This document shows, in pieces, positions 1 to 43,411 of a stretch of 43,411 nt of DNA (within the stretch, counting starts at the first letter, position 1; every line of letters starts with the position of its first letter). A model generated the notes under the pieces. The model had not been told where the DNA came from. It searched no databases and worked only from the letters and a program-made list of their open reading frames with translations. The stretch comes from Clostridium brassicae (lineage in GTDB: Bacteria > Bacillota > Clostridia > Clostridiales > Clostridiaceae): assembly GCF_026738875.1 (NCBI RefSeq), contig NZ_JAPQFJ010000025.1:1-43411 (forward strand), written 5' to 3'. The translations under genes were made by a program, and so were the position numbers.

Positions 1-63
1 TTTGAGAAACATTGTAAAATGCAGGCTCATCGCCTTAAAACCGATGTTGCGTAGCAATAAAAA

Positions 64-85
64 AGCACCAGATTTTTCTGGTGCT
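64..85 (-). terminator. Rho-independent terminator, minus strand
   Basis: A perfect 9-bp stem (AGCACCAGA against TCTGGTGCT) with a TTTT loop is followed on the minus strand by a run of U. The plus strand has no T run after it. It fits the end of transcription of the small minus-strand membrane gene at 223-438. Confidence 0.7.
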
Positions 86-103
86 AATAATTAAACTATT
101 TTA

Positions 104-127
104 GGACATTTTCAAAAACAGTTGACA
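104..127. mobile_element. possible end of an IS21-like element
   Basis: The stretch reads, on the minus strand, TGTCAACTG, then T-rich sequence, then GAAAATGTCC. It resembles the TGT...GAAAATGTC ends that I recall for IS21-family insertion sequences. Bases 1-54 contain an open frame with no start in the window (ending in a TAG at 52-54) that could be the tail of a gene further left. No transposase can be recognised and no second end or target duplication is visible, so this is only a suggestion. Confidence 0.2.
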
Positions 128-222
128 CAAGTATTTCATATTTATAGCCATAGCCATATGTGATTGTCAATATATGTTCTTAAAATATATTTCAATACAA
201 GTTGCATTTTAAGGGGCATTTT

Positions 223-438
223 TTATTTTGGAGCTAAAAATAGCAGATAAACATTACAAAGAATATTTATTAGCCAACTCACAGAGAAAAATATGCACAG
301 AGAAGCTATTAATTTTTCCATATTTCTAACTTTAAAGAGTTTTAATGCTAAAAACATTAATAACACAATTATTGTTCCTACAACACCTATTCCTAAAAAA
401 AAGTTTGAGAGTACATTTATTATATCAGACATAGACAT
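223..438 (-). CDS. small two-helix membrane protein, unknown function
   Basis: This encodes a 71-residue protein that I do not recognise. It has two clear hydrophobic segments, at about residues 12-34 and 44-67, separated by a short basic loop (KLFKVRNMEK), so it should be a two-pass membrane protein. The first ATG is chosen because AGGAGAA sits about 7 nt upstream of it; a second in-frame ATG two codons later is less well placed. A minus-strand terminator follows at 64-85 and another lies upstream at 594-652, so it looks like a single-gene transcript. The good ribosome binding site argues that it is a real gene, but there is no evidence about its role. Confidence 0.6.
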   Translation of the reverse strand: MSMSDIINVLSNFFLGIGVVGTIIVLLMFLALKLFKVRNMEKLIASLCIFFSVSWLINILCNVYLLFLAPK

Positions 439-593
439 ACTATTTCTCCTATGAATTTTTAATTATAAGGTAATTAATGTAATCATTATTTAATAAAATA
501 TAATTAATTTTAAATAAAAATAACATATAAATAAATTATATAACATAGAATTATATTATGGTATATAATTTTTAAAATTGTGAAGTAAATAGT

Positions 594-652
594 AAAAAAA
601 CAGGCTATGCTTAAGATAGATAATTAACATCTATAAGGGTAGCCTGTTTTTT
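594..652 (-). terminator. bidirectional terminator with A7/T6 flanks
   Basis: CAGGCTA at 601-607 pairs with TAGCCTG at 640-646, with seven A before and six T after. The 32-nt interior can extend the helix (TTA..ATAGAT against ATCTATAA). The flanks allow termination in both directions; here it should end the transcript of the minus-strand gene at 769-1080. The rest of the 439-768 gap is AT-rich and I see nothing else in it. Confidence 0.75.
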
Positions 653-768
653 ATAACTGAAAATTTTCATAATTTTTAAAATATGTGATTAATTATAAGA
701 GATATTTTAAATTTAAATAATATATTATCATATTATAGTTATATAGTTAATATATACATATTTAAGGA

Positions 769-1080
769 TTATTTATCTTTATCGCCAATTCCTCTTGTAG
801 GAACAGTAGAAGTTATAAATCCAACATAAATTGATACTATGGCAGGTGCAATTACATTTAGCTGACCTATGAAGCGAGTTTTATAAAAAATAAGAGCTGT
901 AACACCTGTTATAATGACTGTACCTAAAAAGATATATATTATAAATTTTGCGAAGGAACTAAGAAACTTTTCATATATTCTATGTCTTGTAGGGCCACTT
1001 ATTACTGATTTAAAAAGATAATAAGAAACAAATATAATAACTATATCTACAACTCCAGATATTAAAAAATTTTTCATCAT
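769..1080 (-). CDS. small multi-pass membrane protein, unknown function
   Basis: This encodes a 103-residue protein with three hydrophobic segments (about residues 5-27, 42-64 and 73-93) and a short charged C-terminal tail (RGIGDKDK). A basic stretch (GPTRHRIYEK) lies between the first and second segments. AGGAGG sits 6 nt upstream of the first of two adjacent ATG codons, which fixes the start. I do not recognise the family. The gene stands alone: it is divergent from the metal ABC transporter on the other side of a 315-nt gap, and its transcript should end at the hairpin at 594-652. A membrane location is inferred only from hydrophobicity. Confidence 0.65.
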   Translation of the reverse strand: MMKNFLISGVVDIVIIFVSYYLFKSVISGPTRHRIYEKFLSSFAKFIIYIFLGTVIITGVTALIFYKTRFIGQLNVIAPAIVSIYVGFITSTVPTRGIGDKDK

Positions 1081-1303
1081 TAAAACCTCCTAAAAATATT
1101 CAATGATAGTTTTACCCTATTTTAGGATTTTATCCGATGTATACCTTAACTAATGTTATAGTAGTATACTTTGTGAAAGGGATTTATAAAGAACGAAAGA
1201 TTTCAGTTATTTGTTTTTTATAGAGTATAAAGTAAGGATTGTTGCTATCGTAGACATGAGATTTTTAGATGATAGTATCATAGTGTATTAAGATTAGAAT
1301 TTA

Positions 1304-1332
1304 TTGACAATAATTATTAAGGGAAGTATAAT
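1304..1332 (+). promoter_or_regulatory. SigA promoter of the metal ABC transporter
   Basis: A consensus TTGACA at 1304-1309 is followed after exactly 17 nt by TATAAT at 1327-1332. It is the only strong promoter in the 1081-1395 gap and points at the transporter operon. The predicted transcription start, near 1339, is just upstream of the palindrome at 1345-1371. Confidence 0.8.
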
Positions 1333-1344
1333 TAGAACGAATCT

Positions 1345-1371
1345 TAATAATGCAAATGATATGCATTATTA
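1345..1371. promoter_or_regulatory. 27-bp palindromic operator candidate
   Basis: TAATAATGCA and TGCATTATTA form a perfect 10-bp inverted repeat around a 7-nt spacer (AATGATA). The palindrome begins about 12 nt after the -10 box, so a bound protein would block transcription from the promoter at 1304-1332. Such a site in front of a Zn/Mn-type ABC transporter suggests a metal-sensing repressor of the Fur/Zur or MntR type. The identity of the regulator is inference. Confidence 0.6.
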
Positions 1372-1395
1372 TTCACGTTTATATGAGGAGGGCCT

Positions 1396-2160
1396 ATGAA
1401 AGATATAATTGAAATAAGTGAAGTAAGTGTATATTATGACAAATTTTGTGCTTTAAATAATATAAATTTAAAAGTAAGTGAAAAGGAATTTTTAGCTATT
1501 TTAGGGCCAAATGGAGGAGGAAAGAGTACCTTATTAAAACTTATCTTAGGATTCAAGGATGCTAAAGTTGGAAAGATAAAAGTATTAAATGACAAGCCTA
1601 AAGATGCTAGAAAAAGTATAGGATATGTTCCTCAATCATCAAAATTTGATAAAGAATTTCCTATTAATGTTGAGGATGTAGTTTTAATGGGCAAATTAAA
1701 TAATAAGGTTAGTCCTTTTTTAAAGTTTACTAATAAAGATAGAGAAGAAGCTTATGAGGTTATGAAAAAGCTTGGTATATACAGGTTAAAAGATAGGCAG
1801 ATAGGACAGTTATCAGGAGGACAGCTTCAAAGGGTATTAATTGCTAGAGCACTTGTATTACAACCTAAAATTTTACTTTTAGATGAGCCTACAGCAAGTC
1901 TAGATGCTCAAGCTAAGCTTGATATATATAATTTGTTAAGAGAGCTTAATCAAAATATAACTATAGTATTAGTTACACATGATATAGAGATAATTTCTAA
2001 TTATGCTACAAATATAGTTTGTATAAATAAGGAATTGTATTATTATGGTAAGGCTAAAAAAGGTATTGAAATTAATATGAATTTTTTTCAGAATCCTACG
2101 AATTTTATAGATCATATCAATACCGAACAATATTCTAATACATTATATGGAGGAATCTAA
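1396..2160 (+). CDS. znuC: zinc/manganese-type ABC transporter ATP-binding protein
   Basis: This 254-residue protein is the cytoplasmic ATPase of an ABC-3 family metal importer. The Walker A motif GPNGGGKST is at 37-45, the Q-loop glutamine is Q80, the signature LSGGQ is at 139-143, Walker B (ILLLDEP) is at 159-165 and the switch histidine is H195. The start is fixed by GAGGAGGG a few nt upstream of the ATG. Its stop overlaps the start of the permease gene by one base (TAATG), so the two are translationally coupled. No periplasmic-type metal-binding protein gene lies next to them. The family handles Zn2+, Mn2+ or Fe2+; the palindrome at the promoter supports metal control, but the metal itself cannot be read from the sequence. 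Confidence 0.9.
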   Translation: MKDIIEISEVSVYYDKFCALNNINLKVSEKEFLAILGPNGGGKSTLLKLILGFKDAKVGKIKVLNDKPKDARKSIGYVPQSSKFDKEFPINVEDVVLMGKLNNKVSPFLKFTNKDREEAYEVMKKLGIYRLKDRQIGQLSGGQLQRVLIARALVLQPKILLLDEPTASLDAQAKLDIYNLLRELNQNITIVLVTHDIEIISNYATNIVCINKELYYYGKAKKGIEINMNFFQNPTNFIDHINTEQYSNTLYGGI

Positions 2161-2978
2161 TGATTAATGCATTTATACAATATGCCTTTATACGACATGC
2201 TGTATTTGGAATTATTCTTGCAAGCATAGTGTGTGGAATAATTGGTACGATTATAATAGAAAAAAAATTAGTAATGATGAGTGGTGGAATAGCTCATACT
2301 GCTTTTGGCGGGATAGGTATGGGGTATTTTTTAGGGATAGAACCTATCATAGGAGCACTTATTTTTTCTGTTTTATCCTCACTTGGAATTGCAAAAATAA
2401 ATAGAGGAAGTAATACTAATTCAGATACACTAACAGCGATGTTTTGGTCCCTTGGAATGGCTCTCGGAATATTATTTATAGCTTTTACACCAGGGTATCC
2501 TCCTGATATGACATCTTATTTATTTGGAGATGTTTTAAAGGTTTCAAAGTTGGATATAAGAGTTATGATTGTGATTAATATATTAGTAGTGTCTACAATC
2601 ACAATGTTTTTTAATTATTTCAAATTTTACTTATTTGATGAGGAATTTACCAGTATTTTAGGAATTAATACTATTTTTTTGGAGCATGTATTATATATTC
2701 TCATCGCTTGCACAATAGTGGTTTTAATAAGGGTTGTAGGAATAATATTAGTAATAGCATTACTTACTGTTCCACCAGCTATTGCAAAACAATTTACTTA
2801 TGATCTAAAGAGAATTATGATTATATCTATAATTTTAGGGGCTGTATTTGGGTTAATAGGATTAGTATTTTCTTATTATTTTAATATAGCTTCAGGAGCA
2901 TCTATAATTATTTTTGCTGTAGGAAGTTATATGATTATTTATCTTATAAATCATGTTTTGAAAAAATGTCATAGCTGA
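2160..2978 (+). CDS. znuB: ABC-3 family metal transporter permease
   Basis: This 272-residue integral membrane protein has about eight hydrophobic segments and the ABC-3 hallmarks MSGGIAHTAFGGIGMGYF near residues 40-57 and LLTVPPAIAKQ near 201-211. It is the membrane channel partner of the ATPase encoded immediately upstream. Its ATG overlaps the stop of that gene, with GGAGG six nt before it. A typical system also has a surface lipoprotein that captures the metal; none is encoded in this window, so it must be supplied from elsewhere. The stop codon is followed at once by copy A of the intergenic repeat, whose hairpin at 3121-3157 ends both this operon and the convergent murC. Confidence 0.9.
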   Translation: MINAFIQYAFIRHAVFGIILASIVCGIIGTIIIEKKLVMMSGGIAHTAFGGIGMGYFLGIEPIIGALIFSVLSSLGIAKINRGSNTNSDTLTAMFWSLGMALGILFIAFTPGYPPDMTSYLFGDVLKVSKLDIRVMIVINILVVSTITMFFNYFKFYLFDEEFTSILGINTIFLEHVLYILIACTIVVLIRVVGIILVIALLTVPPAIAKQFTYDLKRIMIISIILGAVFGLIGLVFSYYFNIASGASIIIFAVGSYMIIYLINHVLKKCHS

Positions 2979-3212
2979 ATAATATTACGATATAATGAAT
3001 AAGGTTCAGAAAGAGGTTTCTTAAAATATATGTATGTATCTATTACACCTTCGGTATGCATAGACATGTTTGTGAAGAGTATGAAGAGTAAATTTTTAAA
3101 ATTTACTAAAACTAAAAGCTAAAACCTTAACGAAAATAGATTTTTCGTTAAGGTTTTATTTTTTACCTAATTTAAGGATTTTCTAATCCAAGAAAGGAAA
3201 TTACTATATTGT
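2979..3212 (+). repeat. intergenic repeat element, copy A
   Basis: This non-coding stretch starts directly after the znuB stop with ATAATATTA. It shares several blocks with the copies at 27244 and 42706: a start of the type AATAATATTA...TAATGA(A/G)TA, a block TTTCT..AAATATATGTA...CTATTA.ACCTTC (shared with copy C), a long hairpin, and a tail of the type TTTA.TTAA..A.AGATTTTCT.A followed by an AAGAAA-rich stretch. No reading frame is conserved. It may be a mobile non-coding repeat or a conserved RNA element that carries a terminator. Confidence 0.6.
3121..3163. terminator. bidirectional terminator between znuB and murC
   Basis: A perfect 16-bp stem (AAAACCTTAACGAAAA at 3121-3136 against 3142-3157) with a 5-nt loop is followed by TTTTATTTTTT on the plus strand and by a T-rich stretch on the minus strand. 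It serves two convergent genes. It is also the hairpin module of repeat copy A. Confidence 0.85.
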
Positions 3213-3248
3213 GGTTATTGACAACTCTAATGAAAGATAGGGTATCTT

Positions 3249-4625
3249 TTATTCTGCTAGGAACATTTCGCCTACTTTGTAGACATCTCCAGCACCTACA
3301 GTCATTAGTAAATCGCCTTCTTTTAATTCATTTTTTAAGAATGTAGTTATGTCTTGGAAACTGTGTAGGTTTTTACAGTCAACACCATTTTCTCTAATTT
3401 TATTTCCAAGCTTATCCGAACTTACTATGCCAGTATCTTTTTCTCTTGCTGCATATATATCTGCTAGAACTACTGTGTCTACATTAAAAAAAGATTGAGC
3501 AAAATCATCAAATAAACTTATTGTTCTAGAATAAGTATGAGGTTGAAACACGCAAAAAATTCTATTATGAGGAAAGTTCTTAGCAGCACTAAGAGCAGCT
3601 TTTATTTCAGTAGGATGATGAGCATAGTCATCAATTACTGTTACCCCATTTAATTTACCTTTAATTTCAAAACGTCTATGAGTGCCAAAAAAAGTAGAAA
3701 GACCATTTATAATAGAATCTTTATCTATATTCAATCCTAAAGCAGCACTTATGCTAGCTAGAGAGTTAAGTATATTATGTTCACCAGGAACATTTAAAGT
3801 TATCTCAAATAATTTTTCGTCTCTATTGTATACATCAAAAGAAGGAAGACCTTTTGAGTTATATGATATGTTTTTAGCACAAACATCTCCTGAGTTTATA
3901 CCAAAGGTAATTATGTTGCAGTTAGCTTCTTTACATACTTTTTCAGCTCTAGCATCGTCTGAATTTATTACAAGATATCCATCTTTAGGAATAAGTTTTG
4001 CAAATTTAATAAAGGTATTTTCGATATCATTAATATCTTTATAAAAGTCTAAATGATCTGCTTCGATATTAAGGATTATTCCTACATATGGATAGAATTT
4101 TAAGAAAGAAGCTTTATATTCACATGCTTCTGTAATGAAATAATCACTATTTCCCACTCTAACATTGCCATCTATTATATCTAGATTTCCTCCAACAAGT
4201 ATTGTAGGATCTAAATTTGCACTTAATGTTATATGAGAAACCATAGAAGTAGTTGTAGTTTTACCATGAGTACCTGATATTGCTATATTATATTTATGAC
4301 CTTTCATTATTTTACCGAGGAATTCTGCCCTGTCGTAAAGAGGTATGTTTAATTGTTTAGCTTTAATTATTTCAGGATTATCCTCAGAAATAGCAGCAGT
4401 ATATACAACTAAGTCAACATCTACAATGTTTTCACTGCTGTGGCCTATATATACTTTAGCACCTTCCTTTCTAAGTTTAAGGGTAAGATCTGATTCACTT
4501 CTATCAGAACCAGAAACTTTGTATCCATTACTTAATAATATTTCAGCAAGGCCGCTCATGCTTACGCCACCTATACCTATAAAATGTATTTTTTTGTGTG
4601 TATCTTTTAGAAAATTAAATGACAT
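3249..4625 (-). CDS. murC: UDP-N-acetylmuramate--L-alanine ligase
   Basis: MurC adds L-alanine to UDP-MurNAc with ATP, the first amino acid of the peptidoglycan stem, in the cytoplasm. The 458-residue length fits the family. The N-terminal Rossmann motif [12 protein letters not shown] is at 14-25, the ATP-binding loop [10 protein letters not shown] at 116-125, the conserved [10 protein letters not shown] at 186-195, and the C-terminal signature DDYAHHPTE at 332-340, preceded by HRRFE. AAGGAG lies about 8 nt upstream of the ATG. The gene is divergent from purR across 333 nt and convergent with the metal transporter operon. It lies outside any division/cell-wall cluster, here and in the clostridial gene orders I know. 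Confidence 0.95.
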
Positions 4626-4872
4626 ATAATCAACTCCTTAAAAAACAATACCTATTAAATCATTATATACAAAAATTTAAAAAAGCAATACATAATTATA
4701 GATAATAAATTTAAAATTTACGAAAATAACCCAAAATAAATTCCAAATCAAATATATTTAAAGAAAATATTTATTTTATATAATATATATGATAATTACA
4801 AAAATGAATTAATAATTTAAAATATAAACTTAGAGCTACGAATATAAATGTAAATAAGTATAAAATATTATT

Positions 4873-4901
4873 GATAATAAAATGATTTTGGAATAAAATA
4901 T
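4873..4901 (+). promoter_or_regulatory. putative SigA promoter of purR
   Basis: TTGATA at 4873-4878 and TAAAAT at 4896-4901 are separated by 17 nt. They lie about 57 nt upstream of the purR start in a 333-nt, very AT-rich divergent region shared with murC. CGAA-type motifs in the same region (for example near 4717, 4837 and 4930) might be PurR boxes, but none matches the Bacillus PurBox consensus well. Confidence 0.45.
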
Positions 4902-4958
4902 GAATAATAAGAAGAAATTTTAAAAGAAAATTCGTAAAATTAAGAATAGGAGATAGAT

Positions 4959-5777
4959 ATGCAAAAGTTTAATAGAAATCAAAGAATTACATCAATAACA
5001 AAGATATTAATAGAAAATCCTAACAAAATTATAAATTTAAATAGATTTACACAATTATTTAATGCTGCTAAATCTACTATAAGTGAGGATATAGTAGTTA
5101 TTAGGGAAACTTTTAATAGACTTTCTTTTGGAAATATAGAGACTATACCAGGAGCTGCTGGCGGTATTAAATATACTTGTGGGATATCTAAAGAAAAAAC
5201 TTTAGAATTTGCAGAAGAATTATGTATAATTTTACAAGATAAGCAAAGAATAGTACCAGGAGAGTTTATGTACATAAGTGATATAATGTTTAATCCACAA
5301 ATAATACAAAAAGCTGCTGTAATATTAGCGTCTAAATTTAATAAAGATAATGTAGATTATGTTGTAACTGTAGAAACAAAGGGAATACCTTTGGCTTATG
5401 AAGTAGCTAAAATGTTAGGGGTTAATTTAGTTATTGTAAGAAGAGATAACAAAGTTACAGAAGGACCTACAGTAGCTATAAATTATGTTTCGGGGTCTAA
5501 TAAAAGAATTCAAACAATGTCGCTTTCTAAGAGATCAATAAAAAAAGGAAGCAGATGTATTTTTATAGATGATTTTATGAAGGCAGGAGGCACTGCTCTT
5601 GGTATAATAAATTTATTAAAAGAATTTGAAAGTGAATTAATAGGGATCGGTGTATTAATTGATAATATAGGCACTGAAAAGAAGTTGGTTAGGGATTATA
5701 TGTCTATTATTAAATTTAATGGAATAGATGAAGAAGATAATCCAATATTATATCCAGATAAAAGTTTTAAAAAATAA
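4959..5777 (+). CDS. purR: purine operon repressor PurR
   Basis: PurR represses purine synthesis genes and releases DNA when PRPP is high. The 272-residue protein has a winged-helix N-terminal domain (about 1-75, including FTQLFNAAKSTISEDI) and a phosphoribosyltransferase-fold domain. The PRPP-binding loop DDFMKAGGTA at 204-213 matches Bacillus PurR. Despite the fold, such proteins are regulators and not enzymes. AGGAGA sits 6 nt upstream of the ATG. It lies directly upstream of spoVG, as in other Firmicutes, but the intervening yabJ gene of Bacillus is absent. Autoregulation is likely by analogy; no convincing operator pair was found. Confidence 0.93.
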   Translation: MQKFNRNQRITSITKILIENPNKIINLNRFTQLFNAAKSTISEDIVVIRETFNRLSFGNIETIPGAAGGIKYTCGISKEKTLEFAEELCIILQDKQRIVPGEFMYISDIMFNPQIIQKAAVILASKFNKDNVDYVVTVETKGIPLAYEVAKMLGVNLVIVRRDNKVTEGPTVAINYVSGSNKRIQTMSLSKRSIKKGSRCIFIDDFMKAGGTALGIINLLKEFESELIGIGVLIDNIGTEKKLVRDYMSIIKFNGIDEEDNPILYPDKSFKK

Positions 5778-5807
5778 AATTTTCTAAAAATTTATTCTCA
5801 TTTTAGA

Positions 5808-5832
5808 AGGAAAAAAATAAATCATGGAGAAT
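5808..5832 (+). promoter_or_regulatory. SigH-type promoter of spoVG
   Basis: AGGA at 5808-5811 and GAAT at 5829-5832 are separated by 17 nt, close to the arrangement of the SigH promoter of Bacillus spoVG (AGGAnnT ... GAAT). It lies about 35 nt upstream of the spoVG start. An AT-rich hairpin (TTCTAAAA at 5782-5789 against TTTTAGAA at 5801-5808) abuts the -35 element and may be the weak end of purR transcription. Confidence 0.55.
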
Positions 5833-5866
5833 AGTATATGTAAAGCATCTTTGGAGGTGGAATTCT

Positions 5867-6172
5867 ATGCAAATTACTGATGTAAGAATTAGGAAAATTT
5901 CTGCGGAAGGGAAGATGAAAGCTATTGTATCTGTGACTTTTGATAATGAATTCGTTGTTCATGATATAAAAGTTATAGAAGGTCAAAATGGTCTTTTCAT
6001 AGCAATGCCTAGTAGAAAAACTCCTGCTGGAGAGTTTAAAGATATAGCTCATCCAATCAATACTGATACTAGACAAAAAATTCAAAAGGCTATATTGGAT
6101 GAATACGAAATCGTTAAAAATGAAACAGATACTGAGAATGGTGAAGAAATAGCGTTTGAAAGTGAAGAATAG
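5867..6172 (+). CDS. spoVG: septation/sporulation regulator SpoVG
   Basis: SpoVG is a small conserved RNA/DNA-binding regulator that affects septation, sporulation and, in other Firmicutes, many post-transcriptional targets. The 101-residue protein begins [11 protein letters not shown], contains the family stretch [23 protein letters not shown] near residues 44-66, and ends in an acidic tail. GGAGGTGG is well placed before the ATG. A SigH-like promoter precedes it and a strong terminator follows at 6173, so it is probably transcribed as a single gene at the onset of sporulation. Confidence 0.95.
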
Positions 6173-6196
6173 AAAGGGGTATATACCCCTTTTTAT
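6173..6196 (+). terminator. terminator after spoVG
   Basis: The palindrome AAAGGGGTA/TACCCCTTT (6173-6192) begins right after the spoVG stop and is followed by a T-rich tail. It separates spoVG from glmU. Confidence 0.8.
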
Positions 6197-6249
6197 TTAT
6201 TTTTGTAAAAATATCATAAATTATATATTGTATAAACTGTATTATATGG

Positions 6250-6278
6250 TTGAAAAAATCTATTATATAAAATATAAT
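6250..6278 (+). promoter_or_regulatory. SigA promoter of glmU
   Basis: TTGAAA at 6250-6255 and TATAAT at 6273-6278 are 17 nt apart, giving a leader of about 70 nt before glmU. Confidence 0.6.
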
Positions 6279-6354
6279 ATAATAGGCGTGAACATTAAAA
6301 GTTATCACGTATATCTTAAAAAGATAATTAATACCATGTAAAGAGGTGTTAGAT

Positions 6355-7725
6355 TTGTACAAATGTTCTGTTATACTTGCTGCAGGAAAAGGTAAAAGAA
6401 TGAAAACAAAGTTACCGAAGGTGTTACATAAAGTTTGTGGCAAAGAATTGGTTAATCATGTTATAGATACTTTAAAAAATTGCGACATAAAAGATATAAA
6501 TGTAGTTATTGGAAACGGAGCTGAAGAAGTAAAAAGAGCTACAGAAAATAGAAACGTTTATTATTCATTACAGACAGAACAGTTAGGAACAGGGCATGCT
6601 CTCATTTGTTCTAAGGATTTTTTTAAGGACAAGAAGGGAATTTTAACTGTTTTTACTGGAGATGCTCCTCTTATAACAGAGGAAAGTGTTAAAAAACTTA
6701 TGGAGTTTCATGTGAAAGGAAACTATAAAGCAACTATACTTACTTCTTTAGTAGAAGACGCTACTGGATATGGAAGAATAATAAGAAGTGATAGTGGAGA
6801 AGTAGAAAAGATAGTTGAACATAAAGATTGTAGTGAAGAAGAATTAAAGGTTAATGAAATAAATTCAGGAATGTACTGTTTTGACATAGAAGAACTTGTT
6901 GCTAATCTAGATAAGTTAAATAATAATAATTGTCAAGGAGAATATTATTTAACTGATGTTATAGAAATATTAAAGAATGAAAATCACAAAGTTGGAGCTA
7001 TAGATATTAATGCTGATGAAATTAAGGGTGTTAACTCAAGAATTCAATTAGCTGAAGCCGAAGAAATAATGAGAAATAGGATAAATAAGAAGCACATGGA
7101 AAATGGTGTTACAATTATAGATCCTAAGACCACATACATAGGAAATGAAGTAGAAATAGGGGAAGATACAATAATATATCCTGGAAATGTAATTGAAGGG
7201 AAAACAATTATAAAGGGAGATTGTATTCTTTATCCTAATTCAAGAATAAAAGATAGTATAATTGAAGTTGGAGTTACAATTCAAAGTTCGGTTATATTAG
7301 AAAGCTGTATTGGAGAAAATACTACCGTTGGTCCATTTGCTTATGTTAGGCCAGAAAGCCAAATTGGTAAAAACGTAAGGATTGGAGATTTCGTTGAAAT
7401 TAAAAAATCTAAGATAGACGATAACACAAAAGTATCTCACCTAACATATATAGGAGATGCAGAAGTGGGAAGTGGATGCAATTTTGGATGTGGAACTGTA
7501 GTTGTTAACTATGATGGCAAACATAAGAATAAGACTATAATAGGAGATAATTCTTTTATAGGATGCAATGTTAACTTAGTTTCACCAGTAGAGGTTGAAG
7601 ATAATACTTATATAGCAGCTGGTTCAACCATAACTAAAAAAGTTCCTAGTGGAGCTTTAGCTGTTGCTAGAGCAAAGCAAGTTAATAAAGAAGGTTGGAT
7701 GGAAAAAAGCGGACTAAAAAAGTAA
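6355..7725 (+). CDS. glmU: bifunctional N-acetylglucosamine-1-phosphate uridyltransferase / glucosamine-1-phosphate acetyltransferase
   Basis: GlmU makes UDP-GlcNAc for peptidoglycan by acetylating glucosamine-1-phosphate and coupling it to UTP. The N-terminal pyrophosphorylase domain shows [15 protein letters not shown] at residues 8-22. The C-terminal half is a left-handed beta-helix of hexapeptide repeats, ending with the family segments [26 protein letters not shown] and [11 protein letters not shown] prefer a TTG start at 6355, because AAGAGGTG is 6 nt upstream and the protein then begins [11 protein letters not shown] as in other clostridia. A GTG at 6346 is in frame but overlaps the ribosome binding site. 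The length is 456 residues. prs follows after 39 nt, probably in the same transcript. Confidence 0.95.
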
Positions 7726-7764
7726 AAAGTATAAAAAGTGATAAAATTTCAAGGAGGTTTACAT

Positions 7765-8721
7765 ATGATAACCCATGGTAAAAATATAAAGATATTTACA
7801 GGTAATGCAAATCCAACTTTAGCTAAAGATATTGCTGAAAACCTAGGTATTTATGTAGGAGATTCTCAAGTAGGAAAATTTAGCGATGGAGAGATAAGCG
7901 TAAATACTAATGAGACTGTTAGAGGAGCTGACGTTTTTGTTATTCAATCAACAAATGCACCAGTAAATGATAACTTGATGGAGCTATTAATAATGATAGA
8001 TTCTTTCAAAAGAGCTTCTGCAGGTAGGATAACAGCAGTATTACCTTACTACGGATATGCAAGACAAGATAGAAAAGCAAAGGCTAGAGATCCAATTACA
8101 GCTAAACTTGTTGCGGACTTAATAACTACAGCTGGTGCTGATAGAGTACTTACTATGGATTTACATGCAGCGCAAATTCAAGGGTATTTTAATATACCAG
8201 TAGATAACTTAAGAGGAGCTCCAATACTTGCTAAATATTTTATAGAAGAAGGATTTAAAGATCAAAGTGATGTAGTTGTTGTATCACCAGACCTTGGTAG
8301 TGTTACTAGAGCTAGAGATTTTGCAGACAGATTAAATTGTCCTATAGCAATAATTGATAAGAGAAGACCAAAGGCTAACGTTTGTGAAGTAATGAACATC
8401 ATTGGAGATATAAAAGATAAGAAGGTTATATTAATAGATGATATGATAGATACTGCAGGTACAATAACTAATGGTGCAAATGCGTTAATTGAAAGAGGAG
8501 CAAAAGAAGTTTATGCTTGCTGTTCACATGCTGTTTTATCAGGTCCTGCATTTGAAAGAATAGAAAGTAGTGCAATAAAGAAATTAGTTGTTTTAAATAG
8601 TATAGCATTACCAGAAGATAAAAAGTCAGATAAATACGAAGTTTTATCAGTAGCTCCTATATTTGCAGAAGCTATTAAGAGAATTTACGAAGATGTTTCT
8701 ATAAGCAAGCTTTTCGTATAA
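7765..8721 (+). CDS. prs: ribose-phosphate pyrophosphokinase
   Basis: Prs makes PRPP from ribose-5-phosphate and ATP, feeding purine, pyrimidine, histidine and NAD synthesis. It is also the ligand source sensed by the PurR encoded nearby. The 318-residue protein has the N-terminal [10 protein letters not shown], the ATP/metal region [14 protein letters not shown] at 98-111, [12 protein letters not shown] at 131-142, and the PRPP loop [10 protein letters not shown] at 224-233. The ATG at 7765 is chosen because AAGGAGG sits 8 nt upstream; the in-frame codon nine residues earlier has no site. The gene is followed by a 376-nt gap with a terminator hairpin at 8828. The Bacillus neighbour ctc is absent. 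Confidence 0.96.
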
Positions 8722-8827
8722 TAAAAAATGTTGTGATCCAATATTATTTTAGGTATTATGCAAAAGGTACTAGGGAAGCTAGACTTTCTTTCTGATATTA
8801 GAAAAGCTTTGAATTAAATAAAAGAAT

Positions 8828-8870
8828 AAGACCATAATGAAAAATTAATTTTTCATTATGGTCTTTGTTG
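8828..8870 (+). terminator. terminator after prs, same hairpin design as the repeats
   Basis: A perfect 17-bp stem (AAGACCATAATGAAAAA at 8828-8844 against 8849-8865, loop TTAA) is followed by TTTGTTGTTT. The core ATGAAAA/TTTTCAT is identical to that of the hairpins at 27304 and 42899, while the outer base pairs differ. The flanking blocks of repeat copies A-C are weak or missing here. The rest of the 8722-9097 gap is AT-rich; I found no clear promoter for the response regulator. Confidence 0.75.
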
Positions 8871-9097
8871 TTTCCTTAAGCTATTATGTCATAATATTAT
8901 TAAATTGTAACTTTTATTTAAATTTATTGTTTTAAAGGTTTAAAATATTATCAAATATGATAGAGTATTATTAGATAATTGTGCATATGATAATATAACA
9001 AAAATACACTTATAAATAGTATATTAGTATTATAGATGAGAAAACTAATTTTGTGTAAGTTATATTTTAATATTGTATAAATTTAGGGGGTAAGGTT

Positions 9098-9784
9098 ATG
9101 GATGGAATGTTAGGTAAAATATTGATCGTAGATGATGATGAGAATATATGCGAAGTAATAAAGATGTATTTAGAAAACTCAGGATATTCTACCAAGGTAT
9201 GCTATGATGGAAAAGAGGCACAAGAAGCGTTTGTGCAGTATATGCCAGATTTGGTGCTACTTGATATTATGCTTCCACATGTAGATGGTATTGATGTTTT
9301 AAAATGGATAAGAAAAGAATATGAGACACCTGTAATAATGCTTACGGCTAAAGGGGAAACTTTTGATAAAGTTTTAGCATTAGAACTAGGAGCAGATGAT
9401 TATATAGTAAAACCATTTGAGCCAAAAGAGTTAATAGCTAGGGTCAAAGCTGTGCTTAGAAGGTATAATGTTGAAAATGAAAATAAGGAGATACTTAAAT
9501 TTTCAGATCTTGTTATCGATATAAATTCATATAGCGTTACTTATCAAGGCAATGAGATTAAAATGCCTCCTAAGGAGTTTGAATTAGTATATTATCTTGC
9601 AAATAATAAAAATAGGGTTTTTACAAGAGAACAGTTACTTTGTGAAGTATGGGGATATGATTATCCGGGAGATTCAAGGACAGTAGATGTGCATATTAAA
9701 AGATTAAGAGAAAAGTTGCAGGGTGGGGCTAATTGGCAGATAGAAACAGTCTGGGGTGTTGGATATAAGTTTGAGGTGAAGTAA
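9098..9784 (+). CDS. OmpR/PhoB-family response regulator
   Basis: This 228-residue regulator has a receiver domain (about 5-118) and a winged-helix DNA-binding domain (about 130-226). The acidic pocket is in ILIVDDDE, the phosphorylation site is D56 in LLDIMLP, and the switch residues are T83 and K105 (KPFEPKE). The DNA-binding domain ends with the usual RTVDVHIKRLREKL and WGVGYKFE. An AGGGGG site precedes the ATG. The stop abuts the start of the kinase gene, so the pair is one operon. Its location directly upstream of an HtrA-like gene suggests an envelope-stress role like CssRS of Bacillus, but the stimulus and targets are unknown. Confidence 0.93.
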   Translation: MDGMLGKILIVDDDENICEVIKMYLENSGYSTKVCYDGKEAQEAFVQYMPDLVLLDIMLPHVDGIDVLKWIRKEYETPVIMLTAKGETFDKVLALELGADDYIVKPFEPKELIARVKAVLRRYNVENENKEILKFSDLVIDINSYSVTYQGNEIKMPPKEFELVYYLANNKNRVFTREQLLCEVWGYDYPGDSRTVDVHIKRLREKLQGGANWQIETVWGVGYKFEVK

Positions 9785-11203
9785 ATGAAGAAAAAAAGCT
9801 TATTTTCTAAAATGGTTGCCACTTATACCATTATCATTACTATAAGCTTTGTTATTTTAGCTGCTTTTTTGTCTTTCTGGTTTCAGGGATATTATTTCGA
9901 AGAGAGAGAAAAGCAGCTTTCTAGTGAGGCTCAATTAGTTGCAAACTCAGCAGTTCAGTATTTATATGGTGAGATATCTTTAAGTGAAATAAATGATGTT
10001 TTAATACATACTTCAAAATATACCTCTTCTGACATAATGCTTTCGGATAACTATGGGTACGTATATGCAGCATCGAGTCCAAAGCACAAGAAAATTATAG
10101 GTACTCAGTTGTTAACTGAGGATTTAAAAGAGTTAAGGATGGGAAAGGCAATTAAAAAAAAGGATATATTTAATAATATATTTAGCGTTCCTGTACATAT
10201 TTATGAGGTTCCTGTATTTTATCGAGGTATATTTCAAGGAACGGTTTTTATTAGCACTAACATGAATGAAATAAAAGAACCTTTAAATAGGGTTTATGTG
10301 ATAATTTGGATATCTGCTATTTTAGCCATAGTACTATCAAGTATTGTTATTTATTATTTTTCGCAAAAGATAATAGTAAGTCCTTTAGCTAAGATTAATA
10401 ATGTAGCAGATAAGATTTCTAAAGGTGAAGTAGGTAAACGTGTAGATATAAACTCAAATGATGAGATAGGAGAGCTTGCAAATTCTTTTAATTCTATGGC
10501 GGATTCTTTAGAACAGGTAGAAGAGAATAGAAGGACATTTATTTCTAATGTTTCTCATGAACTTAGATCTCCAATAACGTCTATTAAAGGATTTATAGGA
10601 GGTATTCTAGATGGGATTATACCAAAGGAAAAAGAAAAATATTATTTATCAGTAACGTATGAAGAAATTCAAAGGTTAACAAGATTAATAAACGATCTTC
10701 TAGATTTATCTGCAATAGAAGCGGGAAAATTTACTTTAAATCTTCAAAAATACGATATTAATGAAATTGTTCGTCTTTCTATAATTAAGTTTGAAGCTAT
10801 AATAAAATCAAAGAAATTAAATGTAAATATATGGTTGGATGATGATGATGTATTTGTTTTAGTTGATAGAGATAAGATTATCCAGGTGCTAACTAATCTT
10901 ATTGATAACGCAATTAAATATGTCAGTGATGGTGGAAATATTGAGATAACAACTAAAGCAAAAGGACAAAAAGTTTTTGTATCGATATATAATGATGGAG
11001 CATCTATTCCACAAGATGAAGTTAATCAAATATGGGAAAGATTTTATAAGAGTGATAAATCTAGAACATCTAAGATTAGTACAGGACTTGGACTTTCAAT
11101 TGTAAGGCGAATTATAGTTCAGCATGGAGAAGAAGTATGGGTAGAAAATGTTGATAAAAAGGGAGTGAAATTTATTTTCACTTTAAAAGTAGCTGAAAAA
11201 TAA
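9785..11203 (+). CDS. membrane sensor histidine kinase
   Basis: This 472-residue kinase is the partner of the response regulator encoded immediately before it; its ATG starts the base after that gene's stop. Transmembrane segments at about 12-34 and 171-193 flank an extracellular sensor domain of some 135 residues. A HAMP linker (about 195-245, with DEIGELANSFNSM) follows. The phosphorylated histidine is H258 in FISNVSHELRSP. The ATPase domain has the N-box NLIDNAIKYV at 371-380 and the G-box TGLGLSIVRR at 433-442. The domain order is PhoR/ResE-like. The sensor domain has no motif that I can tie to a ligand. Confidence 0.93.
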   Translation: MKKKSLFSKMVATYTIIITISFVILAAFLSFWFQGYYFEEREKQLSSEAQLVANSAVQYLYGEISLSEINDVLIHTSKYTSSDIMLSDNYGYVYAASSPKHKKIIGTQLLTEDLKELRMGKAIKKKDIFNNIFSVPVHIYEVPVFYRGIFQGTVFISTNMNEIKEPLNRVYVIIWISAILAIVLSSIVIYYFSQKIIVSPLAKINNVADKISKGEVGKRVDINSNDEIGELANSFNSMADSLEQVEENRRTFISNVSHELRSPITSIKGFIGGILDGIIPKEKEKYYLSVTYEEIQRLTRLINDLLDLSAIEAGKFTLNLQKYDINEIVRLSIIKFEAIIKSKKLNVNIWLDDDDVFVLVDRDKIIQVLTNLIDNAIKYVSDGGNIEITTKAKGQKVFVSIYNDGASIPQDEVNQIWERFYKSDKSRTSKISTGLGLSIVRRIIVQHGEEVWVENVDKKGVKFIFTLKVAEK

Positions 11204-11282
11204 TGTTATTAAAAATATTATAGTTTATTAACAAATATGTAAAAAAAATTTATTATAATTAGTTTAGCAGGAGGTGAGATAT

Positions 11283-12464
11283 TTGTTTGGAAATAATGAA
11301 AATGTAAAAGATGTAGCATGGGAAAATGTTGAGAACAATAAAGGTGGAACAATAAACTTTAGAAGGAAAAAAAATAAGATGAGAATGGTTTTAAAAGCAG
11401 TCTCTGTTATATTAATAGCAGCTGTATCAGGTGCTGTTACATCTTTATATATTGTGAATAAAAGATATCCTCAAATGCCTGATGTTACTCAAACTAAAAA
11501 TTTGAGTGATAAAAAAATTGCAGCAAGCGCTAACGAAGAACATACCAATAATGTAATTACAAAAGTAGCTGATTCAGTTGGACCTGCTGTTGTTGGAATA
11601 AGCGGTAACATTCAAAACTCACCTAAATCTGTAAATAAAAGCATGGGATCTGGTGTAATATTTGATGCAAATGGATATATAGTTACAAGCTACAACAATA
11701 TCCAAGGAGCTGGTGAAATAAATGTTAAACTAGCTAATTATGGGAAAGAGCTAAAGGCTCAGATTGTAGGAGGAGATGTTACATCAGACTTAGCTGTAAT
11801 AAAAATAAATGCTAAAAATTTACCTGTTATAAAATTCGGAGATTCTTCTAAAGTTAGAGTAGGAGATTTAGCTATTGCTATTGGAAATTCTGTGGATGAA
11901 GAGTTTACTGGCTATGTAACTGCAGGTATAATTAGCTCTCTAAATAGAAAGGTTAAGGGAGTTAACTCATACTATAGAATTCTTCAAACAGATGCTGATA
12001 TAAATCCAGCTAATAGTGGTGGAGCATTATGCAATGAACAGGGAGAAGTTATAGGGATTAATAGTATAAAAATAGGGAAAAATAGGTCTAAAGAGATAGA
12101 AGGAGTAGGGTTTGCAGTACCTTCTAATGAAGCGAAGGAAATTTTAAATCAGATAGTTAAGTATGGAAGTTGTGTAAAACCTAGTATTGGAATACGTGGT
12201 AAACATGTGGTTTTAGACAATAAAAGCAATGTAAAAGGAATATATGTTCAAGAAGTGGCAAAGAAAAGCGGAGCAGAAGTTGCTGGTATAAGACCTACAG
12301 ATATATTGTTAGAGATAGATAATCAAAAATTAAATGAATATAAAGATTTTACCCAAATTATAGAGAAACACAAAATAGGTGACAGTATTAAGTGTAAAGT
12401 TTGGAGAAGTGGCAATACTATGGATGTAAATGTAGTTATAGGAGACGATGCTAAGGAGAGATAG
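11283..12464 (+). CDS. htrA: HtrA/DegP-like membrane protein with catalytic His replaced by Asn
   Basis: This is an HtrA-type protein of 393 residues if it starts at the TTG at 11283, which lies 8 nt after AGGAGG; the GTG at 11274 overlaps that site. A cytoplasmic N-terminus of about 35 residues is followed by one transmembrane helix (about 36-57), a trypsin-like domain and a PDZ domain (about 295-390). The serine (NPANSGGAL, S245) and aspartate (TSDLAVIKI, D169) of the triad are present. At the histidine position the usual TNYHVI reads TSYNNI, so the residue is N138. It may therefore be a non-proteolytic chaperone or scaffold. The gene follows the two-component system by 79 nt with no terminator between them, suggesting co-regulation. 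Confidence 0.88.
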   Translation: MFGNNENVKDVAWENVENNKGGTINFRRKKNKMRMVLKAVSVILIAAVSGAVTSLYIVNKRYPQMPDVTQTKNLSDKKIAASANEEHTNNVITKVADSVGPAVVGISGNIQNSPKSVNKSMGSGVIFDANGYIVTSYNNIQGAGEINVKLANYGKELKAQIVGGDVTSDLAVIKINAKNLPVIKFGDSSKVRVGDLAIAIGNSVDEEFTGYVTAGIISSLNRKVKGVNSYYRILQTDADINPANSGGALCNEQGEVIGINSIKIGKNRSKEIEGVGFAVPSNEAKEILNQIVKYGSCVKPSIGIRGKHVVLDNKSNVKGIYVQEVAKKSGAEVAGIRPTDILLEIDNQKLNEYKDFTQIIEKHKIGDSIKCKVWRSGNTMDVNVVIGDDAKER

Positions 12465-12477
12465 TTTAAATAAAAGA

Positions 12478-12514
12478 AACTAAACTCATGAGTTTTTGTC
12501 ATGGGTTTAGTTTT
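12478..12514 (+). terminator. terminator after the htrA-like gene
   Basis: AACTAAACTCATGA pairs with TCATGGGTTTAGTT (one G-T pair) around GTTTTTG, followed by TTTTAT. It ends the regulator-kinase-htrA transcript before pth. Confidence 0.8.
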
Positions 12515-12591
12515 ATGTGCTTCTTTATTTAATTTTATTTTTAATGTATTATATAAAAGTGGTTAATGTTAATTGTGTGGAGGTAGACAAG

Positions 12592-13161
12592 ATGTTTTTG
12601 GTGGTAGGACTTGGAAACCCTGGTAAAGAATATGAAAAGACTAGACATAATATAGGGTTTGACATGATAGATTTTATATCAGAAAAGTATAAGATTGAAG
12701 TGAATAGGAAAAAATTTAAAGGTATGTATGGAGATGGAAAGATAGTTAGTGAAAAGGTTATTTTACTTAAACCTGAAACATATATGAATTTAAGTGGAGA
12801 GTCTGTTAGAGAGGTAGCAGATTTTTATAAGATTCCCAATGAAAATATTATAATTTTATATGATGATATAAGTTTAGATGTAGGTAAAATTAGAATAAGA
12901 CCAAAAGGAAGTGCTGGAGGACATAATGGAATAAAAAACATTATCGCTAATCTTAATAGCGATATTTTTCCAAGAATCAAAATAGGAGTAGGACAGCCTT
13001 CCTATGATGACTTAGTTTCTCATGTTTTAGGAAAATTTTGTAAGGAAGATAGAGAAAAAGTTGAGAAAATTTTTCATATAATTGCAAAAGCGATTGAAAC
13101 TATTATTGAAAGTGGAGTTGCTGAATCTATGAATAAGTTTAATGGGGTTAAAGTAGAGTAA
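12592..13161 (+). CDS. pth: peptidyl-tRNA hydrolase
   Basis: Pth frees tRNA from peptidyl-tRNAs that drop off the ribosome. The 189-residue protein starts [20 protein letters not shown], with the catalytic histidine at H19. [26 protein letters not shown] and [12 protein letters not shown] are the other family motifs. The ATG at 12592 follows GGAGG by 8 nt; an upstream in-frame codon would add 25 residues with no ribosome binding site, running into the preceding terminator. mfd follows after 18 nt, as in Bacillus apart from the missing fin gene. Confidence 0.95.
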
Positions 13162-13179
13162 TATGAGAGGTGTATACAT

Positions 13180-16100
13180 ATGAGACTAAAAGGGCTGATG
13201 CAGCCTTTATACGAGAGTAGTTCATTTAAAAGGATAATAGATAAGCTTGATGAAAATAAAGTTCCAATAGAAGTTTTAGGAGTTTCTGATTCAGCAAGAA
13301 GTTATTTTATAAATGGGTTATATGAAAATGAGAAAAAGTCCATTTTTATTTTTACCAATAGTGACGTGGACGCAAAGAATTTATATGAAGATATTTCTTT
13401 TTATACGCCTAATGTGTATTATTTTCCTATTAAAGAAGTAGTTTTCTATAACATATATGCTATTTCTGGTGATCTTAGGTGGGAAAGACTTAAAGTTATA
13501 AGAGAAATGCTAAAAAAAGATAGAAAGATAATTGTTACCTCAATGGAAGCTTTAGCATCAAATTATATTCCACCTGAAATGTATTTAAAATATACATTTA
13601 ATTTTTCGGTGGGAGATAGTATTAATTTAGAGGCGTTGAGCGAGAAATTAGTTCTAAGTGGGTATGAAAGGGTTAGTATTGTAGAAGGCAAGGGAGAATT
13701 TTCTATAAGAGGTGGAATACTAGACATTTACTCTCCAATAGAAGCTATACCATATAGGATTGAGCTTTTTGGAGATGAAATAGATTCTATAAGAAGTTTT
13801 AATACTGATTCTCAAAGAAGTATAGAAAAGTTTGTAAATGTAGAAATTTTTCCTGCTAAAGAGATGGTATTTACTAAAGATAGTTTAGAAACGGGTTATA
13901 ATGGAATTCAACAAGATTTAGAAAAAGCAAAAGCTATTCTTAAAGATAATCCGGAAAGTTTAGAAAGATTAGAAAGTACTACCTTGTCTAACCTAGAACT
14001 TTTGAAAGAAAATTGGAATTTTGAAAGTATAGATAGTTATTTGCCTTATTTTTATGATAAACCACATTCATTACTTCAGTATATGAAAGATGCATTAGTG
14101 GTGATTAATGATACTCAGAGATGTACAGGAAAACTTGAAAGTTTATATCTAGAGTTTGAAGAAGATTATAAAGAATTTCTTCAAAGGGGTAGTATAATTT
14201 CTAAACAGTTAGGATTACTTATAGATAAAAATAGGTTGTATGAAGAACTTTTAGCTAGAAAGATTCTTACTATAAATTTAATAGCTAAAGAGGAAAAAAA
14301 AGTTCAAGCGATTAGTCAAGAAAGCTTTTCTCAAGTAAGTTTAAGTGGCTATGGGGGTAAATTAGATCTTTTAATTGAGGATATTAAGGATAAAAAAACT
14401 AAGGGATATAAGACAGTCATATTAGCAGCAACAAGACCAAGGGGACAAAGATTGGTAGAAACCCTTCGAAATAGAGATATTGAGAGTGTATACAAAGATG
14501 TTATAGATGATATACAATATGGAGAAGTTGTAGTAACTTTTGGGAATCAAATTCAAGGCTTTGAATATCCTGAGTTCAAAATTTGCGTAATATCTGATAA
14601 AGAAGTATTTGGAAAATCTAAACAAAAGAGTAGTCGTGTTAATAAAAAAGGTGTTGGCAAGATAAAGAGTTTTACAGAGCTAAAACCTGGAGATTATGTT
14701 GTACATACTAATCATGGTATAGGTGTGTACAAAGGTATAAAACAACTAGAAGTTCAGGGACATAAGAAAGATTATTTAGAACTTAGTTATAATTCAGAAG
14801 ATAAGTTATTTGTTCCTGTTGAGCAACTTGATTTAGTACAAAAATATATTGGAACTGAAGGAAAAGAGCCTAAGATAAATAAACTAGGTGGCAGTGAATG
14901 GGTAAAAGCTAAAAATAAAGTGAGAAAAGCAATAAATGAAGTAGCGGAGGATTTAGTTAAGCTATATGCTGTTAGATCTACATTAAAGGGACATAGATTT
15001 TCAAATGATACGGTATGGCAAAAACAATTTGAAGATGAGTTTCCATATCAAGAGACTCCTGATCAAATTACTGCGATTTCAGAGATAAAAAAAGATATGG
15101 AATCTATGAAAGTTATGGATAGATTGCTTTGTGGGGATGTTGGATATGGTAAAACAGAGGTTGCTATAAGAGCAGCTTTTAAAGTCGTAATGGATGGAAA
15201 GCAAGTAGCAATTTTGGTACCTACAACTATTCTAGCCGAACAACACTATAAGAATTTAGTTGAAAGGTTTTCAGACTTCCCTATAAAAATTGATATGGTA
15301 AGTAGATTTAGAACTCCAGCGGCACAAAAAGCTACTTTGAAGGAAGTAAAGGCAGGAAATATTGATATACTAATAGGTACTCATAGAATTCTTCAAAAAG
15401 ATGTTCAGTTTAAAGATTTAGGGTTACTTGTAGTGGATGAAGAGCAACGTTTTGGAGTAACTCACAAGGAAAAGATAAAAAACATTAAAAAAAATGTAGA
15501 TGTGTTAACTTTAACTGCCACCCCTATACCAAGGACGTTGCATATGTCTCTTACTGGTATAAGGGATATAAGTGTTATAGAAACACCACCTGAAGAAAGG
15601 TATCCTGTACAAACTTATGTAGTGGAATTTAATGATCAACTTATTTCTGATGCAATAATGAGGGAAGTAGATAGAGGAGGACAGGTTTACTTTGTATATA
15701 ACAGGGTGGGATCAATAAAAGAGGCAGCTGCTTATATAAAAAAATTATTACCAGATATAAGAATAGGCATTGCTCATGGACAGATGCCTGAAAGAGAGCT
15801 AGAGAAAGTAATGCTTGATTTTATGAATAAAGAATATGATATGTTAGTTTGTACTACAATTATAGAAACAGGGCTTGATATACAAAATGCTAACACCATG
15901 ATAATATATGATGCTGATAAGTTTGGGTTGTCTCAGTTATATCAACTTAGAGGAAGGGTTGGTAGAACCAATAGAATAGCTTATGCTTATTTAACATATA
16001 GAAAAGATAAAATGCTTACTGAAGTGGCTGAGAAAAGATTAAAAGCCATAAAAGATTTTACAGAATTGGGTTCAGGATTTAAAATAGCTATGAGAGATCT

Positions 16101-16692
16101 TGAAATAAGAGGCTCAGGTAATATTATTGGTTCCGCACAACATGGGCATATGGCTTCTGTTGGTTATGATTTATACTGTAGAATGCTTGAGGACACTATA
16201 AGGTTAGTTAAGGGAGAAATAGAAAATGAACCTTTTGAAACAGTAGTTGACATAAAGATAGATGCTTATATTCCAAAACAATACATTCAAGATGAAGTGC
16301 AGAAAATAGAAGTTTATAAGAAGATAGCTAGTATTGATTCAAAAGAAAGTATGATGGACATACAGGAAGAATTGGAAGATAGGTTCTCTGATATACCTTC
16401 GTCTCTTGAAAATCTTATTAACATAGCTTACCTAAAAAGTATGGCTAATAATGTTGGTATAGAAGAAATAAAAGAAAAAAGACAAGAAGTCTTAATTAAA
16501 TTTGAAAGTAAGAAATGGATGACAGAAGCGTTGATTAAAGCAATAATGAAGAAATACAAAGGTAATATCATATTTAAATTTGGAGAGGACCCTGTTATAG
16601 GGTATAATTTAAAAAATGTAAAAAAAGAAGATTTGATTAATGAGCTCATAGAATTAGTTGAATATATCAAAGGTATAGTTGAAACAAAGTAG
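13180..16692 (+). CDS. mfd: transcription-repair coupling factor Mfd
   Basis: Mfd is a DNA translocase that removes stalled RNA polymerase at lesions and recruits UvrA. The 1170-residue length is typical. An N-terminal UvrB-like part (about 1-380) is followed by the CarD-like RNA polymerase-interacting domain (about 496-560, with GDYVVHTNHGIGVY). The helicase motor has Walker A GDVGYGKTE near 653-661, the DEEQ box (VVDEEQRFGV) near 751-760, TATPIPRTL, and the RecG-like QLRGRVGR and GLDIQNANTMI segments. The C-terminal TRCF domain completes the protein. GAGAGGTG precedes the ATG. It is in one run with pth. Confidence 0.97.
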   Translation: MRLKGLMQPLYESSSFKRIIDKLDENKVPIEVLGVSDSARSYFINGLYENEKKSIFIFTNSDVDAKNLYEDISFYTPNVYYFPIKEVVFYNIYAISGDLRWERLKVIREMLKKDRKIIVTSMEALASNYIPPEMYLKYTFNFSVGDSINLEALSEKLVLSGYERVSIVEGKGEFSIRGGILDIYSPIEAIPYRIELFGDEIDSIRSFNTDSQRSIEKFVNVEIFPAKEMVFTKDSLETGYNGIQQDLEKAKAILKDNPESLERLESTTLSNLELLKENWNFESIDSYLPYFYDKPHSLLQYMKDALVVINDTQRCTGKLESLYLEFEEDYKEFLQRGSIISKQLGLLIDKNRLYEELLARKILTINLIAKEEKKVQAISQESFSQVSLSGYGGKLDLLIEDIKDKKTKGYKTVILAATRPRGQRLVETLRNRDIESVYKDVIDDIQYGEVVVTFGNQIQGFEYPEFKICVISDKEVFGKSKQKSSRVNKKGVGKIKSFTELKPGDYVVHTNHGIGVYKGIKQLEVQGHKKDYLELSYNSEDKLFVPVEQLDLVQKYIGTEGKEPKINKLGGSEWVKAKNKVRKAINEVAEDLVKLYAVRSTLKGHRFSNDTVWQKQFEDEFPYQETPDQITAISEIKKDMESMKVMDRLLCGDVGYGKTEVAIRAAFKVVMDGKQVAILVPTTILAEQHYKNLVERFSDFPIKIDMVSRFRTPAAQKATLKEVKAGNIDILIGTHRILQKDVQFKDLGLLVVDEEQRFGVTHKEKIKNIKKNVDVLTLTATPIPRTLHMSLTGIRDISVIETPPEERYPVQTYVVEFNDQLISDAIMREVDRGGQVYFVYNRVGSIKEAAAYIKKLLPDIRIGIAHGQMPERELEKVMLDFMNKEYDMLVCTTIIETGLDIQNANTMIIYDADKFGLSQLYQLRGRVGRTNRIAYAYLTYRKDKMLTEVAEKRLKAIKDFTELGSGFKIAMRDLEIRGSGNIIGSAQHGHMASVGYDLYCRMLEDTIRLVKGEIENEPFETVVDIKIDAYIPKQYIQDEVQKIEVYKKIASIDSKESMMDIQEELEDRFSDIPSSLENLINIAYLKSMANNVGIEEIKEKRQEVLIKFESKKWMTEALIKAIMKKYKGNIIFKFGEDPVIGYNLKNVKKEDLINELIELVEYIKGIVETK

Positions 16693-16748
16693 TTTTGTGA
16701 TAAAATGGATTTATGGCAAAAAATACACGAAAAGAGAGGGATAATAAA

Positions 16749-17768
16749 GTGAAGAATATAAGAAAAATAGTTGCTTGTGCAGCCATATTGGTTTTTGCAG
16801 TATCAACAGTAGGATGTAAAATGATAGAAAAGACTCCAGAAGCTATAGCTAAAACTGTAGTTGCTAAAGTAGGTGATAAAAGCATAACAAGAGGAGAACT
16901 AGATAAAAATTACCAAACAGTGATGATGATTGAAGAGGCTAAGCAAAAATATGGAGAAAAATATTATGAAAATGATGAAGCAAAGGAACTATTAAAGCAA
17001 CAAAAATCTCAAGTGTTAAACCAAATGGCAATGGAAGAAGCTGTACTACAAGAAGCTGAAAAAGCAAAAGCGGTACCTAAAGAAGAAGATTTGAACAAAG
17101 AGATTCAAAAGAAAATAGATGAATTTAAGAAGAGTCAAAATATTAAGGATGATAAAGCGTATGAAGAGTCATTGAAGCAAAATAAATTAACACCTGATGA
17201 GTTTAAGACTTTAATTAAAAAAAATATTATAATTGAAAAATACCATAATCAAATTGCAAAATCTATAAAAGTTGAAGATAAAGAAATGCAAGATTATTAT
17301 AATAAATTAAAAGATAAGTATCCTGCTAAAGAAACTGAACCTACTAAAGTACATTTAGCACATATACTTGTTGAAACAGAAGAAAAAGCTAAAGAAGTTA
17401 AAGCAAAGTTAGATAAAGGTGAAGATTTTGCAAAGCTTGCCAAAGAGTATGGAACAGATGGTACTAAGGAAAATGGTGGAGATTTAGGTACTGTAGTAGT
17501 TCCAGAAGGAAAAATGGATGACGATTTCATGGCAGGTGCTATGAAACTTAAAGATGGTCAGATATCAGCTCCAGTTAAAACTCAATGGGGATATCATTTA
17601 ATTAAAATGATAAAGAGAGAAGATAAACCTGCAAAAGCATTTGCTCAAGTAAAAGAACAAATAAGAAAAGACTTAACAGAAAAGAAAACAGAAGATGCAT
17701 GGAATAAGAAATTAAAAGAAATAAAAGATAATGCAAAAATTAAAATATATGAAGATAAACTAGTTTAA
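16749..17768 (+). CDS. prsA: PrsA-like peptidyl-prolyl isomerase lipoprotein
   Basis: This is an exported foldase that helps secreted proteins fold outside the membrane. A GTG start at 16749 is chosen because AGAGAGG lies 8 nt upstream and it directly yields a signal peptide (MKNIRKIVACAAILVF...). A lipobox-like STVGC gives a lipidated C23, although Thr at -3 is unusual. The parvulin-type rotamase domain lies at about 195-290 (VHLAHILVET..AKEYGTDG..NGGDLG...GYHLIKM). A SurA-like N-terminal helical region surrounds it. The mature protein is rich in Lys and Glu. The length is 339 residues. It sits between mfd and spoVT and has its own terminator at 17783. Confidence 0.88.
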   Translation: MKNIRKIVACAAILVFAVSTVGCKMIEKTPEAIAKTVVAKVGDKSITRGELDKNYQTVMMIEEAKQKYGEKYYENDEAKELLKQQKSQVLNQMAMEEAVLQEAEKAKAVPKEEDLNKEIQKKIDEFKKSQNIKDDKAYEESLKQNKLTPDEFKTLIKKNIIIEKYHNQIAKSIKVEDKEMQDYYNKLKDKYPAKETEPTKVHLAHILVETEEKAKEVKAKLDKGEDFAKLAKEYGTDGTKENGGDLGTVVVPEGKMDDDFMAGAMKLKDGQISAPVKTQWGYHLIKMIKREDKPAKAFAQVKEQIRKDLTEKKTEDAWNKKLKEIKDNAKIKIYEDKLV

Positions 17769-17782
17769 TTAAAAAATAGTTA

Positions 17783-17815
17783 AAAAGATGGTACTTGTCG
17801 TATCATCTTTTTTTT
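17783..17815 (+). terminator. terminator after prsA
   Basis: AAAAGATGGTAC pairs with GTATCATCTTTT (one G-T pair) around TTGTC and is followed by more T. Confidence 0.85.
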
Positions 17816-17843
17816 AGTATTAAAATTAAAGCTATACATTTGT

Positions 17844-17873
17844 GTATAAAATTTCATATTTCGATAGATACTA
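17844..17873 (+). promoter_or_regulatory. SigG/SigF-type promoter candidate for spoVT
   Basis: GTATA at 17844-17848 and GATACTA at 17867-17873 are 18 nt apart. This resembles the forespore consensus (GHATR, 17-18 nt, CATnnTA) with one mismatch. Bacillus spoVT is SigG-dependent, which fits. Confidence 0.4.
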
Positions 17874-17914
17874 ATATGGAAAAAAATATTTATTGTGATA
17901 AGGAGGTAAACTTG

Positions 17915-18466
17915 ATGAAAGCAACAGGTATTGTTAGACGTATAGACGATTTAGGAAGAGTGGTAATACCTAAAGAAATTAGAAGAACTTTAAGGATTAG
18001 AGAGGGGGATCCTTTAGAAATATTTACTGATAGAGAAGGGGGTGTAATATTAAAAAAATATTCACCAATAGAAGAATTAAGCAATTTTTCAAAAGAATAT
18101 GCTGAATCATTACAAACAACAATTGGACACATAGTACTTATTTGTGATAAAGATAATGTTTTATCTGTAAGTGGAACTTCTAAGAAAGAATATATGGATA
18201 AAAAAATAAGCCCGGAAGTTGAACAGATTATGGAAGAAAGAAAAGGAGCTAATCTTGGAGAAGGAGCAAATAAAATAATTCCTTTAATAGATGATGAAGA
18301 GGTAGAAGGAAAATACTCTGCACAGGTTATACATCCTATAATTGCCGAAGGAGATACAATAGGTGCTGTTATAATAGCTTCAAAAGAAGATAACGTTAAA
18401 TTTGGAGAAGTTGAAGTTAAATTAGCAGAAACAGCAGCAGCATTTTTAGGAAAACAAATGGAATAA
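17915..18466 (+). CDS. spoVT: stage V sporulation protein T, AbrB-family regulator
   Basis: SpoVT is a forespore transcription regulator. The 183-residue protein has an AbrB-type swapped-hairpin DNA-binding domain at 1-50 (MKATGIVRRIDDLGRVVIPK...) and a C-terminal GAF-like domain (about 60-180). AAGGAGG lies 8 nt upstream of the ATG at 17915; a TTG one codon earlier is also possible. A long upstream in-frame extension has no support. It precedes the YabM-type flippase and mazG, as in Bacillus. Confidence 0.95.
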   Translation: MKATGIVRRIDDLGRVVIPKEIRRTLRIREGDPLEIFTDREGGVILKKYSPIEELSNFSKEYAESLQTTIGHIVLICDKDNVLSVSGTSKKEYMDKKISPEVEQIMEERKGANLGEGANKIIPLIDDEEVEGKYSAQVIHPIIAEGDTIGAVIIASKEDNVKFGEVEVKLAETAAAFLGKQME

Positions 18467-18499
18467 TAAATGGCAGGAAGACTGCCATTTATTATTTAA
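18462..18499 (+). terminator. terminator overlapping the spoVT stop codon
   Basis: A perfect 15-bp stem (AATAATAAATGGCAG at 18462-18476 against 18482-18496, loop GAAGA) includes the spoVT stop codon and is followed by TTT. Confidence 0.75.
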
Positions 18500-18559
18500 G
18501 TAATAATATCTTCATTTTTAAAATATTTATATTTAAAGAGTAATAATGGAGGTATTATT

Positions 18560-20095
18560 TTGAAAAAACAATCACTATTAAGAGGAACATTTATCTTAGG
18601 TTTTGCAGGAATATTTTCTAGAGCATTAGGAATGTTTTTTAGAATTCCTTTAACAATTTTAATTGGGGATGAGGGGATAGGATATTATCAGATGGCATAT
18701 CCACTATATATGCTTTTTATAGCAGGGGCATCGGGAGTGCCACTTGCTATGTCAAAAATGATATCTGAAAAAAACGCAAAAGGGGATGATGTGGGGGTAA
18801 TCCAAATTCTAAAACAAGCACTTTTGCTAATGCTTATATTTGGAGTAACTATAAGTCTAATAATGTTTGCATTCTCTAATGTGTTTATTAAGTTTTTTAG
18901 ATGGCACAAAAATTCATATTATTCTTTAATAGCTCTTGCTACTGCACCGGTTTTTATTGCTGTTATGAATGTATTTCGAGGTTTCTTCCAGGGACTTCAA
19001 AATATGACACCTACAGCTGTTTCTCAAATTTTAGAGCAAATTGCAAGAGTAGTTGTAGGAATTGGACTTGCTATAATGTTTCTTCCAAAAGGAATTCAAT
19101 ATGCTGCAGGAGGAGCTACATTAGGAGCAGCTGCAGGTGGAATTTTAGGAGCATTATATTTAATAAGTAAATATAAAAAAATAAGATTTAAGATGGGAAT
19201 TAGTGATGTTAAATATAATCATGATATTATGGAAGATTTGATAAGACTTGCTGTTCCGATTTCTATAGGAGCTTGTGCAGGGACAATTATGAATGTAATA
19301 GATACAATTATTGTACCACAGAATCTTCTTAAAGCAGGATATACAGCAAGGGAATCGGCTATATTATATGGACAACTTACAGGCAAGGCTGCAGTTCTTG
19401 TAAATGTACCTTTGACACTATCAGCTGCATTATGTGCTGTAATTGTACCTATAATTTCTGAGGCTTATTTATTAAATGATAAGCATAAATTAAATAGAAA
19501 TATTTTGTCTTCTATAAAAATATCTTTAGTAGTTGCATTACCTTCTTTGCTGGGATTATATTTTTTAGCATGGCCTATATTGAATCTTATATTTAGTGGA
19601 CAGGTATCAGGACATGAAATATTAAAATATTCTTCACTATCAATCCCGTTTATTATATTGGCTCAGACAACAACTGTTATACTACAAGCAACTACATCAA
19701 AAAAACTTCCTGTTATTAATCTATTTATAGGATGTATAGTAAAAGTAATTGTAAGCAATATATTAATACCTATGCCTAATGTGAATATATATGGGGCCAT
19801 TGCAGGTACTTTTTGTGCTTATGGTATAGCTACTATGTTAAATATTAGGCTTCTAAAAAAGAGTTTAAATATAAGGATGAATTTATACGAAAGTTTAATT
19901 AAACCTGCGTATGCTTCTATGATAATGATAGTGACAGTAGTTTTTATATACGTTAAAATATATAATTATACTTTAAATAATTCTATTTCTTGTTTAATAG
20001 CGGTACTTATAGGTATAATAATATATATGATTCTAGTTTTAGCATTTAAAGTAATGAATTTTAAAGAACTTGTAGGTAAAAGGGGTAGGAAATGA
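18560..20095 (+). CDS. SpoVB/YabM-type polysaccharide flippase (MOP family)
   Basis: This 511-residue membrane protein has about 14 hydrophobic segments and belongs to the MOP/MATE-like flippases that move lipid-linked precursors across the membrane. The start is a TTG after GGAGG (MKKQSLLRGTFILGFAGIFSR). The N-terminal GDEGIGYYQMAYPLYMLFIA and ASGVPLAMSKMISE segments are typical of SpoVB and YabM proteins. Its position between spoVT and mazG is that of Bacillus yabM; SpoVB itself is encoded elsewhere in Bacillus. A lipid II or spore-cortex role is therefore likely but not proven. Confidence 0.88.
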   Translation: MKKQSLLRGTFILGFAGIFSRALGMFFRIPLTILIGDEGIGYYQMAYPLYMLFIAGASGVPLAMSKMISEKNAKGDDVGVIQILKQALLLMLIFGVTISLIMFAFSNVFIKFFRWHKNSYYSLIALATAPVFIAVMNVFRGFFQGLQNMTPTAVSQILEQIARVVVGIGLAIMFLPKGIQYAAGGATLGAAAGGILGALYLISKYKKIRFKMGISDVKYNHDIMEDLIRLAVPISIGACAGTIMNVIDTIIVPQNLLKAGYTARESAILYGQLTGKAAVLVNVPLTLSAALCAVIVPIISEAYLLNDKHKLNRNILSSIKISLVVALPSLLGLYFLAWPILNLIFSGQVSGHEILKYSSLSIPFIILAQTTTVILQATTSKKLPVINLFIGCIVKVIVSNILIPMPNVNIYGAIAGTFCAYGIATMLNIRLLKKSLNIRMNLYESLIKPAYASMIMIVTVVFIYVKIYNYTLNNSISCLIAVLIGIIIYMILVLAFKVMNFKELVGKRGRK

Positions 20096-20117
20096 TTACG
20101 AAAAGGAGAAAGTTTAT

Positions 20118-21563
20118 ATGATAAAGGTTGTTGGATTGGGGCCAGGAAGTGTAGAAGCGCTTACAATTGGGACTTTAGAGGCATTAAAGAATAGTAATAA
20201 TGTGTATTTTAGAACAGATAAACATCCTAATATTGATCATTTGAAAAGAATCGGAATAGAGTTTAAATCTTATGATTATGTTTATGAAAAATCAAGCAAC
20301 TTTGATGAGGTATATGAGTTTATTGCTAAAAATTTATTGGATAATTATAAAATGTGTGGTGAGCTTGTATATGCAGTGCCAGGAAATCCTTTTAAAGGAG
20401 AAAAGTCTGTTGAAATACTAGTAAAGCTTTGTGAAGAAGAAGGTATAGATGTAGATATTTTGCCGGCAGTTAGTTTTGTGGATGCTATGGTTGAAAGTTT
20501 AAAAGTAGACCCTTTTGATGGACTAAAGATAATAGATTCTTTTGATATTAAAAATCAAATTTTAGATAAAAGAGTTGGAATAATAGTAGCACAAGTTTAT
20601 AATAGGTTTATAGCATCAGAGGTTAAGTTAGCTCTACTAGAATATTATAAAGATGAAACAGAAATATACTTTGTAAGAGCAGCAGGTATTAAAGAGGTTG
20701 AAAGTATTAGAAAAATAAAGATTTATGAACTTGATAGGCAAGAAGATATTGATCATCTAACCTCTCTATATATACCTAAAAATTCAGAAGCTACAAAAGA
20801 TTTTTATGATTTATTGGATATAATGAATACTCTAAGAGGAGAAAATGGATGTCCATGGGATAAAGAACAAACTCATTCATCATTAAAAAAATGCTTAATA
20901 GAAGAATGTTATGAGGTCTTAGAGGCAATCGATGAAGAAGATGATGATAAAATAATAGAAGAACTAGGAGATGTACTTCTTCAGGTTGTATTTCATGCAC
21001 AAATAGGAAAAGAAGATGGGTATTTTAATGTAAATGATGTCATACAAGGAATTTGTACTAAACTAATTCAAAGACATCCTCATGTGTTTGGAGAAATTAT
21101 TGTTGGCAATTCTAGCGAAGTTTTGGTAAACTGGGATAAAATAAAGAAAATAGAAAAAGGGTTCGATAAATATACAGATGAGTTAAAACATGTACCTAAA
21201 AATTTGCCTGCTTTAATGAGAGCAGATAAGGTTCAAAAGAAAGCAGCTAAAGTTGGTTTCGATTGGAATGATGTTAAACCAGCAATGAATAAAGTAATTG
21301 AAGAATTAAATGAGATAAAACAGGTATATAAAACCCAAAACAAGGAAAAAATAACAGGTGAAATAGGAGATTTAATATTTAGTAGTGTAAATATAGCAAG
21401 ATTGCTTGACATTGACCCTGAGCTTGCATTAAATTATACTATAGACAAATTTATTAATAGATTTGAATACATAGAAAAAAGTGCTTTAAAAGATGGGAAA
21501 AAATTAGAAGAAATGTCTTTGAATGAAATGGATAAATTGTGGGAAGAATCAAAGACAAAATAA
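20118..21563 (+). CDS. mazG: tetrapyrrole-methylase-like / MazG fusion (YabN type)
   Basis: This 481-residue protein fuses a SAM-dependent methylase-like domain (about 1-220, starting IKVVGLGPGSVEALT) to a MazG nucleoside triphosphate pyrophosphohydrolase region (about 230-480). The first MazG half has the metal-binding EExxE...ExxD pattern (LIEECYEVLEAI...EELGDVLLQVVFHA); a second, shorter half repeats it (EELNEIK...GEIGDLIFSS). MazG hydrolyses non-canonical or excess NTPs; the role of the fused methylase domain is not established. AAAGGAG precedes the ATG. The fusion and location match Bacillus yabN. Confidence 0.93.
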   Translation: MIKVVGLGPGSVEALTIGTLEALKNSNNVYFRTDKHPNIDHLKRIGIEFKSYDYVYEKSSNFDEVYEFIAKNLLDNYKMCGELVYAVPGNPFKGEKSVEILVKLCEEEGIDVDILPAVSFVDAMVESLKVDPFDGLKIIDSFDIKNQILDKRVGIIVAQVYNRFIASEVKLALLEYYKDETEIYFVRAAGIKEVESIRKIKIYELDRQEDIDHLTSLYIPKNSEATKDFYDLLDIMNTLRGENGCPWDKEQTHSSLKKCLIEECYEVLEAIDEEDDDKIIEELGDVLLQVVFHAQIGKEDGYFNVNDVIQGICTKLIQRHPHVFGEIIVGNSSEVLVNWDKIKKIEKGFDKYTDELKHVPKNLPALMRADKVQKKAAKVGFDWNDVKPAMNKVIEELNEIKQVYKTQNKEKITGEIGDLIFSSVNIARLLDIDPELALNYTIDKFINRFEYIEKSALKDGKKLEEMSLNEMDKLWEESKTK

Positions 21564-21669
21564 TTACTTAAGTTTTTAGTTAAAAGTTCTTATAAAAAAG
21601 GATTTTTAATTTAAATGAAGAATAAATTTTATATCATTATTTGATAATAATTTAAGGGAGGTAACAAAG

Positions 21670-21948
21670 GTGAATAAAGCAGAATTAATTGCAAGCATGG
21701 CAGAAAAAACTCAATTAACTAAAAAGGATGCAGAGGCAGCATTAAAGGCATTTATAGAAAGTGTTGAAGAAGCTTTAGGAAAAGGTGAAAAAGTTCAATT
21801 AATTGGATTTGGTACTTTTGAAACTCGTGAAAGAGCAGAAAGAAAAGGAAGAAACCCAAGAACTAAAGAAGAAATAGTTATACCAGCATCAACAGTTCCT
21901 GTATTTAAAGCTGGTAAAGAATTTAAAGACATAGTTAATAATAAATAA
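21670..21948 (+). CDS. hup: HU-family DNA-binding protein
   Basis: HU is a nucleoid-associated dimer that bends DNA. The 92-residue protein has the full family pattern: [40 protein letters not shown] and [15 protein letters not shown]. The start is a GTG after GGGAGG with 8 nt spacing. In Bacillus the HU gene is elsewhere; insertion of hup between mazG and rqcP is the arrangement seen in clostridia. A terminator follows directly. Confidence 0.96.
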
Positions 21949-21956
21949 CTTAAATG

Positions 21957-21990
21957 AAAAACCTGGGTGCAAATCTAGGTTTTTTATTTT
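21957..21990 (+). terminator. terminator after hup
   Basis: AAAAACCT at 21957-21964 pairs with AGGTTTTT at 21977-21984, followed by TTATTTT. It separates the highly expressed hup from rqcP. Confidence 0.7.
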
Positions 21991-22025
21991 TAGGAATATA
22001 AATAAATAGGAATTTGGAGGGTATT

Positions 22026-22283
22026 ATGAGATTAGACAAGTATCTTAAAGTTTCAAGAATAATTAAAAGAAGAACTGTTGCAAAAGAAGCTTGTGAAAGT
22101 GGCAGAGTTTTTATTAATGATAAAGTAGCAAAACCAAGTACAGAAGTTAATGAAAATGATATAATAGAGGTTAAATTTGCTAATCGTTCATTAAAAGCAA
22201 AAATTATAAACATAGCTCATCATGTAGCTAAAGCTGATGCAAAAGAGATGTACGAAATAATATCTGGAGAACAAGATCAATAA
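22026..22283 (+). CDS. rqcP: S4-domain RNA-binding protein RqcP (YabO/Hsp15 type)
   Basis: This 85-residue protein is an S4-type RNA-binding domain almost from end to end (MRLDKYLKVSRIIKRRTVA...ESGRVFINDKVAKPSTEV). In Bacillus, RqcP assists RqcH in adding alanine tails to stalled nascent chains on 50S subunits. The ATG at 22026 follows TTGGAGGG closely; an in-frame TTG at 22014 lies inside that ribosome binding site. The order rqcP-yabP-yabQ-divIC is that of Bacillus. Confidence 0.93.
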   Translation: MRLDKYLKVSRIIKRRTVAKEACESGRVFINDKVAKPSTEVNENDIIEVKFANRSLKAKIINIAHHVAKADAKEMYEIISGEQDQ

Positions 22284-22309
22284 ATGGGACTTTTGCTACA
22301 AAAGAAGTT

Positions 22310-22357
22310 TAGAGATTCATTATAAAGATTATTTGTTATAATGATCCTCTCTTTTTA
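22310..22357 (+). terminator. terminator after rqcP
   Basis: AGAG..TCATTATAA pairs with TTATAATGA..CTCT with a two-base internal mismatch, followed by CTTTTTAT. It lies just upstream of the SigE-type promoter of yabP. Confidence 0.65.
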
Positions 22358-22361
22358 TAGT

Positions 22362-22390
22362 GAATATTCATTAATATTTAGGCATATATA
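22362..22390 (+). promoter_or_regulatory. SigE-type promoter of yabP
   Basis: GAATATT at 22362-22368 matches the SigE -35 consensus KMATATT exactly. After 14 nt comes CATATATA (22383-22390), close to the -10 CATACAMT. yabP and yabQ are SigE-dependent in Bacillus, so context and sequence agree. Confidence 0.6.
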
Positions 22391-22413
22391 TTTACATATA
22401 GGGAGGGGAGTTT

Positions 22414-22704
22414 ATGGAGACAAAAAAAGAGAGTGGAAAAGGTAAAAAGAGTAATTTAACTCTTGAAAATAGAAAAAAAATGGTCTTATCAGGGGTATTA
22501 GAAGTAATATCTTTTGATGATAAATGTATAGCATTAGATACAACTCTTGGCACATTAACTGTTAGAGGACAAGAATTAAAAATGAATAAGCTAGATGTGC
22601 AAAATGGAGATATCATAATATTAGGTCAAATAAATTCCTGTGTATATACTACTACTGAAAGCAAAAAAGACAAAGAAAGTATAATTGCAAGGTTATTTAG
22701 GTAG
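22414..22704 (+). CDS. yabP: sporulation protein YabP
   Basis: YabP is a small sporulation protein made in the mother cell and needed, with YabQ, for spore cortex formation. The 96-residue protein has a charged N-terminus (METKKESGKGKKS) and the family core LSGVLEVISFDDKCIALDTTLGTLTVRGQELK. GGGAGGGG precedes the ATG. The stop is 4 nt before the yabQ start, so the two are one transcript from the SigE-like promoter. Confidence 0.92.
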   Translation: METKKESGKGKKSNLTLENRKKMVLSGVLEVISFDDKCIALDTTLGTLTVRGQELKMNKLDVQNGDIIILGQINSCVYTTTESKKDKESIIARLFR

Positions 22705-22708
22705 AGTT

Positions 22709-23104
22709 ATGATTATACCTATGAATGTACAAGTCAATATAATAATTAATAGTATACTTGCAGGAATATTGACGGGGGTATTGTTTGATATATATAGGAT
22801 TATAAGAGGATTTGAAAATCCCAATGTAATTATAACTTTAATAGAAGATATATTATTTTGGATTTTAGCAGGTATATTAGTATTTATATTTCTACTTTAC
22901 AATAGCTATATTTATATAGGACCATATTTGTTCTTATATATTGCACTAGGATTATATATATATTTAAAGCTTATAAGCAAATATTTTTTAAAAGCGCAAT
23001 ATAAACTTATATTGGTATCTTTGAAAACATGGAGAATTTTAAAGAATTTAATTCTTTACCCAATAGAGTTGGTAGTATATAAGATTATTCGTAAAAATAA
23101 ATAA
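22709..23104 (+). CDS. yabQ: spore cortex biosynthesis protein YabQ
   Basis: This 131-residue integral membrane protein has about three hydrophobic segments in its first 95 residues (NIIINSILAGILTGVLFDIY, LIEDILFWILAGILVFIF and IYIGPYLFLYIALGLYIYL), followed by a basic C-terminal tail. It is shorter than Bacillus YabQ (about 210). The ATG at 22709 is preceded by AGGTAGAG, a weak site that includes the yabP stop, so translation is probably coupled. An upstream in-frame TTG overlaps yabP and has no ribosome binding site. Family and neighbours agree on a role in cortex formation. Confidence 0.88.
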   Translation: MIIPMNVQVNIIINSILAGILTGVLFDIYRIIRGFENPNVIITLIEDILFWILAGILVFIFLLYNSYIYIGPYLFLYIALGLYIYLKLISKYFLKAQYKLILVSLKTWRILKNLILYPIELVVYKIIRKNK

Positions 23105-23112
23105 AAAATTGC

Positions 23113-23141
23113 TTGAATAAAACCTAAAACAAAACTAAAAT
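23113..23141 (+). promoter_or_regulatory. SigA promoter of divIC
   Basis: TTGAAT at 23113-23118 and TAAAAT at 23136-23141 are 17 nt apart, about 40 nt upstream of the divIC start. It would give divIC vegetative expression independent of the sporulation operon before it. Confidence 0.5.
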
Positions 23142-23182
23142 ATAGATATGAATTAAAAATAAACTTTTTGAGGTAATTTATT

Positions 23183-23455
23183 ATGAGGAAAAAGTTTAAG
23201 TTTAAAAACATATTGATTTGTTGTATATTAATTTACATTGGCTACACATTAGTAAGTCAGCAAGTAACAATAAGAAATAAGAAAGTGCAATTGGAGAAAC
23301 TTAATATTGAATTAAAAGAAGCAACAAAAGAAAATCAAAGCTTGTTAGATAAAACTAAAATGTCTAAGACTTACAGATATGTGGAGAAGCTAGCAAGGGA
23401 AAGGCTTGATTATATAAAACAAGGAGAAAATGCTGTTATGCAAAAAAAAGATTAG
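23183..23455 (+). CDS. divIC: septum formation initiator DivIC/FtsB-like
   Basis: This 90-residue bitopic protein belongs to the divisome. It has a basic cytoplasmic N-terminus (MRKKFKFKN), one transmembrane helix (about 9-25) and an extracellular coiled coil (about 30-62, KVQLEKLNIELKEATKE), followed by the ARERLDYIKQGE segment typical of DivIC/FtsB. It pairs with FtsL to activate septal synthesis. TGAGGT precedes the ATG. The order yabQ-divIC-yabR is conserved in Firmicutes. Confidence 0.92.
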   Translation: MRKKFKFKNILICCILIYIGYTLVSQQVTIRNKKVQLEKLNIELKEATKENQSLLDKTKMSKTYRYVEKLARERLDYIKQGENAVMQKKD

Positions 23456-23527
23456 GCCTTGCTTATTTTTTACACTGCGATAAATAAATTAATTATATAA
23501 ACATATTTAAGGAGGAAGTTTATTAAC

Positions 23528-23932
23528 ATGGCCTTACAGGTAGGAAGTATTTTAGAAGGGACAGTAGTAAATATCACTAAATTTGGAGCATTTATAGAAG
23601 TGGAGGGAAAGACAGGGTTAGTACACATATCTGAAGTTGCAGACACATATGTTAAAGATATAAGTCAGCATATTAAGGAAAAAGATAAGGTTAAGGTTAA
23701 AGTAATTTCTGTAGACGATAATGGAAGACTAAGTTTATCAATAAAACAAGCAATGATAAGGAAAAAGTCTTCAAAACCAGTAGAAATTGATTGGAGTAAA
23801 GAAAAGTCTAAAGTCAATAATGATAATTTTGAAGATGCAATTTCTAAGTTCCTAAAGGAAAGTGAAGAAAGATTTCAAGATTTAAAAAAACATCAAAATG
23901 TTAAAGGAAATAAATATTCTAAAAAAGGTTGA
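23528..23932 (+). CDS. yabR: S1 RNA-binding domain protein (YabR-like)
   Basis: The 134-residue protein has one S1 domain at about 1-72 (VGSILEGTVVNITKFGAFIEV...GLVHISEVAD...VKVKVISVDDNGRLSLSIKQA) and a lysine-rich, flexible tail. It resembles the C-terminal S1 domain of polynucleotide phosphorylase and the general stress protein 13 family. It binds RNA, but its precise role is not known to me. AAGGAGG lies 12 nt from the ATG, a long spacing. A terminator follows at 23943, before the tRNA operon. Confidence 0.9.
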   Translation: MALQVGSILEGTVVNITKFGAFIEVEGKTGLVHISEVADTYVKDISQHIKEKDKVKVKVISVDDNGRLSLSIKQAMIRKKSSKPVEIDWSKEKSKVNNDNFEDAISKFLKESEERFQDLKKHQNVKGNKYSKKG

Positions 23933-23942
23933 TTAAATATAT

Positions 23943-23968
23943 AAAAGGGCTATTTAAGGCCCTTTTTA
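23943..23968 (+). terminator. terminator after yabR
   Basis: AAAAGGGC at 23943-23950 pairs with GCCCTTTT at 23959-23966, followed by T. Confidence 0.8.
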
Positions 23969-23996
23969 AGTTTTTGAAAAAAGTTTAAAAAAACAG

Positions 23997-24025
23997 TTGA
24001 CATCTATATGGCATTAATATATAAT
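23997..24025 (+). promoter_or_regulatory. consensus promoter of the tRNA operon
   Basis: TTGACA at 23997-24002, a 17-nt spacer and TATAAT at 24020-24025 form a perfect SigA promoter. ATGTCG begins 5 nt after the -10 box, the same placement as in the leader of the rRNA operon at 43168. Confidence 0.85.
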
Positions 24026-24076
24026 AGTCTATGTCGCTAAGGAAAACATCAAAGCGGCAAGCGAGAAGGCAAACAA

Positions 24077-24165
24077 GCCGGAGTGGCGAAATCGGCAGAC
24101 GCACAGGACTTAAAATCCTGCGGAGCTAACACTCCGTACCGGTTCAAGTCCGGTCTCCGGCACCA
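24077..24165 (+). tRNA. tRNA-Leu (TAA), copy 1
   Basis: It has a 7-bp acceptor stem (GCCGGAG/CTCCGGC), anticodon loop CTTAAAA with anticodon TAA, and the long variable arm (CGGAGCTAACACTCCG) of class II leucine tRNAs. The T-loop is TTCAAGT and ACCA is encoded. It is identical to copy 2 at 24353. Confidence 0.97.
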
Positions 24166-24169
24166 ATAT

Positions 24170-24245
<76 letters not shown>

Positions 24246-24253
24246 TTTAATGT

Positions 24254-24330
24254 GGCGGAATAGCTCAGCTGGCTAGAGCATTCGGTTCATACCCGAAGTG
24301 TCGTAGGTTCAAGTCCTATTTCCGCTACCA
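24254..24330 (+). tRNA. elongator tRNA-Met (CAT), copy 1
   Basis: The acceptor GGCGGAA/TTCCGCT (G-T at the first pair), anticodon stem TTCGG/CCGAA with anticodon CAT, and encoded ACCA resemble elongator tRNA-Met of Bacillus more than the modified tRNA-Ile2. It is identical to copy 2 at 24540. Confidence 0.9.
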
Positions 24331-24352
24331 TTGAAAAAATAAATAGTAATAC

Positions 24353-24441
24353 GCCGGAGTGGCGAAATCGGCAGACGCACAGGACTTAAAATCCTGCGGA
24401 GCTAACACTCCGTACCGGTTCAAGTCCGGTCTCCGGCACCA
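24353..24441 (+). tRNA. tRNA-Leu (TAA), copy 2
   Basis: The sequence is identical to copy 1 at 24077-24165. It begins the second unit of the duplicated three-tRNA block. Confidence 0.97.
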
Positions 24442-24446
24442 AATAT

Positions 24447-24522
<76 letters not shown>

Positions 24523-24539
24523 TTTATTTTTTGGAGCAT

Positions 24540-24616
24540 GGCGGAATAGCTCAGCTGGCTAGAGCATTCGGTTCATACCCGAAGTGTCGTAGGTTCAAGT
24601 CCTATTTCCGCTACCA
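24540..24616 (+). tRNA. elongator tRNA-Met (CAT), copy 2
   Basis: It is identical to copy 1. It is the last gene of the tRNA operon and is followed within a base by the terminator. Confidence 0.9.
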
Positions 24617-24651
24617 AAAGTCTACAAGGTAACTTGTAGACTTTTATTTTT
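24616..24651 (+). terminator. terminator of the tRNA operon
   Basis: AAAAGTCTACAAG pairs perfectly with CTTGTAGACTTTT around GTAA and is followed by ATTTTTTT. Confidence 0.9.
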
Positions 24652-24798
24652 TTGTTTTATCTCATACAAATTTCAAATTTGTGACACAAAAAAAAGAAAA
24701 AGTTCGTGAATGGTAAAATTATACAAAAACATAAAATTAAATGTCTTACGAAACATGAATGTTGGCTCCAATAAATTACATATTTTCCCAGTAAGTTT

Positions 24799-24807
24799 TG
24801 CTATAAT
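24799..24807 (+). promoter_or_regulatory. extended -10 promoter candidate of spoIIE
   Basis: TGCTATAAT is an extended -10 box 40 nt before the spoIIE start with no matching -35 at 17 nt. In Bacillus spoIIE is driven by SigA with Spo0A bound at the -35 region. The upstream sequence has GTCTTACGAAA and TGTGACA motifs, but none is a convincing 0A box. Confidence 0.4.
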
Positions 24808-24846
24808 AAGTACTATCATATAGAAAGAGTTTAGGGGGGAGCTGTA

Positions 24847-27243
24847 ATGCAGTACGGAGCAGATATATTTCCTTACAAAAGGATAAGGAAAACTAATAAA
24901 GATAAAAAAAATTTAAAAAGTATTGAGCAGTATGGTATATTAAATAATTTTGCTTATTTTTTAATATGTTTATTAGTAAGTAGAGTAATTATGCTGAATT
25001 TAGAAAATTCAATGGCTCCTTTTGGAGTAGCATTTTTAATAGTTATTTCCCTATATAAAAAGGAGTTTTTTTTTATTTCTGTTTGTGGTACCATAGCTGG
25101 ATACTTATCTATATATAATAAATTAAACAATTTACCTGGATATTTGATTATAGTTGGAACTATAGCTATTTCAGCCTATATGTTAGAAGAAAAGTCAAAG
25201 AACACAAAACTATTAGTTATATTTTGTACTATATTCATTGAGTTAATTGCAAGTGAATTTTGGATACGAAGTTTAACTTTTAAAGTTGCATTTTTATCTG
25301 CATTTCTTCAAATGATTTCCATTATCCCAGTATATTTTATTCTTGAACACTCTATAATATGCATAAATAAATTTAAGACAAAACATCTATTTAGTAGCGA
25401 AGAAGTTATAAGCATGTCCATTATATTTGCGTTAGTTATATCTGGAACATGGGGAATTACTATAGCCAAGATTTCTATAATGAATATTTTAGCTCTAGGA
25501 TTTATATTAACACTTAGTTATATAAATGGAAGTACGGTGGGGGCTACAAGTGGAATTGCCATTGGAGCAATAACAGGAATGTGTTCTAATAATATACTTG
25601 TTTATGTAAGTGTTTATGGCTTGTGCGGATTTTTTTCAGGACTTTTTAAAGAAATAGGCAAATGGTTGACGGGAGTTACATATATAATAACATTCCTAAT
25701 ACTAATACTCTATTCTAATATAAAATCAGAATTTAATTTTATAGAGGTTATAATTGCTTCAGGTGCTTTTATTGCCATACCAAATGAAGTTTACAACAGG
25801 TTAAATTTAGAATTGGACTGGGAAAAAAAGCAAGAGTATTTGAATAAAAGTATAGCATCTAATATTAAAAGTTTAATTGTTGATAGGTTAGACAGTTTTT
25901 CCGAAGTTTTATATGGTATGTCAAATACTCTTGAGGAACTATCAGATAATGACAAATTATTAATGAAGAGTAAGAGTAGTGGATTAATTGAGAATCTTGC
26001 TGATAGAGTTTGTGGCAATTGTAGTATGAATACTACATGTTGGAAAAAAGAGATATATTGTACTTATGCTGCTTTTGGAGAACTTATACAGAATTGTCAA
26101 GAGCAAAGAAGAAAGATTATACCTAAAGAAATAGAAAGAAAATGTGTAAAGAGGACATTGCTTCTAAAAAACACTGAAGATATTGTTAATAATTATATGG
26201 TAAAGGAAATGTGGAGAGAAAGACAGAGTGAAGGTAGAAAAATTTTATCTGAACAAATAAACAGTATGGCTGATTCTTTTAAGGAGATAATGAAAGAGTT
26301 TAATTGTGATATTAAAATAAACACGGATATTGAGAAAAAGCTTAGAAAGGTTTTGGGAGATCAAAATATTAAATATGATGATATATTCTGTTTTGAAAAT
26401 AAAAATAACAGATTGGTAATAAAGATGACTTTAAAAGCTTGTGGGGGTACTCAACTTTGTGTAAAGAAAATATTACCTTTTATAAACGAAGTTGTAGGTA
26501 AACTTATGTGTGTTAGCGATGAGGGATGTGTTATTAATCCAAAAACAAGTGAGTGTAATATTACTTTTGAAGAAACTCCTAAATATTATATCGCATCTTA
26601 TGCCAACAAATTATGTAAAGAAGGAGAAAAATATAGTGGAGACAGTTATAGTTTTGGTAAGATTCTTCAGGGTAATTATATGTGTATTATAAGTGATGGA
26701 ATGGGTTCGGGACCTGAAGCTGGAAGAGAAAGTAAGGCTGCTATTGATATGGTAGAAAAGTTTATTAATTCGGGAATAAGTAAAATTAAAGCCGTAGATG
26801 CAGTCAATACAATAATGACTTTAAGATTTCCTCAAGATGAAAAATTTTCAACATTAGACTTATGTGATGTGGATTTGTACTCGGGGGATGTGAATTTTAT
26901 GAAGATAGGATCTGTTTGTAGTTTTATAAAATCTGGCACAAAAGTTGAAGTGATAAGGTCTAAGACTTTGCCAATAGGAGTTTTGGATAAAGTAGATGTG
27001 GATGTAGCAAACAAGAAAGTTAAAAATGGGGATTTTATTATTATGTTAAGTGATGGTGTTGTGGATTATGACATAGATAATACAGGTAATATTGATTGGG
27101 TAGTGGATTATTTACAAAAAAACAATACTAATAATCCTAAAGAATTGGTTGATGGACTGATTAATAAAGCTAAGGAATTAAGTGGAGGCAAAGTTAGAGA
27201 TGACATGACTGCCATAGTTTCAAAAGTTTATAGTTTATATTAG
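24847..27243 (+). CDS. spoIIE: stage II sporulation protein E, SpoIIE phosphatase
   Basis: SpoIIE is a membrane-bound PP2C-type phosphatase that dephosphorylates SpoIIAA to free SigF in the forespore, and it associates with the polar septum. The 798-residue protein has a cytoplasmic N-terminus, about ten hydrophobic segments (about 35-310), a linker with a cysteine cluster (VCGNCSMNTTCWKK) and the phosphatase domain (about 590-798). Metal-binding aspartates lie in IISDGMGSGPEAG near 612 and MLSDGVVDYD near 734. A GGGGGG-rich ribosome binding site precedes the ATG. It lies between the tRNA block and tilS. Repeat copy B begins right at its stop codon. Confidence 0.95.
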   Translation: MQYGADIFPYKRIRKTNKDKKNLKSIEQYGILNNFAYFLICLLVSRVIMLNLENSMAPFGVAFLIVISLYKKEFFFISVCGTIAGYLSIYNKLNNLPGYLIIVGTIAISAYMLEEKSKNTKLLVIFCTIFIELIASEFWIRSLTFKVAFLSAFLQMISIIPVYFILEHSIICINKFKTKHLFSSEEVISMSIIFALVISGTWGITIAKISIMNILALGFILTLSYINGSTVGATSGIAIGAITGMCSNNILVYVSVYGLCGFFSGLFKEIGKWLTGVTYIITFLILILYSNIKSEFNFIEVIIASGAFIAIPNEVYNRLNLELDWEKKQEYLNKSIASNIKSLIVDRLDSFSEVLYGMSNTLEELSDNDKLLMKSKSSGLIENLADRVCGNCSMNTTCWKKEIYCTYAAFGELIQNCQEQRRKIIPKEIERKCVKRTLLLKNTEDIVNNYMVKEMWRERQSEGRKILSEQINSMADSFKEIMKEFNCDIKINTDIEKKLRKVLGDQNIKYDDIFCFENKNNRLVIKMTLKACGGTQLCVKKILPFINEVVGKLMCVSDEGCVINPKTSECNITFEETPKYYIASYANKLCKEGEKYSGDSYSFGKILQGNYMCIISDGMGSGPEAGRESKAAIDMVEKFINSGISKIKAVDAVNTIMTLRFPQDEKFSTLDLCDVDLYSGDVNFMKIGSVCSFIKSGTKVEVIRSKTLPIGVLDKVDVDVANKKVKNGDFIIMLSDGVVDYDIDNTGNIDWVVDYLQKNNTNNPKELVDGLINKAKELSGGKVRDDMTAIVSKVYSLY

Positions 27244-27395
27244 AATAATATTATAATTTAATGAATAGTGACAGCATTACCTCTTTTGTTTAGGATAATG
27301 ATAAGGATCACAATGAAAAAATAAGTTTTCATTGTGATCCTATCATTTTACTTAACCTAAAGATTTTCTCATACTAAAAGAAAATTTCCTCTGAG
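27244..27395 (+). repeat. intergenic repeat element, copy B (short)
   Basis: This copy starts directly after the spoIIE stop with AATAATATTATAATTTAATGAATA and lacks the middle part found in copies A and C. It contains the hairpin at 27304 and the tail TTTTACTTAACCTAAAGATTTTCT followed by AAAAGAAAATT, shared with the copies at 2979 and 42706. No reading frame is conserved. Confidence 0.6.
27304..27350 (+). terminator. terminator after spoIIE (repeat copy B hairpin)
   Basis: AGGATCACAATGAAAA at 27304-27319 pairs perfectly with 27326-27341 around a 6-nt loop and is followed by ATCATTTTA, a weak T tail. Confidence 0.65.
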
Positions 27396-27493
27396 AAAAC
27401 TTATAACTGTGAATTATTAATCTAAAAAATGTTACGTTATAATAGTTTTCTAAAGTGTATTTAAAATAAATTAATAATTTAAAATGACTTCTG

Positions 27494-27502
27494 TGATATA
27501 AT
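27494..27502 (+). promoter_or_regulatory. extended -10 promoter of tilS
   Basis: TGATATAAT is an extended -10 box about 47 nt upstream of the tilS start. No good -35 is present at the expected distance. Confidence 0.45.
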
Positions 27503-27548
27503 AAAATAATGTTGCAAGGCTATAAAGCTGTATTTGGGAGTGTTAAAA

Positions 27549-28934
27549 TTGATAGAAAAGATTATGAATACTATAAAACAAAATGCAATGTTTAAGGAAG
27601 GAGATAAGGTTATAGTAGGTGTTTCTGGAGGACCAGATTCTATTTGTCTTTTACATGTGTTATATACTTTAAAAGAAGAACTTAGAATTACACTTGCTGC
27701 AGCACATATTAATCATTGTTTAAGAGGAGAAGAAGCAGATAAAGACGAAGAGTATGTAAAGAGGTTTTGTAATGAACTAGGTATAGAATGTTTTGTAAAA
27801 AAAATAGATGTACATAAGTTATCTAAAGAAAAGAGTATTTCTTGTGAGATGGCTGGACGGGAAGTTAGATATAAATTTTTTGAAGAAATTTTAAATAACA
27901 TAGAGGGTCAAAAAATAGCTATTGCTCATAATGCTAATGATCAAGCTGAAACTGTGCTAATGAGAATAATGAGGGGAACAGGGCTAGAGGGTTTAGTTGG
28001 AATTAAGGCTGTGCGAGATGAAATTTACGTAAGACCTATATTAAATGTGAGTAGAAATGAAATAGAAAGTTACTGTGAAGTTAATAAATTAAATCCTAGA
28101 ATTGATAAAACTAATTTGGAAAATATATTTACTAGAAATAAAATTAGGCTTGAATTAGTTCCATATATTCAACAGAATTTTAATAAAGACATAATTGAGG
28201 CTTTAAATAGAATGGCAGATACTATAAGAGTAGATAATGATTATATAAACAAAGTTTCAACTGAGTTATATAGGAAATATTGTAAAAAACTAAAAAGTAA
28301 GGTTATAATATATAAAGAAGCTTTTCAAGAAAATGAAGCTATAGTGACTAGGATTATTAGAATGTCTTTAAATGAAATCAAGGGTGATTTACGGAACTTT
28401 GAAAAAGTTCATATTTATGATATTATAAATATTCAAAAAAATTCTACAGGCAAAGTTGCTATGCTTCCTAATAATATAGAAGTTATAAATAATTATGGAG
28501 ATATAAGTCTATATATAAAAAAAGAAGTGAATTTAATTAATAATAGAGAATATACATTAGAAATCAATAAAAAAAATTATTTAGAGGATTTAGATTTAAA
28601 TATTAGTTTAAAGGTCTATACTAATAAAAAATGTTTAGATTCAAAAAAAAATAATTTAATTAAGTATTTTGATTATGATAAAATAGATGGAGATATAAAA
28701 TTAAGATATAGGAAGAATGGGGATAAGTTTACTCCACTGGGAATGAGGGGAAGTAAGAAATTAAAAGATTTATTTATGGATTTGAAGATTCCAAAAGATG
28801 AAAGAAATAATATTCCTCTTATTTGCTTTAAAGAAGAGATAGCATGGATAGTAGATTATAGAGTAAGTGATAAATTTAAGATAGATGAAAATACAAAAAA
28901 TATTTTGCAAATAAAAATTGAGGGAGAGGAATAA
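27549..28934 (+). CDS. tilS: tRNA(Ile)-lysidine synthase
   Basis: TilS converts cytidine 34 of tRNA-Ile2 (CAU) to lysidine with ATP and lysine, changing its identity from Met to Ile. The 461-residue protein has the PP-loop SGGPDS at 26-31, AHINHCLRG and RIMRGTGLEGL in the N-terminal domain, and a C-terminal TilS domain with RYRKNGDKFTPLGMRGSKKLKDLF. I choose the TTG at 27549, 8 nt after GGGAG; an earlier TTG overlaps that site. hpt starts 4 nt after the stop, as in other Firmicutes. Confidence 0.94.
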   Translation: MIEKIMNTIKQNAMFKEGDKVIVGVSGGPDSICLLHVLYTLKEELRITLAAAHINHCLRGEEADKDEEYVKRFCNELGIECFVKKIDVHKLSKEKSISCEMAGREVRYKFFEEILNNIEGQKIAIAHNANDQAETVLMRIMRGTGLEGLVGIKAVRDEIYVRPILNVSRNEIESYCEVNKLNPRIDKTNLENIFTRNKIRLELVPYIQQNFNKDIIEALNRMADTIRVDNDYINKVSTELYRKYCKKLKSKVIIYKEAFQENEAIVTRIIRMSLNEIKGDLRNFEKVHIYDIINIQKNSTGKVAMLPNNIEVINNYGDISLYIKKEVNLINNREYTLEINKKNYLEDLDLNISLKVYTNKKCLDSKKNNLIKYFDYDKIDGDIKLRYRKNGDKFTPLGMRGSKKLKDLFMDLKIPKDERNNIPLICFKEEIAWIVDYRVSDKFKIDENTKNILQIKIEGEE

Positions 28935-28938
28935 AATA

Positions 28939-29478
28939 ATGAAAAAGGATATTGAAAGGGTATTAATAAGTGAAGAACAAATTAATGCAAAAATTAATGA
29001 ACTAGGAAAAGAAATTAGTGAAAAGTATGATGGTGAGGATCTTATACTTATAGGAGTACTTAAAGGATCAGTTCCTTTTATGGCTGAGCTTATGAAAAAT
29101 ATAACAATTCCGTGTAAAATGGATTTTATGGCTGTTTCAAGCTATGGTAATTCAACTGAAAGTTCGGGAGTAGTTAGAATACTTAAGGATTTAGACTTTG
29201 AGATAGAAGATAAGAATGTATTGATAGTTGAGGATATAGTGGATTCAGGAATAACCTTAAAGTATCTTATGAATTATCTTAAAGCTAAAAACCCTAAAAG
29301 TATAGAAATAGCATGTCTTTTAAATAAGCCAGAAAGAAGAGAAGTAGATATAGATGTTAAATACTTAGGATTTAATGTTCCAAATTATTTTTTAGTTGGA
29401 TATGGCTTAGATTATGCTGAAAAGTATAGAAACTTACCTTACATAGGAATACTAAAGGAAGAAGTTTATAAAAAGTAA
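28939..29478 (+). CDS. hpt: hypoxanthine phosphoribosyltransferase
   Basis: Hpt salvages hypoxanthine and guanine with PRPP to form IMP and GMP. The 179-residue protein has LIGVLKGSVPFMAEL at 37-51, the flexible-loop region SSYGNST and the PRPP loop EDIVDSGIT at 98-106. The ATG at 28939 is preceded by GGAGAGG, part of which lies in the end of tilS; a TTG eight codons earlier is within tilS and is unlikely. tilS-hpt-ftsH is a conserved order. Confidence 0.95.
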   Translation: MKKDIERVLISEEQINAKINELGKEISEKYDGEDLILIGVLKGSVPFMAELMKNITIPCKMDFMAVSSYGNSTESSGVVRILKDLDFEIEDKNVLIVEDIVDSGITLKYLMNYLKAKNPKSIEIACLLNKPERREVDIDVKYLGFNVPNYFLVGYGLDYAEKYRNLPYIGILKEEVYKK

Positions 29479-29564
29479 ATATACCATTATTGTAAAGGAA
29501 TGTGCTGTATGATAAAATCTAATGTAAAACTATTAGAAAACCTAAATAGATGGGGGGCCTTAAG

Positions 29565-31493
29565 GTGAAAAAAATTTCAAGTGCAACAGTATGGATAATT
29601 GGAATTATGTTTATTATACTTGCTGCGTTAGCGTTAGTAGAAACAAATAAAAGTGATAGTATAATTTCATATGACAAATTTCAAGAATATTGGGTAGGAA
29701 ATAAGGTATCTAGAATTGAAGTTAAAGAAGACAGAAGAACAGTAATAGGAGAATTAAACGATAAAAATAAAACTCAATTTGAAGCGGTAATTCCAGAAAA
29801 CTTATTAATAGAAACTGTAAAGGATAATCCACATAAAGTAGCTGTAAAATTTGATAGGCCAACATCTGTACCTATATGGGTAAATTGGCTACCAACAATA
29901 ATATTAATATTAATGCTAATGGGATTTTGGTTTATGTTTATGCAGCAGTCTCAAGGAGGCGGTGGAAATAGAGGAGTAATGAATTTTGGTAAAAGTAGAG
30001 CTAAATTGGCTACTCCTGATAAACAGAGTGTAACATTTAAAGATGTAGCAGGTGCAGATGAAGAAAAAGCAGAACTTGAAGAAATAGTTGATTTTTTAAA
30101 ACAACCAAAAAGGTATTTAGATATGGGAGCGAGAATTCCTAAAGGAGTGCTTTTAGTTGGTCCTCCAGGAACAGGTAAAACGCTTCTTGCTAAGGCAATT
30201 GCAGGTGAAGCAGGTGTTCCGTTTTTTAGTATATCTGGTTCGGATTTTGTAGAGATGTTTGTAGGTGTCGGTGCTTCAAGAGTAAGAGATTTGTTTGAGC
30301 AAGCTAAAAAAAATGACTCATGTATTGTATTTATTGATGAAATAGATGCAGTAGGTAGACAAAGAGGTGCTGGACTTGGTGGAGGTCATGATGAAAGGGA
30401 ACAAACATTAAATCAGTTGTTAGTTGAAATGGATGGATTTGGAATCAATGAAGGTATCATCATGATAGCAGCTACAAATAGACCTGACATATTAGATAAG
30501 GCTCTTTTAAGACCAGGTAGATTTGATAGACAGATACTAGTAGGGGCTCCAGATGTAAAGGGTAGAGAAGAGATATTAAAAGTACACATTAAAAACAAAC
30601 CTTTATCAGATGAGGTTAGACTTGATGTCTTAGCTAAGAGAACCCCTGGATTTGTTGGTGCAGATTTAGAGAATTTAATGAATGAAGCTGCATTACTTGC
30701 AGTTAGAAATAATAAAAAATTAATTGGAATGGAAGAATTAGAAGAAGCGATAACAAGAGTTATAGCAGGACCAGAGAAGAAAAGTAGGGTGGTGGCTGAA
30801 GAAGATAGAAAGCTTACAGCATACCATGAAGCAGGGCATGCTATTGTAATGAGATTTACTCCTCATTCTGATCCAGTTCATGAGATTAGTATAATACCTA
30901 GAGGAATGGCTGGAGGATATACTATGCATCTTCCGGAAAAAGACGCAGCATACACTTCTAGGTCCAAATTAAAAGATGAGATGGTAGGACTTTTAGGAGG
31001 AAGAGTTGCTGAACAAATGATAATTGGTGACATAAGTACAGGTGCATCTAATGATATACAAAGAGTTTCTTCTGTTGCTAGAAAAATGGTTATGGAATAT
31101 GGAATGAGTAAAAAATTAGGTACTATAACTTTTGGTACTGGGCATGATGAAGTGTTCTTAGGAAGAGATCTAAATAAGTCAAAAAATTATAGTGAAGAGA
31201 TTGCGTCTGAAATTGATAAAGAAGTAAAAAGATTAATAGATGAAGCTTATAAAAGAGCAGAAGATATATTAAGAGAACATTCAAAAGAACTCCATGATGT
31301 AGCACAAGTTCTTTTAGAGAAAGAAAAGATTGGCGCTGAAGAATTTAATGCTATAGTTGATGGTACATATAACAAAGAAAAAATAGTACTTGACAAAGAT
31401 GAAGTGGTAATTGACAAAGACGAAGCGGTAATTGATAAAGATGAAGTAGTACTTGATAAAGATAAAGTAGTAATTGACAAAGACGAAATATAG
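29565..31493 (+). CDS. ftsH: ATP-dependent zinc metalloprotease FtsH with repeated acidic tail
   Basis: FtsH is a membrane-anchored hexameric AAA+ protease for damaged membrane proteins and some regulators. A GTG start at 29565, 7 nt after GGGGGG, gives 642 residues. Two transmembrane helices (about 8-25 and 106-126) flank an extracellular domain. Walker A is GPPGTGKT at 199-206, Walker B is IVFIDEID near 254-261, the second region of homology is [20 protein letters not shown], and the zinc site is HEAGH at 421-425. The C-terminus ends with five copies of a seven-residue unit of the type V(L/I)DKDEV, unusual for FtsH. Confidence 0.96.
31386..31490 (+). repeat. five 21-bp tandem repeats at the 3' end of ftsH
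   Basis: Five in-frame 21-bp units encode [28 protein letters not shown] and VIDKDEI, directly before the stop codon. The units differ mainly by third-base changes (GAC/GAT, ATT/CTT). Confidence 0.9.
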
Positions 31494-31506
31494 GAAAATT
31501 AGCTAT

Positions 31507-31545
31507 AAAAAGTATAGGGAGTATAATTCACCCTATACTTTTTGC
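31507..31545 (+). terminator. terminator after ftsH
   Basis: AAAAAGTATAGGG at 31507-31519 pairs perfectly with CCCTATACTTTTT at 31531-31543. Confidence 0.9.
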
Positions 31546-31653
31546 TTGGTTTTAATTATAATTAAGAGTATTAGATACGAATGTTTTAGTTATTATTAAG
31601 TTTATTGTAAAGAATTAATATAAAAAATATAAAAATTGTGAAAGGGTGGTAGT

Positions 31654-32040
31654 ATGGAATTTAATTTACAAGAAGGAACAAAAGGTATAATTGAGATGGT
31701 TGTAAATGAGAAAGATTCTGCCAAGAACATTGGGTCAGGACTTGCAGATGTATTTGCAACACCAGCTATGATTGCGCTAATGGAGAACACAGCTCAAACT
31801 AGTATAAAAGATAGTTTGCCAGAGGGACATTCTACAGTTGGAATAGAAATTTGTGTTAAACATATGAAAGCTACACCTATTGGAATGAAAGTTAAGTGTA
31901 CATCTAATTTAAAAAAAGTAGATGGTAAAAAATTAACTTTTGAAGTAGAAGCTCATGATGAAGTTGGTAAAATAGGAGAAGGTACACATACTAGATATAT
32001 AATAAATGACGAAGATTTTATGAAAAAAATTCAAAAATAG
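31654..32040 (+). CDS. hotdog-fold thioesterase, FlK-like
   Basis: This 128-residue single-domain hotdog protein resembles the fluoroacetyl-CoA thioesterase FlK. The residues T36 (FATPAMI), E44 (ALMENTAQ) and H70 (VKHMKATP) have exactly the spacing of the FlK catalytic set T42, E50 and H76. In most bacteria such proteins are not tied to fluoroacetate and are thought to hydrolyse small acyl-CoAs; the substrate here is unknown. AAGGGTGG precedes the ATG. The gene stands between terminators at 31507 and 32058, so it is probably transcribed alone. Confidence 0.85.
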
Positions 32041-32057
32041 TTTTGAGTTGGGCATAA

Positions 32058-32094
32058 TAATAGGAATATACTTATATATTCCTATTAATTTTTT
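32058..32094 (+). terminator. terminator between the thioesterase gene and fhs
   Basis: TAATAGGAATATA at 32058-32070 pairs perfectly with TATATTCCTATTA at 32075-32087 (loop CTTA), followed by ATTTTTT. Only 20 nt separate it from the fhs start, so read-through here would also set fhs expression. Confidence 0.8.
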
Positions 32095-32113
32095 AAAAAG
32101 AGGTGTTATTAAT

Positions 32114-33784
32114 ATGAAAAATGATATTGAAATTGCTCAAAGCGCAGAAATGAAGCCAATAACAGAAATAGCAGCACAGATAGGATTGCAAGAAGACGAT
32201 ATTGAGCTTTATGGCAAATATAAATGTAAAATATCTTTAGATGTTTTAAATAAAGATACAAAGAAAGAGGAGGGTAAGCTAATTCTTGTAACAGCTATAA
32301 ACCCAACTCCAGCAGGAGAAGGAAAGTCAACAGTTACAGTTGGATTAGGGCAGGCTTTATGTAAATTAAACAAAAATGCTGTTATAGCCTTAAGAGAACC
32401 TTCACTTGGACCTGTATTTGGAATAAAAGGAGGGGCAGCTGGAGGAGGATATTCTCAAGTAGTACCTATGGAAGATATTAATTTACATTTTACTGGGGAT
32501 ATGCATGCGATTACAGCAGCAAATAATTTATTGGGAGCAGCAATAGATAATCACATACATCAAGGAAATAACTTAAAAATTGATGCAAGACGTATAGTGT
32601 TTAAAAGGGTTATGGATATGAATGACAGAGCTCTTCGTAATATAGTAGTGGGAATGGGTGGAAAGGTAAATGGATTTTTAAGAGAAGATGGATTTATGAT
32701 AACTGTTGCCTCAGAGATAATGGCTATATTATGTTTGTCAAATAGTTTGATGGACTTAAAAGAGAGAATGGGAAATATTCTTGTGGCTTATAATTTAGAT
32801 GGAGAGCCTGTATATTGTAAAGATTTAGGGGTTCAAGGTGCTATGGCACTTTTAATGAAGGATGCTATAAAGCCAAATTTAGTTCAGACGTTAGAAAATA
32901 CTCCAGCAATAATTCATGGTGGACCTTTTGCTAACATAGCTCATGGATGTAATAGTATTCTTGCTACTAAGATGGCATTAAAACTTGGAGATTATGCTAT
33001 AACTGAGGCTGGATTTGGCGCAGATTTAGGAGCTGAGAAGTTTTTAGATATAAAATGTAGATATGGTGGATTAAAACCTGATTGTGTAGTCATTGTTGCA
33101 ACTATAAGAGCACTAAAACATCATGGTGGAGTATCAAAAGAAAAACTTAGTGTTCCAAGTGTAGAAGCATTATCTAAAGGTATAGAGAATTTAGAAAAAC
33201 AAATAGAAAACATAAAGAAATATGGTGTAACTGTAGTGGTTGCTATAAATAAATTTATAACAGATAGTGAAGAAGAAATTGAATTTATAGAAAATTTCTG
33301 CAATAACTTAGGTGTAGAGGTTGCTCTTGCTGAAGTGTGGGAAAAAGGTGGTAGTGGTGGAATTCATCTTGCCGAAAAAGTTTTAAATGTTCTTGAAAGT
33401 CAAGAAAGCAAATTTAAATGTTTATATGATGAAAAGCTATGTATTAAAGAGAAAATGGATGTTATAAGTAAAGAGATTTATGGAGCTGATAAAGTTACAT
33501 ATACTAAAGCAGCAGAAAAACAGATTAAAGAAATTGAAGATTTGGGGCTAGATAAACTTCCTATTTGTGTTGCTAAAACACAATATTCACTTTCAGATAA
33601 TCCACAGTTATTAGGAAAGCCTTCAGGATTTGATATGAATGTAAGGGAGGTAAGGGTTTCTAATGGAGCGGGCTTTATAGTTGTCTTAACAGGGGATGTT
33701 ATGACTATGCCTGGCCTTCCGAAAATACCAGCTGCAAATAAAATGGATATATTAGAAGATGGCACTATAATAGGACTATTCTAA
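32114..33784 (+). CDS. fhs: formate--tetrahydrofolate ligase
   Basis: Fhs forms 10-formyl-tetrahydrofolate from formate, THF and ATP, a key step of clostridial one-carbon metabolism and purine synthesis. The 556-residue protein has the ATP-binding TPAGEGKST at 65-73, the family segments [25 protein letters not shown] (starting near 107), [11 protein letters not shown] and [12 protein letters not shown]. The ATG at 32114 follows AAGAGGTG; an upstream in-frame start would run through the terminator hairpin. No dedicated promoter is obvious between that hairpin and the start. Confidence 0.96.
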
Positions 33785-33851
33785 GTTCTGGATTATACTT
33801 TTTATAATATTTATAGCTTGATTTATAGAATTATACACAGTTAAGTTTTAC

Positions 33852-33879
33852 TTGACAAATTATAACCAACTGTTAAAAT
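33852..33879 (+). promoter_or_regulatory. SigA promoter of coaX
   Basis: TTGACA at 33852-33857 and TAAAAT at 33874-33879 are 16 nt apart. Transcription from it gives an untranslated leader of about 80 nt that includes the hairpin at 33913-33939. Confidence 0.6.
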
Positions 33880-33912
33880 TAAAATGGTATTAAGGTGGCA
33901 ATATAAGTTGCT

Positions 33913-33945
33913 ATGAGAGCAGTTGTATACTGCTCTTATAATTTT
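33913..33945 (+). promoter_or_regulatory. leader hairpin upstream of coaX
   Basis: AGAGCAGT at 33916-33923 pairs with ACTGCTCT at 33929-33936 (extended by AT/AT with one mismatch), and a T-rich stretch (TATAATTTTATT) follows. Because it lies downstream of the coaX promoter, it could attenuate coaX. It could equally be a weak terminator for read-through from fhs. Confidence 0.45.
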
Positions 33946-33963
33946 ATTAAGGAGTGTGTCACA

Positions 33964-34743
33964 GTGATTTTTGTTTTAGATGCGGGGAACACAAATATTG
34001 TTTTAGGGATTTTTAAAGATAATGATCTTATTATGGAGTGCAGAATAGGAACGGATGCTAAAAGAACATCTGATGAGTATGGTATTCAAGTGCTTAAGTT
34101 ATTTTCACATAATAATATAAATCCTTCTCATATAAAAGGAGTAATAATATCTTCAGTGGTTCCAAATATCATGTATTCCATTGAGCATATGATAAGAAAA
34201 TATTTCAATATAGATCCTATAGTTGTAGGACCAGGAGTGAAGACTGGAATTAATATTAAATACGACAATCCTAAATTTGTTGGAGCAGATAGAATAGTAA
34301 ATGCAGTTGCTGCACATGAAATATATAAGAGACCTTTAATTATAATAGACTTTGGTACAGCAACTACATTTTGTGCTGTAACTAAAAAAGGGGACTATCT
34401 AGGTGGAGTAATATGTCCAGGAATAAAGATTTCAGCTGATGCTTTGTTTGAAAAAGCGGCTAAACTTCCAAGAATAGAACTAGTAAAACCTAAAAAAGTT
34501 ATATGTAAAAGCACTGTTACAAGTATGCAATCGGGTATAGTTTATGGATATATTGGGCAAGTTGATTATATAGTTTCCAAAATGAAAAGAGAGTTAATCG
34601 AATTAGGGGAAGAGGAACCTTTTGTTGTAGCAACAGGAGGCCTTGCAAAACTTATTGCTCAAGATTCGGAAACAATTGATGAAGTAAGTCCGTTTTTAAC
34701 ATTAGAAGGACTAAAAATTATATATGAAAAGAATAAAGAGTAG
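33964..34743 (+). CDS. coaX: type III pantothenate kinase
   Basis: CoaX phosphorylates pantothenate, the first step of coenzyme A synthesis. The 259-residue protein has the N-terminal phosphate-binding [11 protein letters not shown] at 5-15, [13 protein letters not shown] and [10 protein letters not shown] in the middle, and ATGGLAKLI near the end. The GTG at 33964 is 9 nt from AAGGAG and starts the protein with [11 protein letters not shown]; an in-frame ATG 17 codons upstream would include the ribosome binding site. In Bacillus coaX also follows ftsH, with hslO next; hslO is missing here and dusB follows after 8 nt. Confidence 0.95.
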
Positions 34744-34751
34744 GTATATAT

Positions 34752-35726
34752 ATGAAAATAGGAAGTTTAACTTTTGATAATAATGTATTTTTAGCACCTA
34801 TGGCCGGTGTAACAGACATATCTTATAGGGGTTTATGTAAAGAAATGGGATGTGGGCTTGTATATACAGAAATGATTAGTGCTAAAGCTCTTTATTATGA
34901 TAGCGATAGAACAAAAGATATGCTTAGATTTAGCGAAGAAGAAAAACCTGTAGCTGTTCAACTATTTGGTAGTGAACCTGAGGTTATGGCTGAAGTATGC
35001 CAAATGTTCAATAAAGATGAAGGTGTTTGCTTAATTGATATAAATATGGGATGTCCTGCCCCAAAAATAGTTAAAAATGGAGAAGGATCAGCTCTTATGA
35101 AAAAACCTGAATTAGCTGCTGAGATAGTAAAGCATATGAAAAAGAAATTAACAAAACCTTTAACTGTTAAATTTAGAAAAGGATTTGATGAAAATAATAT
35201 TAATGCTGTAGAGTTTGCTAAAAGGATGGAAGATGCTGGAGCAGATGCTATAACAGTTCATGGAAGAACTCGAGCTCAAATGTATGAGGGAAAAGCTGAT
35301 TGGGATATAATAAGAAAAGTAAAAGAAAATGTTAAGATACCTGTTATAGGGAATGGGGATGTTTTTTCAGCACAAGATGCCTTCTATTTAAGAGAGGATA
35401 CTAAATGCGATGGTATTATGGTAGCTAGGGGAGCTATGGGTAACCCATGGATTTTCAGGGAAATAAAGCAATCACTTAACAATGAAGAAGTTACATATCC
35501 TAACGAAAAAGAAAAGATAGATATGTGTATGAGACATTTAAAATTAGCTATTAAATATCATGGTGACACTAGGGCAGTGCGAGAAATGAGAAAGCATATT
35601 GCTTGGTACATAAAAGGAATAAAAAATTGTACAGATATAAAAAATAGGATAAACACTGAGAAATCAAGCGAAGAGGTAATTAAGATTTTATTAGAATATA
35701 AAAACCAATTTAATAGTAACCTTTAA
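34752..35726 (+). CDS. dusB: tRNA-dihydrouridine synthase
   Basis: Dus enzymes reduce uridines in the tRNA D-loop with FMN and NADPH. The 324-residue protein shows the FMN-binding [12 protein letters not shown] at 15-26, the catalytic cysteine C101 in [20 protein letters not shown], and [16 protein letters not shown] and [10 protein letters not shown]. It belongs to the NifR3/DusB group. The ribosome binding site (AGTAGG) is modest and the gene lies 8 nt after coaX, suggesting a single transcript. Confidence 0.94.
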
Positions 35727-35809
35727 TTTGTATATTTACTCAGTAACTGTAATTTATTTAATGCATTTATAATAGAATTAATGTATAAACAATAATATGT
35801 AGGTAAATA

Positions 35810-36643
35810 ATGAATAAGAATAGTGTGGTTATTTATGCAACTACTGAATTAGAAAAATCATATAGTGATAATAACCTTTGGGGTAAAATAAAGGATAAGA
35901 TATATACTAGATATGAAGGCGAATATTTAATAAAAGATTTGGGGATCACTGTTTCTAAGGTGAAATTTCCTCCAAATTTTCATGAAAGTGCATTTCAAAG
36001 AAATGTATATGAGATAAATAAAAAGTTTGGAAGTAATAATTCTAGTTTGGCGTTGAAAACCATAAGAAAACTAGATTATTATTTTTATAGTGATTTTCAA
36101 AAAAAATTATTGGCCTATAGTGTAGTTAAAAGTATACAATTAATTTTAATGACACGTCAAAAAAGTATAAGTAATAGTTGTATATTAGTTTTTGATGGTG
36201 CAGATGAAATAAATAGATATATAGTTTTTGAATTAGCTAAGAAATCAAAATTTTTTATATTATTATCAAATAATGTAAGAAAAACAAGGGAATTATGTGA
36301 TTATATAATATCCAATTTTGGCAGTTCACCTGTAGTTACTAACGATATAGATTTTGCGTTAAAAAGTGCTGATTTTATAATAACATCTAAACCATTAAAT
36401 ATTTCAAGTGAATCTCCTATATGGTATTTAGATAACACATATAGTCCTAAAAAATATGATAACTTAATAATTAATGATGTATCTTATTCTACACCATGGC
36501 AAGTTGAAGAATTAGATTTAACACCAGAATTATTAGGAGCTATTTTTGCTAATAATAAGATTGAAGATATAGAAGTATTTTTAGAGGAGAATAAAGTTTT
36601 TATTAAAAATGTAGGCTTTAAAAGTGCAAAATTATTGCCATAA
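35810..36643 (+). CDS. unrecognised protein with a Rossmann-like middle region
   Basis: I do not recognise this 277-residue protein. It is soluble, with no signal peptide or membrane segment. Residues of about 115-200 look like an alternating beta/alpha NAD-binding-type core: a strand (CILVFD), then GADEINRYIVFELAKK at the place of a glycine-rich loop and helix, a second strand (KFFILLS), and later FALKSADFIITSKPL and IWYLDNTYSP. The glycine motif is degenerate, so cofactor binding is uncertain. AGG is 7 nt before the ATG, a weak site. It sits between dusB and greA, 83 nt after dusB. The layout recalls glutamyl-tRNA reductase or shikimate dehydrogenase cores, but no catalytic residues are evident. 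Confidence 0.75.
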   Translation: MNKNSVVIYATTELEKSYSDNNLWGKIKDKIYTRYEGEYLIKDLGITVSKVKFPPNFHESAFQRNVYEINKKFGSNNSSLALKTIRKLDYYFYSDFQKKLLAYSVVKSIQLILMTRQKSISNSCILVFDGADEINRYIVFELAKKSKFFILLSNNVRKTRELCDYIISNFGSSPVVTNDIDFALKSADFIITSKPLNISSESPIWYLDNTYSPKKYDNLIINDVSYSTPWQVEELDLTPELLGAIFANNKIEDIEVFLEENKVFIKNVGFKSAKLLP

Positions 36644-36771
36644 TATAACATGGAAAATTTTTGAAGAAACCATGTTGACATTAGATGTTTACTGATTTAT
36701 AATTACTTAAATAGTTTGATGTAAATAATAAAGGTATTTCAAATAAATTATGGATTAAAGGGGAGTAGAAA

Positions 36772-37251
36772 ATGAGTGAATCAAAACAATATATTATGAC
36801 AAGTGAAGGTGTAAAGAAATTAGAAGACGAGTTAGAGTTTCTTAAAACTGTTAAAAGAAAAGAGATAACTGAAAAAATTAAAGTAGCCCTTTCTTATGGA
36901 GACTTAAGTGAGAACTCAGAATATGATGAAGCTAAAAATGAACAAGCTTTTGTTGAAGGAAGAATAATTCAACTCGAAAATATGCTAAGAAATGCAAATG
37001 TTGTTGATGAAAGTGAAATTTCATCAGAAACAGTAAGTGTTGGTTCTCATACTAAGGTGAAGGATTATGAATTTGATGAAGAAATAGAATTTCATATTGT
37101 AGGTTCTGCTGAAGCTGATCCTATGGAAAATAAAATTTCAAACGAGTCACCTGTAGGTAAAGCACTTATAGGCAAAAAGGTTGGAGATATTGTAGAAGTT
37201 CCAGTTCCAGATGGAGTTAGTAAATTTGAAATTTTAGAGATTAGAGTATAA
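36772..37251 (+). CDS. greA: transcription elongation factor GreA
   Basis: GreA rescues backtracked RNA polymerase by stimulating transcript cleavage. The 159-residue protein has the N-terminal coiled coil (about 1-76, with [26 protein letters not shown] carrying the acidic tip) and a C-terminal FKBP-like domain ([23 protein letters not shown]). AAAGGGGAG precedes the ATG. lysS follows after 45 nt; greA-lysS is a common Firmicute pair. Confidence 0.96.
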
Positions 37252-37296
37252 ACTATAGAGTGGTAGATTAAAGATCAAAATTGGAGGGATGCACTA

Positions 37297-38829
37297 ATGG
37301 CAGAAAAGCAGTTGACTAAAGAAGAAATAAAACAAATGAAAATGCAAGCTAAGCAAGAAGCTGAAATGAATGCCTTACTTAAAGAAAGAAGACAAAAATT
37401 AGAAGATTTACAAACAGCAGGTAAAGACCCTTTTGATGTATATAAAGTAGAGAGAACTCATACTTCTGAGGAAGTTAGAAACAATTATGATGAACTAGAA
37501 GGAAAAGATGTAACTATAGCTGGTAGACTTATGTCTAAGAGGGTACATGGAAAAGCTGGATTTTCTGATATTCATGATAGATATGGAAAAATGCAGTTAT
37601 ACATAAAGATAGACAATGTAGGGGAAGAAAAGTTAAAACAATACAAAACTTTTGATATTGGTGACTTTGTATCAATTACGGGTACTGTATTTAAGACCAA
37701 GACAGAAGAAGTTACTATACAAATTAAGGACTTTGAGCTTTTAACTAAATCTTTAAAACCACTTCCAGAAAAGTTTCATGGATTAAAAGATCCTGATTTA
37801 AGATACAGACAAAGATATGTAGATTTAGTAATGAATCAAGAAGCAAAAGCAACACTTCTTAAAAGGACAGCTATCATAAAAGCTATGAGAGAATTTTTGG
37901 ACAATAGGGATTTTATAGAAGTCGAAACACCTTCATTATCACCTATAGCTGGTGGTGCTGCTGCTAAACCATTTGTAACACACCATAATGCATTAGACGT
38001 TGATATGTATTTAAGAATAGCACCAGAGTTATATCTAAAAAGACTTATAGTAGGTGGATTTGAAAAGGTATATGAAATAGGCAAAAACTTCAGAAATGAA
38101 GGCATAGACGTAAGACATAATCCAGAGTTTACTTCTATAGAATTATATGAAGCATATTCTGACTATAATGATATGATGGAAATTACTGAAAACATGGTAG
38201 CTTATATTTGTGAAAAGGTTAATGGAACAACTAAAGTTGTATATGAAGGTACAGAAATAGATTTTGCTCCACCATGGAGAAGATTAACTATGGTAGATGC
38301 AGTTAAAGAATATGCTGGAGTTGACTTTAATGCAATCAGTAGCCATGAAGAAGCTAGACAAATATGTAAAGAAAAAGGTGTAGAATTAAAGAAAGAACTT
38401 AAGGACTGTACAAAAGGAGATATCTTAGTAGCTTTCTTTGAGGAATATGCAGAAGAGAAATTAATGGAGCCTACTTTTATATGTGATTATCCAGTAGAAA
38501 ATTCACCTCTTACTAAGAAGAAGAGAGGAAATGCGGAATTAACTGAGAGATTTGAAGGGTTCGTATATGGTAGAGAACTTTGTAATGCATATTCAGAATT
38601 AAATGATCCTATAGTTCAAAAGGAAAGATTCCTTCAGCAATTAAAAGAAAGAGAACTTGGCGATGATGAGGCATACATGATGGATGATGATTTCATAAAT
38701 GCTTTGGAAATAGGAATGCCTCCAACAGGTGGAATGGGAATGGGAATTGATAGGCTTGTAATGTTCCTAACTGACTCTCATTCAATAAGGGATGTAATAC
38801 TATTCCCAACAATGAAACCAACTAAATAA
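37297..38829 (+). CDS. lysS: lysyl-tRNA synthetase, class II
   Basis: LysS charges tRNA-Lys. The 510-residue class II enzyme has an N-terminal OB-fold anticodon-binding domain (about 68-165, [18 protein letters not shown]) and a catalytic domain with motif 1 ([10 protein letters not shown]..), motif 2 ([23 protein letters not shown]) and motif 3 ([12 protein letters not shown]). A charged extension of about 50 residues precedes the OB fold. GGAGGG is placed before the ATG. A terminator and the tRNA-Asn promoter follow, overlapping each other. Confidence 0.97.
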
Positions 38830-38845
38830 CATAATAGAATAATGA

Positions 38846-38885
38846 TGCAAGTGCTTTTATTTTCATAAAAGTGCTTGCAATTTTT
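38846..38885 (+). terminator. terminator after lysS
   Basis: TGCAAG..CTTTTAT pairs with ATAAAAG..CTTGCA with a two-base internal mismatch (38846-38879) and is followed by TTTTT at 38881. Its 3' arm contains the -35 element of the next promoter. Confidence 0.8.
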
Positions 38886-38902
38886 ATGAAATGTGCTATA
38901 AT
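38875..38902 (+). promoter_or_regulatory. promoter of tRNA-Asn inside the lysS terminator
   Basis: TTGCAA at 38875-38880 and TATAAT at 38897-38902 are 16 nt apart, with an upstream TGC making an extended -10. The -35 element is part of the 3' arm of the lysS terminator stem. Confidence 0.6.
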
Positions 38903-38920
38903 AACTATTGTATTCAATGT

Positions 38921-38995
38921 TCCGCGGTAGCTCAATGGTGGAGCACTCGGCTGTTAACCGATAGGTTGGAGGTTCGAGTCCTCTCCGCGGAGCCA
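38921..38995 (+). tRNA. tRNA-Asn (GTT)
   Basis: The acceptor stem TCCGCGG/CCGCGGA, anticodon loop CTGTTAA with anticodon GTT, T-loop TTCGAGT and encoded GCCA define a 75-nt tRNA-Asn. It is a single gene with its own promoter, between lysS and the glyS leader. Confidence 0.96.
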
Positions 38996-39042
38996 TTTTT
39001 ATTTTTTGGATTATATTTTAGTAAAATAATTTTTCAATATAC

Positions 39043-39070
39043 TTGACAATTAGATTTTATTTGATAGAAT
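39043..39070 (+). promoter_or_regulatory. promoter of the glyS T-box transcript
   Basis: TTGACA at 39043-39048 and TAGAAT at 39065-39070 are 16 nt apart, about 35 nt upstream of the start of T-box stem I. Confidence 0.6.
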
Positions 39071-39104
39071 AATTTTTAAGAATAATTTAATAAAAAATAC
39101 ATGA

Positions 39105-39283
39105 TGATAAAGAAGAGTAAGAATAACTTTTTTATAGAGAGGTCGTGGTAGGTGCAAACGGCTGAAAGGTTATTATGAATGGAGCTTTGGAGTGTAATTA
39201 GTATTGAGGAGGGCTATTGCCAAAAAGGGTGGAACCGCGGAAATATAAATTTCGTCCCTTTAGGTAGTGAGGTCTTTTTTTTA
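39105..39283 (+). promoter_or_regulatory. glycine-specific T-box leader of glyS
   Basis: The conserved T-box AGGGTGGAACCGCG lies at 39226-39239 and is followed by the complementary part of the terminator (TTTCGTCCCTTT) and a run of eight T at 39275-39282. In stem I, AATAAC (39122-39127) pairs with GTTATT (39169-39174). The specifier loop carries GAAT-GGA-G, giving the glycine codon GGA at 39181-39183. Uncharged tRNA-Gly should bind and allow read-through into glyS. The gene downstream is glycyl-tRNA synthetase, which confirms the specifier. Confidence 0.92.
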
Positions 39284-39500
39284 TACATTTTTATCTGGTG
39301 TCTAACCAGCCTAATACTCCCATCTTTTTTTAAATGAGAATAAAGGACAATTAGATCCTGAATAACGATTTTTCCTAAAGGATAACGACTTCTAAGGTTT
39401 TACTCCTTAGAACTCTGTTAATACATTTCAGATGGAGTAAAAGTTTCACTTAAAACCAAGAAACCCATTTATAGAAAATACTAATGTTACAGGAGGTAAT
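39284..39500 (+). other. long structured leader between the T-box and glyS
   Basis: About 220 nt separate the T-box terminator from the glyS start. The stretch has no credible reading frame. It contains small hairpins (CTGGTGTCTAACCAG near 39294, and TTCTAAGG..CCTTAGAA near 39391-39413, a perfect 8-bp stem) and two GATAACGA-like direct repeats. No second promoter is clear. Its role is unknown. Confidence 0.4.
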
Positions 39501-39504
39501 AATA

Positions 39505-40896
39505 ATGGCTTTTGAAAAGACAATGGATAAGGTAGTTTCATTATGTAAAGGTAGAGGATTTATATTTCAAGGTTCAGAAATATATGGAGGACTTGCGAAT
39601 TCATGGGATTATGGTCCTCTAGGAGTTGAATTTAAAAATAATGTTAAAAAAGCTTGGTGGAGAAAGTTTATACAAGAAAGTCCATATAATGTAGGAATTG
39701 ATGCTAGCATACTGATGAACAAAGAAGTATGGGTTGCTTCTGGACACGTAGGTGGATTTTCAGATCCATTAATGGATTGTAAAGAATGTAAAGCTAGATT
39801 TAGAGCAGATAAAATAGTAGAAGAACATATGGCTACTCAAGGAATTGACAATGTAAGTGCTGATGGATGGACTAGTGAAGAGTTAATGAAGTATATAAAT
39901 GATAATAATATAGTTTGTCCTAAATGTGGAAAGAAAAATTATACAAATATAAGAAGATTTAATCTTATGTTTAAGACTTTCCAAGGAGTTACAGAAGATT
40001 CTTCTTCAGAAATATATTTAAGACCAGAAACTGCTCAAGGTATTTTTGTAAACTTTAAAAATGTGCAAAGAACTTCAAGAAAGAAAGTTCCATTTGGTAT
40101 AGGACAAATAGGTAAATCATTCAGAAATGAGATTACTCCAGGTAATTTTACTTTCAGAACTAGAGAATTTGAACAAATGGAATTAGAATTTTTCTGTGAG
40201 CCAGGAACAGATTTAGAGTGGTTCCATTACTGGAAAGATTATTGTTGGAAGTTCTTATTGGGTTTAGGTATGACAGAAAAGAACTTAAGATTTAGAGATC
40301 ATGAAGCGGAAGAGTTATCATTCTATAGTAAGGCGACATCAGATGTTGAATTCCTATTCCCATTTGGATGGGGTGAATTATGGGGAATTGCTGATAGAAC
40401 GGATTATGATTTAAAACAACATATTGAACATTCAGGAGAAGATATGTCATATCTTGACCCAACTACAAATAAGAGATATGTACCATATGTTATAGAGCCA
40501 TCTTTAGGAGCTGATAGAGTGGCTTTAGCATTTTTAGTAGATGCTTACGATGAAGAAGAACTTGAAAATGGAGATAAGAGAACAGTACTTCGCCTACATC
40601 CAGCATTAGCTCCATTTAAAGCAGCTATATTACCTTTATCTAAAAAACTTTCAGATAAAGCTTTAGAAGTTTATTCACAGTTAAGTAAGAAATTTAATAT
40701 AGACTATGATGAATCTGGAAGTATAGGTAAGAGATATAGAAGAGAAGATGAAATAGGAACTCCATACTGTATAACTATTGATTTTGATACATTAGAAGAT
40801 AATACTGTTACAATAAGAGATAGGGATACTATGGATCAGGTGAGAATGAATATAAATGAGTTAGAAAAATTCATTGCAAGTAAAGTAGAGTTTTAA
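39505..40896 (+). CDS. glyS: glycyl-tRNA synthetase, single-chain (alpha2) type
   Basis: This enzyme charges tRNA-Gly. It is the dimeric, eukaryote/archaeal-like form, not the two-subunit GlyQ/GlyS form of many bacteria. The 463-residue protein has motif 1 near the N-terminus, a four-cysteine zinc-like insertion (CKECKARF...CPKCGKKN), motif 2 ([29 protein letters not shown]), motif 3 ([14 protein letters not shown]) and a C-terminal anticodon-binding domain ([17 protein letters not shown]). The ATG at 39505 is placed 7 nt after AGGAGGT; an upstream in-frame ATG overlaps this site. It is controlled by the T-box upstream and followed by a strong terminator. Confidence 0.96.
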
Positions 40897-40915
40897 ATTT
40901 ATAAACAATTATAAG

Positions 40916-40966
40916 ACGAATGCTAATAGCAAATTTTCTTTGCTATTAGCATTCGTTTTGTTTTAT
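40916..40966 (+). terminator. terminator after glyS
   Basis: A perfect 18-bp stem (40916-40933 against 40939-40956, starting ACGAATGCTAATAGC) with a TTTTC loop is followed by TTTGTTTTAT. Confidence 0.92.
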
Positions 40967-41052
40967 ATTTATATATAATAAGACGTATAGAGAAAAACTC
41001 TATAATTAAATTATGCTTTACTATAAGAATCATTTAATAAATCAATCAAAAA

Positions 41053-41075
41053 AAACACCGGGAACTCCGGTGTTT
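41053..41075 (-). terminator. orphan minus-strand terminator hairpin
   Basis: AAACACCGG pairs with CCGGTGTTT around GAACT. The T run follows only on the minus strand (complement of the A run at 41048-41055). No minus-strand gene is evident nearby, so it might end an antisense or small RNA coming from the murD side, or be a relic. The rest of the 40967-41270 gap shows nothing else that I can name. Confidence 0.55.
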
Positions 41076-41272
41076 AAATAAGGTTTATAATGGGGATATG
41101 TTATGCGTCTAATTAAATTTGGGGAATTAATTATCGATTTTTCACGACACTTTGATAGTATATCAAAATAAATCATAATAATCAATAGTTAAATCAAAAT
41201 CTTTATTTTCAAACAATTTGGAATAATGATTATATGTAAAAAACATTAAATATATTAAGTTTAGGTAGAAAG

Positions 41273-41281
41273 TGATATAAT
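41273..41281 (+). promoter_or_regulatory. extended -10 promoter of murD
   Basis: TGATATAAT is an extended -10 box about 48 nt upstream of murD. No matching -35 is seen at 17 nt. Confidence 0.45.
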
Positions 41282-41328
41282 TAAATAGAAGTAAAGACAA
41301 TAATAAAGGGTACTTGGAGGTTTCTCTA

Positions 41329-42705
41329 ATGAAAAATGATTTTAGGGATTTTAAAAAGTTTATAAAAAATAAAAAAGTTGCTGTAGTTGGTATAGGGATA
41401 AGTAACATTCCTTTAATAAATTTTCTTTATGAATTAGAAGCTAAAGTAACAGCGTTTGATAAAAAAGATGAAAAAAGCCTTGGAAAAGTAGGAGAAGATT
41501 TTAAGAAAAAAGGTATAAATTTAGAGCTAGGAGAAAACTATCTAGATAATCTAGTTGGATTTGATGTTATATTTAAGACTCCATCTATGAGAATAGATAA
41601 CCCTGCGCTTGTTAAAGCTAAACAAAATGGAACGTATATAACATCTGAAATGGAGGAGTTTGTAAAATATTGTCCTGGAAAAGTTTTTGGTGTTACTGGA
41701 AGTGATGGAAAAACAACAACTACTACGTTGGTTCATAATATGTTGAAGATTGAAGGATATAAAACTTGGGTAGGAGGAAATATCGGTAATCCCTTGTTTT
41801 CTAAAATAGAAGAAATGAATGTTGAAGATAAAGTAGTTTTGGAATTATCTAGTTTTCAACTAATGACAATGAATGTTCATATTGATTGTGCATTGATAAC
41901 AAATATAACGCCTAATCATCTAGACATGCACAAGGGAATGGATGAGTATGTGGAAGCTAAAAAAAATATTTTTAAAGTTCAATCGAAAGAGGATTTATTG
42001 GTTTTAAATAGAGATAATCGACTTACTAACTCTATGGTGAGTGAAGCAAAAGGAAGATATATGCAGTTTAGCATAAAGGAGAAAATACAAGATGGTGCTT
42101 ATTTTGAAGACGATAAGCTTATATTAAGAGGCGTAGAAGTTTGTAAATTACAGGATATAAAATTAATGGGAATGCATAATGTTGAAAATTTATTAGCAGC
42201 TTTTTGTACAGTTTCTGATGATGTAAGTATAGAAAGCATGAAAAAAGTTGCAACTACTTTTACCGGAGTAGAGCATAGATGTGAATTTGTGAGAGAAATA
42301 GATGGTGTTAGATATTACAATGATTCCATAGCTTCAAGTCCAACAAGAACACTGGCAGGATTAAATGCGTTTAGTCAACCAGTAATATTAATAGCAGGAG
42401 GATATGATAAAAAAATACCTTTTGACCCTCTTGCTGAACAGGGATATAGTAAGATAAAAGCTTTAGTATTAGTAGGTATTACTAAAGAAAAAATAAAAGC
42501 AGCTTTTGACAAAGTTATTGAGGAGAAATCAATAAAATTACCTATAGTCTTGACAGAAGATTTTGAAGAGGCTGTGTATAAAGCCAAAGAATTAGCTCAA
42601 AAAGGAGATATAGTGACTTTGTCTCCTGCATGTGCCAGTTTTGATTTATTTCCTAACTTTGAGGTGAGGGGAAATAAATTTAAAGAAATAGTAAATGAAC
42701 TATAG
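41329..42705 (+). CDS. murD: UDP-N-acetylmuramoyl-L-alanine--D-glutamate ligase
   Basis: MurD adds D-glutamate to UDP-MurNAc-Ala with ATP. The 458-residue protein starts at the ATG 8 nt after TTGGAGG. It has an N-terminal domain with [17 protein letters not shown], the ATP loop [13 protein letters not shown] near 124-136, [24 protein letters not shown], and the C-terminal HRCEF...[13 protein letters not shown]. The latter stands where many MurD proteins have NDSKATN; I believe this is usual for clostridial MurD. It lies alone just upstream of an rRNA operon, away from other cell-wall genes except the distant murC. Repeat copy C begins at its stop codon. Confidence 0.93.
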
Positions 42706-42990
42706 AATAATATTATGAAGTAATGAGTAACGGCATAGGAATAGGATTTTCTAAATATATGTAGTTACCTATTAAACCTTCATTACATGAAGAAGTACTA
42801 AAGGCGTAATTGTTACTTCAAAGTTTAACTAAATAAGTACTAACTCCATTGAGATACCGATCGCAAAGTTTATTGGCTTTTTGTGTAGATCAGCAGTAAA
42901 GCCCTTAATGAAAAATTAGCTTTTCATTAAGGGCTTATTATTTTATTTAACTTATAGATTTTCTAACAAAATAAAGAAAATTCTCATTTC
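42706..42990 (+). repeat. intergenic repeat element, copy C (longest)
   Basis: This copy starts directly after the murD stop with AATAATATTATGAAGTAATGAGTAA. It has the TTTTCTAAATATATGTA..CCTATTAAACCTTC block seen in copy A, a longer middle part, the hairpin at 42899 and the tail TTTTATTTAACTTATAGATTTTCTAA followed by AAAGAAAATT. It carries no open frame of note. Confidence 0.6.
42899..42945 (+). terminator. terminator after murD (repeat copy C hairpin)
   Basis: AAGCCCTTAATGAAAA at 42899-42914 pairs perfectly with 42921-42936 around ATTAGC, followed by ATTATTTTATTT. It isolates murD from the rRNA operon. Confidence 0.75.
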
Positions 42991-43133
42991 CTGGCATCTA
43001 GTATATAGCATCTGACTCTCATAATAATGTTTCGTAGTCTACTCTTCCTTGTGTGTCAATACAAGAAATATGGAGAAAAAACGAGAAATAAATAGAAATA
43101 AGAATATAAGAATTAATAATAAACTTTCATCAG

Positions 43134-43162
43134 TTTTATGAATTAAGGAATTGTGATAAGAT
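43134..43162 (+). promoter_or_regulatory. candidate upstream promoter P1 of the rRNA operon
   Basis: TAAGAT at 43157-43162 is followed after 5 nt by ATGTCG, exactly as TATAAT is in the tRNA operon. The -35 position reads TTTTAT, a poor match. The GTCGC/GCGAC hairpin lies just downstream. P1 is supported mainly by this positional similarity. Confidence 0.3.
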
Positions 43163-43229
43163 AATCCATGTCGTCGCAAGAGAGTAGCGACAAGACAACA
43201 AAATTAAAATGAAAATTTTAAAAAAGTTG

Positions 43230-43258
43230 TTGACAAGAAAGAAACAAATTGATATACT
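43230..43258 (+). promoter_or_regulatory. promoter P2 of the rRNA operon
   Basis: TTGACA at 43230-43235 and TATACT at 43253-43258 are exactly 17 nt apart, with A/T-rich upstream sequence. This is the main rRNA promoter, about 93 nt before the mature 16S end. Confidence 0.88.
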
Positions 43259-43288
43259 AAATAAGCTGCTTGAGTGCAGTGAAAGAAA

Positions 43289-43300
43289 TGGTCTTTGAAA
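43289..43300 (+). promoter_or_regulatory. boxA-like antitermination site in the rRNA leader
   Basis: TGGTCTTTGAAA matches the GNTCTTTGAAA boxA motif of low-GC Gram-positive rRNA leaders, where NusB-NusE bind. A short hairpin (CTGC/GCAG at 43266-43279) lies before it. Confidence 0.7.
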
Positions 43301-43357
43301 ATTAAACAGAAGTTGATATAAAGTCAGTCAATTGAATTGAGTAAAGATTAAACTTTT

Positions 43358-43411
43358 AAATTGAGAGTTTGATCCTGGCTCAGGACGAACGCTGGCGGCG
43401 TGCCTAACACA
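43358..43411 (+). rRNA. 16S ribosomal RNA, 5' end (partial)
   Basis: The window ends in the first about 54 nt of a 16S gene, with AAATTGAGAGTTTGATCCTG, then GGCTCAGGACGAACGCTGGC, then GGCGTGCCTAACACA. The universal 27F primer region is intact. The exact mature 5' end is approximate. The CCTAACACA reading is typical of clostridia. Confidence 0.98.

Follow-up and report, generated by a model that had tools for sequence, protein, structure and literature searches.

A MITE-like repeat family on gene ends of Clostridium brassicae with terminator-like hairpins, a TwoAYGGAY RNA core and probable exchange of residents between stable sites

SPRITE, BOX and RUP of Streptococcus pneumoniae are small non-autonomous repeats; SPRITE is terminator-like, enriched near the 3' ends of genes and thought to have been co-opted as a terminator, and BOX is modular (PMC3049150). 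Miniature elements (MITEs) of the ERIC/Correia type have inverted repeats, contain no gene, are mostly intergenic and yield structured transcripts, and bacterial MITEs are typically shorter than 500 bp (PMC10969869). Other palindromic sequences in intergenic DNA are the REP/REPIN repeats associated with RAYT, and the RecV-type switches of C. difficile occur in both orientations as a result of site-specific inversion. The TwoAYGGAY RNA (Rfam family RF01731) has a structure with GGA loops (PMC2864571, PMC4333381) and was predicted by Gardner and Eldai to be a CsrA-binding small RNA (PMC4333381). A link between TwoAYGGAY and mobile elements is not mentioned in the passages of PMC2864571 (main article), PMC11701678 and PMC4333381 that were considered, and the papers retrieved on MITEs in Clostridium describe no such element as judged by titles and the beginnings of abstracts. 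The claim to novelty made here is limited to this: these literature searches did not show the link.

The window, which is the complete stretch of 43,411 nucleotides analyzed here, is contig 18 of the 4.10 Mb C. brassicae draft genome (71 contigs). An initial annotation had described three copies of an intergenic element (A, B and C), and the alignment bears out the 5' block, hairpin and 3' block common to all three as well as the further block shared by A and C. A fourth copy (D), in reverse orientation, has to be added, as ribose-phosphate pyrophosphokinase (prs) is also followed by the element. The start of each copy had been placed exactly at a stop codon; the stop codon is indeed there, and by analogy with full copies found elsewhere in the genome the starts are corrected by one or two bases into the stop codon itself, while comparison with a sister species (genome G006) by eye extends B and C to the approximate ends given in Table 1. 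The names znuB, spoIIE and murD for the preceding genes hold at the family level (ABC-3 permease, SpoIIE and MurD-like ligase). These flanking genes differ, which rules out gene duplication as the source of the copies, as had been proposed. Searches of the host genome with copy C and with a full copy yielded 101 and 149 matching stretches, respectively, the best match of copy C other than itself having an E-value of 2e-31, and similarity by chance is therefore excluded. Clustering both searches gave about 42 places among the matches listed, a count that is approximate because copies split by contig ends may be counted twice.

Table 1. Positions of element copies and hairpins within the window.
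Feature	Position	Strand	Remarks
Copy A	2977..3212	+	after znuB-like permease gene; internal deletion, decayed 3' end; alignment
Hairpin of A	3120..3158	+	17 pairs, then TTTTTTACCT; both strands score; 2 found, 0.1 expected
Copy D	8723..8902	-	reversed, after prs; matches 8785-8866 and 8782-8872; ends by eye
Hairpin of D	8828..8865	-	17 pairs; both strands score; 2 found, 0.0 expected
Copy B	27243..27450	+	after spoIIE; strongly deleted; alignment
Hairpin of B	27304..27341	+	16 pairs; 1 found, 0.0 expected
5' end of C (TAGAATAATAT)	42703..42713	+	carries the murD stop codon; end shared by full copies
Copy C	42705..43034	+	after murD; TwoAYGGAY core lost; alignment
Hairpin of C	42899..42936	+	16 pairs; 1 found, 0.2 expected

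The architecture of the intact element was deduced from the 15 copies in the host genome for which both ends could be defined. These full copies are 402-993 bp long and all have inverted-repeat ends, as MITEs do. Their 5' end is mostly TAGAATAATRTTRYGAC, a palindrome of about 30 bp forms their 3' end and closes with an inverted copy of the 5' end, and many of the junctions flank TA. The longest open reading frame per copy spans only 24-55 amino acids, so that the family is multicopy and free of coding genes, again as in MITEs. One longer copy on contig 2 (L010, 1500-2600) contains a small membrane-protein-like reading frame as possible cargo. Near the 3' end a long hairpin is followed by a run of T residues. 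Scanning one full copy for terminator-like sites returned 6 against 0.4 expected; for the main hairpin a score was obtained on each strand, the T tract being better on the plus strand of the element. The stem differs among copies and, by eye, both arms change together. A TwoAYGGAY core is present on the opposite strand in 11 of the 15 full copies (the exceptions being L021, L027, L033 and L035). Relative to these copies, A-D are internally deleted; all four retained the hairpin and lost the core.

The position at stop codons was surveyed with open reading frames of at least 240 nt that end near either end of the 15 full copies. In 17 of 20 such gene ends the stop codon lies between -6 and +3 of the first base of the element, and the remaining three lie at -15, -81 and +34. 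Ten of the 17 stop codons are wholly inside the element, two overlap its border and five lie 2-3 bases before it. Altogether, 14 of the 15 full copies touch at least one gene end, and three (L011, L017 and L022) each touch two convergent genes; the exception, L023, misses the length threshold, and by eye its left neighbor also ends in TAG at the junction. Reading from the 5' end of the element, a stop codon is encountered in every frame within 28 bases in all 15 copies, which explains why copies seemed to start exactly at a stop codon: the stop codon at the junction is for the most part supplied by the element. When reading begins at the 3' end, an early stop is usual in two frames, and the third stays open for longer, up to 100 bases. 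Gene ends abut left and right element ends about equally (7 versus 10), and the same-direction layout of A-C is thus not general.

The joined 130-bp flanks of the 15 full copies were searched in the sister species G006 and in the relatives G005 and G003, and A-D were compared separately by eye. G006 contains all left flanks and, with one exception, the right flanks (14 of 15), at 86-98% identity; the right flank of L016 is missing and that of L019 was partly found, 2.2 kb off. Flank identity reaches to 0-10 bases from the left junction at all 15 sites, and at 13 sites it ends no more than 2 bases short of the right junction. The search for empty sites that the initial annotation had suggested yielded none among these 15 in G006, where no flank pair is joined and every site is occupied. 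All 15 copies of the host genome have the 5'-end signature on the left, whereas in G006 it lies on the left in seven residents (L011, L012, L014, L015, L016, L021 and L024) and on the right in seven others (L017, L018, L022, L023, L027, L033 and L035). The resident of L019, which was not typed by signature, has a 380-bp match in reverse orientation with 87% identity. Eight of 15 residents are thus reversed, or nine of 19 when A, B and D (same orientation) and C (reversed) are included; as the host genome is a draft of 71 contigs, some of these reversals could be assembly errors. For L027 and L035 the reversal is not visible from the sum of matched bases alone.

The residents themselves do not follow their sites. 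After the right boundaries of the G006 residents of L016 and L019 had been set by hand, mean identity between residents was 85.2% for matching and 85.9% for non-matching sites. By bit score, the resident of the true site ranked between 3 and 15 among 15 and never first; by identity it was first in 2 of 15 cases. The normalized rank of the true site was 0.54 (0 being best), which corresponds to random ranking. Plain descent would give rank 1, and as matching residents are no closer than others, the sites persist while their contents differ and are turned round. This pattern suggests that sites are stable while residents have been exchanged and flipped.

Of the four loci of the window, the znuB and prs sites are occupied in G006 in the same orientation, the prs copy being longer there. 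The znuB-site copy of G006 is split by a gene named by eye as alanine-racemase-like (L122, approximately 6380-7450), which is absent from the host genome. At murD, the element of G006 is turned the other way, a different palindrome-ended element is present in G003 and G005, and G001, G002, G004 and G007 have none. At spoIIE, G006 is occupied; G001-G005 and G007 have a short spacer carrying a hairpin instead and are unoccupied. Next to spoIIE, G003 and G005 have a terminator-like hairpin that has no counterpart beside the element in the host genome or G006, and by eye the hairpin of the element appears to have replaced it. Neither of the two outcomes named in the initial annotation as refuting was seen: the similarity greatly exceeds chance, and while the sister species has its sites filled, the more distant relatives compared at spoIIE lack the element, and structural conservation is evident. 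In G005, by eye, another palindrome-ended element is found at both junctions of the L018 site and at the left junction of the L027 site, and L035 is occupied by G005's own TwoAYGGAY element. The G003 sites corresponding to L012, L014, L016, L017, L024 and L035 show spacers or ordinary-looking terminators, and one G003 match at L035 spans the junction, fitting an unoccupied site. The other palindrome-ended family of G003 and G005 has CAGTAACCAGTAGCC-like arms around a terminator-like hairpin (L116, L117, L143, L149, L150 and L154) and occupies several of the gene-end sites that are used by the element in the host genome.

With Rfam's own thresholds, only tRNAs and a T-box were detected in the window and only one FMN riboswitch in ten element loci of the host genome. 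A permissive scan detected TwoAYGGAY on the strand opposite to that of the annotated copies (38.3 bits, E-value 2e-4). Against the RF01731 cut-off of 43, one copy in G006 reaches 43.9 bits and the best copy of the host genome stays below at 39.9; the window copies have no core by Rfam scan and alignment. Among 225 genomes of the order, RF01731 was found at E-values of at most 0.001 in 21, in 19 of these above the cut-off, and it was absent from all 14 control genomes. The Rfam model under-detects the family: it gave 5 matches at this E-value in the host genome compared to cores in 18 loci with our own profile, two of which are cut by contig ends.

In the genomes that carry RF01731, all 28 distinct cores carry GGA in the loop of the first hairpin, the arms of which form 7.86 of 8 pairs on average, compared to 4.91 for shuffled arms (maximum 5.57 in 1000 shuffles). 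The second, shorter GGA hairpin was detected in 12 of 30 cores by a simple finder that requires four contiguous pairs. From 63 profile matches in the host genome and G006, only ungapped rows on the GGA strand were counted, which left 29 distinct rows. In these the GGA columns are conserved at 93-100%, and conservation of the hairpin stems averages 80%; at several stem pairs both sides have changed. ATGGAC or ACGGAC was found in 24 of the 29 first loops and 21 of the 29 second loops, in keeping with the two-hairpin motif of TwoAYGGAY. Wobble pairs do not discriminate between the two strands as the transcribed one (18 GU versus 15 AC after removal of one near-constant U-G pair). The gene csrA is present in 20 of 21 RF01731 carriers compared to 166 of 204 non-carriers; the one carrier lacking it (G021) is a genome of 64% completeness. 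GGA-containing hairpin loops and csrA, the combination looked for in a CsrA-binding RNA, thus occur in the same genomes, and this co-occurrence is weakly suggestive of, and compatible with, a CsrA role.

TwoAYGGAY was also identified as the core of mobile elements in other genera. A pattern scan of named genomes returned 33 loci in Clostridium sp. KNHs214, Haloimpatiens lingqiaonensis P8956 and Clostridium sp. CS001. Four of them (L187, L197, L217 and L219) were dropped because one or both end repeats are missing. The other 29 (27 in KNHs214, two in Haloimpatiens) are 313 bp long (one 314) with ends like TGATTATCCCACAA, which are unlike those of the C. brassicae element, and as a rule the copies are not located on stop codons. 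An exact direct repeat of 5-6 bp at the junctions of 24 of these 29, compared to a mean of 1.75 and at most 7 in 2000 rounds of shuffled flanks, reveals a target site duplication as in MITEs. In KNHs214, 194 and 181 such ends were counted versus one each for a reversed control pattern. These 375 ends in 4.3 Mb (G191; e.g., L221-L231) belong, by pattern, to a nested family of MITEs that is very large and comes in sizes of 54, 58, 84, 167-172, 188 and 313 bp. Eleven versions of 54-188 bp have the same ends and no core, and a direct repeat of 5-6 bp was found in nine of the ten with distinct flanks, which indicates that the core is not needed for spread.

No transposase was recognized by eye in 12 further stretches around matches to the element or to similar terminal inverted repeats, and a non-exhaustive search for a transposase with the TAGAATAATGTTGCG-type ends of the C. 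brassicae element found none. The single RAYT-type gene of the host genome is flanked by other repeats, and mobilization as a RAYT-dependent REP is ruled out on this basis; the gene (L181, 1200-2650, contig 6) encodes a 316-amino acid Y1 transposase, RAYT-like by length, between GGGACGGTTAA-type repeats. Spread on known plasmids or phages was rejected, as a full copy has no match there, and an exact 30-base pattern taken from the 5' portion of the element gave no match in the viral and genome collections, from which near records may have been left out. A group I intron or IStron was dropped after no such family appeared in the Rfam scans.

Two possibilities had been put forward for the window copies, a mobile repeat that targets or mimics 3' ends and a conserved RNA attached to transcript ends. 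The former is supported by the inverted-repeat ends, the number of places, the lack of a long reading frame and the position on stop codons, and mimicry comes close, given that the end of the element supplies the stop codon and its hairpin resembles a terminator. The conserved RNA does exist, on the other strand, but not in the window: A-C have a terminator-like hairpin and no longer contain the RNA core, and a 3'-end regulatory RNA was rejected for these copies. We consider it probable that A-D belong to a family of MITE-like, non-autonomous terminator cassettes with stable sites and exchanged residents. Such a cassette has inverted-repeat ends, one of them the long palindrome, a terminator-like hairpin and, if intact, an internal TwoAYGGAY. 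On a stop codon it would probably terminate transcription of the abutting gene, a role suggested by the hairpin with its T run, the missing neighboring terminator at spoIIE and the retention of the hairpin in A-D. Over time one copy may take the place of another at a site, in whichever orientation; the simplest agent would be an enzyme that works on the end repeats and is indifferent to orientation. In old copies, A-D among them, the core has been lost and a hairpin kept that the host would use, and transcribed TwoAYGGAY hairpins are predicted to bind CsrA. One observation against the cassettes is that the better T tract of reversed copies is oriented away from the gene that they adjoin. In L016, A and D, this hairpin scores in both directions. 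The interpretation is weakest where it depends on the draft assembly of the host genome, on an enzyme that was not found and on the function of the RNA, which is a prediction.

Fixed sites with exchanged contents could also result from ancestral insertions that were homogenized by RecA-type gene conversion and flipped via inverted repeats, since extended stretches of similarity and an internal inverted repeat are common to the copies. However, the reversal of whole residents from end to end, seen at 8 of 15 sites, needs crossovers within the short end repeats, and the different family at the L018 and L027 junctions of G005 (by eye) is unlike a conversion of like by like; we regard this account as doubtful. 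About equally doubtful is the view that hot spots at gene ends received their insertions independently in each lineage. Random orientation, unlike residents and the other family at some junctions of G003 and G005 would follow naturally, but all 15 sites, chosen as filled in the host genome, would have to be filled in G006 as well, and none is empty. That a recombinase flips cassettes in place, giving phase-variable termination between neighboring genes, agrees with reversal of about half of the residents (8 of 15, plus C) and with flanks conserved up to the junction. In-place inversion alone predicts that residents of matching sites are closest, and as this was not observed, such switches are very unlikely. 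It also seems quite unlikely that the TwoAYGGAY hairpins are a DNA part required for transposition and not RNA cargo. In mobile elements they do occupy the apex of a long foldback, but the core-less versions of KNHs214 have spread with the same ends, and the GGA loops persist in genera with unlike ends. A bolder extension of the cassettes, which we think unlikely though not as remote as these last two, holds that gene ends of the genus are lasting docking sites for orientation-neutral terminator cassettes that a palindrome-end recombinase swaps genome-wide and that double as a distributed CsrA sponge. If this were true, a mobile family would have taken over termination and part of global RNA regulation.

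The data provide a genomic home for TwoAYGGAY, an RNA family proposed among the first CsrA-binding RNAs outside the Gammaproteobacteria, and describe a mobile family with persisting sites and differing, turned-round residents. While TwoAYGGAY as a CsrA-binding RNA was already in print, the mobile setting is the addition made here. A cassette mover lacking orientation preference and the titration of CsrA by a mobile repeat become testable.

In kind, the C. brassicae element is ordinary: it is MITE-like with terminator hairpins, and its nearest counterparts are SPRITE and BOX of pneumococcus. The pneumococcal repeats are likewise small and non-autonomous, but SPRITE ends are short AAAA/TTTT sequences, and neither a GGA two-hairpin core nor a fixed site with flipped residents appears for SPRITE, BOX or RUP in the passages of PMC3049150 considered. 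The element shares the features of ERIC/Correia-type MITEs listed above, although its full copies reach beyond the typical size, and the main text of the review (PMC10969869), as far as it was covered, is free of the terms 'stop codon', 'Clostridi' and 'CsrA'. In contrast to REP sequences, its palindromes do not accompany the RAYT-type gene of its genome. The RecV-type switches share the two orientations but are individual and control particular genes, and in the material considered resident exchange between their sites is not mentioned. The TwoAYGGAY RNA has the same structure here as in its descriptions, which in the parts considered (PMC2864571, PMC4333381) do not place it in a mobile element, whereas in C. 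brassicae and KNHs214 it is the core of one. Two features are unusual: sites are shared with the sister species while their residents appear exchanged and flipped, and the cargo is a structured RNA.
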